A DNA stretch of 64,000 nucleotides, taken from Mucilaginibacter sp. OK268. GTDB taxonomy: Bacteria; Bacteroidota; Bacteroidia; Sphingobacteriales; Sphingobacteriaceae. Within the stretch, counting starts at the first letter, position 1. Each line of letters begins with the position of its first letter. Positions 1 to 64,000 of this stretch are shown here, in pieces. A program made the translations under genes and the position numbers. The stretch lies in the NCBI RefSeq assembly GCF_900103125.1, contig NZ_FNJV01000003.1:868001-932000 (forward strand), in the 5' to 3' direction. The notes under the pieces are model-generated. The model worked only from the letters and a program-made list of their open reading frames with translations, was not told where the DNA came from and ran no database searches.

Positions 1-185
1 GCCGATGGTTTTCCGTTTGTGGTGGCTGTAGCCAGCGTCATGGCATTGGGCTCATGCAATTTTGCGGCTAAAGCTTCGTTAAACCATTGTTCGAACTGAT
101 TTATCGGGTCGCCCTTGGTATCATTTTCGGACAATGTAGCGGCAGAGTAATCCTGCCTTAAATTTTGTATTTCCTGCTGATTCAT
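1..185 (-). CDS. pdxH: Pyridoxamine 5'-phosphate oxidase, N-terminal fragment
   Basis: The gene runs off the left edge; only about 61 N-terminal residues are present, starting MNQQEIQNLRQDYS at 185. The opening helix, the DPINQFEQWFNEAL stretch and the EPNAMTLATATTNGKPS strand match the start of PdxH, the FMN enzyme that oxidises pyridoxamine or pyridoxine 5'-phosphate to pyridoxal 5'-phosphate in B6 metabolism. The FMN and substrate residues lie outside the window. It is divergent from yqgE, with a heptad-repeat array between them. Confidence 0.85.
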   Translation of the reverse strand, partial: MNQQEIQNLRQDYSAATLSENDTKGDPINQFEQWFNEALAAKLHEPNAMTLATATTNGKPS

Positions 186-204
186 TGAATGCAAACTTAC
201 AAAT

Positions 205-300
205 TAGTATCAAGTAGTTAGTATCAAGTATCAGGACAGCTGCATTTTGTTTTATAAGGCGCTCAAAATCTTGATACTTGATACTAAGTACTTGATACTA
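205..300. repeat. Inverted heptad array, word TAGTATC/AAGTATC
   Basis: The left arm (205-235) reads TAGTATC AAGTAGT TAGTATC AAGTATC. The right arm (270-300) carries the reverse-complement words TTGATAC and TTGATACTAAG. The unit is 7 nt with one- or two-base variation, and the arms can pair over about 30 nt. It fills the pdxH-yqgE divergent gap. Confidence 0.8.
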
Positions 301-347
301 GAACATATTTTTGTTATGCTTGTTGTATTATTTAAAAACTGAACCTT

Positions 348-911
348 ATGCTAAGTCCAATTCCGGCTGCCGCGGGGCGTCTGCTCATTTCGGAACCCTT
401 TATGATGGATCCGAATTTTAAAAGATCGGTTATCTTACTGACAGAATACTCTGCCGATGGCGCTATGGGGTTTATTTTAAACCATCATAGTGAATATATG
501 CTGGGCGACGTATTACCCGACGTTTCTTACTCCGAAATGCCGGTTTATGACGGCGGACCGGTAGCTAAAAACACCCTGCATTTTATGCATTGCTGCCCTG
601 AAAAGATAGAAGGCGGCATTGAAATAGCCGAAGGCGTATTTTGGGGCGGCGATTTTGAACAGGCCAAAGAACTGATATCGAATTATCAACTAACCGAAAA
701 CGAGATCAAATTTTTTGCCGGATACTCCGGATGGACGCCGCAACAACTTGACGAAGAAATACTACAGGATAGCTGGATAGTGGCAGAAAAATTTAAATCC
801 GAAACGCTATTTTCCAATGATGAGCAAAACCTCTGGAAAGAAGTGGTTATAGGCCTGGGCCAACGCTATGCCCACATTGCTAATTTCCCGGAGAACCCGG
901 CTTTGAATTAG
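348..911 (+). CDS. YqgE/AlgH family protein (DUF179)
   Basis: The 187-residue protein matches the YqgE/AlgH family over its full usual length. Visible features are the N-terminal AAAGRLLISEPFMMDPNF, the VILLTEY strand, GFILNHHS, the YDGGPV turn and FFAGYSGWTPQQLDEEI. The family is cytoplasmic and its biochemical role is not established; AlgH was linked to alginate regulation in Pseudomonas. A TATTTTTG sequence at 306-313 fits the Bacteroidota -7 element TAnnTTTG and would give a short leader. The stop codon touches the next heptad array. Confidence 0.9.
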   Translation: MLSPIPAAAGRLLISEPFMMDPNFKRSVILLTEYSADGAMGFILNHHSEYMLGDVLPDVSYSEMPVYDGGPVAKNTLHFMHCCPEKIEGGIEIAEGVFWGGDFEQAKELISNYQLTENEIKFFAGYSGWTPQQLDEEILQDSWIVAEKFKSETLFSNDEQNLWKEVVIGLGQRYAHIANFPENPALN

Positions 912-1080
912 TTTACAGTTGCCTGTGAGCAGTTTGCAGTACACTAAGTCATATTGAGTTTGCAGTTACCTGTGGGCAGTTTGCAGTAGCTAAGCCATAT
1001 TAAGATACTATAAAGAGCGATGATTACTCTCATCGCTCTTTATATTTGCCAACCGCACACTGGTAACCGCAAACTGCCTG
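911..1080. repeat. Heptad array, word GTTTGCA/GTTACCT, in the yqgE-purE gap
   Basis: From the yqgE stop the sequence runs in 7-nt steps (GTTTACA GTTGCCT GTGAGCA GTTTGCA), with a second block near 957-987. Reverse-oriented words, such as ACCGCAAACTGCC, occur at about 1050-1080, next to the purE stop. The hairpin at 1012-1042 sits inside. Confidence 0.75.
1012..1042. terminator. Probable bidirectional terminator between yqgE and purE
   Basis: The stem is AAAGAGCGATGA / TCATCGCTCTTT with a 6-nt loop, A-rich before and T-rich after. It is placed between two convergent genes. Confidence 0.75.
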
Positions 1081-1572
1081 TTACCCTTCCATTTCTTTTG
1101 CAGAGTCTTCTACTTTCTTCTTGAGATCTTCTTTAAAGTCGATGAGGTTTTTAACCAGGTATTCGTCGGCAGTCGATAGTATTTGCGCGGCCAGGATGCC
1201 AGCATTTTTTGCTGCATTAAGCGCTACAGTAGCCACAGGGATACCATTGGGCATTTGTAATATGGACAATATAGAATCCCAGCCATCAATAGAATTGCTT
1301 GATTTTACCGGTACTCCTATCACTGGTAGATACGTTAATGAGGCTACCATACCCGGCAAATGCGCGGCACCACCAGCACCGGCAATGATCACCTTAATAC
1401 CACGATCGGCAGCTGCGCGAGCATAGCTGAACATCCTGTCGGGCGTGCGATGTGCCGAGACTACGGTGATCTCATAGTCCACACCTAATTCTTTTAAAAC
1501 ATCGGCGGCATCCTGCATCACATTCAGATCGGATTTGCTGCCCATAATGATGGCTACTTTTGGCTGGCTCAT
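1081..1572 (-). CDS. purE: N5-carboxyaminoimidazole ribonucleotide mutase (PurE class I)
   Basis: The 163-residue protein is full length for class I PurE, which converts N5-CAIR to CAIR in purine biosynthesis. The nucleotide loop GSKSDLNVM (residues 11-19), the SAHRTPDR motif with the likely catalytic H41, and [11 protein letters not shown] around residue 71 are all present. purK lies upstream on the same strand, 219 bp away across two palindromic repeats. The pair therefore probably forms one functional unit, although the repeats could separate the transcripts. Confidence 0.95.
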
Positions 1573-1600
1573 TTTATTGTTTATATTTCTTTATTTAAAC

Positions 1601-1683
1601 CGTCATTGCGAGGAACGAAGCAATCTCTAAACTATGTAGAACAGCTCTGTAAATCGGGGATTGCTTCGTGCCTCGCAATGACG
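1601..1683. repeat. Palindromic repeat, family B (TCATTGCGAGGAACGAAGCAATC)
   Basis: The left arm is CGTCATTGCGAGGAACGAAG, then CAATC; the right arm is GATTGCTTCGTGCCTCGCAATGACG. Further full or half copies lie at 16376, 41700, 42047, 47182, 58061 and 63071. Confidence 0.85.
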
Positions 1684-1711
1684 AGTGGATTATTTATATT
1701 TCTTCAAAGGA

Positions 1712-1783
1712 TGTCATGCTGAGCTTGTCGAAGCATGGTGGGTAGGCCTCTACGCGCGCGCCTTCGACAGGCTCAGGGTGACA
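1712..1783. repeat. Palindromic repeat, family A (GTCATGCTGAG..CTCAGGGTGAC)
   Basis: The outer arms are TGTCATGCTGAGCTTGTCGA and TCGACAGGCTCAGGGTGACA around a GCATGGTGGG...GCCTCT core. At least seven other copies lie in the window (5313, 5541, 8806, 11773, 46139, 56060 and 59715). Confidence 0.85.
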
Positions 1784-1791
1784 GGTCCCCC

Positions 1792-2931
1792 CTAACTAAT
1801 CACCTTCAGCGTCTGCTGCACAAATCTTGCTTTTTCAATAGCTTTTTTCCGGTCAGAATCAACAATGGTTACATGCCCCATTTTCCGGAATGGTTTTGTT
1901 AAAGCTTTTCCATATAAATGAACATATACACCCGGAATTTTCAATATTTTTTCGATACCCTGGTATATAGCCGGACCTTCATAACCCACCTCCCCTAAAA
2001 TATTCACCATAATGGCATTGTTAAGGCAGGCAGTATCCCCCAGGGGTTGATTAAATATAGCCCTTAAATGCTGTTCAAATTGCGAAACTACATTACCCTC
2101 AATAGTTTGGTGCCCACTATTATGGGGACGTGGCGCCAATTCATTAACCAGTATTTTGCCGTGTTTGTCTAAAAACATTTCAACCGCCAGTATGCCTACT
2201 ATTTTAAGGCTTTCGGCTATTTTTTTGGCAATTTGCTCGGCCCGTTCCAGTATCTCAAACGGCAAGGTTGATGGTGATATCAAAAACTCAACCAGGTTAG
2301 CCTGGGGGTTAAACTCCATCTCCACCAAGGGAAATGTACTTACCTCGCCATTCTCATTCCGGGCTACAATTACGGCTATCTCCTTTTCAAAATCGATCCA
2401 TTTTTCAATCAGGCTGGGCTCTTTGAATGCGCGGGGTAAAAAGCTTTCGTCGGCTACTTTATAAACGCCTTTGCCGTCGTAACCATCCTTGCGCAGCTTT
2501 TGGATATATGGGAATGGTATAAAGCTTTGTTGTAATTGCTGCGGCGATGATATGATCTGAAAATCGGCGGTAGGAATGCCGTTTTCCTTAAAAAATTGCT
2601 TTTGCAGGCCCTTATCCTGTATCAGCCGGATAATGCGCGACTGCGGATAAACCATCACCCCTTCTTTTTCTAATTGTTCAAGAGCGTCAACATTCACCTT
2701 TTCTATCTCGATGGTGATCATGTCTACATTTTTACCAAAATTGTAAACAGTCTCATAGTCGCTCAGGGAGCCTATGGTAAACTCATCGCAAAGTTTACGG
2801 CAGGGCGCTTCCCGGTCGGGATCAAGAATTTTTATGGTAACATTATAATTTATGGCCTGTTGTATCAGCATGCGACCTAGCTGGCCGCCGCCCAGGATAC
2901 CTAATTTTAAATCTCCGTAGAATGCTTTCAT
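1792..2931 (-). CDS. purK: N5-carboxyaminoimidazole ribonucleotide synthase (PurK)
   Basis: This 379-residue ATP-grasp enzyme carboxylates AIR with bicarbonate and ATP to give N5-CAIR, the substrate of PurE. Visible features are the N-terminal GILGGGQLGRML, the lysine loop in KLRKDGYDGKGVYKV, the metal-binding VNELAPRPHNSGHQTIEG, and the C-terminal GKALTKPFRKMGHVT. The ATG start at 2931 agrees with the family N-terminus. It is followed by purE. Confidence 0.95.
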   Translation of the reverse strand: MKAFYGDLKLGILGGGQLGRMLIQQAINYNVTIKILDPDREAPCRKLCDEFTIGSLSDYETVYNFGKNVDMITIEIEKVNVDALEQLEKEGVMVYPQSRIIRLIQDKGLQKQFFKENGIPTADFQIISSPQQLQQSFIPFPYIQKLRKDGYDGKGVYKVADESFLPRAFKEPSLIEKWIDFEKEIAVIVARNENGEVSTFPLVEMEFNPQANLVEFLISPSTLPFEILERAEQIAKKIAESLKIVGILAVEMFLDKHGKILVNELAPRPHNSGHQTIEGNVVSQFEQHLRAIFNQPLGDTACLNNAIMVNILGEVGYEGPAIYQGIEKILKIPGVYVHLYGKALTKPFRKMGHVTIVDSDRKKAIEKARFVQQTLKVIS

Positions 2932-2997
2932 GTTGAAGATGCAAGTTTACCTGAAATCTTTCAAAAAGCCATAAAATGCGACAACATCTATAGTCAA

Positions 2998-3378
2998 CTA
3001 TCGCTTTTTAACCAGCAAATAATAAAAAATGGCGTGTACAACCAGGAATATACCACCTGTCATCAGGTAAACCACTCTAACAGGAGGACTTATTTTCATG
3101 CTCAGGGCAGTAATGATAAACACCACCGATCCGCCAAAATACAGCAGAAAACGCACAACGCGATTATTCCAATATTGCGGGTTAACCAGGAACATAGCAG
3201 GCAGGGTCATCACAAAAATAATGATATTTAAAAAGGTGACATTCTCCATGATCTTTGGTAATGTCTTGGTATAATCGTCGCTCTTTTGCGTTATATTGTA
3301 ATAAACGCAGACGGCTGCTATAGACAGGATAACTGCGAATAAGAAGACCCTGAAAAGTTGTTTAGGAATTGTTTTCAT
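2998..3378 (-). CDS. Small integral membrane protein, unknown function
   Basis: The 126-residue protein has about four predicted membrane segments: residues 9-28, 48-66, 75-97 and 101-122. It ends in a positively charged LLVKKR tail. No catalytic motif was recognised. It lies on the purK strand, 66 bp upstream of purK, so it could head a short transcript. The proposed start at 3378 gives a short basic stretch (MKTIPKQLFR) before the first hydrophobic segment. Confidence 0.6.
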   Translation of the reverse strand: MKTIPKQLFRVFLFAVILSIAAVCVYYNITQKSDDYTKTLPKIMENVTFLNIIIFVMTLPAMFLVNPQYWNNRVVRFLLYFGGSVVFIITALSMKISPPVRVVYLMTGGIFLVVHAIFYYLLVKKR

Positions 3379-3524
3379 CTTGATATCAAATATAATAAAT
3401 AAGCCCGACTGTGAACCGGTATCATTGCCGCAAAGAAACGTATATGAGCTTGAAAAGCCTTAATCCTATTGTCACAAATTGGATTGCACCATGGCGCATC
3501 TCCCTTTAATACCCTAAAAACAGC

Positions 3525-3532
3525 TACCTTTG
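3525..3532 (+). promoter_or_regulatory. Probable -7 element of the icd promoter
   Basis: TACCTTTG matches the Bacteroidota primary-sigma -7 consensus TAnnTTTG and lies 29 nt before the icd ATG. No clear TTG -33 element was found at the expected distance. Confidence 0.5.
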
Positions 3533-3561
3533 CACCGTTTTTTACATAAATACAATTTTCA

Positions 3562-5016
3562 ATGAAAACCAAAATAGCAGTAGCCAACGGTGATGGAATA
3601 GGTCCCGAGATAATGCAGGCCGTACTTAAAGTTTTTGAGGCCAACGATGTACAGCTTGAGTATGAATTTGTGGAGATGGGCAAGTCGTATTTCGACGCGG
3701 GGCACTCCACCGGTATGACGGCTGAAGCAAAGGAAACCATTGAAACCCTGGGCATATTGTTTAAAGGCCCTATGGAAACCCCTAAAGGCAAAGGCGTAAA
3801 AAGCATCAACGTAACTGCCCGTAAAGTTTGGAACACCTACGCCAATCAGCGCGATTTCAGGACTTTGAACGGCGTGGATACCGTTTTTTCCAAGGCTGGT
3901 ATCCCTATTAACCTCACCATTATCCGCGAAAACATCGAGGATACTTATGGCGGCATTGAGCACCTGCTTACTTACGACGTTGCTGTAGGTCGCAGGATCA
4001 TTACCCGTCCGGGTTCGGCACAGGTTATCCGTTATGCTTTTGAAATGGCTAAACGCAAAGGCTTAAAAAAATTAGCCTGCGGTCATAAAGCCAATATCAT
4101 GAAATTGACTGATGGCCTTTTCCTGGAAACTTTCCAGGAAATAGCTAAAGAATATCCCGAGATTGAAGCATCAGATATTATTGTTGACGACCTGTGTATG
4201 AAACTGGTAACCCGTCCGGAAACGTTCGAAGCCATTGTTTTAACCAACTTGCAGGGCGATATTGTATCAGACCTTTGCGCCGGTCTGGTTGGCGGATTGG
4301 GTTTTGCTCCATCGGCCAACATTGGCGATAACATATCCATATTTGAGGCAGTACACGGTACCGCTCCTGATATTGCAGGAAAAGGCATTGCTAACCCTAC
4401 CGCTTTATTGCTTTCAGGTATTTCAATGTTGCGTTTCCTGGGCTTCTCCAAAAATGCGGCAGATATCGAAAACGCCTTATTATATACTTTAGAGCAAGGT
4501 GTACACACCGGCGATTTTGGCAACAAATCTGTACCATCATCAAACACCAATAGCTTTGTGGATGCCATTATTGACAACTTAGGTAAAGTGCCGGCCAACG
4601 GCGGTGTTTTTTCAAACCCCGATTTTGAAACCAGGGTGAGCCATCTGCAACCCATAAAAAACAAACTGACCGTTACTAAAAACATCCCGGAAGAAATGAT
4701 TGGTGTTGACGTTTTTGTAGAAGCCAGGGTACAACCCAATGAGCTGGCCGAAATGGCAAAAAAAGTATTAACCGATAATTTTGAACTGGTGATGATCTCC
4801 AATCGTGGTACGCAGGTATGGCCAACAGGCTCTATTTATACCGAATTGGTTAACGAGTACCGTGTACGCTTTGAAAAGAAAGCCGGCAAAAATATCACCC
4901 AGAAAGAACTGCTGCACATTGCCGCTGATTTTTCTGAACTGGCTAAAGTTTGCTCTGTTGAGTTCCTGATGAATTTTGATGGTAAAATTGGCTATACATT
5001 GGCACAGGGCCAATAA
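3562..5016 (+). CDS. icd: NADP-dependent isocitrate dehydrogenase, long form
   Basis: The enzyme oxidatively decarboxylates isocitrate to 2-oxoglutarate in the TCA cycle. At 484 residues it belongs to the long type resembling the Thermus and Rickettsia enzymes: an ordinary beta-decarboxylating dehydrogenase core plus an extra C-terminal domain of roughly 145 residues. The core shows VANGDGIGPE (8-17), RENIEDTYGGIEHL, ITRPGSAQVIRYAFEMAKR, the metal-binding NLQGDIVSDLCAG and AVHGTAPDIAGKGIANP. A -7 element precedes it and a hairpin terminator follows, so it looks monocistronic. Cofactor choice is inferred from the family. Confidence 0.92.
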   Translation: MKTKIAVANGDGIGPEIMQAVLKVFEANDVQLEYEFVEMGKSYFDAGHSTGMTAEAKETIETLGILFKGPMETPKGKGVKSINVTARKVWNTYANQRDFRTLNGVDTVFSKAGIPINLTIIRENIEDTYGGIEHLLTYDVAVGRRIITRPGSAQVIRYAFEMAKRKGLKKLACGHKANIMKLTDGLFLETFQEIAKEYPEIEASDIIVDDLCMKLVTRPETFEAIVLTNLQGDIVSDLCAGLVGGLGFAPSANIGDNISIFEAVHGTAPDIAGKGIANPTALLLSGISMLRFLGFSKNAADIENALLYTLEQGVHTGDFGNKSVPSSNTNSFVDAIIDNLGKVPANGGVFSNPDFETRVSHLQPIKNKLTVTKNIPEEMIGVDVFVEARVQPNELAEMAKKVLTDNFELVMISNRGTQVWPTGSIYTELVNEYRVRFEKKAGKNITQKELLHIAADFSELAKVCSVEFLMNFDGKIGYTLAQGQ

Positions 5017-5041
5017 GCATTTGCATACATCAATATAAAAT

Positions 5042-5070
5042 GAGCCTGTGATTTATCACGGGCTTTTTTA
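5042..5070 (+). terminator. Rho-independent terminator of icd
   Basis: GAGCCTGTGA TTTA TCACGGGCTTTTTT: a 9-10 bp stem, a 4-nt loop and a T tract, 25 nt after the icd stop. Confidence 0.85.
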
Positions 5071-5122
5071 TGCTATAATGTGAGTTGAGATAGTTCTACC
5101 ATTGAATATTTTATTAAAAGTG

Positions 5123-5228
5123 GGTTTACATGGTTTACACTTTTTATGGTTTACACTTATTTAATTAATTGATAATCAATTAATTACTTTTTATTTTGTC
5201 ATAAAAAACGGTTTACAGTGTAAACCAT
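5123..5228. repeat. Octad GGTTTACA array with central perfect palindrome
   Basis: Octads GGTTTACA CTTTTTAT GGTTTACA CTTATTTA on the left face inverted words (ACGGTTTAC, AGTGTAAACCAT) on the right. In the middle (5162-5186), TAATTAATTGAT A ATCAATTAATTA is a perfect 12-bp inverted repeat with a single-base centre. The whole could fold into one long AT-rich hairpin. Confidence 0.7.
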
Positions 5229-5257
5229 ATTTTTGGGATAAAAAAGCGTCACTTTTA

Positions 5258-5520
5258 ATTCCCTCCCCGTGGGAGGGTAATAGCCCATGGTTAGACATTT
5301 GTTCAAAAAGGGTGTCATGCTGAACCCGTCGAAGCATGGTGGGCAGACCTCTGCGCTCTACCCTTCGACGGAGCTCAGGGTGACAGCCCCTCTTTTTGGA
5401 TATTATTTATTCGTTATGCTTAACCATGGGCTATTTACCCACGGGCGGGGTTTCTACGCGCGATGATTAACCTATTCCATAAACCCCTTCCTCCCCTTCC
5501 CCTGGGAAGGAATCGCACAA
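5258..5520. repeat. Family D palindromic repeat interrupted by a family A composite
   Basis: The left part (AATTCCCTCCCCGTGGGAGGG) and the right part (GGGTTTCT ... AAACCCCTTCCTCC ... GGGAAGGAATCGCAC) together make a family D element like those at 8239, 11954 and 38323. About 165 bp of family A composite sits between them, replacing roughly 25 bp of the uninterrupted form. Confidence 0.75.
5278..5440. repeat. Nested family A composite repeat
   Basis: The outer arms are TAATAGCCCATGGTTAGAC and TTAACCATGGGCTATTTA, which are inverted relative to each other. They enclose a family A core at 5313-5386. The same outer/inner arrangement recurs at 46105-46268. Confidence 0.75.
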
Positions 5521-5540
5521 GGCTTTGACTTTTTGATCGG

Positions 5541-5612
5541 CTGACATGCACCATCGAAGCATGGTGGGCAGGCCTCTGCGCTCTACCCTTCGACGGAGCT
5601 CAGGGTGACAGC
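5541..5612. repeat. Family A repeat, left arm truncated
   Basis: The left arm is eroded (ACATGCACCATCGAAGCATGG) and the right arm is intact (CCCTTCGACGGAGCTCAGGG then TGACA). Confidence 0.75.
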
Positions 5613-5895
5613 CATCTTTGAATATTTTTATCCTTTCTGTTATATGATGGGCCCTAACTCATCCCATGGGCTTTGATAAATTCCTATAATTCGCACCCAT
5701 TCGTGTAATTCGTACAATTTTTACTTCCCTCTTTTTTAGCCGTTTAGCTATCTATTTTAATTAATTAAAAACCATTTATTGTAATTATAAGTTATAAACC
5801 TACACGAATTAAAATGAACTATTAATTTAAACGAGAATTTATAAGAAAAACTGCTACTCATTTACATGCTAATTACTAACAAAATCAAAAGAAAG

Positions 5896-6495
5896 ATGAA
5901 CATGAAAAAGTCAGTTTTAATTGCCATTGCATCACTAACTATCGGATTTTTATCAACCAATGCAATTGCCCAAACACAACAACAAGACACTACTAAACGC
6001 GATACAAGCAATAAAGCCGCCCCTGCCTCAACCGCCGCTCCTTCAGCTGCCTCAGGCGATGTGGTTGGCGTACTTTCAAGCTCTACAAATTTTGCACCAA
6101 TGGCGTTGGCCATCAAGAACGCTGATCTGGAAGCTACCCTAAAAGGCGCCGGACCATTTACTGTTTTTGCACCAAATGATGTAGCCTTTAGCAAGGTTCC
6201 CAAACCCGCTATGGACGACTTGATGAAAGATCATGCCAAACTGGCCAAGGTTTTAAAATATCACGTGATAGCTGGTAAATACACCAAAACTGATATTATT
6301 AAAGCGCTGAATGCCGGTAAAGGCAAGGCTGTTTTAAAAACCATCGACGGTGATGCTGTAACGCTATCAGTTAACGACAAGAGTAACCTCCAACTCACCG
6401 ATGCCAAAGGAAATACCGCAGTTGTGGTATCATTTGATAGTATGGCCAGCAATGGTGTTATACATGGCCTTGATAGTGTGATAATCCCCAAATAG
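5896..6495 (+). CDS. Secreted fasciclin (FAS1) domain protein
   Basis: About 199 residues from the ATG at 5896; the reading frame is also open upstream to 5866. An N-terminal signal peptide (hydrophobic core SVLIAIASLTIGFLS, Ala-rich cleavage region AIAQ) is followed by a Ser/Ala/Pro linker and one FAS1 domain. H1 is FTVFAPNDVAFSKV, then VLKYHVIAGKYTKTDI, and H2 is SNGVIHGLDSVIIP. FAS1 domains act in adhesion or as small envelope proteins; the ligand is unknown. It is followed by a strong terminator, so probably monocistronic. Confidence 0.85.
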   Translation: MNMKKSVLIAIASLTIGFLSTNAIAQTQQQDTTKRDTSNKAAPASTAAPSAASGDVVGVLSSSTNFAPMALAIKNADLEATLKGAGPFTVFAPNDVAFSKVPKPAMDDLMKDHAKLAKVLKYHVIAGKYTKTDIIKALNAGKGKAVLKTIDGDAVTLSVNDKSNLQLTDAKGNTAVVVSFDSMASNGVIHGLDSVIIPK

Positions 6496-6528
6496 AACGA
6501 TTTCGTTTGTTTAATTCTAAATCCAAAA

Positions 6529-6562
6529 GGGCCCAGGTATGCAAATACCGGGCTCTTTTTTA
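6529..6562 (+). terminator. Terminator after the fasciclin gene
   Basis: GGGCCCAGGTAT GCAA ATACCGGGCTC followed by TTTTTT. Confidence 0.75.
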
Positions 6563-6568
6563 TACAGG

Positions 6569-7072
6569 CTATTTTTTTGATAGGATCTTAAATTTCCCCT
6601 GTTTCAGATGGCGGTCGGCAATTAACGCTACAGGTAATCCCAGGCAAACGATCAAGACAGCTATACCGGTTATAATAACAGATAGTTTAACTACAGGAAA
6701 CGCTTTTTGAGTGATGGGTATAACCCCCAGGTTCATGACTATCCAGGCGGTAAAGCCGTACAACACCGCTATCAGGTATGCATTTTTAAGTCCTTTTTTA
6801 AAGAAAGGGTATAACAGGTAAAACGCGCTGGTAAACAAAATAGCTATCAGATAGTGAAACACTACGCCAGCCACAACCATTTCGGCACCGCCTTTAAAAG
6901 CTGCTTTGCCAAACGCCGCACTGGCTATAAACTTAAAGATAATGGCCGGTTTTATTTTATAATTCCAGATCAGGGCGGCCAAACCGTCAAGCGTACCGGT
7001 TATTAAGCCGATACCGAGGATATTGAGCACGACATTGTTTATACGAGGTATAGTAGCTTTATCTTTTTGCAT
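6569..7072 (-). CDS. Four-helix integral membrane protein, unknown function
   Basis: 167 residues with hydrophobic segments near 14-34, 65-90, 97-117 and 128-152, separated by short loops, and a basic C-terminus (KQGKFKILSKK). The Gly/Ala-rich AFGKAAFKGGAEMVVAGVVFH stretch and overall plan resemble YagU-like (DUF1440-type) membrane proteins, but this is a weak resemblance. It converges on the fasciclin gene and shares the terminator region. Function is not assigned. Confidence 0.65.
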   Translation of the reverse strand: MQKDKATIPRINNVVLNILGIGLITGTLDGLAALIWNYKIKPAIIFKFIASAAFGKAAFKGGAEMVVAGVVFHYLIAILFTSAFYLLYPFFKKGLKNAYLIAVLYGFTAWIVMNLGVIPITQKAFPVVKLSVIITGIAVLIVCLGLPVALIADRHLKQGKFKILSKK

Positions 7073-7178
7073 CAGGAAATTTGAATAGCTAATTTATGCT
7101 TTTTATAAGATTGTGGTATGGACATTATTAATTTATTTTTTGCTTTTAAGTAAATTTTTGTAACAGATGCTTATTTTT

Positions 7179-7796
7179 ATGGCAATGAATAATGACACCT
7201 GCCTTATTGAGGTTCCGGCTTTGCTGACTAAAAAAACGAGTAAAATATTAACGTTTAAAACAGAAAGCCTGATCATCGAAAAACCCAAGGGTTTAAAGTC
7301 GCCTGATTTTATACCTGCCGAAACTATTACCGGTTTCCGGTATGGTATTAGTTGGTTAAGAGGCTATGCTTTTACCATTGGCAGGCAGTATTTTATCGAA
7401 ATTCAAACCGATCAGCAAAAGGTGATCAGCGTTAAACTCGGTAGTTATTACGGCCTCCGTAAAAATCTATATAACCAGCTCTGGTCTGAGATCATTCATC
7501 AACTGTGGCGCTATTACTTTGTAAATCAATACAATTACTATTACGATCTGTATAAGATCAACCAAACCTTTGAGCTTTGCGGTATCTACTTTCACCCTAA
7601 CGGTATTGGCTGGGATGCGCTCAACATTTTGCAATGGGGCGAGGTAGGTATCAGCAGTTACTATAACTATTTCATGATCTACAACCGCAACAACAAGCGG
7701 CAATACAAAAGCCGGAGTTTTGCCAAAGACTGGAACGCCGTGGTGCTACAGGCTATTTTAAAAGAGATAGTCGACGAGAAGAAAGTACTGTTCTAA
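7179..7796 (+). CDS. Conserved-looking cytoplasmic protein of unknown function
   Basis: About 205 residues from ATG 7179; ATGs at 7167 and 7185 are in frame. There is no signal peptide or membrane segment. It is rich in Tyr and Trp, with a striking YYFVNQYNYYYDLYKINQ stretch near the middle. The N-terminal half (KTSKILTFKTESLIIEKP, then ITGFRYGISWLRGYAF) has the strand pattern of a PH-like or surface-exposed beta domain; this is only an impression. An AATTTTTG sequence at 7153-7160 resembles a -7 element, which favours one of the later starts. Confidence 0.6.
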   Translation: MAMNNDTCLIEVPALLTKKTSKILTFKTESLIIEKPKGLKSPDFIPAETITGFRYGISWLRGYAFTIGRQYFIEIQTDQQKVISVKLGSYYGLRKNLYNQLWSEIIHQLWRYYFVNQYNYYYDLYKINQTFELCGIYFHPNGIGWDALNILQWGEVGISSYYNYFMIYNRNNKRQYKSRSFAKDWNAVVLQAILKEIVDEKKVLF

Positions 7797-8027
7797 TTAT
7801 TAAATATTGCACCCCAAAAACTTTTTAAAGTTTAAATTTTAACCATTTCGACTCCGAAATCGATCAAAAACAGTCTAAAAACACCCGAAAATTCACCCCA
7901 AACCATCGATTTTAACACTTTTCAACAAATATTAATACGTTTTTTTGCTTTAAAAAGCATTAAATATCTGGTTATCAATATACTACATATAAAGCAGCCT
8001 ATTTTGCTCTCGTTTTCCGCTTAATAA

Positions 8028-8065
8028 AACAGCCCGGATGACTACTAAAAGGCATCCGGGCTGTT
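8028..8065. terminator. 13-bp perfect hairpin, possible terminator
   Basis: AACAGCCCGGATG / CATCCGGGCTGTT with a 12-nt loop. No T tract follows on the plus strand, so terminator function is uncertain. Confidence 0.5.
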
Positions 8066-8101
8066 GATATAAATGTACGAAAATTTATAGAGAAGACCTA
8101 A

Positions 8102-8196
8102 CGTCATGCCGAACTTGTTTCGGCATCCCATAAGCAAAGTGTGTGACATGATGGTTAGCCTATCCAGAGGGATCCTGAAACAAGTTCAGGATGACC
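8102..8196. repeat. Palindromic repeat, family C (CATGCCGAACTTGTTTCGGCA)
   Basis: The left arm is GTCATGCCGAACTTGTTTCG and the right arm is CCTGAAACAAGTTCAGGATG, then AC. Other copies lie at 12108 and 59602. Confidence 0.85.
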
Positions 8197-8238
8197 TGGC
8201 ATTCACGCCCAGGCTTTAAAATTCAGCAAAGATGTCCT

Positions 8239-8355
8239 TCAATTCCCTCCCCACGGGAGGGCTGTGGTTGGTTTGCACGGTATCAGGGAGGGGTTTCTAT
8301 GGTTAGCATATCTGTTAAACCCCTTCCTTCCCTTCCCCAAGGAAGGAATCGCACT
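8239..8355. repeat. Palindromic repeat, family D (CCCTCCCCACGGGAGGG)
   Basis: An inner palindrome CCCTCCCCACGGGAGGG is followed by GGGAGGGGTTTC and by AAACCCCTTCCTTCCC..GGAAGGAATCGCA. This is an uninterrupted reference copy for the split element at 5258. Confidence 0.85.
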
Positions 8356-8544
8356 GCCTCCGCTTTTTGATAAAGGAACCTAACCCAAGAGCAAGTCGAT
8401 TGCCTATTCTTTTAGTTCTTAACCTTTGTAGAAAAACACATCGCCCAAATCTTACAAAAATAAAGCCTGCCTTTTTACCTTTAATACCGGGTAAGTAAGC
8501 TTCTACATACCTGTATTTTTAACCATCAATATAAAACAAAAACC

Positions 8545-8745
8545 ATGAAAAATTTAAAATTGAAAGCATTAGCGCTTGGTACTACCGAATTGCTTACAAG
8601 GGCCCAATTGAAAAGTGTAACTGGTGGTGCCAGCGGTCCTACCTGCAGTATTAACCAGGGTAGCTGCAACACCAGCATTACCTGCGCCGGCGGCGAGATA
8701 TGCAGATGCTCTGAAAACCCATGCTGGTGCGGTTGCAGAGGTTAA
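8545..8745 (+). CDS. Orphan GG-leader Cys-rich RiPP/bacteriocin-like precursor
   Basis: The 66-residue peptide has a leader MKNLKLKALALGTTELLTRA, then QLKSVTGG, ending in a double glycine at residues 27-28. This is the leader type of Bacteroidota natural-product precursors (often labelled class I lanthipeptide). The predicted 38-residue core has eight cysteines (34, 41, 47, 53, 55, 60, 62, 64), ends CWCGCRG, and has several Ser/Thr. Leader cleavage after GG would be expected from a C39-peptidase ABC transporter. No modification enzyme, transporter or second precursor lies within the flanking kilobases, so it is an orphan. The mature structure is unknown. Confidence 0.75.
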   Translation: MKNLKLKALALGTTELLTRAQLKSVTGGASGPTCSINQGSCNTSITCAGGEICRCSENPCWCGCRG

Positions 8746-8805
8746 GCTAAACTGCCCGGATTATTTTTCTTTCGTCCTTAGGGGCCAAATTCTCAAAAAG
8801 CAAGG

Positions 8806-8882
8806 GTGTCACCCTGAGCTTCGTCGAAGGGTTGAGCGCAGAGGCCTTACCCACCATGCTTCGACGGAGCTCAGCATGACAC
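8806..8882. repeat. Family A palindromic repeat, reverse orientation
   Basis: GTGTCACCCTGAGCTTCGTC ... CATGCTTCGACGGAGCTCAG, then CATGACAC; the core is inverted relative to the copy at 1712. Confidence 0.85.
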
Positions 8883-8923
8883 CTCTTTTTCGCTTTACAG
8901 CGGCCGGAGGCCGGGTAATAACG

Positions 8924-8963
8924 GTCGCTCGGCTGGAGCCGAGCGACTGCATGGGCTTTTTTT
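8924..8963 (+). terminator. GC-rich hairpin with T tract
   Basis: GTCGCTCGGCT GG AGCCGAGCGAC (11-bp perfect stem), then TGCATGGGC and eight T. It could terminate the RiPP-like transcript, or the small minus-strand gene beginning next to it. Confidence 0.5.
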
Positions 8964-9160
8964 TAAGATAAGAATTTATGAGCCGCATCTATAACTTGAT
9001 TCCTAATATCAGTTCCAGGATTCGTAATCCAAATTATAGAATCCGTTTCTCCTATCCTATGTTGAAAATAATTTCTTAGGCTACCTGAAATTTCAGCCTT
9101 ATGTAAGGATTCTATATCATCTATTGCCTTATAAAATCTATTTATTTTTTCTTGATCCAT
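8963..9160 (-). CDS. Small hypothetical protein, 65 residues
   Basis: The peptide MDQEKINRFYKAIDDIESLH has ordinary amino-acid composition, with KAEISGSLRNYFQHRIGE, an IIWITN strand, and a helical end. No family was recognised. A TATATTTG (-7-like) sequence sits only 4-5 nt upstream of the ATG, so a transcript from it would be nearly leaderless, or the true promoter lies elsewhere. It may be a remnant of a longer gene. Confidence 0.45.
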   Translation of the reverse strand: MDQEKINRFYKAIDDIESLHKAEISGSLRNYFQHRIGETDSIIWITNPGTDIRNQVIDAAHKFLS

Positions 9161-9227
9161 AAATCAAATATATCAATTTCTGTCTATCCTAATTAAGCTA
9201 CGATTATTCCGAAGAAATAACAAATTT

Positions 9228-9346
9228 GTCATTTCGAACGAGGCACGAGGAGAAATCTTTTGCAGTTAGAAGTCGAGATTTTGTATTACGCAAAAGATTT
9301 CTCTTTCGCACAACGCTCGGGCCCTGCCTGGCTTTATCGAAATGAC
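9228..9346. repeat. Palindromic repeat, family F (GTCATTTCGA..TCGAAATGAC)
   Basis: The outer arms are GTCATTTCGA and TCGAAATGAC. The inner arms are GAGAAATCTTTTGC and GCAAAAGATTTCTC. One copy in the window, downstream of nuoB. Confidence 0.8.
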
Positions 9347-9389
9347 AACTTTTTTTTTAGAAATATAATCTACCCAATAATCATTCTCT

Positions 9390-9872
9390 TTACGCCTTCA
9401 CCCAATGTTCCTGCTCAATTTTCTTTTGCAGTTCAAGGATGGAGCCAATGAGGGCTTCGGGACGGGGCGGGCAGCCTTGTACGTATACGTCGACAGGGAT
9501 CACCCTATCCACTCCTTTTACCACGTGGTAACCGTGTTGCCAGTACGGACCGCCGCAATTGGAGCAAGAGCCCATCGAGATCACGTATTTTGGCTCGGGC
9601 ATTTGCTCGTACAGGCGTTTGATACGTTCGGCCATTTTAAAGGTAACCGTGCCGGCAATAATGATCACATCGGCCTGGCGGGCTGATGGGCGCGGGAAAA
9701 CGCCGAAACGGTCCAGGTCATACGTAGAAGCCATAGAACCCATCATTTCAATAGCGCAGCAGGCTATCCCAAAGCTTAGGGGCCACAGGGACGATAGGCG
9801 CGCCCAGTTGAGCAGATCGTCTAGTTTGGTTACTACAACACCGCCGCTTTCACTCGTTATATCACTGCTCAT
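9390..9872 (-). CDS. nuoB: NADH-quinone oxidoreductase subunit B
   Basis: Starting at the ATG at 9872 gives about 160 residues. It carries the N2 [4Fe-4S] cysteines: the CC pair in [14 protein letters not shown], one in [13 protein letters not shown] and one in [14 protein letters not shown]. NuoB transfers electrons to quinone at the NuoD interface of the Complex I peripheral arm. The upstream frame extension to 9959 overlaps nuoA and is not needed. The gene overlaps the nuoA end by 11 nt, so translation is probably coupled. nuoC does not follow, which is unusual. Confidence 0.95.
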
Positions 9873-10476
9873 TGGTTGGCTTTTTAAAGGTGGGTTTAAA
9901 CATGGGTTTCTGGATAGGTGCGGCTTCGGCAGGTGCTTCTGCAACGGTCGCTTCGGCAATTACCGGCTCATTACCCATGCTAAAGGGTTTCACAACAAAT
10001 TTTCCCTGCTCCATATTTAATTGTTCGTACAACGAAGCGGGAATGGTTACATCGGTAACAGGCACCACGGGTTTGGCTTTTATCCATTCCAGGTCGCCTT
10101 TGCGCCAAACGTATACCAGGCCCAATATCAGGATGCCTAAAAAAATAAACATTTCAGTCAGCGAGAACCATCCCCAGCGGGCATCCTGCGCTATAATTTC
10201 ATGGCTGCCAAATACGGTTGCCCATGGAAAAATGAACACCATTTCTACATCGAACAGTAAGAATATCAGCGCTATTACATAAAACCGCGAATTGAAGGGC
10301 AGCCAGGCATTGCCGGTGGGTTCTTCGCCGCATTCGTACGAAGTTAATTTCTCGTAATTTGGATTTCTGGGAGCAAGCAGGCGGTTAATAAAAAATATTA
10401 CACATACCATTATTATTCCGGTGATCAGGAAGATGAGTATCTTGCCAAATTCTGATATTTGCGAAACATCGGTCAT
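9862..10476 (-). CDS. nuoA: NADH-quinone oxidoreductase subunit A with extended C-terminus
   Basis: From ATG 10476 the protein is 204 residues. Three membrane helices (about 10-32, 75-96, 104-126) and the motifs [12 protein letters not shown] and [12 protein letters not shown] identify NuoA. Usual NuoA is about 120-150 residues. Here a soluble tail follows ([20 protein letters not shown], then an Ala/Pro/Lys-rich end), as seen in related Bacteroidota. It overlaps nuoB by 11 nt. Its start codon overlaps that of the divergent flavoprotein by 2 nt, so the nuoAB promoter must lie inside that gene. Confidence 0.93.
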
Positions 10477-11689
10477 GACTACAAATTTAACAAAACAAAC
10501 CCATTTTGATGCAATAATTATTGGCGGCGGCGCCTGCGGACTCATGTGCGCCGTACAAGCCGGCTTTTTGGGCAAGCGTACGCTGATACTGGAAAAGGCC
10601 GACCGCGTGGGTGCCAAGATCCTCATCAGCGGGGGCGGCAGGTGCAATTACACCAACATGTATGCTACCGATCAGCAGTTTATATCGCAAAACCCGCACT
10701 TCTGTAAATCGGCCTTTTCACAATGGACGGTGGAAGATACCATCATCTTTTTTGAAACTTACGGCATTGAAGGTAAGGAGAAAACGCTGGGTCAACTTTT
10801 CCCGCTGAGCGATAAGGCTAAAGATGTGGTACAAGTTTTTATTGACCTGTGTGCCGATATGGACCAGGAGATCTGGTGCGATGCCGAAGTGAAAATGGTG
10901 GAAAAAACCGACGATGGTTTTACCGTACGGGCCGAAGTTAACGGCCGGCAGGAATACATCAGCGCCCCCAGTGTGGTAATTGCCGCCGGTGGATTGCCTA
11001 TCCCTAAAATGGGCGCTACGGATTTTGGTCTGCGTACCGCGCGCCAGTTCGACCTTAAAATTGTGGATACCGCCCCTGCCCTGGTACCCCTTACCATTAC
11101 AGGTAAAGATCAGCCCTGGTACGAGCAACTGAGCGGCAACAGTATTTTTTGCCGCGTTTGGAACGACAGGATCAGTTTTGAAGAAAACATCCTGTTTACC
11201 CATTGGGGATTGAGCGGTCCGGCCATCCTACAAATCTCCTCCTACTGGAAACCCGGCGAATACATCAACATCGACCTGCTCCCCAACCAAAACATAGCCG
11301 ACCTGCTATTGCAAGAAAAAGAAGTCAACGGTAAAAAGATGCTGCTGGCATACTTAGCCAGCTTATACACCCGCAAATTTGCCGAAGCGCTGAGCGATAA
11401 ACTACCGGTAGAGAAAAACCTGGCCTCGCTTACCAAAACAGATATCGAAAATATCAGCGAGCTGATACATGAGTTTAAAGTAAAACCTGCCGGTGATAAA
11501 GGCTACGACAAAGCCGAAGTAATGCGCGGCGGCGTATCCACTGATGAGCTATCGTCCAAAACGCTGGAAGCCAAAAAAGTTCCGGGCCTGTTTTTTGGTG
11601 GCGAATGTGTGGATGTTACCGGCTGGCTGGGTGGCTACAATTTTCAATGGGCATGGGCTAGTGGTTTTGTGATTGCGCAAAATATTTGA
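10475..11689 (+). CDS. HI0933/YhiN-family NAD(P)/FAD-dependent oxidoreductase
   Basis: The 405-residue protein starts [20 protein letters not shown]. The FAD dinucleotide-binding fold is GGGACGLMCAVQAG with ILEKADRVGAKILISGGGRCNYTN. The C-terminal hallmarks of the HI0933-like family are GGVSTDELSSKTLEAK, FFGGECVDVTGWLGGYNFQW and AWASGFVIAQ. Substrate is unknown for most members (aminoacetone oxidase or BaiN-like labels are used). The ATG at 10475 overlaps the nuoA start on the other strand. A small hairpin follows. Confidence 0.9.
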   Translation: MTTNLTKQTHFDAIIIGGGACGLMCAVQAGFLGKRTLILEKADRVGAKILISGGGRCNYTNMYATDQQFISQNPHFCKSAFSQWTVEDTIIFFETYGIEGKEKTLGQLFPLSDKAKDVVQVFIDLCADMDQEIWCDAEVKMVEKTDDGFTVRAEVNGRQEYISAPSVVIAAGGLPIPKMGATDFGLRTARQFDLKIVDTAPALVPLTITGKDQPWYEQLSGNSIFCRVWNDRISFEENILFTHWGLSGPAILQISSYWKPGEYINIDLLPNQNIADLLLQEKEVNGKKMLLAYLASLYTRKFAEALSDKLPVEKNLASLTKTDIENISELIHEFKVKPAGDKGYDKAEVMRGGVSTDELSSKTLEAKKVPGLFFGGECVDVTGWLGGYNFQWAWASGFVIAQNI

Positions 11690-11703
11690 GTCGATACCAT
11701 GTA

Positions 11704-11722
11704 GAGACGCATATTTGCGTCT
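11704..11722 (+). terminator. Short hairpin GAGACGCA/TGCGTCTC
   Basis: GTAGAGACGCATATTTGCGT, then CTCCC, just after the flavoprotein stop: an 8-bp perfect stem without a T tract. This type of sequence is commonly repeated in bacterial intergenic regions; terminator function is uncertain. Confidence 0.4.
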
Positions 11723-11772
11723 CCCTGTTCAAGGCTTCTTTGCTCTGTATGACCTGAAACGCTATAAAAAGG

Positions 11773-11846
11773 GTGTCATGCTGAGCCCCGTCGAAGCATG
11801 GTGGGCAGGCCTCTGCGCACGCCCTTCGACAAGCTCAGGGTGACAG
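11773..11846. repeat. Family A palindromic repeat
   Basis: TGTCATGCTGAGCCCCGTCG ... CCCTTCGACAAGCTCAGGGT, then GACA. Confidence 0.85.
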
Positions 11847-11879
11847 CCCCACTTATTATTTGTATTTAGCTCAATGCAA

Positions 11880-11937
11880 AGTCGACTCACCCGACCATCG
11901 CTGCGCTCGGTCACCCTTCGCCTGCGGCGGAAAGAGG
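11880..11937. repeat. Family H repeat (GACTCRCCC..GCTGCGC..CTCTTTC type)
   Basis: GTCGACTCACCCGACCATCG, then CTGCGCTCGGTCACCCTTCG and GAAAGAGGGG. Related sequences occur at about 41628, 57990 and 63180 (opposite orientation). Confidence 0.5.
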
Positions 11938-11953
11938 GGATTTTTCTTTTTAG

Positions 11954-12075
11954 TTCCCTCCCCACGGGAGGGGTGCGGATGGTTGTGCATAAAGGCAGGG
12001 AGGGCTTTATGCGTGATGCAAGCTTACATGGTATAGAAACCCCTTCCTCCCCTTTCCGAGGGAAGGAATCGCACG
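11954..12075. repeat. Family D palindromic repeat
   Basis: CCCTCCCCACGGGAGGGGTG, GCAGGGAGGGC, then AAACCCCTTCCTCCCC and GAGGGAAGGAATCGCAC. Confidence 0.85.
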
Positions 12076-12107
12076 GTCCTGGGCTTTTTTTCAAGTCAAA
12101 AAAGACA

Positions 12108-12202
12108 AGTCATCCTGAACTCGTTTCAGGATCCCACAGGACAGATTGACCATCATGCTGTATACCTTGCTTATGGGGTGCCGAAACAAGTTCGGCATGA
12201 CT
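12108..12202. repeat. Family C palindromic repeat
   Basis: GTCATCCTGAACTCGTTTCA, GGATCCCAC ... GGGGTGCCGAAACAAGTTCG, GCATGAC. Confidence 0.85.
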
Positions 12203-12230
12203 TCGGGGAGGTAATCAGAAAATCTTTTAA

Positions 12231-12686
12231 TTACGCAATCAGCCCAAATTGTTTTAAGTGATGGGTAAAGTGTTTGCCGTGCCATATGAGCCATTCGTGG
12301 TGGTTCATGGGGCCGAAGCCTCCGTGGATGGCAGTGATGCCGGGTTGTTCAAAATAACGATCAAAGGCTTCCAGCTCCAACATTAATTGGTTAACTGCGG
12401 TTGGTATATCGGGGTATTGGTAATGCTCAGGCGGTGATTGAAAAACCACATTTCGCCCGATCTCCTTGTCGGAGTATACCATTAGCTGTTTCATTTGATA
12501 GGCCTTGTCGGCCGGCTGCTCACAAAAAGGTATTTTTTTGCCGTTTGTCCATTCTACCTGGTCAACCAGGTGTTCTACCATTTGCTGAGGTGTCATTTTA
12601 CCCCAGATTGGTGTGGTATCGGGTTTAAGCGACAATAATAACCGTCGCAGTTCTGCCCGGTTGTTGATATCAAAGAATTGAGCCAT
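12231..12686 (-). CDS. DUF1569 / DinB-like protein
   Basis: The 151-residue protein has the DinB-type helical-bundle pattern of DUF1569: IWGKMTPQQMVEHLVDQVEW with an early histidine, and the C-terminal MNHHEWLIWHGKHFTHHLKQ whose histidines would bind metal. Function is unknown; the fold is shared with bacillithiol- and mycothiol-dependent enzymes. Its ATG is 1 nt from the stop of the upstream glycosyltransferase, so the two are co-transcribed. Confidence 0.8.
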   Translation of the reverse strand: MAQFFDINNRAELRRLLLSLKPDTTPIWGKMTPQQMVEHLVDQVEWTNGKKIPFCEQPADKAYQMKQLMVYSDKEIGRNVVFQSPPEHYQYPDIPTAVNQLMLELEAFDRYFEQPGITAIHGGFGPMNHHEWLIWHGKHFTHHLKQFGLIA

Positions 12687-12687
12687 T

Positions 12688-13569
12688 TTACCGTTCTACT
12701 ATTTCATAATTCCTGTACTCTCCTATGCGCCAGCCGGTCAACTGTTCCACCCTTTGCAGAAATTTACGACGGAAGGTCATGTTTTTGCGGAGGGCCTTGG
12801 TGCTGAAATCGATCTTCCAATTGGTGGCGGCTATGCGTTTTTGCATGGGTGTAGGGTGTGTACCGTTAAAACGCACCAGTTTATCGGCATTGCCATAGTC
12901 AAACTCAAAAGTTTCGGGCAGGTTTTGCTCCATCCAGGCATCGTCGTGATAAAACTTGTTGAAGTTGCGGATCTTATTATTCAATCCCTGAGGTGGTTTT
13001 GCCCAGCCGTAGTGGTAGATATAAGCATCAATAAGTTTTACCTTGATCTTACGGTCGTTAAGCCTGAAACCCTGCGCATCGCGGTAGGCCCTGATACCCT
13101 TGATATTTTTCACCAAACGGATCTCGCGGCGGTACCAGCGACGGGAATCGCCATAATAATCATACGAGCCATAAAAGTGCAGGTATTTGAACAGCAGCCC
13201 CTCGATGTTGGGTTTGTTCAGCGCCTCCTCCATTTCTTTTTTGATGAGGGGGTGATATTTTTCGTGCACAGCTTCGTCGCCCTGAATGTAGAAAGCCCAG
13301 TCGGTATCTGGGGATATGGCATCAAAAGCTTTATCGGTCTCTACAGCAAAAACGCGTCCGCCATCCTTTAAAGAATCGTCCCAAACCGAATCAATGATCC
13401 TAATCTTGGGCGAACCTATGGCTTCGATCAATTCACGGGTACCATCATCAGAGTTTCCGGACATCACAATGAATTCATCGCACAGCGGCAAAATAGAGGT
13501 AATCGCTTCAACAATGGGATAGTCGTTTTTAACCGCGTTTCTGATAAAGGTAAATCCGGATACTTTCAT
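12688..13569 (-). CDS. Glycosyltransferase family 2 protein
   Basis: Starting at ATG 13569 (MKVSGFTFIRNAVKNDYPIV) gives 293 residues; the frame is open further upstream to 13659 but that extension lacks family character. The GT-A features are the N-terminal nucleotide-binding strand, EFIVMSGNSDDGTRELIE, DWAFYIQGDEAVHEKY containing a modified DxD-like site, and IYHYGWAKPP. The acceptor is unknown. It is coupled to the DUF1569 gene. Confidence 0.85.
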   Translation of the reverse strand: MKVSGFTFIRNAVKNDYPIVEAITSILPLCDEFIVMSGNSDDGTRELIEAIGSPKIRIIDSVWDDSLKDGGRVFAVETDKAFDAISPDTDWAFYIQGDEAVHEKYHPLIKKEMEEALNKPNIEGLLFKYLHFYGSYDYYGDSRRWYRREIRLVKNIKGIRAYRDAQGFRLNDRKIKVKLIDAYIYHYGWAKPPQGLNNKIRNFNKFYHDDAWMEQNLPETFEFDYGNADKLVRFNGTHPTPMQKRIAATNWKIDFSTKALRKNMTFRRKFLQRVEQLTGWRIGEYRNYEIVER

Positions 13570-13808
13570 TAAGCCAAAGGTATTTAAACAGGGGATAATT
13601 TTGGTAAAAGTAGATGGATATTTATTGCAGTCCCAAATTAGCTTGTGCATTTTGTTCATCCAATCTTCATGTTATTTTACAACCTTCAAACGCTATTCTG
13701 CGTAACACAGTTAAAGCCCATCTACCTCCCAATTTTAAAGGAATCAATTAATTATTAGCTAAGAGCTTAAACTTGTACTAAACCCGTCACCCTGCAATCA
13801 GTTTAAAC

Positions 13809-14657
13809 ATGGATATCATCAGACGAGACAACATTACCTACGACGAGTTTATGGAAGAGCATTATAAGCCGGGCATTCCGCTGGTTTTTACTAATGCTGC
13901 CAAAGTGTGGAAGGCTAACGGACTGTTTAGTCCGGATTGGTTCCGGGCCAATTACCCCGACCGCAAAACCGATTGCCGGGGCATCACTTATACCATGCAG
14001 CAGGTGATGGACATGGTGGAGGCTGCTACCGAGGATAAACCCGCGCCCTATCCTATCATATTTGATATCCCAGCTACCTTACCTGAAATATTACCCCTGC
14101 TTGATCCGCTCGATCTGAACTATGCATCACCCAACTGGCTCAAAAATAAAATGTTCAGCATTGGCAAATGGGGCGGCGCTACCGAAATGTTTGTGGGCGG
14201 CCCGGGTGGCAAGTTCCCTTACATGCACATTGATTATTACCACCTGAATGCCTGGATAACGCAGCTGTATGGCGAAAAGCGTTTCACCGTTTTTCCGCGT
14301 GGGCAGGAACATCTGCTTTACCCCCGCCCCGATGATCCCTGGCGCTCGGAACTCAATGTTTTTGAACCAGATTACGAGAAATATCCACTATTTAAAGATG
14401 CCACCCCCATTAATTTTGTAGTCGGCCCCGGCGAAACCTTGTTTATCCCTTTTGGTACCTGGCATACGGCTTATTCGCTTACACCTACCATTTCTGTTGC
14501 TTTTGATACCCTCAACAGCAAAAACCACAAGGAATTTATGAAAGATGTGTGGATCTTTAAAAAACGCGACAACAAACTGAAAGCCGTTGCCATGTATGCC
14601 TATGCCGCAGTGGCTACGCAAACATCAAAGCTTAGTGAGGCTTTGAGGGGGAGGTAA
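13809..14657 (+). CDS. JmjC-like cupin (cupin_8) protein
   Basis: 282 residues. The double-stranded beta-helix carries the Fe(II)/2-oxoglutarate ligands: HID in FPYMHIDYYHLNAW (HxD), and a distal His in FIPFGTWHTAYSL. GEKRFTVFPRGQEHLLYPRP is the usual intervening segment. Such bacterial proteins are putative hydroxylases; the substrate is unknown. It lies alone on the plus strand between the glycosyltransferase promoter region and nuoD. Confidence 0.85.
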   Translation: MDIIRRDNITYDEFMEEHYKPGIPLVFTNAAKVWKANGLFSPDWFRANYPDRKTDCRGITYTMQQVMDMVEAATEDKPAPYPIIFDIPATLPEILPLLDPLDLNYASPNWLKNKMFSIGKWGGATEMFVGGPGGKFPYMHIDYYHLNAWITQLYGEKRFTVFPRGQEHLLYPRPDDPWRSELNVFEPDYEKYPLFKDATPINFVVGPGETLFIPFGTWHTAYSLTPTISVAFDTLNSKNHKEFMKDVWIFKKRDNKLKAVAMYAYAAVATQTSKLSEALRGR

Positions 14658-14735
14658 CCCCTCTAAATCTCCCCAAAGGGGAGACTTCAAAAAAGCTTTA
14701 AAAGCCCTCTCCTTTGGAGAGGGTTGGGTGAGGTC
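14656..14735. repeat. Family E repeat (CCCTCTCCTTTGGAGAGGGTTGGGTGAGG)
   Basis: CCCCTCTAAATCTCCCCAAA then GGGGAGACTTC, followed by CCCTCTCCTTTGGAGAGGGT, TGGGTGAGG. It starts at the stop of the cupin gene. Other copies lie at 38470 and 60893. Confidence 0.8.
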
Positions 14736-14841
14736 CTAAGAAATGACGTGGATTTCTAATTACCTGCTTCGGCCATGTCTACCCTAAAGACTACAATTTT
14801 TATAGATTTTTATCCCGATAAAACCAAAAAAATGTTGATTT

Positions 14842-16071
14842 TTGAAACCTACAAAACAGCATACAACATTGGTTATCACAAATCCCAAATACGAAGAAGC
14901 TTTAAATAACTACCATAAAAAAATAGCTGATGCCAGCGTGGAAGATATGGTGCTTAATATGGGCCCGCAACATCCTTCTACCCACGGTGTTTTGCGTTTG
15001 GAGCTGATCACCGATGGCGAAATTGTAAAGGAGGTGATCCCGCATATCGGTTACCTGCACCGCTGTTTCGAGAAACACGCCGAATCATTAACCTACCAGC
15101 AAACCATTCCCTTTACCGACAGGATGGACTACCTGGCATCCATGAACAACAGTCACGCTTTTGTGATGGGTGTAGAACGGATGATGGGTATTGATAAAGA
15201 TATTCCCAAACGGGTGGAATATATCCGGGTACTGGTTTGCGAGCTTAACCGCATTGCCTCGCACTTGATAGCCATTGGCACTTATGGTATCGACATAGGT
15301 GCTTTTACACCCTTTTTATGGTGCTTTAGGGACCGCGAACATATTATGGGCATGCTGGAATGGGTTTCGGGCTCGCGCATGCTGTACAATTATATATGGG
15401 TTGGTGGTTTGTTTTATGATCTGCCGGTGGGTTTTGAGGAACGCTGCCGCGAGTTTGTAGAATATTTTAAACCTAAAATGGTAGAGCTTAACCAGCTGCT
15501 TACCGATAACCAGGTGTTTATATCGCGCACGGCCAATGTGGGTGTGCTGCCCCTGGATGTGGCTATTAACTACGGCTGCTCGGGCCCTATGCTGCGGGCA
15601 TCTGGTTTGAAATGGGACCTACGGCGCATTGATAACTACTCGGCTTATCCCGAGCTTGATTTTGAAATCCCGGTGGGTACCGGCCTGATGGGTACCGTAG
15701 GCGACTGCTGGGACCGCTACAAGGTGCGTGTGGATGAGATCGAGCAATCATTACGAATAGTGGACCAATGCCTCGACCGCCTGCAAAACGAACTGAAACG
15801 CACACCCGATTTCGATCCCCGTGCTAAAATGCCGCGTAAAACCATTCCAAAAGCGCAGGATTACTATGTGCGCTGCGAGGGTGCCAAAGGCGAGCTGGGC
15901 TTTTACTTTATGGCCGACGGCAAATCCGAGATCCCTACCCGTGTAAAATCGCGCGGACCAAGTTTTAATAATCTTTCCGTACTGCCCGAAATATCCAAAG
16001 GCGTACTCATCGCCGATCTGATAGCCATTGTAGGTTCTATCGATTTTGTATTGGGCGAGGTGGATAGGTAA
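14842..16071 (+). CDS. nuoD: NADH-quinone oxidoreductase subunit D (49 kDa type), stand-alone
   Basis: The 409-residue NuoD contributes to the quinone site with NuoB. Motifs: [52 protein letters not shown], and the C-terminal [25 protein letters not shown]. No ATG begins this frame; TTG at 14842 or 14869 is the only plausible start, while an ATG at 14832 opens a different frame that stops after 25 codons. nuoC is not fused and not adjacent, and nuoE-N are absent. Confidence 0.93.
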
Positions 16072-16097
16072 CCCCCTATTTTTTCTATTTTTTTCTT

Positions 16098-16330
16098 TGT
16101 CAGCAGAACAGCTTCGGGTGAAATCAGACAGAACATGCTGGCTTGTGCGACGGCAGGGGCATTAGCAAATCTTGCGAAGCATTGGAACTGAGCGAATGCA
16201 GTGGGGCGAGGTTTAGCAGCCCGTGGTTCTGTCGGATTTGCAGGGCAAAAGCCTTGTGCGGCAAAGAAGCATTTCTGGTGACTTGATCTTTTGGTTACTT
16301 TTGTATCAAGACAAAAGTAACAGCCTTAGC
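16098..16330. repeat. Probable dispersed repeat (family G) ending in a TTACTTTTGT palindrome
   Basis: It contains GTTACTTTTGTATCAAGACA, AAAGTAAC, an inverted repeat GTTACTTTTGT / ACAAAAGTAAC, preceded by a GC-rich segment with CAGAAC..GTTCTG inverted ends (AATCAGACAGAAC near 16120; GTTCTGTCGGATT near 16229). One copy only in the window, so repeat status rests on recognition and internal symmetry. Confidence 0.5.
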
Positions 16331-16375
16331 GGCAATTGAGCGCTCTACGACTTGCATTATTCGCCCTGTATAAAG

Positions 16376-16402
16376 GGGATTGCTTCGTACCTCGCAATGA
16401 CG
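16376..16402. repeat. Half copy of family B repeat
   Basis: GGGATTGCTTCGTACCTCGC, AATGACG: only the right arm remains. Confidence 0.7.
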
Positions 16403-16422
16403 TTGGTGATATCCCCTCAAAC

Positions 16423-16449
16423 AAAAAAAGAGGCACCTTACGGCACCTC
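16423..16449 (-). terminator. Terminator of the sigma/protease operon
   Basis: On the minus strand, GAGGTGCC GTAA GGTGCCTC forms an 8-bp stem with two G-U pairs, followed by seven T. Confidence 0.75.
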
Positions 16450-16490
16450 CTTTTCATTTTAATATATTAACTTTTATTGGATTGGGCTAA

Positions 16491-17597
16491 TTATTGATTG
16501 TAAACTTTAACCATGAAAACATAGTTTCTAAGTTTCTTTATTTGCTGAGGACGGCTTAAACCGGCCAGCGTATTTTTGGTATTTAAGGTTAATGATTTGC
16601 TTAATGAATCAGATGGTATATTTTGGATAGCTTTTAACAGATAAGCCGATTTTACCGCGAACGCTGCTCCTGCTACCTGGGTTTGTTTGGCGTTGATGAT
16701 ACCGATCACATTTCCTTTATCATCCAATAAGGGACCACCGCTGTTACCTGGGTTAACCGGGATAGAAACCTGATATTCGGTAGTGTCGCCCTGGTAACCT
16801 GTTGTCGATGTTAGTCCACCCAGTCCAATAACAACCTTACTGTCCGGATAGCCAATAGTAAATACGTTTTCGCCAAGATCTGTAGATGAACGTTTAAAGT
16901 TATAAGGCACCGCGGCCAAACCTTCAAAAGCTTCATCATTGATCTGTAATACAGCAATGTCATTGCCTGGCTCGGTATAGATCACCTTACTGTGGAATGA
17001 TTCACCGGCAGCATTTTGAACATATACAGAATCCGCGTCTTTAATAACATGGTAATTGGTAACGATATATCCGTTTGATGAAAGCGCGAAACCGGTACCC
17101 CTGAAATTACCTGGGTTGGTTATTCTCTTGCTTCCTTTTATATCATTTATGATGCTATTAGTACGGGTGTTCAATGTTGCCTGCGATTGTTTGATCTTGC
17201 CAATCTCCTGGCTTAACTGCTCAAAGTTCGATTCGTGGTTATTCAGTTTACCGGTAAAGAACAGGGTACCCAGAATAGCGAAAATAGCTATGGATGCTGC
17301 TACCGATATTTTAGAATGGTGGTTACGCCACATGCGCACTACCCAGGTTGGATGGATGGTTACTTCTTCTTTCAAAGCATGTACATCAATCTCGTCATGA
17401 ATAGCGTTCAAGCGTTTTTCAAGCTCCAGGCGTTCGCCGTATTGTTTTAGTAAACCAATAAACTGCATGTGCTCGGCAACCCGGCTTTCTACAGTCGCAT
17501 CGTTTTTGCGGAGCAATTCAAACTGGGTACGCTCTTCGGCGGTCATGCTGCCGTCAAGGTACCTTTCAATTAATTCCGTAAGTTGGTGATCACTCAT
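16491..17597 (-). CDS. Membrane-anchored trypsin-like protease with anti-sigma-like N-terminal tail
   Basis: From ATG 17597 (MSDHQLTELIERYLDGSMTA) the protein is 368 residues. Residues 1-90 resemble the cytoplasmic tail of Bacteroidota anti-sigma factors (ERYLDG..TAEER..FE motif). A membrane helix spans about 96-115, followed by a coiled-coil linker (SNFEQLSQEIGKIKQSQATL). A periplasmic chymotrypsin-fold protease follows, with His183 (TNYHVIKD), Asp213 (GNDIAVLQI) and Ser286 (NPGNSGGPLLD). No PDZ domain is seen. The gene begins 17 nt after the sigma-factor stop. Inference: it holds the sigma factor at the membrane and senses or executes periplasmic proteolysis. An HtrA-like quality-control role without anti-sigma function is the alternative. 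Confidence 0.8.
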   Translation of the reverse strand: MSDHQLTELIERYLDGSMTAEERTQFELLRKNDATVESRVAEHMQFIGLLKQYGERLELEKRLNAIHDEIDVHALKEEVTIHPTWVVRMWRNHHSKISVAASIAIFAILGTLFFTGKLNNHESNFEQLSQEIGKIKQSQATLNTRTNSIINDIKGSKRITNPGNFRGTGFALSSNGYIVTNYHVIKDADSVYVQNAAGESFHSKVIYTEPGNDIAVLQINDEAFEGLAAVPYNFKRSSTDLGENVFTIGYPDSKVVIGLGGLTSTTGYQGDTTEYQVSIPVNPGNSGGPLLDDKGNVIGIINAKQTQVAGAAFAVKSAYLLKAIQNIPSDSLSKSLTLNTKNTLAGLSRPQQIKKLRNYVFMVKVYNQ

Positions 17598-17614
17598 CTC
17601 TTTGCTTTCCTTCC

Positions 17615-18184
17615 TTATTTCTGCTGAAAAAATAACTTTTTCAGCCTTTGCAGGCATTTATATTTTTGTGTTTTGGCATTATCAGCATTAGTATAGCCAA
17701 AACGTTCGCAGATATCCTGCATTGATCTGTTATGTATATAAAAATCTTCCATAATGGTTTTGCAGGGTTCGCCCAGCAATTGCAGGGCACTTTCCATTTT
17801 ACTGAACTGTATATCCCTTTCATTATGGTCATCAACCTCTTCATCAACAGGCAGGTACTCTTCAAAATCACGAATATCGCCTCCGTACCTGTTCATGTGG
17901 CTAAGCCTTTTGAGCCAAAGCCTGCGGCAAACCGAATAAATATAAGTTTTAAGCTTACTGCTTAGTTCGAATTTGCCCGATTTGATCTTATTATAAAGAA
18001 CGATGATCGCTTCCTGGTAAATATCTTTGGCATCATCCTCATCCCCGTTGTTATTGACAATTAACTGTAGTATCATCGGAAAATAGGTAGTGTATAACTT
18101 TTTTAACACTATTTCCGAGTTGTTAAGTATACCAAGAACTATCTCGCTATCTGTTGGTGCCGAAGCTTTTAACTCTTTATTCAC
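17615..18184 (-). CDS. ECF-type sigma-70 family sigma factor
   Basis: 189 residues from a GTG start at 18184. Region 2 is VLKKLYTTYFPMILQLIVNN with DAKDIYQEAIIVLYNKI. The acidic linker (EEYLPVDEEVDDHNERD) leads into region 4, with ALQLLGEPCKTIMEDFYIHN and SMQDICERFGYTNADNAKTQ. The protease with an anti-sigma-like tail follows by 17 nt, the normal place for an anti-sigma factor. Two copies of the same promoter motif lie upstream (18187-18215 and 18311-18339). The proximal one ends 2 nt before the GTG, so its transcript would be leaderless. Confidence 0.9.
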   Translation of the reverse strand: MNKELKASAPTDSEIVLGILNNSEIVLKKLYTTYFPMILQLIVNNNGDEDDAKDIYQEAIIVLYNKIKSGKFELSSKLKTYIYSVCRRLWLKRLSHMNRYGGDIRDFEEYLPVDEEVDDHNERDIQFSKMESALQLLGEPCKTIMEDFYIHNRSMQDICERFGYTNADNAKTQKYKCLQRLKKLFFQQK

Positions 18185-18186
18185 TC

Positions 18187-18215
18187 TTAATACTATTTAT
18201 ACGAAATTGTAACCC
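18187..18215 (-). promoter_or_regulatory. ECF promoter motif, proximal copy at the sigma gene
   Basis: On the minus strand GGGTTAC (18215-18209), 15 nt, GTATTAA (18193-18187). The -10-like box ends 2 nt before the GTG start codon. Confidence 0.7.
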
Positions 18216-18310
18216 ATCATTATAAAAAATAATTTATCTAAAATAAATTATTAGCATTAACCCGGATATTTAGTGTTGTAACAATTATGCGCCCGAATGT
18301 TTCATCCGTT

Positions 18311-18339
18311 TTAATACAATAATTGAAACAAGGTAACCC
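18311..18339 (-). promoter_or_regulatory. ECF promoter motif, distal copy at the sigma gene
   Basis: On the minus strand GGGTTAC (18339-18333), 15 nt, GTATTAA (18317-18311). It would give a leader of about 120 nt. Confidence 0.7.
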
Positions 18340-18466
18340 AAGCCTATTTTAACCCATTTTTTTACAAGATGGCAAATCTGCAATAAAAAAACCCGGCCTC
18401 AAAAACATTTCGTCAAACAGCTGCCAACCCAGGCATATGCAGGCTATTTTGCCCCAAAATCCGGAC

Positions 18467-18495
18467 AGGTTACCTTTTTGTTTTCATTGTATTAA
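18467..18495 (+). promoter_or_regulatory. ECF promoter motif of DSAK lipoprotein 1
   Basis: AGGTTAC (18467-18473), 15 nt, GTATTAA (18489-18495), then 38 nt to the ATG. First base of the -35-like box differs from the other copies. Confidence 0.75.
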
Positions 18496-18533
18496 CATCA
18501 AAAAAAACAATTAAAATTTAAAACTTACCCAAA

Positions 18534-18749
18534 ATGAAAAATTCAATCAAATGCGGCCTGGCCGCATTTGCAATCGCTATTTCTTTCACTGCTTGTGATC
18601 CTGCTTCAAAAGCTCCAGCTAACTCAACCCCGGTTGATTCAGGCAAAACAGTTGCTGTTGATTCTGCTAAAAAAGCCATTACCGATTCGACAAAAGCAAC
18701 AGTTGCTGATTCTGCAAAAGCTACTCTCCCGGATTCAACTAAAACATAA
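18534..18749 (+). CDS. Small DSxK-repeat lipoprotein 1
   Basis: 71 residues: a lipoprotein signal peptide with lipobox ISFTAC (Cys at about 21), then a low-complexity tail of DSAK/DSTK-like units (VDSAKKAITDSTKATVADSA). Homologous in plan and signal sequence to the two lipoproteins at 21894 and 22279, but its repeats are more diverged. No enzymatic domain. Likely a disordered, charged envelope lipoprotein; function unknown. Own ECF motif upstream and terminator downstream, so monocistronic. Confidence 0.8.
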   Translation: MKNSIKCGLAAFAIAISFTACDPASKAPANSTPVDSGKTVAVDSAKKAITDSTKATVADSAKATLPDSTKT

Positions 18750-21710
<2,961 letters not shown>

Positions 21711-21819
21711 TGTAGATATTGGAGGAATTGCCGTATTTCTGGATGAAAAGCCTTAGCAAGGAAAAAGCAGCGGCTATTTACCAACATGAAAAATTAATTT
21801 TATTTTTTTTAAAAAACGT

Positions 21820-21848
21820 GGGTTACCTTTTATGTTTACGAGTATTAA
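21820..21848 (+). promoter_or_regulatory. ECF promoter motif of DSAK lipoprotein 2
   Basis: GGGTTAC (21820-21826), 15 nt, GTATTAA (21842-21848), 45 nt before the ATG. Confidence 0.8.
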
Positions 21849-21893
21849 CACCCGAAAACGATCACAAAATATTTAAATTTTAAAACTCACAAA

Positions 21894-22100
21894 ATGAAAA
21901 ATTCTTTCAAATTAGGTTTCTTAGCATTAGCTATCGCTGTTTCTTTCGCAGCTTGTAAAGGTTCTGGTTCAGCTTCTGCTACCGATTCTGCTAAAACTGA
22001 TTCTGCTAAAACTACTGCTGTTGATTCAGCTAAAACTGATTCTGCTAAAACTGATTCAGCTAAAGTTGACACTGCAAAAAAAGATACAACTAAGAAATAA
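21894..22100 (+). CDS. Small DSAK-repeat lipoprotein 2
   Basis: 68 residues with lipobox VSFAAC (Cys at about 21), then a spacer KGSGSASAT and near-perfect DSAKT pentad repeats, ending VDTAKKDTTKK. Nearly identical over the signal peptide to lipoprotein 3. The repeats are Asp/Ser/Ala/Lys, so the chain should be highly charged, neutral overall and unfolded. Function unknown. The DNA repeats (GATTCTGCTAAAACT) could expand or contract by slippage. Confidence 0.8.
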   Translation: MKNSFKLGFLALAIAVSFAACKGSGSASATDSAKTDSAKTTAVDSAKTDSAKTDSAKVDTAKKDTTKK

Positions 22101-22212
22101 TTTCACTGCAATATAAAAGGCGTTAGAAATACAAATTTCGATTCCTTTTTATTGATTTTTTAGTTATTCGTTAATTTATAAAGGGTAACCTGTAATTTTT
22201 TTTCAAAATTAT

Positions 22213-22241
22213 GGGTTACCTTTTTTTGTTTACCGTATTAA
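22213..22241 (+). promoter_or_regulatory. ECF promoter motif of DSAK lipoprotein 3
   Basis: GGGTTAC (22213-22219), 15 nt, GTATTAA (22235-22241), 37 nt before the ATG. An inverted GGGTAACC lies about 30 nt upstream. Confidence 0.8.
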
Positions 22242-22278
22242 CAAGAAAACTATTAAATCACTTATTAAAAAATTAAAC

Positions 22279-22485
22279 ATGAAAAATTCATTCAAATTAG
22301 GTTTCTTAGCATTAGCTATCGCTGTTTCTTTCGCTGCTTGTAAAGGTTCTGGTTCAGCAGGTTCTGCTGACTCAGCTAAAATGGACTCAGCTAAAATGGA
22401 TTCTGCAAAAACTACTGCTGTTGATTCAGCTAAAGCGGATACTGCTAAAAAAGACACCACTAAAAAAGACACTACTAAGAAATAA
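22279..22485 (+). CDS. Small DSAK-repeat lipoprotein 3
   Basis: 68 residues; the first 28 match lipoprotein 2 almost exactly, including lipobox VSFAAC. The tail has DSAKM units and a Lys/Asp-rich end (ADTAKKDTTKKDTTKK). A recent tandem duplicate of the gene at 21894, together with its promoter. It ends before a strong terminator. Confidence 0.8.
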   Translation: MKNSFKLGFLALAIAVSFAACKGSGSAGSADSAKMDSAKMDSAKTTAVDSAKADTAKKDTTKKDTTKK

Positions 22486-22510
22486 TTTTTCATTTTTTAG
22501 AAACAAAAGA

Positions 22511-22540
22511 AACGCCCTGGTTTACCGGGGCGTTTTTTTT
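22511..22540 (+). terminator. Terminator of DSAK lipoprotein 3
   Basis: AACGCCCTGG TTTA CCGGGGCG followed by eight T. Confidence 0.85.
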
Positions 22541-22601
22541 GTGCCCTTCATCTTCAAAACAATTTGTGCGGATATCGCTTCATATGATAAGTTGATACGA
22601 T

Positions 22602-23045
22602 ATGAAATATTCTGAATGGCAATTACTCAGTAAGGACGAACGCAAAAACATAGGCTGGCATCGGCACCCACGCATGAAAACAGCCACCCTTTTTAGTATT
22701 GTTTTGATCATAGTTGTTATCGCAGTAGTTTTGGGCATTAGTAAAAACAGCACGGTACATCTTAATCGTAAACCTACGGGCCAGGAAGCTTTTCATATGG
22801 CCCAGGGAATTGTGAAGGATCATTTAAAACAACCCACAACGACCCAGTTTCCTGATCATGATTTTAAACCTCTGATTGATACCGCAACCAACAGTTACCA
22901 GATCCGGTCGACAGTAAAGGCATTGAACATTGATGGCAAAACAATAAACTCAACATGGGTAGTGGATATGACTTATACGGGCGGCGATTGGTCTGAAAAA
23001 ACAAGCTGGCAGGTTAAATCCGTAAGTATATCGCCAGAAAACTAA
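22602..23045 (+). CDS. Single-pass membrane protein, unknown function
   Basis: 147 residues: a cytoplasmic N-terminus (about 1-26), one membrane helix at about 27-46 (ATLFSIVLIIVVIAVVLGIS) and a roughly 100-residue extracytoplasmic domain. The domain begins AFHMAQGIVKDHLKQPTTTQ and has a beta-rich end (STWVVDMTYTGGDWSEKTSW). The latter pattern is seen in small envelope proteins of unknown role; no family was recognised with confidence. Confidence 0.65.
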   Translation: MKYSEWQLLSKDERKNIGWHRHPRMKTATLFSIVLIIVVIAVVLGISKNSTVHLNRKPTGQEAFHMAQGIVKDHLKQPTTTQFPDHDFKPLIDTATNSYQIRSTVKALNIDGKTINSTWVVDMTYTGGDWSEKTSWQVKSVSISPEN

Positions 23046-23068
23046 GCAGCAAAACATATTGATATAAA

Positions 23069-23095
23069 AAAGACCGGCTACTGGCCGGTCTTTTT
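23069..23095 (+). terminator. Terminator after 22602 gene
   Basis: AAAGACCGGC TACT GGCCGGTC followed by five T. Convergent with the minus-strand gene ending at 23121. Confidence 0.85.
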
Positions 23096-23120
23096 GTATA
23101 ACATGAGCATCATCTTTTTA

Positions 23121-23573
23121 TTAAACCCGATCGCGCAGCGCCTTTATTTCATCATGGGCATCAAGCAGCTCATCAAGCTGTGTGTTTACCACCTCGCGTA
23201 AGTGAGCCGATAAATGTTCCTCTTCAAGGGCTTCCCGATAGGCTTTAACAATAGCATCTTCTCCAAACTCGCATTCTTCCAGTATATCATGGGTATCATG
23301 AGCAGTAAACGCGGCCTTAACATCAAGCCATGTTCTGTGAATTTTACCGCTGGTGGTTGTCCAGTTATCGATATCCTGTCCTAATGCCTGAATTTCGGTA
23401 CCCAGCTCCAGCTTAAACCGGTGGCTATCGCCAATCAACGTAGTAAATAGTGATTTAAGATCACTCTCGTTATCCTTTAAGTCTTTTAAAGCGCGTTGAT
23501 ATCCCTCAATGCGATCATTATTAATCTGTACCAGGTCATTTAATACCTCGGCTGTTGCTTTTGTGTTTTCCAT
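23121..23573 (-). CDS. PA2169-type four-helix bundle protein (DUF2383)
   Basis: 150 residues, all helical: AEVLNDLVQINNDRIEGYQR, LKDLKDNESDLKSLFTTLIG, TWLDVKAAFTAHDTHDILEE and the EFGEDAIVKAYREALEEEHL helix. Length and pattern match the ferritin-like PA2169 family (DUF2383), often stress induced. Whether it binds metal is not clear. The next minus-strand gene upstream is a 55-residue lipoprotein; both may be envelope or stress related. Confidence 0.8.
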   Translation of the reverse strand: MENTKATAEVLNDLVQINNDRIEGYQRALKDLKDNESDLKSLFTTLIGDSHRFKLELGTEIQALGQDIDNWTTTSGKIHRTWLDVKAAFTAHDTHDILEECEFGEDAIVKAYREALEEEHLSAHLREVVNTQLDELLDAHDEIKALRDRV

Positions 23574-23661
23574 AATTGTAAGTTTTATATAGAAGCAACA
23601 GCCTAAGCAATTAAATTGTTTAATTTAAAATAAATAATTTATCTTATTTATAAATTACGCT

Positions 23662-23829
23662 TTATGATTTTCCGCGGAACAAAGAGATGATCCAGATCAA
23701 TACCAGGATAACCACAACCACCGCTATAATGCCTGTAATGGCACCGGCTTTAAATATCCCTTCAATCACTGAACAACCACTGATGGTGAACAGCAACAGG
23801 GCAATAACTGCCCAATGTGTGTTTTTCAT
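23662..23829 (-). CDS. Tiny lipoprotein with one membrane helix
   Basis: 55 residues. Signal sequence NTHWAVIALLLFTISGC with lipobox TISGC (Cys at 19), a short SVIEGIFKAGAIT linker, a hydrophobic stretch GIIAVVVVILVLIWIISLF, and a basic FRGKS tail. Translated by hand from the minus strand; below usual ORF cut-offs. Similar tiny proteins are common in Sphingobacteriaceae; function is unknown. It lies upstream of the DUF2383 gene with an 88-nt gap. Confidence 0.7.
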   Translation of the reverse strand: MKNTHWAVIALLLFTISGCSVIEGIFKAGAITGIIAVVVVILVLIWIISLFRGKS

Positions 23830-24315
23830 ATTTCGATTATTTGGTTAACGATAATATTTACTACAGTAGTGCATAGTTTTTTGTTTGCTGTAAACTATAC
23901 CAGCCACACACCTATCAAAAAGCACTACCCTCAGGTTAAACTTTTATACTGTAGATTAAAAAAATAGACTGCTGCTATAATTTGATGTTTCACCAAATAT
24001 TGGAATGATTTATGCTTATATCTTATAAATAATTTTGACAGTAATTACAATTTAATTTAAACCTTAAGAAAGATTAACAGTCCAAATGATCAGTGTGAGG
24101 AATAATAAGATGGGCAAAAAGATTACAAGTACCTAAACCACTAACAATCAATTAGCTTAAGAAAAATAATTATCAGTATTAAAATAGAATACTTACCTAA
24201 TTGAAAGTTAAAACTTACATACTTATAGTGCATGTTTTCATCAAACATTAAAGCTAACTGAATTAATTTACATAAATTTGCATTACATTTTCCACAATAT
24301 ATTACGCCTAATAAT
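23830..24315. other. AT-rich intergenic region, nothing recognised
   Basis: No repeat family, hairpin terminator or convincing ORF was seen. It contains a 16-codon ATG frame near 24087, too short to support. Confidence 0.6.
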
Positions 24316-24537
24316 ATGAGTTTACAAATACAATCGAATATCCATTGCGAATATTGCATTAAATGTGGCGAACGACCGCAAGTTGAGCAAGTCAAAAAGT
24401 ATTGGATTATTGCCTGCCCTAATAAAGACTGCAAAAATCTTGTAAAAGATGAGTTTGTTAATTTTGCAGCCTGGAACAGGCTTAACAAAACCAACACAAA
24501 TATTAACTCTAACCAAACGCTTAAAAAAATCGCTTAG
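24316..24537 (+). CDS. Small zinc-ribbon protein, Lar-like
   Basis: 73 residues with two Cys pairs (HCEYCIKCGERP and ACPNKDC), a central WII strand, and the end EFVNFAAWNRLNK. This C-x2-C...C-x4-C...AAWNR plan resembles Lar-family restriction alleviation and related phage-type zinc ribbons. The resemblance is to a motif, so function is not assigned. It is separated from the ABC gene by 95 nt. Confidence 0.6.
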   Translation: MSLQIQSNIHCEYCIKCGERPQVEQVKKYWIIACPNKDCKNLVKDEFVNFAAWNRLNKTNTNINSNQTLKKIA

Positions 24538-24632
24538 TATTCAAGCGTATAGTGCTGCATTATTAAATACTTAAATAAAACGTATTGGCTTTTTAAGGCA
24601 GATAAGTACTTTTACAACCTACTTATAAAGCC

Positions 24633-26138
24633 ATGTTTAATATACTTTTTTCGATAAATAATGCTACTGTAAGATTTTTGACCAATACATTATTCAATAA
24701 TCTTACTTTTAAGATAAATAAAGGTGAACACTGGGCATTAATAGGCGAAAGCGGCTCCGGAAAAAGCGCTCTGCTACAAACCATAGCAGGGCGCTTTAAT
24801 GTAACCGGGGGTACCATCAATTATTATTTCCAGGATGATGTTTCGGGCATACAGGTTGCTGAAAATGGTCAGAATTTACATAGCAAGCTGATATCACTAG
24901 TTGAACCAAGGCACCATTTCCGGAATTTATCAAACACTACCGATTTTTATTACCAGCAACGGTATAACTCGTCAGATTCTGAAGATGCCTTAACTGTTGA
25001 TGATTATTTATCATCGGTTAAAAGTATCCCGCGCCCTGGCATGCGCTGGACTTTGGACAAAATCCTTACCCTGTTAAACCTGCATGCCTTACGCGATAAG
25101 CAACTTATCAAGCTCTCCAACGGCGAAACCAAGCGTTTAATGCTGGCTGCCGCCCTGCTCAAAAACCCCATATTACTGTTACTTGATAATCCCTTAACCG
25201 GTTTGGACGTAAAAACCAGGCAGGAATTTAATGGCATTATTGAGCAGATCAGCGCGTCTGGTATCAGCATCATCATTGCTACATCGGTACATGAAATTCC
25301 CGAAGCTATTACTCATGTTGCCGTTTTAAAAAGTGGGGAGATTATTCACGAAAGTACCCGGGAAGCTTTTAACCCGGAGCTATTTGCCAGCAATGCATCA
25401 GACAACATTGATAACCAGGAACTTACTGCGCTGTTAAATATCAATAAAAACCCGGTTGCCTTTAACCAGATAGTGACGATGGATAAGGTCCATATTCAAT
25501 ATGGCGACAAGGTAATATTGGATGATGTAAACTGGCAGATCAAAACGGGCGACAGGTGGGCGCTGCTTGGCCCCAACGGCGCGGGTAAATCAACTTTATT
25601 GAGCCTGATTAACGGGGATAACCCGCAGGCCTATGCCAATAACATTATTTTATTTGATAAAAAACGCGGCACAGGCGAAAGTATCTGGGATATTAAAAAG
25701 AAGATCGGTTTTGTATCGCCCGAGCTGCACCAGTACTTCCCTACCGATAATAGTTGTTTGCAGGTCATCGAATCGGGGTATTATGATACGTTGGGTTTAT
25801 TCAGACCCAGTAATAAAGAACGGGCAGATATCGCCTTAAGATGGATGAAAGCGCTGGAGATTGACCGTTATGCCCGCACCCTGTTAAAAAACATCCCTGC
25901 AAGCGCCCAGCGTTTATGCTTACTGGCCCGGGCACTGATCAAAAACCCGGCTTTACTTATTTTTGATGAACCCTGCCAGGGTATGGACGATCACCAGCAG
26001 CTTCATTTTAAAAACCTGGTGGATACCATTTGCAGCCTGAGCAATGTTACCCTTATTTATGTAACCCACTACCAGCATGAGATCCCCAATAGCGTTGATA
26101 AGGTGTTACGGCTCGATAAAGGAAAAGTAACGAGTTAG
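24633..26138 (+). CDS. Tandem ABC ATPase, ModF/PhrA-like
   Basis: 501 residues with two ABC domains and no membrane segment. Domain 1: Walker A GESGSGKSA (about 39-47), signature LSNGETKRL, Walker B LLLLDNPLTGLD. Domain 2: Walker A GPNGAGKST (about 315), Walker B LLIFDEPCQGMD, H-loop VTHYQHEIP. Domain 2's signature is degenerate (NIPASAQRL instead of LSGGQ-like). The order and second-domain WDIKKKIGFVSPELHQYF match ModF, named for molybdate transport but of uncertain role. No transporter subunits lie nearby. Confidence 0.82.
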   Translation: MFNILFSINNATVRFLTNTLFNNLTFKINKGEHWALIGESGSGKSALLQTIAGRFNVTGGTINYYFQDDVSGIQVAENGQNLHSKLISLVEPRHHFRNLSNTTDFYYQQRYNSSDSEDALTVDDYLSSVKSIPRPGMRWTLDKILTLLNLHALRDKQLIKLSNGETKRLMLAAALLKNPILLLLDNPLTGLDVKTRQEFNGIIEQISASGISIIIATSVHEIPEAITHVAVLKSGEIIHESTREAFNPELFASNASDNIDNQELTALLNINKNPVAFNQIVTMDKVHIQYGDKVILDDVNWQIKTGDRWALLGPNGAGKSTLLSLINGDNPQAYANNIILFDKKRGTGESIWDIKKKIGFVSPELHQYFPTDNSCLQVIESGYYDTLGLFRPSNKERADIALRWMKALEIDRYARTLLKNIPASAQRLCLLARALIKNPALLIFDEPCQGMDDHQQLHFKNLVDTICSLSNVTLIYVTHYQHEIPNSVDKVLRLDKGKVTS

Positions 26139-26254
26139 TGTATATTTTACACTACATACGCTGTAGCATATACCCATCATCCAATGCTCAATATTTCTTA
26201 ATAGTTAAAGTCAGTTTTATTAATCTGTATCATATTTTTCTTTTAAATACCATT

Positions 26255-26274
26255 ATTTCATTCATTTTGTTCAT
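26255..26274 (+). promoter_or_regulatory. Motif shared upstream of both T9SS paralogues
   Basis: ATTTCATTCATTTTGTTCAT lies 106 nt before the first paralogue; a 1-2 mismatch copy lies at 29783-29802 before the second. Could be a regulatory site or a remnant of the duplication. Confidence 0.4.
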
Positions 26275-26380
26275 TACTTTAAACACTATATCCTTATAAT
26301 AAAACACACGTAATAACCCGTAAATTACTTATTAGTTGAATAGCCGATAAGAATTATTTGCGATTATAAACCTGTGTTTT

Positions 26381-29300
26381 ATGAAGAGCCTTTTACGTTA
26401 TTTGATATTACTGCTAATCCTGTTTGGTTTACAGGCAGGAAGTGATGTGAAAGCTGCCACAAAATCATGGGCAGGCGGAGCCGCGGGTGATGTATCTAAC
26501 TGGAATAACGGGGCTAATTGGTCGCCTGCGGGAGTACCTGGTGTTGGTGATGATGTATTCATTGGTTCTCTACTTTTTTTCACCAATCCTCCTATCGTAA
26601 ATGCCGGGGATAACGTATCCTGTGCGTCTATTACGTTTGGCGTCATACTAACTTTAACCACGGTACCTTTAACGGTGAACGGCACTTTAAATGTAACTAC
26701 TTCCATTACCCAGCAACCAACTTTATTAATTTCTTATTCGGTTCCATTATCCGGTACCGGTACCCTTAACTGCGCTTCGATACAGATTAACACAACTGCA
26801 AACCCTGGTAGTGCTCTATTAGGTATCTTCCCTACCTTAAGTTTTGTAGTAACACTTGCACATTTAAATGTGAGTGGCAATGTAACTGTTAATTCAAGTT
26901 CTGTTGTAGCCATTGTTATTCCATTGGGGCAAATTAACGGAACGTTTTCATTAGTAAGCGGAACTACTACTATTGGCGGACAAATACTTACACAAAATAC
27001 CTTGTTTCGTATACTTGGCCTCAGTACCAATACAGGAATACCCATATTTAGTATCGACCCCGGCACTGGTTCAACTGCTACATTAATACTCACCAATGCC
27101 AATCCGATTAATACAACACCCGCTTCCGGATCAACATATGCAGGTTCTATCGATTTTTATAATAGCACAGGAACCGGGCAAGCTACTGTTAATTACGCGT
27201 ATCCCGGTGCAAGCATACAAACTGTATATGCAACAACCGGTATTAGCAATTTAGACATAAGCCCGGCGTTATACCAAAATTTGACATTTACAAGCACAGG
27301 TAATAAACGCCCCAGTGTTTCATCTGGTTTATTAACGGTTGCTGGTAATATTGATAATTCGGCCAGCTCTCCTATTGATTTTGTTACCAATACCAATACC
27401 GTTCAACTAACCGGAACAACCCAAACCATTGCCGGGGGCTCTTATGTAAACGCAACCTTGCCGGCATCGCCCACCGGCACCGTGTTCTACAACCTGACCT
27501 CATCAGCAGCAACTGCAACCTTAAGCGGCCGTAATGATATAGCCGCGCTGGGCACATTGGCCTTTTTAAAAACTGCCAACACCACCATGAATGTGGATGC
27601 CACAGCAACTAACAGTCTTACACTATTATCAAACAGTGGCGGTGATGCCAGCATAGCCAGTTTAAGCGCCGATGCCAGCGCCGTCGCCATCACAGCCACG
27701 GTTACCGGCACCATTAACGTGCAACGTTATGTAAAGGGTGGCAACGCCACAACCGGTGCCGGACGCCGCTATATGCTTATTTCCTCACCGGTTGCCAATG
27801 CCTCGGCCAGTACGTATAACCTACTACCATTTTTTGCTACTACTTACATCAGCGGTCCAGGTGGCGCAGGCAATGGTTTTGATACCTCGCCCCAAAACAA
27901 CCCATCCGTTTTTATCTATGACGAAAATGCGCCGCTAACAAGCAACCCCAACTTAGTAACAGGTAATGAATTTAAAGGCTTTGCTACCATTAACGAAACC
28001 GTACCCATGGGCAATGGGTTAGAATATTATTTCAGGGGCAGCCGTACAGGCGTGTCAAGTTCCACGGTATTTGTGAGTCCCTTCCCTGCTCCTGATAATG
28101 CCACGCTAAATTTTTCGGGCGCCGTATATAAAGGCGCTGGTGCCAGTGGCGCTTTCACCACGAGTATCATTAATTTTCCGGCCACGCCGCCAACTTATTA
28201 TAGTTCATCTGCGGTTACCCTGTCAAATAATTTATCGTTTGCCAGCTCTGCTCCTACAAAAAAAGGGTTAAACCTGGTAGGTAATCCTTATCCATCAGTT
28301 ATTGACCTGCACACGGTTTATACCGTTAATGGTAGCCTATATAGATATTATTACATGCTAATCAAGAACGTCACTACCGGGGCCAATAGCTTTTCTACCA
28401 AATATGCCACTTATGATGCCTTTGCTAACCTTCCACAAACAGGGGCCAGCAGGTACGCTGTATCCGGGCAGGGCTTTTTTATAACTGTCGCCAATGCAAC
28501 TTCAACTTTGGTTTTTAATGAAACGATGAAAGCAGCTTATTCATTATATTCTTCTGCCAGCCCAGTATTTAATGTGATACGCAATCCATCGGTAGTAGCT
28601 AAAACGTTAGCTGTTAGTCCCGATAAAAACAATGTACAGCAGGCGGCGGTTACTGCTTCTACCGAAACCAATACCAACCAAATACCAAGGCTACGTTTAG
28701 AACTGATGCGGGATACCAACGTACTCAACACAGCCGACATCGCCTTTGATAAAAACTCTAAGGCTAAATTTGTACTAGGCGAAGATGCACAATACATAGC
28801 AGCATCGGGCCAGGGCGATTTCTTTTATTCACAATCGGCCGATTCTGTGGGTTGTTTTGTCAATTATACCGGTAACCTGGAAAAACTGAAACGCATCAAT
28901 TTATTTATCGCGTTTTCGAATTTTGGCCAGTACAAGATCACTTCGCCCATTAAATCAAATATCGACGAACGTTATACCATTTATTTAAAAGATAAGTACA
29001 CCAACGACTCTTTAGACGTAGTGCATAATCCTGTTTATACTTTCAATGTCGATCAAAACGCGGCCAGCTATCCCCGTGACCGTTTTTACCTGAGCATTGG
29101 TATTGCCCGGGGGCATGAATATAAACTATTGGGCTTTAGCGGCAATAAAGTAACCAGCGGCATTCAATTAACCTGGAAAACTGATAATGAAAGCAACTTT
29201 ACAGGTTTCGCGGTTGAAAAAAGCACTAATGGTGGTAAATCATTTGTAGTGATCGACAGCCTGCAATCAACCGGAGCGGGTAGCTATACCTTTACCGATC

Positions 29301-29659
29301 CCGCACCAGGTACCGGGCAAATCACTTACCGCCTGGCTCAAAGCCTGGTAACCGGTGATACCCAGATGTCAAAAACCCTGGTATTTGATTATAACGGCGA
29401 TCTGAATATTTTAAAATTCATGGTATATCCCTCCAGCACAGCTGGTGACATCCATATTAAACTGGGCAAAACCTACAGTAATAATATCAAAGTCAACATT
29501 ATAAGCGCGACCGGCGGCCTGGTAAAAACCCTAACCACTGCCGATACCGATTCTGTACAGGAAAATGTGGGCAACCTTACCAAAGGGCTTTATATTGTAG
29601 AGGCTATTGATGTTGCCACAGGCAAACGCATCGGGAGCGCTAAATTTTTCAAACAATAA
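26381..29659 (+). CDS. Large secreted surface protein with T9SS type A sorting domain (paralogue 1)
   Basis: 1092 residues. Signal peptide (LLRYLILLLILFGLQAGSDV, then KAA), an N-terminal beta-rich region opening with SWAGGAAGDVSNWNNGANWS, long Thr/Ser/Asn/Gly strands, a conserved middle block (RRYMLISSPV, KKGLNLVGNPYPSVIDL, VSGQGFFITVANATSTLVFN), an FN3-like segment (LTWKTDNESNFTGFAVEKST) and a C-terminal sorting domain (MVYPSSTAGDIHIKLGK to GLYIVEAIDVATGKRIGSAK, then FFKQ). The T9SS domain sends it across the outer membrane. Adhesin-like role inferred. Start ATG 26381. Sister gene at 29895. Confidence 0.85.
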   Translation: MKSLLRYLILLLILFGLQAGSDVKAATKSWAGGAAGDVSNWNNGANWSPAGVPGVGDDVFIGSLLFFTNPPIVNAGDNVSCASITFGVILTLTTVPLTVNGTLNVTTSITQQPTLLISYSVPLSGTGTLNCASIQINTTANPGSALLGIFPTLSFVVTLAHLNVSGNVTVNSSSVVAIVIPLGQINGTFSLVSGTTTIGGQILTQNTLFRILGLSTNTGIPIFSIDPGTGSTATLILTNANPINTTPASGSTYAGSIDFYNSTGTGQATVNYAYPGASIQTVYATTGISNLDISPALYQNLTFTSTGNKRPSVSSGLLTVAGNIDNSASSPIDFVTNTNTVQLTGTTQTIAGGSYVNATLPASPTGTVFYNLTSSAATATLSGRNDIAALGTLAFLKTANTTMNVDATATNSLTLLSNSGGDASIASLSADASAVAITATVTGTINVQRYVKGGNATTGAGRRYMLISSPVANASASTYNLLPFFATTYISGPGGAGNGFDTSPQNNPSVFIYDENAPLTSNPNLVTGNEFKGFATINETVPMGNGLEYYFRGSRTGVSSSTVFVSPFPAPDNATLNFSGAVYKGAGASGAFTTSIINFPATPPTYYSSSAVTLSNNLSFASSAPTKKGLNLVGNPYPSVIDLHTVYTVNGSLYRYYYMLIKNVTTGANSFSTKYATYDAFANLPQTGASRYAVSGQGFFITVANATSTLVFNETMKAAYSLYSSASPVFNVIRNPSVVAKTLAVSPDKNNVQQAAVTASTETNTNQIPRLRLELMRDTNVLNTADIAFDKNSKAKFVLGEDAQYIAASGQGDFFYSQSADSVGCFVNYTGNLEKLKRINLFIAFSNFGQYKITSPIKSNIDERYTIYLKDKYTNDSLDVVHNPVYTFNVDQNAASYPRDRFYLSIGIARGHEYKLLGFSGNKVTSGIQLTWKTDNESNFTGFAVEKSTNGGKSFVVIDSLQSTGAGSYTFTDPAPGTGQITYRLAQSLVTGDTQMSKTLVFDYNGDLNILKFMVYPSSTAGDIHIKLGKTYSNNIKVNIISATGGLVKTLTTADTDSVQENVGNLTKGLYIVEAIDVATGKRIGSAKFFKQ

Positions 29660-29782
29660 TATATTACTCCTTCAAATTCCGATCATCAAAACATTTAAGT
29701 CGTCCGCTACCGGTCAATCCCCGGTATAACGATTAAGCTTCCGTCCGTCAACCTTTTTTGAAAAAATCCTCAAAAAAGACAT

Positions 29783-29802
29783 ATTTCATTCATTTTATTC
29801 AC
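29783..29802 (+). promoter_or_regulatory. Second copy of motif shared by the T9SS paralogues
   Basis: ATTTCATTCATTTTATTCAC, 19 of 20 bases alignable with the copy at 26255-26274 apart from one internal change and the last base. Confidence 0.4.
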
Positions 29803-29894
29803 TGATTAACATGTCTTTAGGGTATAAAAATGAAACTTAAACGAAAATAAATCCGTATAAAGCCTCATTATTATAAGCTTTAATACATTATACA

Positions 29895-32800
29895 TTGCTA
29901 CTTCTGAATTTCCCAACCCGTTTGCCCAAAACTATCCTGACTGTTATTCTACTTATATTTATACAAAATTGTGCATTTGCCAATATAACTTTTGACTGGA
30001 ATGGCATTCTTTCTTCGGACTGGACAGTGAAAACCAACTGGACCATTACAGCCAATAACGGTGAAAACACATCAACAGTAAACTATCCCGGTGAAAGTGG
30101 TCGCACTACCGATGTGGTACGATTGGGTGTTGCTTTAGGAACCTATCTTAATCAACCTGTTCTGGCTAACAATGTAACCGTATCATCTATTACCTTCGGC
30201 AGTAATCAATATGTTCCGCTTTATGTATTAACAGGTACAACAATAACCGGAACCATTTTAACAATTAACGGCGCAACGCTTACCGTATCAGGTGATATTA
30301 CCCAAAACTACAACTCAAACAGTGTAGTTGGTAGCAGTATTTTTAATGATATAAGAGGAACCGGCACTTTAACCTGTACTAACCTGCAATTCGGCAATAC
30401 ATCCGGAACAGTAAGCAGTCAATCCTTTTTAATATCAGAAATAGCAAACTTTAATATCAATACCAATATCAATATAAACTTGAACGCCAAAGTACAAAAC
30501 GGCAGCGGCATACGGCTTGAGGGAGGTACGATGACACTAACGGGGCAAATAACGTTTACAAACCGTGGGGTTGTTTCATCAAACTCGGGTTATTTTACCG
30601 TTAACGCCCTTACATCTTATAAATCAACCAATACAGTTACCAATCCAACACTTATTCTGAAGAGCACTACCGCTATAGGCACCATGCCCACCCCTTATGC
30701 CTCTTGTAATTTTTATGGTGACCATGGTGGTAAAGCAACTATTATTTATCAGGGAACTAATCCACTGATTTATACCTCTGCTTATCCAGGCTTTGGCTCG
30801 GGTGGTGGCAACCCTATTGGTACGCCTGCTACCAGCCCTACTTATGACAACCTGGTAATACAGGGTACAGGTACTGCCGTGGTGGGTGGTGCAGGTGGCA
30901 GCAACCCTGCTTACTTAACTATTGATTCTACATTAACCACGGCCAGCAATACTACCTTTAATACGGTTAACACCACTACCATCATTGGCGTTGTAAACGG
31001 CGCTACCGGTGCCAAATGGACAAACAACACAGGCGTAACCGTTACCGGAGGCGCGGGTACTATTGATATTAATGGCTCCCTAAGCAATGCAGGAACCATG
31101 ACCATGGGTACAGGTAACTTAACCATTGCTAAAGATTATACAAACGCAGGCGTATTTACACCCAATACCACAGCGCTTATCACTTTTGATGGCACAGCCG
31201 CTCAAACTTTAATTGACAACACCACGGCAGGTACAAAATTTAATAATGTAACTTTTACTAACGGCACAACCGGAGCGACCAGCAAACGGATGAAATTAAA
31301 TAGTCATTTTTTTGTGAACCCGACCTACACCATCAATGTGAACGGATCGGGGATACTGACGGTTGAGAATACGCCTTCCACCTATACATCGGCCTTAACC
31401 CTCCTGTCCACTTCAACCGGCGATGCCAGTATCGGTAACCTTACCGCCGGGGCCATTGCGGGTAAAATTGACGTACAGCGTTTTATAACGGGCGGGGCTC
31501 GCAGATATATGCTTATTTCATCGCCGGTTGCCGATACGACCAATACGGCTATAAGTGCAACCTCCAACAGCTACAGTCTGAAACCGATCATATTACCGGG
31601 TGCGGCGGGTACCAGCACTATAGTTACCGGATTAAATGGCTCTGTTAATGGTTTTGACAGCGCACCAGCTACCAATAATAGTCCTTCTGTTTTTGTTTAC
31701 AATGAAAACGCGCCGGGGTCTGCTAACCAAAATCAGGTGGCAGGCAATGAGTATAAAGGGCTTACGAATACCAGTGTGTCTATACCCATGGGTAACGGCA
31801 TATTACTTTATTACAGGGGAAGCCGGGCTTTGTTAAACTCAACCACCGGCGCACCATTTGTAAAACCCTTCCCTGCTGCCGATGATGGCACATTAACATT
31901 CTTTGGTTCGGTTATTAAAGGTACAACCGCCACCAACTCCCCCATGACGCCTAATATCATCAATTTACCGACTACTAATGCAGCAGATGCCTCAACCTAC
32001 CCTTTAACAGGCACAACCTACAACCTCACTACTTTATCGTTCAGTAGCACGGTTCCTTCCAAAAAGGGATATAACCTGGTAGGTAACCCCTATGCCTCTG
32101 TTATCGATCTGGCCAAAGTTGGCGCCGGTAACACTACTTTAAAGTTTTATTATCTACTCATTAAAAATGCCTCAACCGGGCCAAATAGTTCATCTACACG
32201 GTTTGTGTTATGTAATACAACCACCCTTAATTCACCTGTTATAGGGACCGGGGGTAGTCAATATGTATTGTCAGGGCAAGGCTTTTTCGTGGTTGCACCT
32301 GCTGCCAGTACCAAGATAACTTTTGACGAAAGCATGAAAGTACCTTATTCAAGCTATAGCAACACTACACCGCCCATATTTAATGTAAAAAAGGGAGGGC
32401 CCGCTGTTGTAAAAACCCTGGCTGTTAACGGAGGGAAGGATAATAAACAGGCAACAGCTTCATTAAGCACGGAAGCAGCAACAATCAATACCAGCACTAC
32501 ACCATGGGTACGATTAGATATGATGCAGGATTCCAGTACTTTTAGCTCTACCGATATCTATTTTGACAAAACCGCCCAAGCTAAATTTGTTCCCGGTGAG
32601 GATGCTCCCTATTTAGCATCATCTGGCCAGGGGAATTTCTTTTTTTCGCAGACTGCCGATTCGATAGGATGTTTTGCCAATTATACTACCGGACTGGAAA
32701 AACTGAAGCGGATAAACCTTTTTATCGCCTATACAAATTATGGTACTTACAAACTTACCGCACCTATTAAACAAAATATTGACGAACGTTATACCATTTT

Positions 32801-33473
32801 TTTAAAGGATAAATTCACCAATGATTCTTTAGATGTGGTGCATAATGCCGAATACACTTTCAATGTAACCACCGCCCCGGCCAGTTATGCGCGCGACAGG
32901 TTTTACTTAAGTATTGGCATAGCCTCCGGGCACGAATATAAATTACGCGACTTTAATGGCGCTAAACAAGCAAGGGGGATAAAACTCACCTGGCAAACTG
33001 ATAATGAAAGCAATTCAACCACCTTCGTTGTTGAAAAAAGCACTAATGGGGGTAATTCATTTATAGCTATCGATAGCTTACGATCAACCGGTGCAGGCAG
33101 TTATAACTATACCGATATGACGCCGGGCGGCGGACAGGTATTTTATCGTTTAAAACAGCAATTAGTAACAGATCGGGTAGATGTTTCAAAAAGCTTAGCC
33201 TTTAATTATCTCAACACAAAACCTTTAACATTTATTGTTTACCCCAGTACTGCTTCACAGAGTATAAATATTAACTTTGGTAAAACTTATAGCAATTCCA
33301 TTAAAGTGAGTATTGCAACTGCTTCCGGAGGTCTTGTAAAAACCATAACAGTAAGTAATACCAATTATCTACAACAAAATATTGGTAACCTGTTGAGCGG
33401 ACTTTACGTAATAGAGGCAGTTGACGAGTCTACCGGAAAAAGGATCGGTAGCGCTAAGTTTTATAAACAATAA
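29895..33473 (+). CDS. Large secreted surface protein with T9SS type A sorting domain (paralogue 2)
   Basis: Up to 1192 residues. No ATG opens the frame; TTG at 29895 or, better for the signal peptide, TTG at 29922 (PKTILTVILLIFIQNCAFA) is used. N-terminal FDWNGILSSDWTVKTNW motif, Thr/Asn-rich strand region, then the same block order as paralogue 1: RRYMLISSPVADT, KKGYNLVGNPYASVIDL, VLSGQGFFVVAPAASTKI, FN3-like LTWQTDNESNSTTFVVEKST, and a sorting domain (IVYPSTASQSININFGK ... GKRIGSAKFYKQ). The C-terminal halves are closely similar and the N-terminal halves diverged. Followed by a 77-residue protein after 7 nt. Confidence 0.85.
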   Translation: MLLLNFPTRLPKTILTVILLIFIQNCAFANITFDWNGILSSDWTVKTNWTITANNGENTSTVNYPGESGRTTDVVRLGVALGTYLNQPVLANNVTVSSITFGSNQYVPLYVLTGTTITGTILTINGATLTVSGDITQNYNSNSVVGSSIFNDIRGTGTLTCTNLQFGNTSGTVSSQSFLISEIANFNINTNININLNAKVQNGSGIRLEGGTMTLTGQITFTNRGVVSSNSGYFTVNALTSYKSTNTVTNPTLILKSTTAIGTMPTPYASCNFYGDHGGKATIIYQGTNPLIYTSAYPGFGSGGGNPIGTPATSPTYDNLVIQGTGTAVVGGAGGSNPAYLTIDSTLTTASNTTFNTVNTTTIIGVVNGATGAKWTNNTGVTVTGGAGTIDINGSLSNAGTMTMGTGNLTIAKDYTNAGVFTPNTTALITFDGTAAQTLIDNTTAGTKFNNVTFTNGTTGATSKRMKLNSHFFVNPTYTINVNGSGILTVENTPSTYTSALTLLSTSTGDASIGNLTAGAIAGKIDVQRFITGGARRYMLISSPVADTTNTAISATSNSYSLKPIILPGAAGTSTIVTGLNGSVNGFDSAPATNNSPSVFVYNENAPGSANQNQVAGNEYKGLTNTSVSIPMGNGILLYYRGSRALLNSTTGAPFVKPFPAADDGTLTFFGSVIKGTTATNSPMTPNIINLPTTNAADASTYPLTGTTYNLTTLSFSSTVPSKKGYNLVGNPYASVIDLAKVGAGNTTLKFYYLLIKNASTGPNSSSTRFVLCNTTTLNSPVIGTGGSQYVLSGQGFFVVAPAASTKITFDESMKVPYSSYSNTTPPIFNVKKGGPAVVKTLAVNGGKDNKQATASLSTEAATINTSTTPWVRLDMMQDSSTFSSTDIYFDKTAQAKFVPGEDAPYLASSGQGNFFFSQTADSIGCFANYTTGLEKLKRINLFIAYTNYGTYKLTAPIKQNIDERYTIFLKDKFTNDSLDVVHNAEYTFNVTTAPASYARDRFYLSIGIASGHEYKLRDFNGAKQARGIKLTWQTDNESNSTTFVVEKSTNGGNSFIAIDSLRSTGAGSYNYTDMTPGGGQVFYRLKQQLVTDRVDVSKSLAFNYLNTKPLTFIVYPSTASQSININFGKTYSNSIKVSIATASGGLVKTITVSNTNYLQQNIGNLLSGLYVIEAVDESTGKRIGSAKFYKQ

Positions 33474-33480
33474 CATCACC

Positions 33481-33714
33481 ATGAAATTATCAGCCTTTGT
33501 AAAAACTATTTATAAATTTTTACCGGGGATATGTCTTTTATTGATCAGCTCCAACAGTTTTGCCCAATCAAACCCGGGCGGTGGTCTTTGCGACGGAAAT
33601 GATGGTGGACCAGACGGTTGCCCCCTGGATACCTGGGTAATTGTATTGGTGGTGATGGCCGTTATTTTTGCTGTTGCCCATCTGTACCGCCAAAAAAAAT
33701 CCCTTCAGGCTTAA
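33481..33714 (+). CDS. Small secreted protein with PID-CTERM-like tail
   Basis: 77 residues from ATG 33481: signal peptide (FLPGICLLLISSNSFAQ), a Gly/Asp/Cys-rich mid-segment (NPGGGLCDGNDGGPDGCP), then a C-terminal PLDTW followed by a membrane helix (VIVLVVMAVIFAVAHLY) and basic RQKKS. The Pro-x-Asp, hydrophobic, basic plan resembles the PID-CTERM sorting signals of Bacteroidota. It lies 7 nt after the second T9SS paralogue, so is co-transcribed. A sorting enzyme was not found in the window. Confidence 0.7.
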   Translation: MKLSAFVKTIYKFLPGICLLLISSNSFAQSNPGGGLCDGNDGGPDGCPLDTWVIVLVVMAVIFAVAHLYRQKKSLQA

Positions 33715-33727
33715 CACCTAAAGGGAT
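33699..33727 (+). terminator. Terminator overlapping the end of the 77-residue gene
   Basis: ATCCCTTCAGG ... CCTAAAGGGAT with flanking A and T tracts. The 5' arm lies within the last codons. It probably serves the convergent genes on either side. Confidence 0.65.
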
Positions 33728-33778
33728 CATCATTATATTTTTTTTCTTGCAGGAATGAATGTGAATGTGTTATTCGCC

Positions 33779-34432
33779 TTATGCTTTGCGCATTTGTGAC
33801 GGGCTGATCTGGTTTACTTGTAGTTGTTTCAATACGCCATCAACCACTTTAGGTAATTCATCAAGTGTTTTTTGCGGATTGTGCAACTCGCCTACACCAA
33901 ACCCGCGCCATACGATACGGCCGGTGTTACGGTCAATCAGATCAATGATAAGGGTACCTTCTTTGTAGGGAACACGGGCATAAGTGCCGCCGCCGTACCC
34001 ATACGGGTAACCCCAGCCGCCCCAGCCACCGTAGTAGCCATAAAATCCGCGGGATCTCCAGCCCCAACCCCAGCCCCAGCCACCCCAGCCGCCCCAACCG
34101 AAGCCGCCATAGTAAGCCGGATAAAATTCAGTTTTAACACCTCTGCCGGTTATGGTAGAATAGCTCACCAACAGATCGGGATTGTTTTCCTGTAATCTTA
34201 AGCCTTTAGTTTGTAATGCCGCGATAGTGGCATCTTTCACCCTTTCATCAGCGATCTCTTTTTTTACAACACCGCCAGCCTTATGACTTGTTTCGGGCGC
34301 TACCCAGGCAAATGTACGGTAAGATGAGAGATCGGTTTTGTTGCGGGCTGCTGTGTAGTAATTGTAACTGCTGCAAGCAGACAGGGCCGAAACCAGCAAT
34401 ATTGCCAGCCCTGTGTACATAGTTCTTTTCAT
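33779..34432 (-). CDS. DUF4136 lipoprotein with Gly/Trp/Tyr-rich insert
   Basis: 217 residues; lipoprotein signal with lipobox ALSAC (Cys at 20). DUF4136 features: SSYRTFAWVAPE, VKKEIADERVKDATIAALQT, KGLRLQENNPDLLVSYST and the C-terminal GTLIIDLIDRNTGRIVWRGF, GVGELHNP. A low-complexity block of Gly, Trp, Phe, Tyr (about residues 109-150, ending YPYGYGGG) interrupts the domain. Envelope location predicted; function unknown. Confidence 0.85.
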   Translation of the reverse strand: MKRTMYTGLAILLVSALSACSSYNYYTAARNKTDLSSYRTFAWVAPETSHKAGGVVKKEIADERVKDATIAALQTKGLRLQENNPDLLVSYSTITGRGVKTEFYPAYYGGFGWGGWGGWGWGWGWRSRGFYGYYGGWGGWGYPYGYGGGTYARVPYKEGTLIIDLIDRNTGRIVWRGFGVGELHNPQKTLDELPKVVDGVLKQLQVNQISPSQMRKA

Positions 34433-34497
34433 AGTTAATTCACTCCCTTATATTTATTCATTAGACTATTGAGTAAACAAAGGTTTAATTTAAATAA

Positions 34498-35070
34498 TTA
34501 TTTATTTAAATTGACTAACTGAGCGTACAACTTTTCTGTAGGCAGGCCTACAACGTTGGTATAAGAGCCGTTAATCCGCTCAATACCTATTAAACCAATA
34601 CGTTCCTGGATGCCGTACGAGCCGGCTTTATCAAGCGGGTTATATTCAGCAACGTAACTCTCGATCTCCTGGCTATTTAGCTTACGGAAAAACACTTCGG
34701 ATACATCAAAGAAGTTATTATAAAGCCCCTTATACAGCAAACAAACCCCGGTAATAACCTGGTGTACTTTGCCCGATAAGGTTTTGAGCATTTCAATGGC
34801 ATGTTCCGGTGTTTCGGGCTTACCTAATATGAGGCCATTTATACTAACAATGGTGTCGGCGGTAAGTACAACCTCGTCGGTTACAGTACCATCAAATGCT
34901 TCAGCTTTTTTACGGGCGATGTACACCGCTATCTCCTGTGGTGTTAAACCTTCAGGATATGATTCATCCACGTCCTTTAAAACAACCTCAAACTCCATAT
35001 CCATCAACCTGAGCAGATCCTGCCTGCGGGGCGATTTTGATGCCAAAATGATCTTGGGAATATTGTGCAT
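34498..35070 (-). CDS. maf: Maf-family nucleotide pyrophosphatase
   Basis: 190 residues from ATG 35070 (MHNIPKIILASKSPRRQDLL). Maf motifs: SKSPRRQDLL, the VLTADTIV catalytic Asp region, and DKAGSYGIQERIG. Maf proteins hydrolyse dTTP/UTP or modified nucleotides (house-cleaning) and were linked to septum formation. It is the last gene of the minus-strand run DUF2520-fdx-iscX-kdsC-maf, with repeat arrays in the gaps. Confidence 0.92.
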   Translation of the reverse strand: MHNIPKIILASKSPRRQDLLRLMDMEFEVVLKDVDESYPEGLTPQEIAVYIARKKAEAFDGTVTDEVVLTADTIVSINGLILGKPETPEHAIEMLKTLSGKVHQVITGVCLLYKGLYNNFFDVSEVFFRKLNSQEIESYVAEYNPLDKAGSYGIQERIGLIGIERINGSYTNVVGLPTEKLYAQLVNLNK

Positions 35071-35090
35071 TTGCTTTATGTTTATCTTTA

Positions 35091-35162
35091 GTCCATGGAC
35101 CATAGACGATAGACCATGAATATTTGTGAGTGCTATGGACTATGGTCTATCGACCATTGACC
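35091..35162. repeat. Inverted heptad array, word GACCATA/GACGATA
   Basis: Left arm GTCCATG GACCATA GACGATA GACCATG; right arm CTATGGA CTATGGTCTATCG ACCATTGACC. Arms are inverted around TGAATATTTGTGAGTG. Confidence 0.8.
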
Positions 35163-35170
35163 TCCCCCCC

Positions 35171-35692
35171 TTACCAGCTATAAGCCTGCTCGCTCATCCA
35201 CTTGTCCTGCACTTTAAGCACTTTTTCGATAATATCGCGGGCGCAGCCTTTGCCACCGCCATAAGGCGATACATAAGTGCTTACCGCTTTTATTTCTTCA
35301 ACCGCATCAGCCGGGCAAACCGGTAAACCAGCCAGTTTCATCACCTCCAGATCGGGGATATCATCCCCCATGTATAAAACATTGGTGGCAATAATGGCTT
35401 TTTCTTCGAGGTATATTTTAAAGCGTTGTGATTTGGTATGCGTACCCATGTAAACATCCTGAATGCCCAGGCTGTTTAAACGGTATATGGCGCTTTTTGA
35501 CCGGCTGCCCGATATGGCACATACGTTATATCCGCATTTAACGGCCAGTTGCAGGGCATATCCATCTTTGATGTTAAAGGCCCGGCTTTGCTCCCCGCTG
35601 TCTGTCACAAAAACAGAACCATCGGTAAGCACGCCGTCCACATCAAAAATAAACGTGGTAATATCTTTTAATTTTTGTAGAAATGATTCCAC
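35171..35692 (-). CDS. kdsC: KdsC-type HAD phosphatase (KDO 8-phosphate phosphatase)
   Basis: 173 residues, short cap-less HAD protein. Nucleophile motif TFIFDVDGVLTDGSVFV (DxD), motif II CAISGSRS, conserved Lys in KAII and motif IV VLYMGDDIPDLEVM. The family hydrolyses KDO-8-phosphate to KDO for lipopolysaccharide synthesis. The neighbouring maf and DUF2520 genes are its common Bacteroidota companions. Substrate is inferred from family. Confidence 0.9.
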   Translation of the reverse strand: MESFLQKLKDITTFIFDVDGVLTDGSVFVTDSGEQSRAFNIKDGYALQLAVKCGYNVCAISGSRSKSAIYRLNSLGIQDVYMGTHTKSQRFKIYLEEKAIIATNVLYMGDDIPDLEVMKLAGLPVCPADAVEEIKAVSTYVSPYGGGKGCARDIIEKVLKVQDKWMSEQAYSW

Positions 35693-35703
35693 CGGTAATT
35701 AAT

Positions 35704-35774
35704 TATTGAATTAGTGAATTATTGAGTTAACCAATTTAAATGCAAACTGCTAACTAAAAACTGCTAACTGAAAT
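35704..35774. repeat. Octad plus heptad array (GAATTAGT; GCTAACT)
   Basis: GAATTAGT GAATTATT GAGTTAAC (period 8), then GCAAACT GCTAACT AAAAACT GCTAACT GAAATAC (period 7). Confidence 0.75.
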
Positions 35775-35775
35775 A

Positions 35776-36018
35776 CTATTGATTATCGCGCCATTCGTAA
35801 ACCCAGGCCGATTGGATCTGCTCCAGGTGCCCTTCATTTGATTCGGCCTTTGTACCGGCAAAGTTGGGTAATGATAAAACCCATTCCAGCAATTCGGTAA
35901 AACGGATACGGTATATTTTTGATTCGTCAAAATCATCACCAAACTTTTCATAAAGTTCAATAGCGATGTCTTCGTAATCATTCCAGTGAATAGGTAAGGC
36001 AAATTTATTGTCGCTCAT
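35776..36018 (-). CDS. iscX: IscX/YfhJ Fe-S cluster assembly accessory protein
   Basis: 80 residues with the IscX plan: WNDYEDIAIELYEKFGDDFD, IRFTELLEWVLSLPNFAG, and ESNEGHLEQIQSAWVYEWRD. IscX is a small acidic iron-binding modulator of the IscS desulfurase. It lies next to an ISC-type ferredoxin, but no iscS, iscU or hsc genes are in the window. The other frame overlapping it is a shadow. Confidence 0.85.
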   Translation of the reverse strand: MSDNKFALPIHWNDYEDIAIELYEKFGDDFDESKIYRIRFTELLEWVLSLPNFAGTKAESNEGHLEQIQSAWVYEWRDNQ

Positions 36019-36029
36019 TTTTTTTGTTG

Positions 36030-36118
36030 TACGTTTTACGTGGTACGTTATACGTTCTTTTATATTCTTATGTTTATCGGTCTTCTACGTAAAACGTATA
36101 ACATTAAACGTAAAACCT
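36030..36118. repeat. Inverted heptad array, word TACGTTT/TACGTTA
   Basis: Left arm ACGTTT TACGTGG TACGTTA TACGTTC; right arm CTACGTAAAACGTATAACAT, TAAACGTAAAACC. Lies between fdx and iscX. Confidence 0.8.
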
Positions 36119-36121
36119 CAA

Positions 36122-36454
36122 TTAATGCCCCAGGAATTGTGACTGATCTGGCAGGGTTACTTCTATATCACCGTCAACTATTACACACTGGCAACCCAGA
36201 CGCGAGTTGATACGCGGATTTACAGCCCTGTCAATAAAATCTTCCTCTTTATCAGATATCTCCTGAATGTTATCCATCCCTTTATTTACGTAAACGTGGC
36301 AGGTACTGCATCCGCAAACACCGCCGCAATTATGCTGTAGCTCTATGCCGTTCTCCAGGCAAACATCCAATACAGATTCTCCTTCGGCTATAGGCAGTTC
36401 AATTGGTTCGTGCCCTTTTTCCTCGAAATTTATCTTTACTTTAAAAACGTTCAT
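36122..36454 (-). CDS. fdx: [2Fe-2S] ferredoxin, adrenodoxin/ISC type
   Basis: 110 residues. Cluster ligands in HNCGGVCGCSTCHVYV (CX5CX2C spacing) and a final Cys near LGCQCVI; the C-terminal RLGCQ..LPD motif is that of adrenodoxin-type ferredoxins used in Fe-S assembly. The start at 36454 is 19 nt from the DUF2520 stop. iscX follows after a heptad array. Confidence 0.9.
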   Translation of the reverse strand: MNVFKVKINFEEKGHEPIELPIAEGESVLDVCLENGIELQHNCGGVCGCSTCHVYVNKGMDNIQEISDKEEDFIDRAVNPRINSRLGCQCVIVDGDIEVTLPDQSQFLGH

Positions 36455-36473
36455 TTAGGCAAAAGTAACAAAA

Positions 36474-37256
36474 TTACTTGTCCCCGTGCCCTCCATTATT
36501 GTTTTTGATAATACCCTGACTTAATAACGTATAGATCTCCTGCAAATATGCCTCACCGTTAAGCATTTGCAGATGAGCATCCATCGTAACAACATCATTT
36601 CGTACGGCAGGCCCGGTTTGCACGCTTGCGGGTAGCTGTGTCTGTACTTTTTGAGCTGTTTCCAGTATCAGGGGTTTCAGCATATCAAAGTTCATTTGAT
36701 GCCCGGCCAGCAACTGTTGCGCTACGGTATACAGATAATTAGGGAAATTACAGGCAAATACTGCGGCCAGATGCAATATTTTACGATCGGCAGAGTTAAC
36801 ATGGTAGATATTATTACTGATGGTTGCGGCCAGTTGTTCCAGATTGGTTTTGATATGGTCATTAGCCGCTTCAATACATAATGGTACGGTCCAAAAATCA
36901 ACCTCTTTGATTTTGCTAAAGGTTTGCAACGGATATAACACCCCCGCATTATCTGTAAAAACCAGCATATCATTTAAATTGGTTGAACCAGATGTGTGTA
37001 CAATGAGTTTTTGATACCCGGCCAGCGCCTTTACCATTTCTATGATGGCATCGTCCTTAACAGAAATGATAAACATATCGGTGTCCGGACTTATAACAGG
37101 CAGGTTATCAATAGCCTCTGCCCCCACGTGATAGGCTAGCATGGCAGCATGCTGGGCATCACGGCTATAAACCTGTATGATGCGATGGCCCGCGTTTTTT
37201 AATGCGGCAGCCAGGTGTGTGGCTACGTTGCCCGATCCTATTAAGGTTATACGCAT
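36474..37256 (-). CDS. Rossmann-fold DUF2520 protein (F420/NADP oxidoreductase-like)
   Basis: 260 residues. N-terminal NAD(P) fold MRITLIGSGNVATHLAAALK and IIQVYSRD, then VHTSGSTNLNDML and a helical C-terminal DUF2520 domain (KILHLAAVFACNFPNYLYTV, TGPAVRNDVVTMDAHLQML). Related to ketopantoate reductase-like enzymes; substrate unknown. It heads the fdx-iscX-kdsC-maf run. Confidence 0.88.
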   Translation of the reverse strand: MRITLIGSGNVATHLAAALKNAGHRIIQVYSRDAQHAAMLAYHVGAEAIDNLPVISPDTDMFIISVKDDAIIEMVKALAGYQKLIVHTSGSTNLNDMLVFTDNAGVLYPLQTFSKIKEVDFWTVPLCIEAANDHIKTNLEQLAATISNNIYHVNSADRKILHLAAVFACNFPNYLYTVAQQLLAGHQMNFDMLKPLILETAQKVQTQLPASVQTGPAVRNDVVTMDAHLQMLNGEAYLQEIYTLLSQGIIKNNNGGHGDK

Positions 37257-37346
37257 ACTATTTTTATAATTTAATATTCTGTAAACTATTGTAATTTAAA
37301 TATTTCTGTATTTTAGCGATCATCATCTATATCTATCTATTCCCCT

Positions 37347-38270
37347 ATGAAAATACTTAAGGTAAGTATAATCATTATCGTATTTCTGGCAGGAGCCTCT
37401 GCATTGATATTATATGGTTTTTACGAATATAACAATAAGGAAAAAGAAGTTTTAACCGCCGCCGATCGCAAAAATATCGACGGCAAATTTATTAAATTAA
37501 GTAAGGGCATCACACATTATCAACTCGAAGGACCAGAAAATGGTGAAGTGGTGATATTAGTTCATGGCTTTAGCGTTCCGTATTATATCTGGGATGGCAC
37601 CTATGAATTCCTGGTAAAGAACGGCTACAAAGTACTGCGTTATGATATGTACGGCCGGGGTTATTCGGACAGACCAGCAACAGTCTATAATAAAGAATTA
37701 TATAACACCCAATTATTGGACCTGATAACCGCTCTGAAACTGCAAGGCCATGTAAACCTGGCCGGTATATCATTTGGCGGCGAACTGGTGACCAATTTTG
37801 CCTGTGAACACCCGGACATCATCAATAAAGTAATATTGATAGATCCCGCGTATGAAGGTCTTAAGCCCAGTGCTCCCCGCTATTTTACCCTGTATAACGA
37901 GGGGGTGAATTCCAATAAACGGGCAAAGGACCAGCTAAATGATTTCCTGTACCCTAAAGAACATCCGGGATGGGTAAAACGCTATCTGCCACAGATGGAG
38001 TATAAAGGTTTCCGGCATGCGCTGGTATCAACTATGTATGATTATGACCAGCACGGAAGGCAAAGCAATATATGCCTCAACAATGCCAATAAACCCGTAT
38101 TACTGATCTGGGGCGAAAAAGACGGCACCGTACCCTTCCGTTATAGCGATTCTATCCGCAGTGTGCTCAAGGTTGATTTTTTTCCGGTTGCAGGGGCGGC
38201 TCACCTGCCATCTGTTGAAAAACCTGATACGGTAAATAACAAAATATTATCATTCCTGAAACAGGGATAA
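37347..38270 (+). CDS. Membrane-anchored alpha/beta hydrolase
   Basis: 307 residues. N-terminal membrane helix (VSIIIIVFLAGASALILYGF), then an alpha/beta-hydrolase fold: HGFSVPYYIWDG oxyanion loop, nucleophile elbow GISFGGE, acid in LLIWGEKDGTVPF and catalytic His in AGAAHLPSVEKP. The substrate is unknown. It is divergent from the DUF2520 gene with a 90-nt gap. Confidence 0.85.
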   Translation: MKILKVSIIIIVFLAGASALILYGFYEYNNKEKEVLTAADRKNIDGKFIKLSKGITHYQLEGPENGEVVILVHGFSVPYYIWDGTYEFLVKNGYKVLRYDMYGRGYSDRPATVYNKELYNTQLLDLITALKLQGHVNLAGISFGGELVTNFACEHPDIINKVILIDPAYEGLKPSAPRYFTLYNEGVNSNKRAKDQLNDFLYPKEHPGWVKRYLPQMEYKGFRHALVSTMYDYDQHGRQSNICLNNANKPVLLIWGEKDGTVPFRYSDSIRSVLKVDFFPVAGAAHLPSVEKPDTVNNKILSFLKQG

Positions 38271-38322
38271 GAATTAGCAACGGTAATATCGCGCTAACTT
38301 TATCTTTTGACTATATTTTTCA

Positions 38323-38432
38323 GTTCCCTCCCCACGGGAGGGGTGCGATGGATTGTGTTGTAGCAGGGAGGGGGTTTAAAACTTGCATCTGCAGAAACCC
38401 CTTCCTTCCCTTCCCGAGGGAAGGAATCGCAC
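38323..38432. repeat. Family D palindromic repeat
   Basis: CCCTCCCCACGGGAGGGGTG, GCAGGGAGGGGG, AAACCCCTTCCTTCCC, CGAGGGAAGGAATCGCAC. Confidence 0.85.
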
Positions 38433-38469
38433 TATGCCTTGGCTCTTTATTTGAAGATTTATATTTTCT

Positions 38470-38520
38470 AAAGTCCTCTCTCCCGATAGCTATCGGGATG
38501 GAGAGGGCTTGGGTAAGGTT
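38470..38520. repeat. Family E repeat abutting the ccmF stop codon
   Basis: CTCTCTCCCGATAGCTATCG GGATGGAGAG, GGCTTGGGTAAGG; an inner perfect palindrome CCCGATAGCTATCGGG. Ends exactly at the ccmF stop. Confidence 0.75.
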
Positions 38521-40974
38521 TTAAACTACCTTCAATTCCTTTTTCCTTCGCAGTATCGACATAAAGAAACCGATCACCATAATGATAGTGCCTGCCCAGA
38601 AGAAGTTGATGTATGGAAACTGGATGGCCTTCATCACAATAAATTTCTTTTTGCTTTCGGGCTGCTGATATACCATGATCTCTACTTTCTTATTCTCGGG
38701 TATTACCTTGCTGAAACGCAGTTTCAAGCCGGCATCATCAACCTTGCGGGCAAAATCAAATACGTTGCCGTTTTTGATCATATACACTGGCACCACATTG
38801 TAATGGTTACCGTGCGATACTACTTCCAGGTTGGCGCCGATAGCCACATCGCTGTCGCTCAGTGGGATGTTTTGTACTTTGGCTTCTTTGTTCAGGCCTT
38901 TTACTAAAATATAGCCGTCGCGATATTTGATGGTATCGCCCGGGGCTACTGTGTGACTTACCGGCGTATCGTAGTTCTTATCATCGTCTGCCTCGTCATG
39001 AGCGCTTTCGGCACCGCCTTCTGTAGCGCTGATAGCGTTCGACATGGTGATATGCGTATACATGTCATGGAACAGGTAATGCTTGGTATCTGGCGATGAA
39101 GCCAGCTGACCTTTATTTACCTGAACTTTTGGTTTCAGCACAAACTCATTGGTTACTTTGCCATTGGCATCCACCTCTTTGTAATCAACCTTAAAAAAAT
39201 GATTTGGGGCCGAGATCGAGTCGCCGGTGTAGGTTACCAGGAAGTTGCCCATTTTTACGGGCTGATTGCGGTAAACGATGATATTTTCGCGTGGATTCTG
39301 CTCTTTGGCAAACTCAGGCGAAAAACCTTCGCCGGTGTTGTTGATAGATATCACATTGGTGGTACCCGCGGCAATCAGCGCGCCTACCAATAGTAAACCA
39401 AAACCAATATGCGCTACGGCCGATCCGGCCAGTTTGAATTTACCTTTTAAAGCATCAGCCAGTATTTTCGCATTAGCCACTACCGAATATACCGAACCCC
39501 ACATCACCAGGATAAACACCGCGTTTAATTTGTAAACACCGGTTGCATACACTACCAACGCAGTTATTAATGCCGCGAAAAGCAGATACAGGCCTGTGGT
39601 GATAAAAAAGCGGGTAACATCCGTTTTCTTGTATTTTAAAAATTGGGTAAAGCCGGTGAGTATGGTTACTACAAAAGCAAACGACGACTGGATAACATTG
39701 TAATGTTTAATTATATCAGATGGCGGCGCTATTTTGGTACCAAACATAGCATTCCATACCGGTACGGAAGTTACCACCAGCAAATGGAAGCATGACAGGC
39801 CCAAAAATACCGAACCTACAAACATCCAGAACTCGCGCGAATAAGTGTCTTCGTCTTTTTTGGTGATGGGTAGCTGTTTCCAGCGGGCCACCAGTAATAC
39901 AACCGATAGCACAAGGAATATCAACACCCCGATAACTAACTGCCAGAACATGCCATTATCGGTAAAGGAGTGTACCGAAGTATCGCCTAAAATACCGCTG
40001 CGCGACAGGAACGACGAGTACCATACCAGCACAAAGCTAATGAGCACTAAAAAAGTAGCGGTAAAGTAAGAGTGACCAGTATTTTTATATACAATGAGTA
40101 CGTGTAAGGCCGCCACCATGGTGATCCAAGGGAAGATAGAGGCATTCTCTACCGGATCCCAGGCCCAGAAACCATCAAAATTCAGCGACTCATATGCCCA
40201 GAACGAGCCCATGATAACACCCGTACCCAATATCATACAGGCAAATAGGGTGTATGGTATAGCGGGTGCAACCCAGTCTTTATAACGTTTTTGCCAAAGA
40301 CCAGCTACCGCGTAAGCAAAAGGTACCACCATAGAAGCAAAACCCAGGAACAGCGTAGGCGGGTGAATAATCATCCAATAGTTTTGCAGGGATGGGTTCA
40401 TGCCCTGTCCGTCTTTTATAAAGGAAAGATAATCGGGGCTTTGGAAGATAGGCGCTTCGAGCGCTTTACGTAACAGCAGGAAAGGCGAGCTACCGATGCG
40501 CGTACCTAATATCTCCACACCCAGTACCATAGTAGCTAAAACTATCTGAGAAAAGGCAATCACCGTCATCACGGGGCGTTCCCATGATTTGGCCCGCCAG
40601 ATCAGGATATTACCTAAAACCGCCTGCCAGAAGGTCCACAACAGAAAGCCTCCCTCCTGTCCATTCCAAAAACCCGATACAATGTAGTAAACCGGTAGCG
40701 AGCGCGAGGTATAAGCCCAGGCGTAATGATACTCGAAATAGTGGTTATAAATAACATAGAACAGGCATACGCCCATGCCCAGTATAGAGACAGAATTGAT
40801 ATAAAAACCGATGCGGCCCAGGCGCTGCCATGAGCTGTCATTTTTGCCTGCATCCTCGGTAGTGGCAAAATAATAGCTTATAAACGATAAAAGAGCCGCG
40901 CCAAAAGAAAGAACGATAAAAAACTGACCTATCTGGCCGGGTAAAAGGTGTTCACCTTTAAAAACTGTATCCAT
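38521..40974 (-). CDS. ccmF: Cytochrome c maturation heme lyase CcmF (CcmF/CcsA family)
   Basis: 817 residues with about 15 membrane helices. The heme-handling WWD motif is GFWAWDPVENASIFPW; conserved histidines appear in MIIHPPTLFLGF and VTMVAALHVL-like positions. A large periplasmic loop (about 560-760) precedes the last helix. CcmF transfers heme from holo-CcmE to apocytochrome c. It lies 92 nt after ccmE across a heptad array. The last residues (SILRRKKELKVV) run up to a family E repeat. Confidence 0.9.
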   Translation of the reverse strand: MDTVFKGEHLLPGQIGQFFIVLSFGAALLSFISYYFATTEDAGKNDSSWQRLGRIGFYINSVSILGMGVCLFYVIYNHYFEYHYAWAYTSRSLPVYYIVSGFWNGQEGGFLLWTFWQAVLGNILIWRAKSWERPVMTVIAFSQIVLATMVLGVEILGTRIGSSPFLLLRKALEAPIFQSPDYLSFIKDGQGMNPSLQNYWMIIHPPTLFLGFASMVVPFAYAVAGLWQKRYKDWVAPAIPYTLFACMILGTGVIMGSFWAYESLNFDGFWAWDPVENASIFPWITMVAALHVLIVYKNTGHSYFTATFLVLISFVLVWYSSFLSRSGILGDTSVHSFTDNGMFWQLVIGVLIFLVLSVVLLVARWKQLPITKKDEDTYSREFWMFVGSVFLGLSCFHLLVVTSVPVWNAMFGTKIAPPSDIIKHYNVIQSSFAFVVTILTGFTQFLKYKKTDVTRFFITTGLYLLFAALITALVVYATGVYKLNAVFILVMWGSVYSVVANAKILADALKGKFKLAGSAVAHIGFGLLLVGALIAAGTTNVISINNTGEGFSPEFAKEQNPRENIIVYRNQPVKMGNFLVTYTGDSISAPNHFFKVDYKEVDANGKVTNEFVLKPKVQVNKGQLASSPDTKHYLFHDMYTHITMSNAISATEGGAESAHDEADDDKNYDTPVSHTVAPGDTIKYRDGYILVKGLNKEAKVQNIPLSDSDVAIGANLEVVSHGNHYNVVPVYMIKNGNVFDFARKVDDAGLKLRFSKVIPENKKVEIMVYQQPESKKKFIVMKAIQFPYINFFWAGTIIMVIGFFMSILRRKKELKVV

Positions 40975-40983
40975 ATTTTAGCT

Positions 40984-41066
40984 TCAAGAGTCGAGAATCA
41001 AGAGACAAGAATCAAGAGGAACAAACAACGGGTTCTTGACTCTTGATTCTCACCTCTTGACTCTTC
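40984..41066. repeat. Inverted heptad array, word AGAATCA/AGAGTCA
   Basis: Left arm GAGTCGA GAATCAA GAGACAA GAATCAA GAGG; right arm GGTTCTTGACTCTTGATTCT CACCTCTTGACTC. Lies between ccmE and ccmF. Same word as arrays at 54828, 56448, 57946 and 62535. Confidence 0.85.
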
Positions 41067-41477
41067 TTATATACTGGCCTGCGTGGCCTTTACTTCTGTA
41101 ATTTCTAACTTGTCCTGAGTGTATTTAGAAGGGCATTTCATCAGGATCTTGGAGGCATGAAACTCCTGGCCAACCATGGTACCGGTTAATACGAGCTGCT
41201 CGCTGCGCTCAAAATCTTCGGGTTTGGTACCTGTAAAAACCACCTTACGCTCCTCGCCTTTATTATCCTTCATGTAAAATGAAAAGTAATTGGCATCCCT
41301 AGTGGCATCATAATACAACTTTTTTGTTGTGTTCAGGTGCCCTACAATATGCAGTTCGCTGGTAGTTTTTTGCGCGTCGCTAAAAGAACCATAGGTACTG
41401 GAGTTGGAGTAAACACTAATGATAACCGCTATAGCGATGGCTATAACTACAAGACCAAAAATTGCACTTTTCTTCAT
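41067..41477 (-). CDS. ccmE: Cytochrome c maturation protein CcmE, CxxxY variant
   Basis: 136 residues: a membrane anchor (about 5-22) and an OB-fold domain with ELHIVGHLNTTKKLYYDATR, FSFYMKDNKGEERKVVFTGT and LVLTGTMVGQEFHASKILMK. The usual heme-binding HxxxY is here C115-PSK-Y119. Cys in place of His is known from Desulfovibrio-type and archaeal CcmE. It lies directly before ccmF. See findings. Confidence 0.88.
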   Translation of the reverse strand: MKKSAIFGLVVIAIAIAVIISVYSNSSTYGSFSDAQKTTSELHIVGHLNTTKKLYYDATRDANYFSFYMKDNKGEERKVVFTGTKPEDFERSEQLVLTGTMVGQEFHASKILMKCPSKYTQDKLEITEVKATQASI

Positions 41478-41579
41478 TCCGAGGCTTATATATTATAAAA
41501 TAGTATGCAAAAATACAAAACATAGCGCTAATAAAGTTTTTTACAAGCCATATGTGCTATTTAGAATTATTCTTGATAG

Positions 41580-41615
41580 ATAAAAGGATCAAGATGTAAG
41601 AGTCAGGAATCAAGA
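41580..41615. repeat. Single-arm heptad array (AAGAGTCAGGAATCAAGA)
   Basis: AGGATCA AGATGTA AGAGTCA GGAATCA AGATTTT; no inverted partner was seen nearby. Confidence 0.65.
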
Positions 41616-41699
41616 TTTTTATGGAACGCGGGGTTGACTCACCCTGATTACGCTGCGCCTATCACGGAAACGAGGAGACTGCAATTCTCTATCCCCACG

Positions 41700-41837
41700 C
41701 GTCATTGCGAAGCGTGGACAACCGACCGGAGGGAGTTCATTAATACCTATTAAAAAATTAGCAACATTAATAATCCCTAAAATACAGAGCGGCTCTACAA
41801 ATAGGGGATTGCCACGTCGTTCCTCCTCGCAATGACG
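41700..41837. repeat. Family B palindromic repeat, long spacer
   Basis: CGTCATTGCGAAGCGTGGAC ... GGGGATTGCCACGTCGTTCC, TCCTCGCAATGACG. Confidence 0.8.
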
Positions 41838-41879
41838 CGTGTTGGATACTTTTGGTATATTTACCTAAAGCTAAAAACC

Positions 41880-42041
41880 ATGAGTAACGAATGCAGACTA
41901 AGATTGGAATGGGTGCCAGAGGCATATAAAGAGGATGATAAGACTTCTCCCCAACCCGTTTCTTCGGCGCAGAAATTAATTAAATCATTGGTGAGAGAAG
42001 GCCAAAGCTTGAAAATCAGTAAAAGAAAATATAAAAGATAG
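41880..42041 (+). CDS. Small basic hypothetical protein, 53 residues
   Basis: From ATG 41880: NECRLRLEWVPEAYKEDDK, then a serine-rich turn and a basic end (KISKRKYKR). A TTGGATACTTTTGGTATATT element upstream resembles a TTG..TAnnTTTR promoter. It lies between two family B repeats. No family recognised; could be spurious. Confidence 0.45.
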   Translation: MSNECRLRLEWVPEAYKEDDKTSPQPVSSAQKLIKSLVREGQSLKISKRKYKR

Positions 42042-42046
42042 ATTGC

Positions 42047-42086
42047 ATAGCTACGAGATTGCTTCGTCGTTCCTCCTCGCAATGAC
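42047..42086. repeat. Half copy of family B repeat
   Basis: GAGATTGCTTCGTCGTTCCT, CCTCGCAATGAC: right arm only. Confidence 0.7.
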
Positions 42087-42110
42087 ATAGTAGAACTATT
42101 CAAACAAAAA

Positions 42111-42136
42111 AAGGGCGGATTTTTCAATCCGCCCTT
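42111..42136 (-). terminator. Terminator of gdhA
   Basis: AAAGGGCGGATT TTTC AATCCGCCCTTT, perfect 11-12 bp stem; a T tract follows on the minus strand. Confidence 0.85.
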
Positions 42137-42157
42137 TACATAATGACATATTTTTAT

Positions 42158-43594
42158 TTACGGCCAAACACCAAGGTTTTGGTATGATACGGCTATTTTG
42201 TTGATAGCGCCTACCATGGCTGCACTGCGCAGGGTGTCGATCTTAGGATTGTTTTTGTAGGTCTCCCTGATCTCGTGGTATGAGCGGATCATGGTATCTT
42301 CCAGTCCGGAATTTACCAGTTCCAGTTCAGACGCGCCTTTAATAATGGTTGAACGCTGCATTGGGGTTAATGAAGTACCGGTGATGCCTTCTACCATGTT
42401 TACCAGGTTAAGGTTGGAGTTTTCTTCAAACCTGCGGTTCATACGACCAAAAGCCACGTGGCTCAGGTTCTTTAACCATTCAAAGTATGATACAGTTACA
42501 CCGCCGGCGTTGGCATACATATCCGGGATGATCAAACCGCCATTGGCATAAAATATAGCCTCGGCTTCTGGTGATGTTGGACCGTTAGCACCTTCGGCGA
42601 TGATTTTTGCCTGTATGTTACGGATGTTATATTCGGTGATCTGGTTTTCCAGCGCGGCCGGTACCAGGATATCGCATGGCTGCTCCAGGCCTTCCATGGT
42701 ATTGGTAAACTCGCGCAGGGCGCCTGCATAGCCTAAAATAGAACCAGTTGCTTTACGGTGCTGGAACACAGCTTCGATGTCCAATCCGTCTTCGTTATAG
42801 ATAGCGCCTTCAAACTCGCACAGGCCAACAATGATGGCACCAAACTCAGCTAAAAATTTAGCCGAATAGTAGCCCACATTACCCAGACCCTGTACAATTA
42901 CTCTTTTACCTGCTAAACCTGGCAACAAGCCCAGTTTCTGCATATCCTCGCCAACGCTTACACACTCACGGATGGCAATAGCCACACCACGACCGGTAGC
43001 TTCACGGCGACCCGCGATACCATGTAACGCGATAGGTTTACCGGTAACGGCACCCATAGCATCCAGCTGACCAGGGTTCATGGTAGCATAGGTATCAGCA
43101 ATCCAGCTCATTTCGCGCTCGCCCGATCCATAATCAGGGGCAGGTACGTCAATACTGGGGCCAATAAAGTTTTTCTTGATCAATTCAACTGTGTAACGGC
43201 GGGTGATGTTTTCCAGCTCGCTTACATTGTAGTTTTTTGGGTTTATTTTGATACCGCCTTTAGCGCCGCCAAACGGAACGTTCACAATAGCGCATTTGTA
43301 GGTCATTAAAGCGGCCAATGCCATTACCTCATCCTCATTCACCATTTCGCTGTAACGGATACCGCCTTTGGTTGGCGATTGGTGGTGTGAGTGCTCTACC
43401 CTCCAAGCGTCGATCACCTCAAAACCATTACCCCTGCGGATAGGGAAACGGAAGCGGTAAACACTGTTACATGATTTAATCTGGTCTAATAAACCAGCAT
43501 CGTGTTTAGTAAACTGCGCTGCGTAATCGAAGTTTTTACATACGTCGCCAAAGAAGTGGGTATCCTGGTCAGCGACTAAAATATTCGTAGCCAT
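42158..43594 (-). CDS. gdhA: Glutamate dehydrogenase (Glu/Leu/Phe/Val family)
   Basis: 478 residues. Catalytic and substrate residues: [20 protein letters not shown], the catalytic Lys in [12 protein letters not shown], and [20 protein letters not shown]. Rossmann domain: [20 protein letters not shown]. Interconverts glutamate and 2-oxoglutarate with ammonium. It has its own terminator and lies inside the ccm locus. A TTG..CAAATTTG-like promoter may lie near 43632-43655 (minus strand). Confidence 0.92.
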
Positions 43595-43746
43595 AATTGT
43601 TATATAAATATTAAACTCTTAAAAAAGTGCACAAATTTGGTACAATTTTTATCAATATCGCAAATATTTTATTGTTAGTGTTTCAGATACACCTTATAAC
43701 AACGGTACAAAAACCATGTTTAAACAAGATAGGCAAATTATTTGAA

Positions 43747-43956
43747 CTATTTTTCTTTTTCGATTTTTTTTAATCGACGGTCCATCGAGAACAGATAAAG
43801 GGCCAATCCGGCAAAAATAATGACTATAGTAAGTATTACAACGTATATTTTGCCCGAGCTGCGCAAGGCGTCGGCCATTTCAACCTGCTGTGCTTGTTGC
43901 GCCATAACAGCAGTACAACTCATCAGCAGCAATAACGAAAAGATCAATTTCTTCAT
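43747..43956 (-). CDS. ccmD: CcmD-like small membrane protein
   Basis: 69 residues from ATG 43956. A hydrophobic N-terminus (LIFSLLLLMSCTAVMAQQ) is followed by one membrane helix (IYVVILTIVIIFAGLALYLF) and a charged end (DRRLKKIEKEK). The position 1 nt after ccmC and the helix with basic tail fit CcmD, which in other bacteria keeps CcmABC active. The N-terminal segment looks like a signal peptide, so it is longer than classical CcmD. Confidence 0.75.
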   Translation of the reverse strand: MKKLIFSLLLLMSCTAVMAQQAQQVEMADALRSSGKIYVVILTIVIIFAGLALYLFSMDRRLKKIEKEK

Positions 43957-43957
43957 A

Positions 43958-44629
43958 TTAATTGTCATTCTTTTTATTCTCAACTAAACGGATACGATAA
44001 CGGAGGGTGGCTATCCAAAGCGCTATAAAACTCCAGCCTAACAGGGCCGGGTAAAAGGCTATTTTCATACCGTTATCCAGGTCATATTTTCCAAATGCGG
44101 GGTTACCCCCGCTTCCCGGGTGCAGGGAGTCCGTCATCCGGGGTAAAATAAATATCAGCACAATCATGATCGGGAAGGCGAAAATGTTGTAAATGGCCGA
44201 TATTTTGGCACGCTTCTGCTCCTCGTCTATCGAGTTGCGTAACACGATATAGGCACAGTATAGCAGAAAAGCTATCGCGGCGCTGTTTTGTTTAGGATCA
44301 CCGCTCCAAAACTCGCCCCAGGTATATTTTGCCCACAGCATGCCGGTTAACAGGCCAAGCGAGTAAAACAGCAGTCCTGTGTTTACACACTCTACAGCGG
44401 CCAGGTCATGCTCTTCTTTACCCGAGCTTAGGTATTTGATGCTAAAATATACAGATACCACAAAAACCGTGAGCATCCCCATCCACATAGGAACGTGAAA
44501 ATATAAATTACGGATGGTTTCGTGAATGATCTGTAGGCGGGGTACCTTAAACAATAAACCGGTAATAAAGGTGGATAACACCATTAAAACGGCTATCACT
44601 TTCCACCATGTTTGATAAATAAACTTCAT
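43958..44629 (-). CDS. ccmC: Heme exporter / cytochrome c biogenesis protein CcmC
   Basis: 223 residues, six membrane helices, with the WWD-type motif AKYTWGEFWSGDPKQNSAAI, and histidines in IRNLYFHVPMWMGM. CcmC loads heme on CcmE. The stop is 1 nt from the ccmD start. Confidence 0.92.
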   Translation of the reverse strand: MKFIYQTWWKVIAVLMVLSTFITGLLFKVPRLQIIHETIRNLYFHVPMWMGMLTVFVVSVYFSIKYLSSGKEEHDLAAVECVNTGLLFYSLGLLTGMLWAKYTWGEFWSGDPKQNSAAIAFLLYCAYIVLRNSIDEEQKRAKISAIYNIFAFPIMIVLIFILPRMTDSLHPGSGGNPAFGKYDLDNGMKIAFYPALLGWSFIALWIATLRYRIRLVENKKNDN

Positions 44630-44661
44630 ATTGATTGATGGGCAAATGTAGTGAATTTGAT

Positions 44662-44771
44662 TATCATTAGATCATTGAGTCATCAGGTCATTAAATCATT
44701 TTTTAAAAATAGCTAAGAATTCAATCCCCACCATAAATGACTCAATAACGCGGAGCAAATGACCAGATCAG
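44662..44771. repeat. Octad array, word TCATTAGA
   Basis: TCATTAGA TCATTGAG TCATCAGG TCATTAAA TCATTTTT, then an inverted block AAATGACTCAATAACG and AAATGACC near 44741-44765. The far end touches the stop of the next gene. Confidence 0.75.
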
Positions 44772-45958
44772 TCCCCCGGTTCGTAATCCACCGGCAGCAG
44801 ATCGGCCAGCTTGGCTTTGGACCAGGTACCTTCATAAAGCGGACTTGGGTTTGATACCACGATGCCGTTCATATCAAACAAAATATAGGCACTGGAAAGG
44901 CTTACAATACTGGTTTCATAATTGCCCATATCCAGCGGACGGTAAACATCTCTAAACTCCGTAGTTTCTTCTTTTTTGGTGTACACTACGTATAGCAGAT
45001 GCGGAAAAACAACAGCGTATATACCCTTTTCCTGTGTTTTGCGCAATATTTCGATGGATTGGTAAGGAACGCGAACCAGGTTTTCCCGGTTCCATTTGGT
45101 GAGGTTATTGATCCTGTACCAGTTTACCAGCGAATCGCGATTTGGGGCGATATCCCTGTATCTTTTGATCTTTTGCAGGATCAGGGCTTCGTCCGGGCGC
45201 TCCCGGTTCAGCATGCGTGTAAAGTCATGCGCTTCAAAACCTTCTTCTTTCAGCCTGTCTTTATATAACGACCGGTAAAAATGCTGCGCCGAACCGTAAT
45301 AGGCCAGCTCACGTTTCTGTTTCCAGATTTTTTTTTGCTCTGCCGAACCTGGTAGTTCTTCAAAAAGGGCCTTGCCAGCGTATTGTATGGTATGTTCAAT
45401 AGCATCGCTCAAAAAGTTTTTAAGCAGGAATTTGGTACGATACCCCAACGCGTGATTCTCCACCACCAGGAACTCATCGCCAGAGGCTTCCAGCTGCTGT
45501 TTGTTCCGATGATAAATGAGGTTGAGAATATGCGGATTAACCACCCGGCAAAGTTTGGAATTTTCGGTAGTCCCGATAAACTCACGCCTAAACTGTTCAT
45601 AGTTCTTTTTCCAGTCGGCCGCGCTACTCACTACTACTTCGCGCAACATCAGTACCTTTTGGGCAAGTTCAATATTGAGTTTTAACGGGGCTCCGCTAAC
45701 CTGTATGGTCTGCGAATAATCTTCGTAACCAACAGTAGTCACCACCAACTCATACTGGCCGGGTTTAACACCACCAAGCGTAAATGAGCCATCATCGGAT
45801 GTTACCGTGCCATAAGTAGCGTTGCTTAAAAACACGCTGGCCCTGGCTACCGGGTTTTTGCCATTGGCATTAACAACCGTACCGGTAATAGTAGTATTTT
45901 GAGCTATTACTACAAAGGGACACGCTATAAAAAGAAGGATAATCCAATAAGGCCGCAT
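44768..45958 (-). CDS. Exported CarboxypepD_reg-domain protein
   Basis: 396 residues from ATG 45958. Signal peptide (PYWIILLFIACPFVVIAQ), then a carboxypeptidase-like regulatory beta-domain (TITGTVVNANGKNPVARASV, YGTVTSDDGSFTLGGVKPGQ, YELVVTTVGYEDYSQ). The rest is a charged region with no recognised domain. Such proteins are usually periplasmic or outer-membrane. It sits between ccmB and ccmC. Confidence 0.8.
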   Translation of the reverse strand: MRPYWIILLFIACPFVVIAQNTTITGTVVNANGKNPVARASVFLSNATYGTVTSDDGSFTLGGVKPGQYELVVTTVGYEDYSQTIQVSGAPLKLNIELAQKVLMLREVVVSSAADWKKNYEQFRREFIGTTENSKLCRVVNPHILNLIYHRNKQQLEASGDEFLVVENHALGYRTKFLLKNFLSDAIEHTIQYAGKALFEELPGSAEQKKIWKQKRELAYYGSAQHFYRSLYKDRLKEEGFEAHDFTRMLNRERPDEALILQKIKRYRDIAPNRDSLVNWYRINNLTKWNRENLVRVPYQSIEILRKTQEKGIYAVVFPHLLYVVYTKKEETTEFRDVYRPLDMGNYETSIVSLSSAYILFDMNGIVVSNPSPLYEGTWSKAKLADLLPVDYEPGD

Positions 45959-46104
45959 TAACAAGGGATACAATTTTTTTCCAAGGTACTAAAAAACACT
46001 TTTTTTATGAACGCTTGATGAAATTGCCGGGCATTTATTTATTGCTACAAGAAAGTTACAATGAATGTTGGTTTGATAACTCCCACTTATGTCATCGCGA
46101 AGAG

Positions 46105-46268
46105 TAATAGCCCATGATTAGACATTTGTCTAAAAAGGGTGTCATGCTGAGCTCCGTCGAAGCATGGTGGGTGGGCCTCTGCGCTCTACCCTTCGACGGA
46201 GCTCAGGGCGACAGCTCTACTTTTTGTGATATTATTGATGTACTATGTCTAAATCATCGGCTATTACC
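46105..46268. repeat. Family A composite with outer arms
   Basis: Outer arms AGTAATAGCCCATGATTAGA and TCTAAATCATCGGCTATTAC enclose a family A core (46139-46214). Same organisation as 5278-5440. Confidence 0.8.
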
Positions 46269-46313
46269 ATCGCGAGGAGGTATGACGACGCAATGACATG
46301 AATTTTAGTATTT

Positions 46314-46355
46314 AAACGTCAACGGGAGACACAATGTATTCTCCCGTTGACGTTA
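46314..46355 (-). terminator. Terminator of ccmB
   Basis: AACGTCAACGGGAGA / TCTCCCGTTGACGTT, 15-bp perfect stem with 10-nt loop. Confidence 0.8.
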
Positions 46356-46357
46356 TT

Positions 46358-46394
46358 TTCTCTTGATTCCTGATTCTTATCTCTTGATTCTCCC
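46358..46394. repeat. Single-arm heptad array (CTCTTGATTCCTGATTCTT)
   Basis: CTCTTGA TTCCTGA TTCTTAT CTCTTGA TTCTCCC. It abuts the ccmB stop. Confidence 0.7.
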
Positions 46395-46406
46395 TACGGG
46401 CTCTTT

Positions 46407-47090
46407 TCAATCTCGCCACAAGTACGGAAACAGTAAAAGCGCGGTGGTAATCACGATAGCGTTGATGGCGAACAAAACACCTATATTGCCCAGGCTCAGG
46501 CTCCTGTCTATCCCATCCATCGCGTTTTTACTTAGGCGGATAAGCACCAGGATCACCGGTATGATAACCGGGAAGCTCAGGATAGCCATCAGTGTACCAT
46601 TATTACCTGCTTTGGAGGCGATGGCCGATATCATAGTAAACACCGTTGAGAAGCTCAGGCTGCCCAATAACACGGTTAAAAAGTAAAACAGGGGATCGCC
46701 AAGGGTATTGGTAAAAAACACCATGTAAACCAGCAAGGCCAGGATACTTAGCAAAGACATCAGCATAACATTATATATGGTCTTGGACAGGATAATGGCC
46801 TGCGGACTGGCTATGGAATAATAATAAAGCAGGCGGCTCTTGCTCTCCTGCATAAAACTTTTGGCAATAGCATTAACCGAAGCAAACAGCATAATGATCC
46901 AGAACAGTACATTCCATACTACTTTGTAGCCATTGCTGCCGCTAAAACCCGGGGTAAGGTTAAAGGAGATGTAGCAAATAAATACGGTTGATACCACGTA
47001 TAGCAAAACACCATTAAAAGCATATTTTGATCGCCATTCGAGCAAAATCTCTTTTTTAAGCAGATGCCAGGTTTCGTTAACGAGTTTCAT
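46407..47090 (-). CDS. ccmB: Heme exporter protein CcmB
   Basis: 227 residues from ATG 47090; an in-frame ATG at 47117 would add 9. Six membrane helices, N-terminal LLKKEILLEWRSKYAFNGVL and QESKSRLLYYYSIASPQAII are CcmB hallmarks. CcmB pairs with the ATPase CcmA. ccmA is not in the window. Confidence 0.9.
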   Translation of the reverse strand: MKLVNETWHLLKKEILLEWRSKYAFNGVLLYVVSTVFICYISFNLTPGFSGSNGYKVVWNVLFWIIMLFASVNAIAKSFMQESKSRLLYYYSIASPQAIILSKTIYNVMLMSLLSILALLVYMVFFTNTLGDPLFYFLTVLLGSLSFSTVFTMISAIASKAGNNGTLMAILSFPVIIPVILVLIRLSKNAMDGIDRSLSLGNIGVLFAINAIVITTALLLFPYLWRD

Positions 47091-47110
47091 GGCGTCAAAG
47101 GTAATTATTT

Positions 47111-47150
47111 GGTTCATTTGTTCATTAGGTTTATTGGTTCAATGGTTTTG
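47111..47150. repeat. Octad array (TTCATTTG type) at the ccmB start
   Basis: TTCATTTG TTCATTAG GTTTATTG GTTCAATG GTTTTG. It covers the upstream alternative start of ccmB. Confidence 0.6.
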
Positions 47151-47181
47151 CCGGGTGGAGCGTGCTGCGTTTTTTCTCTTC

Positions 47182-47275
47182 ATGTCATTGCGAGGAGGAA
47201 CGACGAAGCAATCTCGTAGCTATTCTAATCCATGAGAACGCGAGGAGATTGCCACGCTACGCTCGCAATGACATA
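47182..47275. repeat. Family B palindromic repeat
   Basis: TGTCATTGCGAGGAGGAACG ACGAAGCAATCTCG ... CGAGGAGATTGCCACGCTAC GCTCGCAATGACA. Confidence 0.85.
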
Positions 47276-47431
47276 TAGGGAATACGAAGCGTATCTACAA
47301 TTGCAATGACGCCTTTTTTATGAGATCGTCTTGACGCATGCATTTGCTCAATTGCGCCGATTGCATTATTTTTGAAAAATAAATCACATTGCCTCCGGCA
47401 ACCCATTATCAACCTGTAAAAAATAAAATTC

Positions 47432-47917
47432 ATGCCCATTGCTTATTGTAATACACCGCTTGGCATAACCCGTATTATTGAAGAGGATGGTTTTATCGCT
47501 TCCATATCGGCGCGGGATGAGGAGTATGAAATTACACCGGCATCTACCCCATTGCTGCAAATGGCCATCGATCAGTTAGATGAGTATTTTAAAGGCGAGC
47601 GTAAGGAGTTTGATCTGCCCTTGAAGCAAGCGGGCACCCCTTTTCAGCAGCAGGTTTGGGATGAGTTATTGCAAATAAAATATGGGCGTACCATTACCTA
47701 TGCCCAGCAATCAAACCAGATGAATAGTCCGCTGGCCATAAGGGCTATAGCTTCGGCAAATGGCAAAAATGATTTGTGGATAGTAGTGCCCTGTCACCGC
47801 GTTATAGGTTCGGATGGTAGCCTTACTGGTTATGCTGGTGGCCTTTGGCGGAAGAAATGGTTGCTGGAACACGAAGCCAAAGTGATGGGCATAGGCCAAA
47901 CCAAGCTCGATTTTTAA
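47432..47917 (+). CDS. ogt: Methylated-DNA-[protein]-cysteine S-methyltransferase
   Basis: 161 residues. Active-site motif IVVPCHRVIGSDGSLTGYAG with the acceptor Cys, preceded by FQQQVWDELLQIKYGRTITY and AIRAIASANGKN. Repairs O6-alkylguanine by suicidal transfer. Single-domain Ogt/AGT type without an Ada domain. Monocistronic, convergent with the signalling operon. Confidence 0.93.
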   Translation: MPIAYCNTPLGITRIIEEDGFIASISARDEEYEITPASTPLLQMAIDQLDEYFKGERKEFDLPLKQAGTPFQQQVWDELLQIKYGRTITYAQQSNQMNSPLAIRAIASANGKNDLWIVVPCHRVIGSDGSLTGYAGGLWRKKWLLEHEAKVMGIGQTKLDF

Positions 47918-47920
47918 CGC

Positions 47921-49849
47921 TTATACCACGGTCTTTAGCAACTGGCTCATTTTTTCGTGCAGCTGATACGGCTGAAATGGTTTTGCCAGTACATCATTCA
48001 TACCTGAAGTAATCGCCTGTTCCTGCTCGTGTCCAAACGAAGATGCCGAAAGGGATATAATAGGTATGCTCCTTTTGGGTTCTTCAAAATCAACCCGTAT
48101 AGTGCGGGCGGTTTCATAGCCGTTCATTTCGGGCATATGCGTATCCATTAAAACAAGGTCGTATTTTTTGGCTTTCAGTTTTTCGATCAGTTTGCGTCCG
48201 TTGTCTACCATTTCAACATCTACATTCCAGTCTTTGAGCATTTTCGACAGCATAAACTGGTTCACCATGTTATCTTCGGCCACCAAAACGGTGATATTGT
48301 TAAAAGGGCTTAGGACCTTATCGGGTTTACTGCTCATTTTTTCAACGGGTTTTGCTGCTATAGTATGCCAGTTTATAAAATTAAAAGTACTTCCTTTACC
48401 TAACTGACTGCTCACCGTAAGCTCCCCGCCTTTTAACTCGGCCAGTTTTTTTACAATAGTTAGCCCGAGCCCGGTACCGCCATATTTACTTACGGTATCT
48501 TCTTCGGCCTGTTCAAATGATTCAAAAATTTTGCTTAGCCGGTCGGCCGGAACTCCAATGCCCGAATCTTCCACGCTATATTTTAGTTTAACCTTATCGT
48601 TATGCTTTTGCAATACCGATACTTTCAGCTTAACATATCCCCGCTCGGTAAATTTGATGGCATTGCTCAACAGGTTCATCAGGATCTGGTTCAAACGCAG
48701 CGAATCAACCATGAGGTTTGGCGGCACGTTATCTTCTATTTCCAGTATAAATTCGATATTACTTTCATCAGCCCTGAATTTTAGCAGGTCAAAAGCCGAT
48801 TTGATGAGATCGCGTATATTATTAGGTGTACGTACAATGTTAAACTTGCCCGCTTCTATTTTGGATATATCCAGCACATCGTTGATAACGCCCAGCAATG
48901 ATTTTGATGAGGTTTCCAATAAATTAAGCATGTTCTTTTGCTGCTCATTTAAATCGGTACGCAACAACAGGTCGGTTATGCCAATGATGCCGTTAACTGG
49001 TGTGCGCAATTCGTGGCTCATATTGGCCAAGAAAGTTTCCTTTACCTTTTTGCTGTATTCGGCATTTTCTTTCGACTTGATCAGCTGCTCCTGGTAACTC
49101 TTTTGCGGAGAGATATCGCTGATGTTTAAAAAGATGATTTTATTATGATAGGATGCACGGCACTCTACCCATATCACCCGTTTATCAAAGGTTTCAAACT
49201 GCAATTCAAAAACGGCAAAGTTCAGGTTATCCTTTATGATCTCGCCCAGCTTTTTACGAAACAGTGTCTTCTGGTTTTCAACCGCCAGATCAATGATACT
49301 TTTGCCCAGCAACTCGGCCGATTTAAAACTCATAATGGTTTCAACCGCCGGATTAATGTTACTGATGCGGAGGTTTTGCGCATCAACTGAACAAATGATA
49401 TCGGCAGAGTTTTTTACGACGATGGCAAAGTTCTGTAGCTCTTCATTCTTTAACCTGATCTCGGCCTGGCTGCGTGCCAGGTGCACAAATGAATCAACCT
49501 TGGCCGATGTGATGTACGGATCAAGGGGTTTATACAAGTAATCAATAGCACCCGTACCCAAACCTTTCACCGCGTATTTAGCTTCTTTGGATATGGCGGT
49601 CACAAATATCACCATGATATCCCGGGTACGCGGATTTGATTTGAGCATTTCAACCAGCTCAAAACCATCCATCTCTGGCATTTGCACATCAATAAGGGCA
49701 ATAGCAATATGCGTGTCCCATGCAATTTTCAGGGCCTCATTTGGCGATGTTGTAGAAAATATACGAATATCATCGCGCTTCAATAATGCTTCGAGCGCAA
49801 CAATATTTTCTTCTCTATCATCAACAATAAGAATATTAACGGGACTCAT
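47921..49849 (-). CDS. Hybrid sensor kinase, REC-PAS-HisKA-HATPase-REC
   Basis: 642 residues, no membrane segment. N-terminal receiver (NILIVDDREENIVALEALLK; phospho-Asp in LIDVQMPEMDG), PAS domain (about 140-260, NSADIICSVDAQN), HisKA with NMSHELRTPVNGIIG, HATPase boxes (NQILMNLLSNAIKF, EDSGIGVP, GGTGLGLTIVKKL) and a C-terminal receiver (VLVAEDNMVNQFML; LVLMDTHMPEMNG). Last gene of the operon with the CHASE3 kinase, cheR and cheB; 20 nt from cheB. Probably phosphorelay output without a DNA-binding domain. Confidence 0.9.
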   Translation of the reverse strand: MSPVNILIVDDREENIVALEALLKRDDIRIFSTTSPNEALKIAWDTHIAIALIDVQMPEMDGFELVEMLKSNPRTRDIMVIFVTAISKEAKYAVKGLGTGAIDYLYKPLDPYITSAKVDSFVHLARSQAEIRLKNEELQNFAIVVKNSADIICSVDAQNLRISNINPAVETIMSFKSAELLGKSIIDLAVENQKTLFRKKLGEIIKDNLNFAVFELQFETFDKRVIWVECRASYHNKIIFLNISDISPQKSYQEQLIKSKENAEYSKKVKETFLANMSHELRTPVNGIIGITDLLLRTDLNEQQKNMLNLLETSSKSLLGVINDVLDISKIEAGKFNIVRTPNNIRDLIKSAFDLLKFRADESNIEFILEIEDNVPPNLMVDSLRLNQILMNLLSNAIKFTERGYVKLKVSVLQKHNDKVKLKYSVEDSGIGVPADRLSKIFESFEQAEEDTVSKYGGTGLGLTIVKKLAELKGGELTVSSQLGKGSTFNFINWHTIAAKPVEKMSSKPDKVLSPFNNITVLVAEDNMVNQFMLSKMLKDWNVDVEMVDNGRKLIEKLKAKKYDLVLMDTHMPEMNGYETARTIRVDFEEPKRSIPIISLSASSFGHEQEQAITSGMNDVLAKPFQPYQLHEKMSQLLKTVV

Positions 49850-49869
49850 TGGTTGCTAATGTAAGTGAA

Positions 49870-50460
49870 TTACTGTGTATGTAAAAGTTTAAATATCTCA
49901 TCTGTATGTAATATATACCCGGCTCCTCCATTGTTAATGGCAGCCCCGGGCATTTCATCCATTTCAGCATCTTCCGGATGCTGGGCTATGGTAACCGCCC
50001 CGCTGTTTCTTAATTTAAGCATCCCATCGGCGCCATCCTGGTTTGCGCCCGATAATAAAATGGCCATGCAGCGTTCTTTATAAACATCAGCGGCGCTTTC
50101 AAAAGTTACATCAATTGATGGTTTTGAATACCAGACCGCCTCTGATACATCCAAACTAAAATACCCGCCCTTTTCTATCAGGGTATGGTAATTGGCCGGC
50201 GCTATATAAATAGTATTTTTTTCAAGAACGTCTTTATCTTCAATTTCGCGGAGTGACATATGACTGTTCTCGGCAAAAAGTTTTGCTATTTCACTAAAAA
50301 AGTTCCGCTTACGGTGAATAACAATGATCACTGTTTTACCCAGATCGGCCGGAAGCAATTTTACCATCTGGAACAAAAGTTTAAACGAGCCCGCAGAACC
50401 ACCCAGTAACAATAATTCGGTAGTGCGCCAGCGTTCGAGTAAATTTTTATCAGGTCCCAA
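49870..50460 (-). CDS. CheB-type protein-glutamate methylesterase domain, stand-alone
   Basis: 196 residues, only the catalytic CheB domain without an N-terminal receiver. Ser in LLLGGSAGSFKLLFQMVKLL, His in VIVIHRKRNF, Asp in SGANQDGADGMLKL. Overlaps cheR by 11 nt. No chemotaxis receptors, CheA or CheW are in the window, so it may modify a non-motility sensor. Confidence 0.9.
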   Translation of the reverse strand: MGPDKNLLERWRTTELLLLGGSAGSFKLLFQMVKLLPADLGKTVIIVIHRKRNFFSEIAKLFAENSHMSLREIEDKDVLEKNTIYIAPANYHTLIEKGGYFSLDVSEAVWYSKPSIDVTFESAADVYKERCMAILLSGANQDGADGMLKLRNSGAVTIAQHPEDAEMDEMPGAAINNGGAGYILHTDEIFKLLHTQ

Positions 50461-51280
50461 TTTTTTGATAAATATTTTCCTTGTGATTAATCACCTTGAA
50501 CTTTCGTTTAAAAGTATCAGACCGTATGGTTTCCTTACTGCCTAAACATAAATAACCTAACGGGCACAGGCTTTTATAAAACAATTCTAATATCCGTTCC
50601 TGCAGTTCCGTTTCAAAATAAATAAACACATTGCGGCAGCTGATGAGTTGAAACTCGTTAAACACATCGTCAGATACTAAATTATGCACCGAAAATAAGG
50701 TGTTCTGTTTTAACTCATTATGCACCGATGCCGCATCATACAAAATAGTAAAATTATCTGATATGGAACCTTTTAAGCCCGTAAACTGATAATTTTCGGC
50801 ATAGCTTTTTATATTGCGCAAACTATATATCCCTTTACGGGCTTCCCTCAATACTTCGGTATTGATATCGGTACCGTAAATGAATGATTTTTTGCTGAGC
50901 CCTGCCTCGCGCAGTAATATGGCCAGGGAGTAAACCTCTTCGCCTGTAGAACAACCCGCGCACCATATTTTGGCATGCTGGTAGGTTGACAGGTAGGGCA
51001 TTACCTGTAAGTTCAGTGCTTTATAAAACGAGGGGTCACGAAACATCTCGGTAACGTTCACCGTAATTTCCTCTAAAAAATATTGAAAAAAATGCTGATC
51101 ATTCACCAGGGTGTGTTTCAGATCATAGAACTCCATTTTTTTCAATTGCATTATCCTAACCACCCGCCTTTTTAACGAAGCTTTGGTATAACCAGCAAAA
51201 TCAAACCCGTGCACCCTTCTTACCAGGTCAATCAGTTCGGTTATTTGGGTGGGTGTTATTACAATAGACGTATCACTCAT
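50450..51280 (-). CDS. CheR-type protein-glutamate methyltransferase
   Basis: 276 residues. N-terminal helical domain (RRVHGFDFAGYTKASLKRRV), SAM-binding KIWCAGCSTGEEVYSLAILL, NVTEMFRDPSFYKAL and FQLISCRNVFIYFETELQER. Methylates glutamates of receptors in chemotaxis; here it is in a kinase operon. Starts 1 nt after the CHASE3-kinase stop and overlaps cheB by 11 nt. Confidence 0.92.
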   Translation of the reverse strand: MSDTSIVITPTQITELIDLVRRVHGFDFAGYTKASLKRRVVRIMQLKKMEFYDLKHTLVNDQHFFQYFLEEITVNVTEMFRDPSFYKALNLQVMPYLSTYQHAKIWCAGCSTGEEVYSLAILLREAGLSKKSFIYGTDINTEVLREARKGIYSLRNIKSYAENYQFTGLKGSISDNFTILYDAASVHNELKQNTLFSVHNLVSDDVFNEFQLISCRNVFIYFETELQERILELFYKSLCPLGYLCLGSKETIRSDTFKRKFKVINHKENIYQKIGT

Positions 51281-51281
51281 A

Positions 51282-54200
51282 CTAACTCTCTAACCACAAC
51301 TGCATCAATGAAATAAGCCTGTCCATATCAACCGGTTTTGTAATATAATCATTAGCGCCGGCCGCTATGCACTTTTCCCTGTCATCTTTCATCGCTTTCG
51401 CAGTTAAAGCTATTACAGGCAACTTGGCCCATTTGTTTTGCTTGCGTATGTACCTGGTGGCTTCGTACCCGTCCATCTTAGGCATCATGATATCCATCAA
51501 CACGATATTAATGTTGGGCACCTCCTCCAGCTTGGCAATGGCTTCTTCGCCATCATTGGCTATCTCCACAATCAGGTCATAACTTTGCAGGGCGCTGCTT
51601 AATGCAAAAATGTTACGCATATCGTCATCAACAATAAGCACTTTTTTCCCTTTAAGGGCACCTTTACCTTTTGAGGGTAGTTTTACTTTGGCAAATGCCG
51701 GTGTCTGATCATATTGGGCACTGTTTGATTCGCTGATCTTGTTCAGGAACAGGTTCACTTCGTCGATCAACCTGTCAGCAGATTTGTTGGTTTTTACCAC
51801 CATAGCGTTGGCATACTGCATCAAACGGTTAACCGATGCCTTGTCAAGCTCCATGGCTGTGTTTACAATTACCGGGAGCGAGGCGAAACGTTCCACCTCC
51901 TTGATCTTATCCAGCAGGTCGAGCCCTGATATATCGGGCAGGTTCAGATCCAGTATCACGCACTGGTATTCGTTTTCATGCAGCATCCTGAAGGCCGATT
52001 CGCCATCAAAGGCCTGGTCAACCGTGATACCCTGGCCCTGCATCATATCCTTTAATGCCTGGCTCTGGGCCTTGTGATCCTCAACCAGTAATATCTGTTT
52101 AAATTTGGTACCGCTTTGCAGCATGATATCGGCAAAAAGCTTATCCAGTGTTTCGGTATTGATCGGTTTTTTCAGGAAACTGATGGCACCTTCTTTGCGT
52201 ACCCGGTTTGCTGCCGCATCACCCGCCGACATTAAATGCACCGGTATGTGCATAGTTGCTTCATTATGTTTGAGCTCTTTCAGTATCTGCCATCCATCTT
52301 TACCCGGTAGCATAATATCCAGTATCACGGCATCAGGCATATTTTCCTTCACGGTTTCAACAGCGTTAGTTCCTTCATGAACCATCACCGATTTATAGCC
52401 ATGATCGCGCGCGTAATCCTGCAATATGTGGGCAAAGTTCTTGTCATCTTCCACAATAACCACCAATGGTTCGCGGTTAGTGTCGATGGCAGGTTTGGCG
52501 GCCGGTGCTAAAACTGGGTTTTCGGCCCTGAAGGTTTGCGCCGTTGGTAGGATCTCCTCTTCATGAGGCGCTACCTGTATAGCTTTCAATGGTATGGTCA
52601 ACACAAATTCGCTGCCTACACCCTGTTCACTGCTCAGGCTGATGCTGCCGCCAAGCAGCATAGCCAGCTCCCGGCTTATAGAAAGACCTAAGCCCGTACC
52701 GCCATACTTACGACTGGTTGATCCATCGGCTTGTTGAAATGCCTCAAATATGATGCGTTGCTTTTCGGCAGGGATACCGATACCCGAATCTTTAATGGCG
52801 AAACTGATAGTCGCTTCTTTTTCACCAGGGCGGGCGGTGATGGATATAGAACCGTTTTCGGAAGTAAATTTAAAGGCGTTGGAAAGCAGGTTTTTGATCA
52901 CCTGTTCTACACGTACCTTATCGGTAAATATGATTCGCGGCAGGTTTTTACTAACACTGGTGGTATAATTGATCTTTTTGTTACTGGCTACCTCTGCAAA
53001 AAGCATTTCCATATCGCCCAAAATATCGGATACTTTAATATCCTCATTTTGCATATCCAGTTTGCCCGACTCAATTTTCGACAGGTCGAGGATATCATTG
53101 ATCAGCGTAAGCAGGTCGTTTCCGGCATTAAATATTACACTGGCATATTTCACCTGGTCTTCAGACAGGTTTAGTGGCTTGTTATCTTTTAGTATGCGGG
53201 CCAGTACCAGGATACTGTTGAGCGGTGTGCGCAGCTCATGGCTCATGTTGGCCAAAAATTCCGATTTGTATTTACCGGTTACTTCCAGTTCATCAACTTT
53301 AAGATTGATGGCGGCGCGGGCTTGTTCAATAGCTTCGTTCTTTTCTTCCAGCAGGCTTGCCTTTTCTTCCAGTTCGGCGTTAATGGTACGTAACTCTTCC
53401 TGCTGAACGCGCAATTCTTCTTCCGATGCCTGCAACATTTCTGTTTTGTTCACCAACTCTTCGTTGGTAACGCGCATTTCTTCCTGTTGTGCTTCCAGTT
53501 CTTCGGCCTGTTGCTGGGTTTCCTCAAACAGGTCGTGCATAATGGTACGCGCCTGGGCGGTATTTACGGCAATACCAATATCGTTGGCCACGGCCAGTAT
53601 ATAATCATTGCTGTGCGCAGGCAGTTGGCCCATGTAAGCTACTTCCATTACCCCTTTCAATTTTTTGTCAAAAAAGAAAGGAACAATAAAGTTTTCGGTT
53701 AAAGTTTCTTTGATCACCGACGATTCCAGGTCGAACTTCTCATTCAGCTTGCCTTTAACAACCGCAGCCTTTTGATCTTGTGCTACCTGTCCCAGCCATC
53801 CTTCGGATAATTGAACAGTTTTCTTGATCAGATCGGGATTATGAAAAGCGTACGAAGCATATAACTCCAAGCGTTGGTGCGTTTCGTTGTACAAGTACAA
53901 TGTGCCTGCAGATGCATTGGTGTGGGTACAAACTTCGGTAAGTATATTGCCGGATAGTTCCCTTTCGCTTTGCTGGCCCTGCATTTTTTCGTTCAGCTGC
54001 CCGGTTCCGGTAAGCAGCCAGTTTTTGGCCTCGTTTTCGGCCAGTACTTTACCCAGTTCAATATTGGCTACTTTAATTTCGGCCTCAATTTTTTTCTGCT
54101 GATCAAAAGTGCGTTGTATGTAAAAGAATAGTATCAGGATAATGATCAGAAATATCAACGAACCACCCACAATAACCCGGATGGCTGTAGTGGAAGCCGT

Positions 54201-54731
54201 TTCTGAACTATCTTTGCGGGCGGTCAGCAAACTATTTTCGGCATCAATAACATGGCTAACTGTCAGCCTGATCCTGTCCATATTTTGCTTACCGTTCAGC
54301 AACAGATTGTTGCTTACTATAAATTCAAGACCTTTAGCCTCCCGTGTATCAATATTTGTTTTCAGAGTGGTGCGCTGTGCGGCAACAAATGATGTTAACG
54401 AATCGATCCTTTGTTGTTGGGCAGCATTATCTACAGAAAGATCGCGCATCGTTTGCAGGTCGACACCTATACGCGGCAGGGCCTCATTATATGGATCAAG
54501 AAATACTTTATTACCCGTAGCAACATAGCCCCGCATACCGGTTTCGGCATCGACCATATGTTGTAGCAGACCATTTGCCGATTTGATAACTTTCTGGGTA
54601 TGGTCAACCCATTTATTATCATCCTCAAACTGACGGATACTATTGTAGGATAATATCCCGACTACTAAAACCAAAATAATAGATACCACAAAGCCGGCTA
54701 AAACTTGCTGGCGAAAAGAAAACTTTAACAT
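51282..54731 (-). CDS. Membrane hybrid sensor kinase CHASE3-GAF-HisKA-HATPase-REC-REC-REC
   Basis: 1149 residues from ATG 54731. Membrane helix 1 (about 5-27), CHASE3 periplasmic domain (HMVDAETGMRGYVATG motif near 60-72), membrane helix 2 (about 184-206), GAF (about 255-390), coiled coil rich in Glu/Gln (about 400-480), HisKA (His about 498 in NMSHELRTPLNSILV), HATPase, and three receivers near 760-880, 895-1010 and 1030-1145, with phosphorylatable Asp in VILDIMLPGKDG, VILDLNLPDISG and LMDIMMPKMDG. First gene of the four-gene operon. Complexity suggests a multistep phosphorelay; the signal is unknown. Confidence 0.92.
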   Translation of the reverse strand: MLKFSFRQQVLAGFVVSIILVLVVGILSYNSIRQFEDDNKWVDHTQKVIKSANGLLQHMVDAETGMRGYVATGNKVFLDPYNEALPRIGVDLQTMRDLSVDNAAQQQRIDSLTSFVAAQRTTLKTNIDTREAKGLEFIVSNNLLLNGKQNMDRIRLTVSHVIDAENSLLTARKDSSETASTTAIRVIVGGSLIFLIIILILFFYIQRTFDQQKKIEAEIKVANIELGKVLAENEAKNWLLTGTGQLNEKMQGQQSERELSGNILTEVCTHTNASAGTLYLYNETHQRLELYASYAFHNPDLIKKTVQLSEGWLGQVAQDQKAAVVKGKLNEKFDLESSVIKETLTENFIVPFFFDKKLKGVMEVAYMGQLPAHSNDYILAVANDIGIAVNTAQARTIMHDLFEETQQQAEELEAQQEEMRVTNEELVNKTEMLQASEEELRVQQEELRTINAELEEKASLLEEKNEAIEQARAAINLKVDELEVTGKYKSEFLANMSHELRTPLNSILVLARILKDNKPLNLSEDQVKYASVIFNAGNDLLTLINDILDLSKIESGKLDMQNEDIKVSDILGDMEMLFAEVASNKKINYTTSVSKNLPRIIFTDKVRVEQVIKNLLSNAFKFTSENGSISITARPGEKEATISFAIKDSGIGIPAEKQRIIFEAFQQADGSTSRKYGGTGLGLSISRELAMLLGGSISLSSEQGVGSEFVLTIPLKAIQVAPHEEEILPTAQTFRAENPVLAPAAKPAIDTNREPLVVIVEDDKNFAHILQDYARDHGYKSVMVHEGTNAVETVKENMPDAVILDIMLPGKDGWQILKELKHNEATMHIPVHLMSAGDAAANRVRKEGAISFLKKPINTETLDKLFADIMLQSGTKFKQILLVEDHKAQSQALKDMMQGQGITVDQAFDGESAFRMLHENEYQCVILDLNLPDISGLDLLDKIKEVERFASLPVIVNTAMELDKASVNRLMQYANAMVVKTNKSADRLIDEVNLFLNKISESNSAQYDQTPAFAKVKLPSKGKGALKGKKVLIVDDDMRNIFALSSALQSYDLIVEIANDGEEAIAKLEEVPNINIVLMDIMMPKMDGYEATRYIRKQNKWAKLPVIALTAKAMKDDREKCIAAGANDYITKPVDMDRLISLMQLWLES

Positions 54732-54827
54732 GCAGACCGTTTGTTTATAATACAAATATGTTTAAAAAAAACCTTTTAATTATTTAAAAGGCTAATAAAC
54801 ATTTAAGGAATAGTTAATTGAGAAAAT

Positions 54828-54962
54828 TAGAATCAAGAGTTAAGAATCAAGAGTCAAGACTAAAAACGTCGGTTGCTTAAATACGTCATCCCTGATTTAA
54901 ACCAAAACCGGGGACCAAGATTATTGCTTATCTTGATTCTTGACTCTTGGTTCTTGATTCTA
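54828..54962. repeat. Inverted heptad array, word AGAATCA; right arm is coding
   Basis: Left arm AGAATCA AGAGTTA AGAATCA AGAGTCA AGAC (54828-54860). Right arm (54930-54962), read on the minus strand, AGAATCA AGAACCA AGAGTCA AGAATCA AGATAAG. The right arm lies inside the end of the gene at 54928. Confidence 0.85.
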
Positions 54963-55401
54963 ATTCCCCAACATCTTTGGCGGCCGGTGCCGACTTAATG
55001 TATGTTTTAGGTTTGCTGCTTAACGCGCCTGCTATGGCCAATATTACTCCAGAGAATAGCACATACCAGCCCCATTTAAACCTTACATGCCTGGTTAAAT
55101 AGGCATCCAGTTTTTTAAAGGGTATAAAGCTAAAGGCAGTTTGCACTTTGAATATAGAAGCTAATAACAGCAGTATCACCAGGGCAAAGGCCATCCATGA
55201 AGCTGCCTTTATGATTTTTGGCTGGTTTAAAAAAGATGCCGCCACGCCAACCACAGCCACCAGCGCCAATACCAAACCGTAAGGCTGATTAAGCTGATAA
55301 ACATTCCAGTTAAATAAGCCAAGCGGCCGCAACAAAGGGCAGTAAGTACCGGCAAAAAGCAGCACAAAGCCCAAAAATGATAAAATAGAACTGATACGCA
55401 T
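54928..55401 (-). CDS. Four-helix membrane protein whose C-terminus is encoded by a repeat array
   Basis: 157 residues from ATG 55401 (MRISSILSFLGFVLLFAGTY). Membrane helices about 5-22, 42-60, 67-85 and 113-131; the linker SFIPFKKLDAYLTRHVRFKW carries charges. No family recognised. The last residues ESRTKSQESR are a direct translation of heptads AGAATCA/AGAACCA/AGAGTCA, so the original stop was probably lost to repeat invasion. The frame is open upstream to 55512 only through another array. Confidence 0.65.
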   Translation of the reverse strand: MRISSILSFLGFVLLFAGTYCPLLRPLGLFNWNVYQLNQPYGLVLALVAVVGVAASFLNQPKIIKAASWMAFALVILLLLASIFKVQTAFSFIPFKKLDAYLTRHVRFKWGWYVLFSGVILAIAGALSSKPKTYIKSAPAAKDVGELESRTKSQESR

Positions 55402-55403
55402 GT

Positions 55404-55527
55404 TGGTGAGTGGTGAGTAGTGAATAGGCAATTGTATATAGTAAGCAGTGAATAGTGAGAGAAAAGTATAAAATGCCATCCCTTTTAAAGTTGACAACCA
55501 CTCACCTCTCACTACTCACCACTCACT
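55404..55527. repeat. Inverted heptad array, word GTGAGTG/GTGAGTA
   Basis: Left arm GGTGAGT GGTGAGT AGTGAAT AGGC and AAGCAGTGAATAGTGAGAG; right arm CCACTCACCTCTCACTACTC, ACCACTCACT. Lies between gldC and the membrane-protein gene. Confidence 0.8.
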
Positions 55528-55530
55528 AAA

Positions 55531-55860
55531 TTATTGTTTTATTTCCATTTTATCGGCAAAGTGGGCGCAATAGTCGCGCAGGTCTTCTACGATGTTGGTT
55601 TCGCCGGTGGCGCGTAAAAAACTGTCGCCCATGGTTTGCAGGGTTTCGTAAAAAAAGCGTTTCATTTCATCAACAGGCATATCTTTTGTCCAAAGGTCAA
55701 TACGCAGCGTATTTTTGTAGCTTTGATCCCACAGGGCCAGCATCATTGATTTTACAGGCAGGGCCTCTTTGTTTTGCGAATCTGTCGATTCCCACAGGAT
55801 GCTTTCCGGTACATTGTTATCATCAAGGCTGATGGTCAGCTTTATTTCAGCAGTTTTCAT
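55531..55860 (-). CDS. gldC: Gliding motility protein GldC
   Basis: 109 residues with the GldC plan: ISLDDNNVPESILWESTDSQ, AMMLALWDQSYKNTLRIDLW-type strand-helix block, and MKRFFYETLQTMGDSFLRAT. GldC is a small cytoplasmic protein found across Bacteroidota, associated with but not always needed for gliding and T9SS. Other gld genes are not in the window. Confidence 0.88.
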   Translation of the reverse strand: MKTAEIKLTISLDDNNVPESILWESTDSQNKEALPVKSMMLALWDQSYKNTLRIDLWTKDMPVDEMKRFFYETLQTMGDSFLRATGETNIVEDLRDYCAHFADKMEIKQ

Positions 55861-55870
55861 CTAAAAATAA

Positions 55871-55908
55871 TTAGTGATTTATTGAATTAGTGAATTAGTG
55901 ATTTTTTA
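55871..55908. repeat. Octad array (GAATTAGT)
   Basis: TTAGTGAT TTATTGAA TTAGTGAA TTAGTGAT TTTT. Similar words recur at 35704 and 61361. Confidence 0.7.
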
Positions 55909-56059
55909 TCCTTCTCTGTAAAAAAATCACACAGAGGGCTTACAGATTAATATCTTTTTAATAATTATTTTCCGGCCGCAAGTATCTTAATTTTTGAACA
56001 AAAGGCATATAATGGGTTTGTAATTATTTTATCTTCACCCATGGCTTTATTCAAAAACG

Positions 56060-56140
56060 GCTGTCATGCTGAGCACCGTCGAAGCATGGTGGGCGGGCCT
56101 CTGCGCTCTACCCTTCGACGGAGCTCAGGGTGACAGCCCC
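56060..56140. repeat. Family A palindromic repeat
   Basis: CTGTCATGCTGAGCACCGTC GAAGCATGG ... CCCTTCGACGGAGCTCAGGG TGACAG. Confidence 0.85.
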
Positions 56141-56164
56141 TTTAGTCCATTATTTATTCTACTA

Positions 56165-56431
56165 TCATTTAACCAATAAAAATATAACGGTTACCAGGGC
56201 TATAAAACATAACTCTACTATCCATAGCTTTTTAAGTTCGGCAAAAAAGTTACGGAATATCAGATCCAGAAAAAACACTACCGCGGCAAACAGCAAAAAT
56301 ATCCAGCCAATGGTAGTGCTCCAGGTTTCCAGTGGCCTACCCGCTATGTGGGCGCCATAGATCCAGATATAAACCGCCGCCACAATAAAAAAAGTAGTAG
56401 CGAAATTTAAAGGGGTAATGCGAAGTTTCAT
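56165..56431 (-). CDS. Small membrane protein, unknown function
   Basis: 88 residues from ATG 56431 (MKLRITPLNFATTFFIVAAV). Three hydrophobic helices: about 8-24, 40-59 and 68-87. No recognised family. It lies downstream of the DEAD-box gene across a heptad array and may be transcribed separately. Confidence 0.6.
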   Translation of the reverse strand: MKLRITPLNFATTFFIVAAVYIWIYGAHIAGRPLETWSTTIGWIFLLFAAVVFFLDLIFRNFFAELKKLWIVELCFIALVTVIFLLVK

Positions 56432-56447
56432 GTAATACTTTATTGTG

Positions 56448-56571
56448 GAGTCAAGAATCAAGAGCCAAGAATCAAGAACAAATTAAAAACAGGTATCGAA
56501 ACATATTTTTTTCATATTCTATTTGCCGCTATTTTTTATCTTAACTCTTGATTCTTGACTCTTGCTTCTAA
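56448..56571. repeat. Inverted heptad array, word AGAATCA/AGAGCCA
   Basis: Left arm GAGTCAAGAATCAAGAGCCA AGAATCAAGAAC; right arm CTTAACTCTTGATTCTTGAC TCTTGCTTCTAATT. Lies between the DEAD-box gene stop and the small membrane protein. Confidence 0.85.
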
Positions 56572-56575
56572 TTAA

Positions 56576-57922
56576 TTATCGTTTTTTCCTCGATGATTTA
56601 CTGTTCGGATTTTTTTTGCCTACTTTACCATAGCGCGCCTTATCCCGGGTGGCGTCGAATTTTTTGCGCTGGTTAAGCGTTTTCTTTTCGTGAAAAGCTC
56701 CTTTAAAGTCGGGATCATCCTTACGCTTTTGCAAATCGATCTCTTTGTTCTGCTCCTGCCTTTCGTCGTAACCGGTTTCCTCCATAAATACATCATCAGG
56801 AATGGCCGATACGGGTATGCTTTGTTTGATCAGTTTTTCGATCTTTTTGAGATAATACTCCTCCGCCGGACCACAGAACGTAATGGCTTCGCCCGATTGC
56901 AGGGCCCTGCCTGTACGCCCAATGCGGTGTACATAATCTTCTATCACTACCGGTACATCAAAGTTGATCACATGGCTCACATCGCTCACATCGATCCCCC
57001 GCGATGCCACATCGGTTGCCACCAGGATCTTCACCTCATCGTTCTTGAACGAATTGATGGAGTTGATCCTCGTATTTTGCCCTTTGTTGGCATGCAATAC
57101 GCGAACACCGTTTTCGCCGTATTTGCGAAGCAAAAACTTGTACACATCTTCGGCAGCTATACGGGTTTTGCAGAATATGATGAGCTTGGTGATGTCGCCT
57201 TCCAAATCAAGCAGCTTTTTGAGCAGGTTGATCTTGGTTTTGTTGTTGGGCACATGGTACAAATGCTGGTTTACCGTTTGCGCCGGGGTAGCCTGCGGGG
57301 TTACCTCAATTATGGTCGGATACTCCAGGAAATTGTTGGACAATTCATGGATCTTATCGCTCATGGTGGCCGAAAAAAGCAGGTTTTGTCTTTTTACCGG
57401 TACCACTTCCAGTATGCGGTTTATCTGGGGCATAAAGCCCATGTCCATCATTTTATCGGCCTCATCTAACACCAGCACCTGTAGGGTTTTGGTTACGATG
57501 TGCCCGGCCAGATAAATATCCATAAAGCGGCCGGGGGTGGCCACAATAATGTCGACCCCTTTATTGATCTGCTCTATTTGTGTTTTAGGCCCCAAGCCGC
57601 CGTAAAGTACCACCACACGCAAGTCAGTGTTGGCGGCAAATGTTTTTACGTTCTCCTCGATCTGCATAGCCAGTTCGCGCGTTGGCGAAATGATCAGCGC
57701 CCGCGGATTTTCGCCTTGGGCATATTTTAGTTTCATGAGGATGGGCAACACATAGGCCGCCGTTTTACCGGTGCCGGTTTGCGCAATACCCATCACATCC
57801 TGCCCGTTCAGTATCGGGGGGATGGCCTTTTGCTGTATAGGCGTAGCTTCGGTATAACCGGCATCAGCTATCGCGTTCAATATTTGCCGGTTAAAATTAA
57901 ATTCTTCAAAAGTTACAGCCAT
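56576..57922 (-). CDS. DEAD-box RNA helicase, RhlE-like
   Basis: 448 residues from ATG 57922 (MAVTFEEFNFNRQILNAIAD). Motifs in order: Q motif (GYTEATPIQQKAIP), I (AQTGTGKTA), Ia (PTRELAMQ), II (DEADKMMDMGF), III (SATMS), V (VATDVASRGIDV), VI (HRIGRTGRA). A basic C-terminal tail (KKNPNSKSSRKKR) probably binds RNA. Role: RNA remodelling in ribosome assembly or cold response, inferred. Confidence 0.93.
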   Translation of the reverse strand: MAVTFEEFNFNRQILNAIADAGYTEATPIQQKAIPPILNGQDVMGIAQTGTGKTAAYVLPILMKLKYAQGENPRALIISPTRELAMQIEENVKTFAANTDLRVVVLYGGLGPKTQIEQINKGVDIIVATPGRFMDIYLAGHIVTKTLQVLVLDEADKMMDMGFMPQINRILEVVPVKRQNLLFSATMSDKIHELSNNFLEYPTIIEVTPQATPAQTVNQHLYHVPNNKTKINLLKKLLDLEGDITKLIIFCKTRIAAEDVYKFLLRKYGENGVRVLHANKGQNTRINSINSFKNDEVKILVATDVASRGIDVSDVSHVINFDVPVVIEDYVHRIGRTGRALQSGEAITFCGPAEEYYLKKIEKLIKQSIPVSAIPDDVFMEETGYDERQEQNKEIDLQKRKDDPDFKGAFHEKKTLNQRKKFDATRDKARYGKVGKKNPNSKSSRKKR

Positions 57923-57945
57923 GGCGCAAAGATAAGCTTTTGAGG

Positions 57946-57979
57946 AAAGAGTCAAGAATTAAGAATCAAGAGGCAAGAA
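57946..57979. repeat. Single-arm heptad array upstream of the helicase
   Basis: AAAGAGT CAAGAAT TAAGAAT CAAGAGG CAAGAATGG. No inverted partner in the gap. Confidence 0.7.
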
Positions 57980-58060
57980 TGGGTGGTGGTTTGGCGACGA
58001 TAGACTCAGCTCGCCGGCGCTGCGCGACCCTCTCTTTGGCTTTGATTCCTTCTCCACACA

Positions 58061-58095
58061 CGTCATTGCCACGTCGTTCCTCCTCGCAATGACGT
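58061..58095. repeat. Family B repeat, mostly right arm
   Basis: CGTCATTGCCACGTCGTTCC TCCTCGCAATGACG: internal palindrome lost the central spacer. Confidence 0.7.
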
Positions 58096-58210
58096 TCTTT
58101 ATTAAGCTCCCTTTTTGTCTCTTACATCTTGTTTACTGTCTCAAACCCCAAAATCCTATATTTGCCTTAATTAAATCCGAAATCGAAAATCCCAACTCCG
58201 AAATCAATAT

Positions 58211-59545
58211 ATGTCAACAATCCTCATCAAATCAGCAACAGTAGTAAACGAAGGCCGGCAATATGTAACTGACATCCTGGTAAAAGATGGTTTTATTGAA
58301 CGGATAGATTCAAACATTGACACCCCTGCAGATGAGGTGATCAACGCTGAAGGCCTTCACCTGCTGCCCGGTTGTATTGACGACCAGGTGCATTTTCGCG
58401 AACCTGGATTAACCCACAAGGCCAATATTCATTCCGAATCGCGCGCGGCGGTGGCAGGCGGTATTACTTCGTTCATGGAAATGCCCAACACCGTACCCAA
58501 TACACTTACTCAAACTTTACTGGAAGATAAATATGAGATAGCCTCACGTAACTCGCTGGCTAACTACTCCTTTTTCATGGGTGCATCAAACGATAACCTG
58601 GACGAGGTGCTGCGTACCGATGCCGCCAATGTTTGCGGTGTTAAAGTATTCATGGGCTCATCAACCGGTAATATGCTGGTGGATAATCCGCGCACACTGG
58701 ATAACCTTTTTGCACAATCGCCCATGCTCATAGCGGTACATTGCGAGGATGAGGCCACCATCAAAAGTAACCTAAACCATTACAAACAGTTGCTGGGCGA
58801 AAATCTGCCCGTGAGATTGCACCCCAAGATCAGGAGCGCCGAGGCTTGTTACCTGTCGTCGTCATTGGCGGTAGAGCTGGCTAAAAAACATAATACCAGA
58901 CTGCATATCCTGCACATATCCACCGCGCTGGAAACACATCTTTTTACCAATAAGATCCCATTGCAGGACAAACGCATTACCGCCGAGGCCTGCGTGCACC
59001 ACCTGTGGTTCAGCGATGTTGATTATGAAACCAAAGGAAACTTCATTAAATGGAACCCCGCGGTAAAAACCGCACAGGACCGTGATGCTGTTTTACAGGC
59101 TGTGTTGGATGGCCGTATAGATGTGATCGCGACGGACCATGCCCCGCATACTTTAGAAGAAAAGGAGCAACCCTACCTGCAGGCGCCATCGGGCGGTCCG
59201 CTGGTTCAACATGCCTTACCGGCCATACTGGAACTGTACCATCACGGTAAGATCACCCTGGAACAAATAGTCGAAAAAATGGCGCATAATGTGGCCACTC
59301 TTTTCCGGATAGATAAACGCGGCTTTATCCGCGAAGGCTACTGGGCCGACCTGGTGCTGGTGAATTTGAATAAACCCTGGAACGTGAACAAGAGCAATAT
59401 TTTATACCATTGCGGCTGGAGCCCTTTTGAAGGCACCACCTTCCGCTCGCAAATTGCCTATACTTTGGTATCGGGTAATATAGCTTACGCTAATGGAAGT
59501 TTAACTGAAGGTAAAACTGGCAAACGTTTGAATTTTAATCACTAA
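58211..59545 (+). CDS. pyrC: Dihydroorotase, DDQVH-type
   Basis: 444 residues, amidohydrolase fold. The usual metal motif DxHxH reads DDQVHFREPGLTHKA (Gln replaces the first His), as in some Bacteroidota dihydroorotases such as the Porphyromonas gingivalis enzyme. Other ligands: GVKVFMGSSTGNMLVDN, HCEDEATIK, HILHIS and VIATDHAPHTLEEKE. Catalyses carbamoyl-aspartate to dihydroorotate in pyrimidine synthesis. Monocistronic. Whether one or two metals bind cannot be read from sequence. Confidence 0.88.
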   Translation: MSTILIKSATVVNEGRQYVTDILVKDGFIERIDSNIDTPADEVINAEGLHLLPGCIDDQVHFREPGLTHKANIHSESRAAVAGGITSFMEMPNTVPNTLTQTLLEDKYEIASRNSLANYSFFMGASNDNLDEVLRTDAANVCGVKVFMGSSTGNMLVDNPRTLDNLFAQSPMLIAVHCEDEATIKSNLNHYKQLLGENLPVRLHPKIRSAEACYLSSSLAVELAKKHNTRLHILHISTALETHLFTNKIPLQDKRITAEACVHHLWFSDVDYETKGNFIKWNPAVKTAQDRDAVLQAVLDGRIDVIATDHAPHTLEEKEQPYLQAPSGGPLVQHALPAILELYHHGKITLEQIVEKMAHNVATLFRIDKRGFIREGYWADLVLVNLNKPWNVNKSNILYHCGWSPFEGTTFRSQIAYTLVSGNIAYANGSLTEGKTGKRLNFNH

Positions 59546-59601
59546 TAGAATTAATATTTTTCAATTACAGAATTTTCTGTAGAGAAAAACACATAAAAAC
59601 G

Positions 59602-59697
59602 CGTCATGCCGAACTCGTTTCGGCATCCCACAGGAAAGGTTAACCACCGTGCTACCGGGACCTGCTAATGGGATGCCGAAACAAGTTCGGCATGACG
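59602..59697. repeat. Family C palindromic repeat
   Basis: CGTCATGCCGAACTCGTTTC, GGCATCCCAC ... GGGATGCCGAAACAAGTTCG GCATGACG. Confidence 0.85.
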
Positions 59698-59714
59698 AAT
59701 TAGATAAAGATGGC

Positions 59715-59787
59715 CTGTCACCCTGAGCTTGTCGCAGGGTCGCGCGCAGAGGCCTGCACACCATGCTTCGACGGGCTCAGCATGACA
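59715..59787. repeat. Family A palindromic repeat, reverse orientation
   Basis: TGTCACCCTGAGCTTGTCGC ... CATGCTTCGACGGGCTCAGC ATGACA. Confidence 0.85.
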
Positions 59788-59807
59788 TCCGTCCCTTTGT
59801 AAAGACT

Positions 59808-60263
59808 CTACTCCACCGCTACATAAATCTCCACCCGGGCATCCTCTGGGTTTTGGCCGGGGCAGCCGTATACATCAAAATCGGCGGTGTATTTGCGGTT
59901 AAGGCTACTGTTCCAGATGTGCTGCCAGGTTTCGGCCACACGATCAGGCATCCAGCTTTTAGCTGTGAATTTTACATAAGTACCAGGGGCAACCACCAAA
60001 CTCACCAATCCTTCCGGAATGTCATCCAACGAATTCACTTTGCAGCCAAGTACGGCGGTATAAGGCCCGGTATGGTCTGTTTCGTATTCGGTATAAACGC
60101 AATGCACCTCATCGCTTACCCTATCTTCAATTTGCAGTAAAATATTATCGTCCATAAAGCGGCACCACAGGTCGCCAATGTCCTGGGCTGCCTGTCCGTT
60201 CTGGTTGGTGGTGCGTGTAGAGATCCCCAGCAAAAAGAAGCCTATTACATCTATCTTATCCAT
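59808..60263 (-). CDS. GyrI-like / effector-binding domain protein
   Basis: 151 residues from ATG 60263 (MDKIDVIGFFLLGISTRTTN). Effector-binding (AraC C-terminal/GyrI) pattern: DIGDLWCRFMDDNILLQI, VHCVYTEYETDHTGPYTAVL, VAPGTYVKFTAKSWMPDRVA and ADFDVYGCPGQNPEDARVEI. Probably a stand-alone small-molecule-binding protein. In a minus-strand set with SRPBCC, EVE and WYL genes. Confidence 0.8.
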   Translation of the reverse strand: MDKIDVIGFFLLGISTRTTNQNGQAAQDIGDLWCRFMDDNILLQIEDRVSDEVHCVYTEYETDHTGPYTAVLGCKVNSLDDIPEGLVSLVVAPGTYVKFTAKSWMPDRVAETWQHIWNSSLNRKYTADFDVYGCPGQNPEDARVEIYVAVE

Positions 60264-60357
60264 AATTGAAGTTATCACTATTTGTTATATTGATACATAA
60301 TTTATTTTATATCAATTTTTTATAACGTTTATATAAATTATTTATTTAATATGAAAA

Positions 60358-60780
60358 TTACTCGATCATTTTTCGTAATCCATCAAAAACGCCGCGCCAG
60401 TTTTGCTCAGAATGTTCTTTGCCCGCTTCATCTTTGATATTATCCTGGGTAATAGCCAGGGTGGTTACCCCATCTTTTTCGGTCAGGCTGTAGGTAATAT
60501 CGGCATAGTTCTCGGGCTTATCTTCGGTGCCGGCCATGCTGCTCCAGTAATTATACTTTACATATTTGCCAGGATCAATTTCCAGTATGGTGCCATGATC
60601 GCGGTAAGCCTTGCCATCCCACTCGCCGCTGAAAGCAATGGGCTCCCCTACCCTCCAGCTCGACTCCAATTTAGTACCAAAAAAGTAGGCTTTTACCATT
60701 TCCGGATCAGTAAGTCCCTGCCAAACTTTGGTTATTGGGGCTTTAAATGTTAGATTAATGCTTAATGTTAAATTTTTCAT
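60358..60780 (-). CDS. SRPBCC / AHSA1-like protein
   Basis: 140 residues with START-like helix-grip pattern: FKAPITKVWQGLTDPEMVKA, AFSGEWDGKAYRDHGTILEI, and QNWRGVFDGLRKMIE. AHSA1-like proteins bind hydrophobic ligands; no specific role inferred. Neighbour of the GyrI-like and EVE genes. Confidence 0.85.
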   Translation of the reverse strand: MKNLTLSINLTFKAPITKVWQGLTDPEMVKAYFFGTKLESSWRVGEPIAFSGEWDGKAYRDHGTILEIDPGKYVKYNYWSSMAGTEDKPENYADITYSLTEKDGVTTLAITQDNIKDEAGKEHSEQNWRGVFDGLRKMIE

Positions 60781-60877
60781 TTGAGTAATTTGTTTTTTAA
60801 AGGTAATGAAGCTATCATGAGCCTATTTACTCATTCAGGTTGCTGAACTTTAGCTCATGATGGTTTCATAATGTGGT

Positions 60878-61354
60878 TTATTTATGGTTTATAATAGCCT
60901 CACCTAAATCCTCTCCAAAGGCGAGGGCAGGGTGAGGCTCTTCTGTTATCATTTGCTTTTTGATCAGTTCAAAATCCTGTTCGCCTATCTCCAGGAAGCC
61001 AAAACGGAAAGGATAACCCCATGATTTTTTGTTGATGATGAAGTCGAGTTCATCCACCAGGGGAACGATAGGCGCTTCAGCACTTTCATAGAACCTGATG
61101 TTGCGACGCCAGGGTATAAAATCCTCAGACATTTTATGCTGGTAGATCTCGTCACCAACAGCCTGCCCAATGGCTGTAAAGGCCTTACAAGGTTCGGTAC
61201 CATTCATGCTTTGTTTTGGCGAATAAAAAAGCACCCAATCACCGGCATGTACCTTTTTTAAGGCGGCCTGTTTACCGTGATTGGCCTGCATAAAGCCACC
61301 GGCTATACCACGGGCTATATGATCTTTTGATGCTACGGTTATCCAGTATTTCAT
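60878..61354 (-). CDS. EVE-domain protein with repeat-derived C-terminus
   Basis: 158 residues; the EVE fold covers KYWITVASKDHIARGIAGGF, HAGDWVLFYSPKQSMNG and ELDFIINKKSWGYPFRFGFL. EVE/YTH-like domains read modified bases. The last 20 residues (EEPHPALAFGEDLGEAIINH) are encoded by a family E palindromic repeat, which seems to have replaced the original end. It is downstream of the WYL regulator. Confidence 0.8.
   Translation of the reverse strand: MKYWITVASKDHIARGIAGGFMQANHGKQAALKKVHAGDWVLFYSPKQSMNGTEPCKAFTAIGQAVGDEIYQHKMSEDFIPWRRNIRFYESAEAPIVPLVDELDFIINKKSWGYPFRFGFLEIGEQDFELIKKQMITEEPHPALAFGEDLGEAIINHK
60893..60942. repeat. Family E repeat inside the 3' end of the EVE gene
   Basis: GCCTCACCTAAATCCTCTCC AAAGGCGAGGGCAGGGTGAG GC. 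Reads through the EVE frame to a new stop. Confidence 0.75.
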
Positions 61355-61360
61355 AATACA

Positions 61361-61396
61361 GTTATTGAATTATTGATTTAGTGAATTAGTGATTTT
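61361..61396. repeat. Octad array (GTTATTGAATTATTGA)
   Basis: GTTATTGA ATTATTGA TTTAGTGA ATTAGTGA TTTTA; next to the EVE start. Confidence 0.7.
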
Positions 61397-61535
61397 ATGC
61401 TTCTTGTAAAAGGTCACAAAAACACTACCATAAAACCATGTGTATAAGCCAATCACTTTAACACACTATTTGTAATGGTTAAGCAAAGTAAACACCGGTT
61501 AATGACAACCCTATGTCAGCAGGGAAAAAGAAGGA

Positions 61536-62483
61536 TTATTTATTTTTTTGAACGATGGCCGCGGCTATGGTTTTAACCTGATCGATGAGCTCCTGGGGTT
61601 TCACAATTTCGGCACAATCGCCGTACATCATAAACCAGCGGGCAAAGCTCTCGATAGACCGTGTCAGGAAAGTCATTTCGATCTTATTACCCACCGCTTT
61701 GTCGGATACAAAGCCGCTGTAGTATTTTTGGTAATCTAAATGACGGGCTATTTCTTTATCTACCCTGATCAGTACCGTTTCCAGCTGTTTCTCTTTGGCG
61801 GTTTGTTCAATATAGGCCTTCAAGGTAGGGTGCTTGCTATGGTTATAAGAAGCATCGGCTATTACTGCCTTGCGCATCCTGTCCACCCGGAAATCGCGGT
61901 AATCGCTACGCAAACGGCAAAAGGCAATTAAATGCCAAAAACTATCCGCATAAAAAATACCAACCGGTTCTACATCCCTTTTGGTGGCCTCCTGGCTGTG
62001 CGCGGCAAAATAGTCGAGTGTCAGCAGCTTTTTTTGTGCTATGCTATCCAGTATGGTCTGGATATGATCGGTATTGGCTGCCGGTTTATGGTACCTGTTT
62101 TTCAACACCTCGATGCTCCCGTCCAGGTTTTCCAATATATCCTTTTCAGCGGTTTTGAGGATGGCCCGCACCTTGTACATCGCCGATTGATGGTGCTTCA
62201 TGGTACTGGTATCCGTCATCTTCTCCACAAACTTTTCGGCGGTTAAAAAGGCGGTGGCTTCCTCGCGGGTAAACATTACCGGGGGCAAACGGTAGCCGTC
62301 CATAATAGAATAACCCACACCGGCCTCGCCCATGAGGGGGATGCCCGCTTCTTCCAGCGTTTTTACATCGCGGTACACGGTACGCAGGCTGATATTAAAA
62401 CGCTCGGCAATGTCCGAAGCTTTTACTACCCTGCGCGATTGTAGCTGTATCAAAATTGCCGAAATACGGTCGATGCGGTTCAT
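61536..62483 (-). CDS. WYL-domain transcriptional regulator (YafY type)
   Basis: 315 residues. N-terminal winged HTH (RISAILIQLQSRRVVKASDI, FNISLRTVYRDVKTLEEAGI), a linker helix region, then WYL (ILDSIAQKKLLTLDYFAAHS, DSFWHLIAFCRLRSDYRDFR) and a C-terminal WCX extension. WYL domains sense ligands, sometimes nucleic acids. The adjacent EVE, SRPBCC and GyrI-like genes could be targets. Confidence 0.9.
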   Translation of the reverse strand: MNRIDRISAILIQLQSRRVVKASDIAERFNISLRTVYRDVKTLEEAGIPLMGEAGVGYSIMDGYRLPPVMFTREEATAFLTAEKFVEKMTDTSTMKHHQSAMYKVRAILKTAEKDILENLDGSIEVLKNRYHKPAANTDHIQTILDSIAQKKLLTLDYFAAHSQEATKRDVEPVGIFYADSFWHLIAFCRLRSDYRDFRVDRMRKAVIADASYNHSKHPTLKAYIEQTAKEKQLETVLIRVDKEIARHLDYQKYYSGFVSDKAVGNKIEMTFLTRSIESFARWFMMYGDCAEIVKPQELIDQVKTIAAAIVQKNK

Positions 62484-62534
62484 AAATCAAATTAAGCAAA
62501 AAACAAGCTACCTTTGATGGAATAATTCATTAAA

Positions 62535-62626
62535 AAGAATCAAGAGTTAAGAATCAAGCACCAAGACCGCTTCAAAGGGAGTATGCATCCTTAGCTTTGT
62601 CTTGATTCTTGACTCTTGGTTCTTAC
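62535..62626. repeat. Inverted heptad array, word AGAATCA/AGTTA
   Basis: Left arm AAGAATCA AGAGTTA AGAATCA AGCACCA AGACC; right arm TGTCTTGATTCTTGACTCTT GGTTCTTAC. Lies between the divergent WYL regulator and the DUF2007 gene. Confidence 0.85.
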
Positions 62627-62639
62627 ATCTAATTACGCT

Positions 62640-63056
62640 ATGTCCAACCCTGCTGAAGATAAGATCATAACACTGGAAACCTATTACGATGTGATGCTGG
62701 CACACATTATGCGTACCAAGCTGGAAGATAATGGCATACCCTGCTTTATTGCTGACGAAAGCTTAAATGCCCTTGGCCCATTATACAACCAGGCCGTTGG
62801 CGGTATAAAGCTTAAAGTTTTTGAACGCGATCTGGAGCGCAGCCGCGAAATACTGGCTACCGAGGGCGATCTGCACGAGCAGGACCATATAGAAATTGAT
62901 GAGGAAACCAATAATGCGATCATCTGTCCGTTTTGCGCCTCAACCAATATCGGTCCGGCAGATCCGGGTAAGTTTTCCGTTTTCCTTTCGACTGTTTTCC
63001 CGTTTTACAATACCAAAGCCTGGCATTGCTTTAACTGTTTGCAGGATTTTGAGTAA
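62640..63056 (+). CDS. DUF2007 protein with C-terminal zinc ribbon
   Basis: 138 residues from ATG 62640 (MSNPAEDKIITLETYYDVML). DUF2007 region: AHIMRTKLEDNGIPCFIADE, VGGIKLKVFERDLERSREIL. A C-terminal zinc-ribbon: IICPFCASTNIG and WHCFNCLQDF. Function unknown. The frame upstream to 62616 runs into the heptad array, so the internal ATG is preferred. Confidence 0.85.
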   Translation: MSNPAEDKIITLETYYDVMLAHIMRTKLEDNGIPCFIADESLNALGPLYNQAVGGIKLKVFERDLERSREILATEGDLHEQDHIEIDEETNNAIICPFCASTNIGPADPGKFSVFLSTVFPFYNTKAWHCFNCLQDFE

Positions 63057-63070
63057 AGTTCTTTCCCTTT

Positions 63071-63154
63071 ATGTCATTGCGAGGAGGAACGACGAAGCAA
63101 TCTCCTCGCCTGTACAAACGCGAGGAGATTGCCACGCTACGCTCGCAATGACAT
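63071..63154. repeat. Family B palindromic repeat
   Basis: ATGTCATTGCGAGGAGGAAC GACGAAGCAATCTCC ... GGAGATTGCCACGCTACGCT CGCAATGACAT. Confidence 0.85.
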
Positions 63155-63179
63155 GATTTTGATTTAATATTATTCCCCG

Positions 63180-63250
63180 CACTCTTTGCGGCAAAGCCGA
63201 AGAGGGTCGTCCAACGATGTGCAGATGGGGCGAGTCTACTGCCGTTTAGG
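63180..63250. repeat. Possible family H repeat, reverse orientation
   Basis: GCACTCTTTGCGGCAAAGCC GAAGAGGGTCGTCC and GGGGCGAGTCTACTGCC resemble the reverse complement of the sequences at 11880 and 57990. Confidence 0.45.
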
Positions 63251-63289
63251 TGAGGTCATTTTATTTGCTGTTTTTTATATATTAGCAGC

Positions 63290-64000
63290 ATGTATAACCG
63301 CCGTAAGTTCATCAAAATATCAGCCGCGGGCGCATCGCTTGCCGCATTATCCAACTCTGCTGTAGCCAAAGCCATTTCGTCAACCACCGATACCACTTTA
63401 CCCATAGTGATATCCACCTGGGATTTTGGCATCATCGCCAATAAAGGCGCCTGGAAGGTACTTTCAACTGGTGGCCGCGCGCTGGATGCCATTGAAGCCG
63501 GCGCACGCATACCCGAAGAACAGGATATCAGTAGTCATACCGTTGGTCGTACCGGTTTACCTGATCGCGATGGTCATGTTACGCTCGATTCCTGCATTAT
63601 GGACGAGAATGGCAACTGCGGCTCGGTAGCCGCTATGGAAAACATAGCCCACCCTATATCCGTGGCCCGTTTGGTGATGGAAAAAACCCCGCATGTGATG
63701 CTGGTGGGCGAAGGTGCCACCCAGTTTGCGGTTGAGCAGGGCATGAAAAAAGAAAAACTGTTGACACCGGAGTCTGAAAAGCTCTGGAAAGAATGGCTTA
63801 AAACAGCCAAATATGCCCCGGTTATGAATATCGAGAACGGTAAAAAACCGGGCGATAAATACAATCACGATACCATCGGCATGCTGGCTATTGACGCCAA
63901 AGGTAATATATCCGGCGGTTGTACTACCAGCGGCATGGCCTTTAAACTGCATGGCCGTGTAGGCGATAGTCCCATTATTGGTGCGGGTTTATATGTGGAT
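63290..64000 (+). CDS. N4-(beta-N-acetylglucosaminyl)-L-asparaginase (Ntn-hydrolase), 5' part
   Basis: Runs off the right edge; 237 codons are present. Twin-arginine signal (YNRRKFIKISAAGASLAALS), then the glycosylasparaginase sequence STWDFGIIANKGAWKVLSTG, LDSCIMDENGNCGSVAAMEN and the autoprocessing site DKYNHDTIGMLAIDAKGNIS, whose Thr becomes the N-terminal nucleophile. Cleaves the Asn-GlcNAc bond or isoaspartyl-type substrates in the periplasm. The Tat signal suggests export folded. Confidence 0.88.
   Translation, partial: MYNRRKFIKISAAGASLAALSNSAVAKAISSTTDTTLPIVISTWDFGIIANKGAWKVLSTGGRALDAIEAGARIPEEQDISSHTVGRTGLPDRDGHVTLDSCIMDENGNCGSVAAMENIAHPISVARLVMEKTPHVMLVGEGATQFAVEQGMKKEKLLTPESEKLWKEWLKTAKYAPVMNIENGKKPGDKYNHDTIGMLAIDAKGNISGGCTTSGMAFKLHGRVGDSPIIGAGLYVD

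Follow-up and report, generated by a model that had tools for sequence, protein, structure and literature searches.

A putative autoregulated ECF sigma module with a fused anti-sigma/protease and small repeat lipoproteins in Mucilaginibacter sp. OK268

Organization of the locus

The window analysed here is a stretch of 64,000 nucleotides from the genome of Mucilaginibacter sp. OK268, a soil-type bacterium. On its minus strand, a gene with a GTG start (17615..18184) encodes an ECF sigma factor of 189 aa, which matches TIGR02937 over residues 27–183 (69.6 bits, cut-off 42.9) and Pfam Sigma70_r2 (31.8 bits, cut-off 24); the Pfam search gave no match for region 4. Orthologues with 70–97% identity occur in 33 of 36 genomes of the genus. 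Since the OK268 genome gives 18 matches to this protein at E <= 0.001, itself included, it must hold other ECF-type factors.

The neighbouring minus-strand gene (16491..17597) combines a probable anti-sigma domain, a predicted transmembrane helix and an HtrA-type serine protease, as judged from homologue alignment, fold and Pfam. A previous sequence-only reading had described it as an anti-sigma/protease fusion, and gene context, fold comparison and an intact catalytic triad all agree; the listed start at 17657 (388 aa) is probably wrong, as aligned homologues favour the ATG at 17597 and a chain of 368 residues. Residues 1–97 of this shorter chain (17307..17597, minus strand) form a probable cytoplasmic anti-sigma domain, modelled by AlphaFold with a pLDDT of 83.8. 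In Foldseek, the first seven rows are all ECF anti-sigma factors, with E-values of 1.1 and worse; in VIA, so are the first four (Z 5.6–6.6, against 4.2 for the next unrelated row), Z values below 13 being, according to the tool, possibly due to a mere common arrangement of helical bundles. The nearest folds, at moderate scores, are RsiW (Z 6.6), MucA and RslA. The zf-HC2 score of the fusion protein is below the Pfam cut-off, and residues 1–97 hold no cysteine and hence no zinc motif (HxxxCxxC); this motif defines the ZAS subclass and is not required of all class I anti-sigma factors. We assign the N-terminal part as a predicted anti-sigma domain with moderate confidence.

A predicted transmembrane segment follows (17253..17309, minus strand), where hydrophobicity over 19 residues peaks at a mean hydropathy of 2.2. 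The trypsin-like domain (16698..17099, minus strand) matches Pfam Trypsin_2 at 90.3 bits, its triad, H203/D233/S306 when counted along the 388-aa frame, is conserved in 32/32 sequences covering it, and its fold is that of HtrA1, DegS and DegP (Z approx. 20). The Pfam search of the fusion protein detected no PDZ domain, and the degP_htrA_DO model scored 95 bits, below its cut-off of 416. These results strongly indicate a DegS-like protease with an intact triad and without a PDZ domain.

Translated open reading frames on the plus strand give three small lipoproteins, A (71 aa, 18534..18749), B (68 aa, 21894..22100) and C (68 aa, 22279..22485), which are paralogues with near-identical signal peptides and a lipobox-like site. 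The intervening gene had been read as rph. It scores above the cut-offs of two NCBIfam models, PEP synthase (1601.4 bits against 976) and rifamycin phosphotransferase (1482.8 bits against 999).

A two-box motif confined to the locus

A motif scan of the window retrieved four copies of GGGTTAC-N15-GTATTAA and one of AGGTTAC-N15-GTATTAA; 100 shuffled versions of the window never reached five matches with up to two mismatches allowed. All five sites, with the same 15-nt spacing, lie exactly where the sequence-only reading had put them. On the minus strand, a proximal (18187..18215) and a distal site (18311..18339) precede the sigma gene. On the plus strand, one site each precedes lipoproteins A (18467..18495, the AGGTTAC variant), B (21820..21848) and C (22213..22241), with 38, 45 and 37 nt between the −10 box and the respective ATGs at 18534, 21894 and 22279. 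The absence of the motif upstream of rph, noted earlier, also held. Membership of rph in the regulon was rejected, as the gene is also missing from 136/136 related stretches (stretches only, some taken twice from the same genome).

Across the 7,160,842 bases of the genome there are six copies of RGGTTAC-N14-16-GTATTAA, five at the locus and one elsewhere, with 14-nt spacing; no copy outside the locus combines both exact boxes with the 15-nt spacing, and the reversed motif is absent. The exact motif is thus restricted to the locus, rather than equally frequent in coding sequence genome-wide. One mismatch to GGGTTAC-N15-GTATTAA adds five genomic sites, each within an ORF of 100 codons or more on one of the two strands, and up to two mismatches give 76 sites in total against 70 for the control, i.e. 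the control level. A fourth DSAK-like lipoprotein (50% identity), on contig C13, has no motif within 160 nt upstream. These exact and mismatch scans, which match the motif rather than a profile, revealed no convincing further targets in the OK268 genome.

A 20-bp hairpin and trailing T run (22180..22224, plus strand; −21.3 kcal/mol, z −5.5) probably form the terminator of lipoprotein B, and the 3′ arm of the hairpin overlaps the −35 box of the lipoprotein C promoter. About half of the tandem lipoprotein sites (55/106) likewise have the −35 box paired as the 3′ arm of a terminator-like hairpin. A general operator role was rejected, the hairpin being enriched at tandem sites only.

The module in relatives

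From 547 relatives found, we retained the 80 best named sigma loci, belonging to Mucilaginibacter, Pedobacter and some MAGs; since this set and those below share genomes, they do not give independent counts. All 80 loci have the anti-sigma gene as well as the motif upstream of sigma, and 76 of them also a lipoprotein site; two of the remaining four have less than 300 bp of upstream sequence. Within the genus, all 34 loci examined carry the motif upstream of sigma and of one or more lipoproteins, eight of them also having a distal sigma site 75–198 nt before the start, and a scan of 61 genomes gave 220 matches against 18 in the control.

When small repeat lipoproteins were chosen by protein features alone, regardless of the motif, a site within one mismatch preceded 171/226 of them in the named loci, against 7/425 longer ORFs, and 20/27 against 2/225 in other genera; all nine longer ORFs with the motif are of sigma length. 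Some of the 55 lipoproteins in the named loci that lack such a site may be encoded second on a transcript.

Farther away, the sigma site was found in 19/20 loci from nineteen other genera. In nine other families, GGTTAC precedes sigma in 20/20 loci and a small lipoprotein follows a GGTTACCTT half-site in 15/20; in the other five (four from family f40, one from f17), no linked lipoprotein lies close by. The module occurs in related forms in many other families of Bacteroidia. From these comparisons, we propose that the sigma factor recognises TGGGTTAC(C)TTTT...GTATTAA, the two heptamers being 15 or, in some cases, 16 nt apart.

One detail of the sequence-only reading needs correcting: the −10 box of the proximal sigma site ends just 2 nt before the GTG. 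In most named loci the distance is 2–3 nt; transcription from the proximal promoter in these relatives would thus probably yield a leaderless sigma mRNA that starts at or next to the GTG.

Nature of the lipoproteins

The tails of A, B and C are probably disordered, of low complexity, and contain 18 copies of the Bacteroidota O-glycosylation sequon D-S/T-[AILVMT] (2.6 ± 1.5 in shuffles); the sequon recurs five to six times in a tail of approximately 49 residues. Among Mucilaginibacter lipoproteins, 635 sequons were counted in 112 tails, against 104 ± 9 after shuffling. The tails consist of such arrays in Sphingobacteriaceae and some other families, where a brush of densely O-glycosylated lipoproteins in the envelope is the most likely product.

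The same regulon could instead serve a hydrophilic disordered brush, for which D-S/T-A repeats would be one low-complexity solution unrelated to glycosylation. Indeed, all linked lipoproteins in distant families are small and of low complexity, and the half-site-linked targets of families f28, f48 and f61 and one f12 candidate have only 0–2 sequons, being rich in Glu/Ala/Pro, Thr/Glu, Glu/Val or mixed charges; one f36 target has just two. O-glycosylation as a universal role is thus unsupported in f28, f48, f61 and the f12 candidate. However, charge alone does not predict the sequon pattern: in Mucilaginibacter tails, Asp is followed by Ser/Thr in 718/737 cases, Lys comes next in only 2/718 although it makes up 20% of residues, and Glu is rare (30 versus 737 Asp). 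Moreover, lipoproteins of other genera have dropped most Lys (53/881 residues) yet hold 5.4 sequons per protein. We regard the plain disordered brush as a serious contender that is nonetheless clearly less probable than a glycosylated one.

Lys is abundant in the lipoproteins of Mucilaginibacter and Pedobacter, and the lipoproteins might be substrates of the protease domain, for instance through Lys-rich tails of the kind trypsin-type enzymes cut, the anti-sigma factor then reading their supply. Conserved genetic linkage and the intact triad fit such a role. Because Lys is scarce in other genera, cleavage directed at Lys cannot be what has been conserved, which weakens this candidate; we consider the substrate hypothesis improbable. 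A Braun-lipoprotein-like C-terminal Lys was rejected, since the last residue varies (K, M, H, N, Q).

A probable local autoregulated regulon

An anti-sigma match was detected in 137/151 genomes of the family, one per genome. The 14 genomes without it, mostly small or incomplete (8/14 pass the 90%/5% filter), gave two motif matches against two in the control, i.e. background, whereas 14 genomes chosen from the 137 gave 39 against four. The sequence-only proposal that the sigma factor controls its own gene and the lipoproteins is thereby reinforced, the same sites recurring in relatives and falling to background in family genomes devoid of the module.

Alternatively, the motif could serve another regulator as an operator or belong to the promoter of a different sigma factor, its place at this locus being incidental. 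The genome does encode other ECF-type factors, and extra intergenic sites precede other, unrelated small proteins in some relatives, so that the regulon is not always private; but the two boxes with near-fixed spacing, their promoter-like distance, the motif before sigma in all nine other families and the background level where the module is absent make this very improbable. That the sites are common by descent, lipoprotein cassettes having been duplicated with their upstream DNA and the motif not being under selection, is hardly credible: the lipoproteins are indeed paralogous with near-identical signal peptides, but much of the spacer and flanks differs between sites (the boxes being fixed by the search, the unbiased test is the 171/226 lipoproteins chosen without the motif), and the divergent sigma gene, which is not one of these paralogues, carries the boxes across families.

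Confinement of the motif in the genome, conserved sites in relatives and background counts in module-less genomes thus argue for a local autoregulated ECF regulon. We hold it very probable that the locus is a self-contained envelope-response module, in which such a regulon is coupled to a fused anti-sigma/protease and delivers a lipoprotein brush.

Proposed mechanism

Motif, target set, protease domain with its triad and sequon arrays emerge from comparison; the course of transcription and proteolysis, the glycosylation and the signal are inferred. The sigma factor would drive its own transcription, with that of the anti-sigma gene just downstream, and that of the divergent lipoprotein cluster, apparently nothing else in OK268. 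Through its N-terminal domain, the fusion protein would tether sigma at the inner membrane, with the HtrA/DegS-like protease, which lacks a PDZ domain, as its periplasmic part. A periplasmic cue, an envelope signal being suggested by the architecture, may activate the protease to cut its own linker or that of a neighbour; further proteolysis would then release sigma, by analogy with RseA/DegS. The predicted products are lipoproteins of approximately 60–80 residues, whose tails are of low complexity and probably disordered. The module would then be a switch regulating itself and a few tiny, repetitive, probably sugar-coated envelope lipoproteins.

More speculatively, and in our view rather unlikely, it could be a single-copy envelope sensor across families of Bacteroidia, with its own site-1 protease and a sequon-array brush, which monitors and buffers the state of periplasmic O-glycosylation or lipoprotein export, under-glycosylated lipoproteins being part of the signal.

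The sequon arrays, the probably leaderless sigma mRNA and the overlap of −35 box and hairpin go beyond the sequence-only reading. Owing to the sharp promoter, the tiny target set and the apparent fusion of inhibitor and protease, the whole pathway could be tested with few mutants. The function of general O-glycosylation in Bacteroidota is termed unclear in a review (PMC12871550); targets that look built for this modification would make its role in the phylum directly testable.

Comparison with known systems

Among the papers listed by the literature searches, which did not include the main ECF reclassification (NAR 2021), none described an anti-sigma/HtrA fusion or the GGGTTAC/GTATTAA motif, and none linked Mucilaginibacter with an ECF sigma factor. 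Among small lipoproteins, A, B and C show weak similarity over most of the PG1828-family model NF050142 (22.7, 32.5 and 34.6 bits), below its cut-off of 50. Like the exported lipoproteins among general O-glycoproteins of Bacteroidota, they carry D-S/T-[AILVMT] sites, but in five to six repeats per tail and recognised here from sequence.

Within the phylum, the SM6 set of Flavobacterium psychrophilum also consists of ECF-type promoters and includes an ECF sigma/anti-sigma operon (PMC9723704); it differs from the OK268 motif in its CGT −10 box and in having T9SS genes among its targets. With class I pairs such as SigW/RsiW, the module shares a two-box promoter with fixed spacing, and its N-terminal domain is, at a moderate score, nearest in fold to RsiW; it departs from them in lacking a cysteine, and hence a zinc motif, in that domain, in its fused protease and in its boxes, GGGTTAC and GTATTAA.

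The closest parallels are the sigmaE/RseA/DegS system of Escherichia coli and AlgU/MucA/AlgW, each of which comprises an ECF sigma factor, a membrane anti-sigma factor and a periplasmic serine protease. In the sigmaE envelope-stress pathway, the protease is DegS (PMC8103513). The OK268 module would have the same three components, with a MucA/RsiW-like anti-sigma domain and a DegS-like protease. However, RseA and DegS are separate proteins, whereas the anti-sigma and protease parts of OK268 form one polypeptide that has no PDZ domain; and the module seems to serve a private group of lipoproteins, in contrast to the wide sigmaE regulon.

Promoter motif and locus organization

Five copies of the bipartite motif GGGTTAC-N15-GTATTAA (−35 and −10 boxes), two before the ECF sigma factor gene and one before each of the lipoprotein genes A, B and C (at 18534, 21894 and 22279), had been reported by the sequence-only reading, and all are present where described, with the 15-nt spacing and more often than expected by chance. 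The genome-wide scan proposed as a check (7.16 Mb, 19 contigs) returned six copies of RGGTTAC-N14-16-GTATTAA, namely five at this locus with 15-nt spacing and one elsewhere with 14, versus none for the reversed control; exact 15-nt-spaced copies are thus confined to this locus. The remaining one-mismatch sites (n = 5) each fall within an ORF, and when up to two mismatches are allowed, the two strands yield 42 and 34 matches, which is control level (26 and 44).

On the minus strand, the sigma gene (17615-18184) precedes the anti-sigma/protease fusion gene; the three lipoprotein genes are oriented opposite to both. The sigma factor of Mucilaginibacter sp. SG564, the closest named locus, is 97% identical. 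Between lipoproteins A and B lies an rph/PEP-synthase-like gene (19071-21710, 879 aa). No motif was found upstream of it and it is absent from all 136 related stretches examined, suggesting that it was inserted here recently. Two flanking genes, encoding a 147-aa protein of unknown function (22602-23045) and a DUF2383/PA2169-type four-helix protein (23121-23573), recur in 23 and 36 of the 136 stretches, respectively, and neither has the motif in the window. A fourth DSAK-like lipoprotein is encoded on another contig of this genome (G000:C13:243656-243838, stretch L192), with no motif in the upstream sequence inspected.

Conservation of the proposed regulon

In 61 genomes of the genus, GGTTAC-N15-GTATTAA gave 220 matches against 18 for the control, with at least one match in 58 genomes; all of 34 loci of the genus have a site ahead of sigma and another ahead of one or more lipoproteins. 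A second set, which has genomes in common with the first, was made up of the 80 best of 547 relatives, from Mucilaginibacter, Pedobacter and a handful of MAGs with no label finer than Sphingobacteriaceae or Bacteroidetes: a sigma site and an anti-sigma gene were found in 80/80 of these named loci and a lipoprotein site as well in 76, and 149 of 157 divergent sites stand ahead of a small D-S/T-containing ORF. When lipoproteins were picked from protein features independently of the motif, which was then scored within one mismatch and 110 nt, 171/226 lipoproteins of the named loci carried it versus 7/425 ORFs of at least 120 codons, every one of the seven as long as a sigma gene (183-193 codons). 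The same test on 20 loci of 19 other genera gave 20/27 lipoproteins versus 2/225 long ORFs, both again of sigma length; 19 of these loci have a sigma site, the remaining one having a GTATAAA −10 box. Finally, where an anti-sigma match is lacking (14 family genomes, several of them small or incomplete), the motif is at background (2 matches versus 2 in the control), and 14 genomes chosen from the 137 with a match show 39 versus 4.

Comparison with relatives gives good support to the proposal that the sigma factor is autoregulated and targets the lipoproteins. Exact GGTTAC-N15-GTATTAA copies also occur outside the sigma locus, 9-23 nt before ATGs, in the stretches L081, L084, L085, L087, L090 and L091 from relatives; the proteins that follow, small (94-119 aa) and mostly hydrophobic, are possible additional members in some species. 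Three relatives share an intergenic copy (L072:2132-2159, L073:1894-1921, L074:2142-2169) about 200 nt upstream of a thioredoxin-like gene and divergent from it. No convincing ORF was found downstream of this copy, which could start a small RNA.

The fusion protein has one match per genome in 137/151 family genomes (20/25 genera). Of 296 genomes sampled across the class, 64 match it at E ≤ 1e-30, of which 13 cover the protease part only according to the match table, leaving 51. Among 20 loci from nine other families (f12, f17, f23, f28, f36, f40, f48, f61, f67), GGTTAC lies closely upstream of sigma in all, and the −10 box is mostly GTATTAA, GTATAAA, GAATTAA or close to these. A small low-complexity lipoprotein lies downstream of a GGTTACCTT half-site in 15/20, a count made without requiring a −10 box and in which the f12 case may be due to chance; none was found in the other five (four f40, one f17).

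Lipoprotein tails

Tails were collected by motif and lipobox, the sequon not being a criterion. The 112 distinct Mucilaginibacter tails hold 635 D-[ST]-[AILVMT] sequons (5.7 per protein) versus 104 ± 9 after shuffling, the Bacteroidota O-glycosylation motif whose broad occurrence has been described (PMC12871550). Ser/Thr directly follows Asp in 718/737 cases, and at 711 of these 718 sites the third residue fits A/I/L/V/M/T/S/G/F/C, the extended motif described in P. gingivalis (PMC8729774); Lys makes up 20% of residues, yet is third after D-S/T just twice. The 30 Pedobacter tails, with more Glu (88 versus 185 Asp), hold 140 sequons versus 36.6 ± 5.2, and 19 tails from other genera, almost devoid of Lys (53/881), hold 103 versus 20 ± 4.1. 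Sites are non-independent owing to repeat expansion and kinship, so that z-scores overstate certainty; expansion alone nevertheless does not account for a shared sequon in dissimilar repeats of different genera. Glycosylation of the tails is predicted from these sequons.

Several families speak against sequon arrays being universal in the target lipoproteins: f28 tails have one sequon and 9-10 Glu, f48 tails just 1-2 sequons, f61 tails none (22-23 Glu), the single f12 candidate none, and one of five f36 tails only two. Judging from these low counts, the property common to all tails is a short, hydrophilic, low-complexity composition, of which sequon arrays are the form found in Sphingobacteriaceae, f23, f67 and most f36.

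Start of the sigma mRNA and a hairpin at the lipoprotein promoters

In 64 of the 80 named loci (best 80 of 547), the first in-frame start of sigma is a GTG 2-3 nt past the −10 box; the other 16 comprise five with TTG at 0 then GTG at 3, one with TTG at 2 and ten starting at 13-17 nt. The first in-frame ATG lies 110-111 nt past the box in 66/80. Coding seems to begin at the GTG, since among codons 3-14 of the 64 aligned starts variability peaks at the third position in 9 of 12 (exceptions 5, 7 and 8). At SigW-type ECF promoters, transcription begins some 6-9 nt downstream of the GTA core, which would place the transcript start at or beside the GTG; the sigma mRNA is therefore probably leaderless. 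Leaderless transcripts make up 5.5% of F. psychrophilum mRNAs with mapped starts (PMC9723704).

The region separating lipoproteins B and C contains a strong 20-bp hairpin (22180-22224; −21.3 kcal/mol, z −5.5) that overlaps the −35 box, through its 3′ arm, and the T run of the next promoter. Taking the window together with the named loci, a hairpin has the −35 box as its 3′ arm in 55/106 tandem lipoprotein promoters (mean z −3.2), in 6/48 of the remaining lipoprotein promoters (mean z −0.05) and in 28/114 sites of the sigma or other class (mean z −0.7). In the sample inspected, this pairing is scarce at Pedobacter sites (L176 and up). Such a hairpin is probably the terminator of the preceding lipoprotein gene, sharing sequence with the promoter of the following one.

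The putative anti-sigma/protease fusion

According to an alignment of 31 sequences, the fusion begins at 17597. Its first 97 residues are modelled as a helix bundle (pLDDT 83.8) whose best matches among solved structures are anti-sigma factors, namely RsiW (Z 6.6, 70 residues, rmsd 4.7), MucA (Z 5.7 and 5.6, 54 residues, rmsd 2.7) and RslA (Z 5.6, 63 residues, rmsd 5.8), the top unrelated structure scoring 4.2, although Z values of this size may, as the comparison tool warns, reflect mere helical resemblance. Foldseek E-values are 1.1 and worse, and the domain is a probable anti-sigma domain because the match list is uniform and the gene context agrees. The C-terminal part resembles HtrA1, DegS and DegP (Z about 20), with the catalytic triad His203, Asp233 and Ser306 kept in 32/32 sequences covering these positions. 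No PDZ domain was found in the fusion protein; its C-terminal tail (16494-16553, QIKKLRNYVFMVKVY in the window), well conserved across families, models as a helix plus strand at the position of the PDZ domain in HtrA proteins.

By analogy, sigma would be released by an RseA/DegS-like route, but within a single chain. The fused protease, a private lipoprotein output with sequon arrays, probable leaderless autoregulation and a shared hairpin/promoter make this system a variant of the known ECF type.
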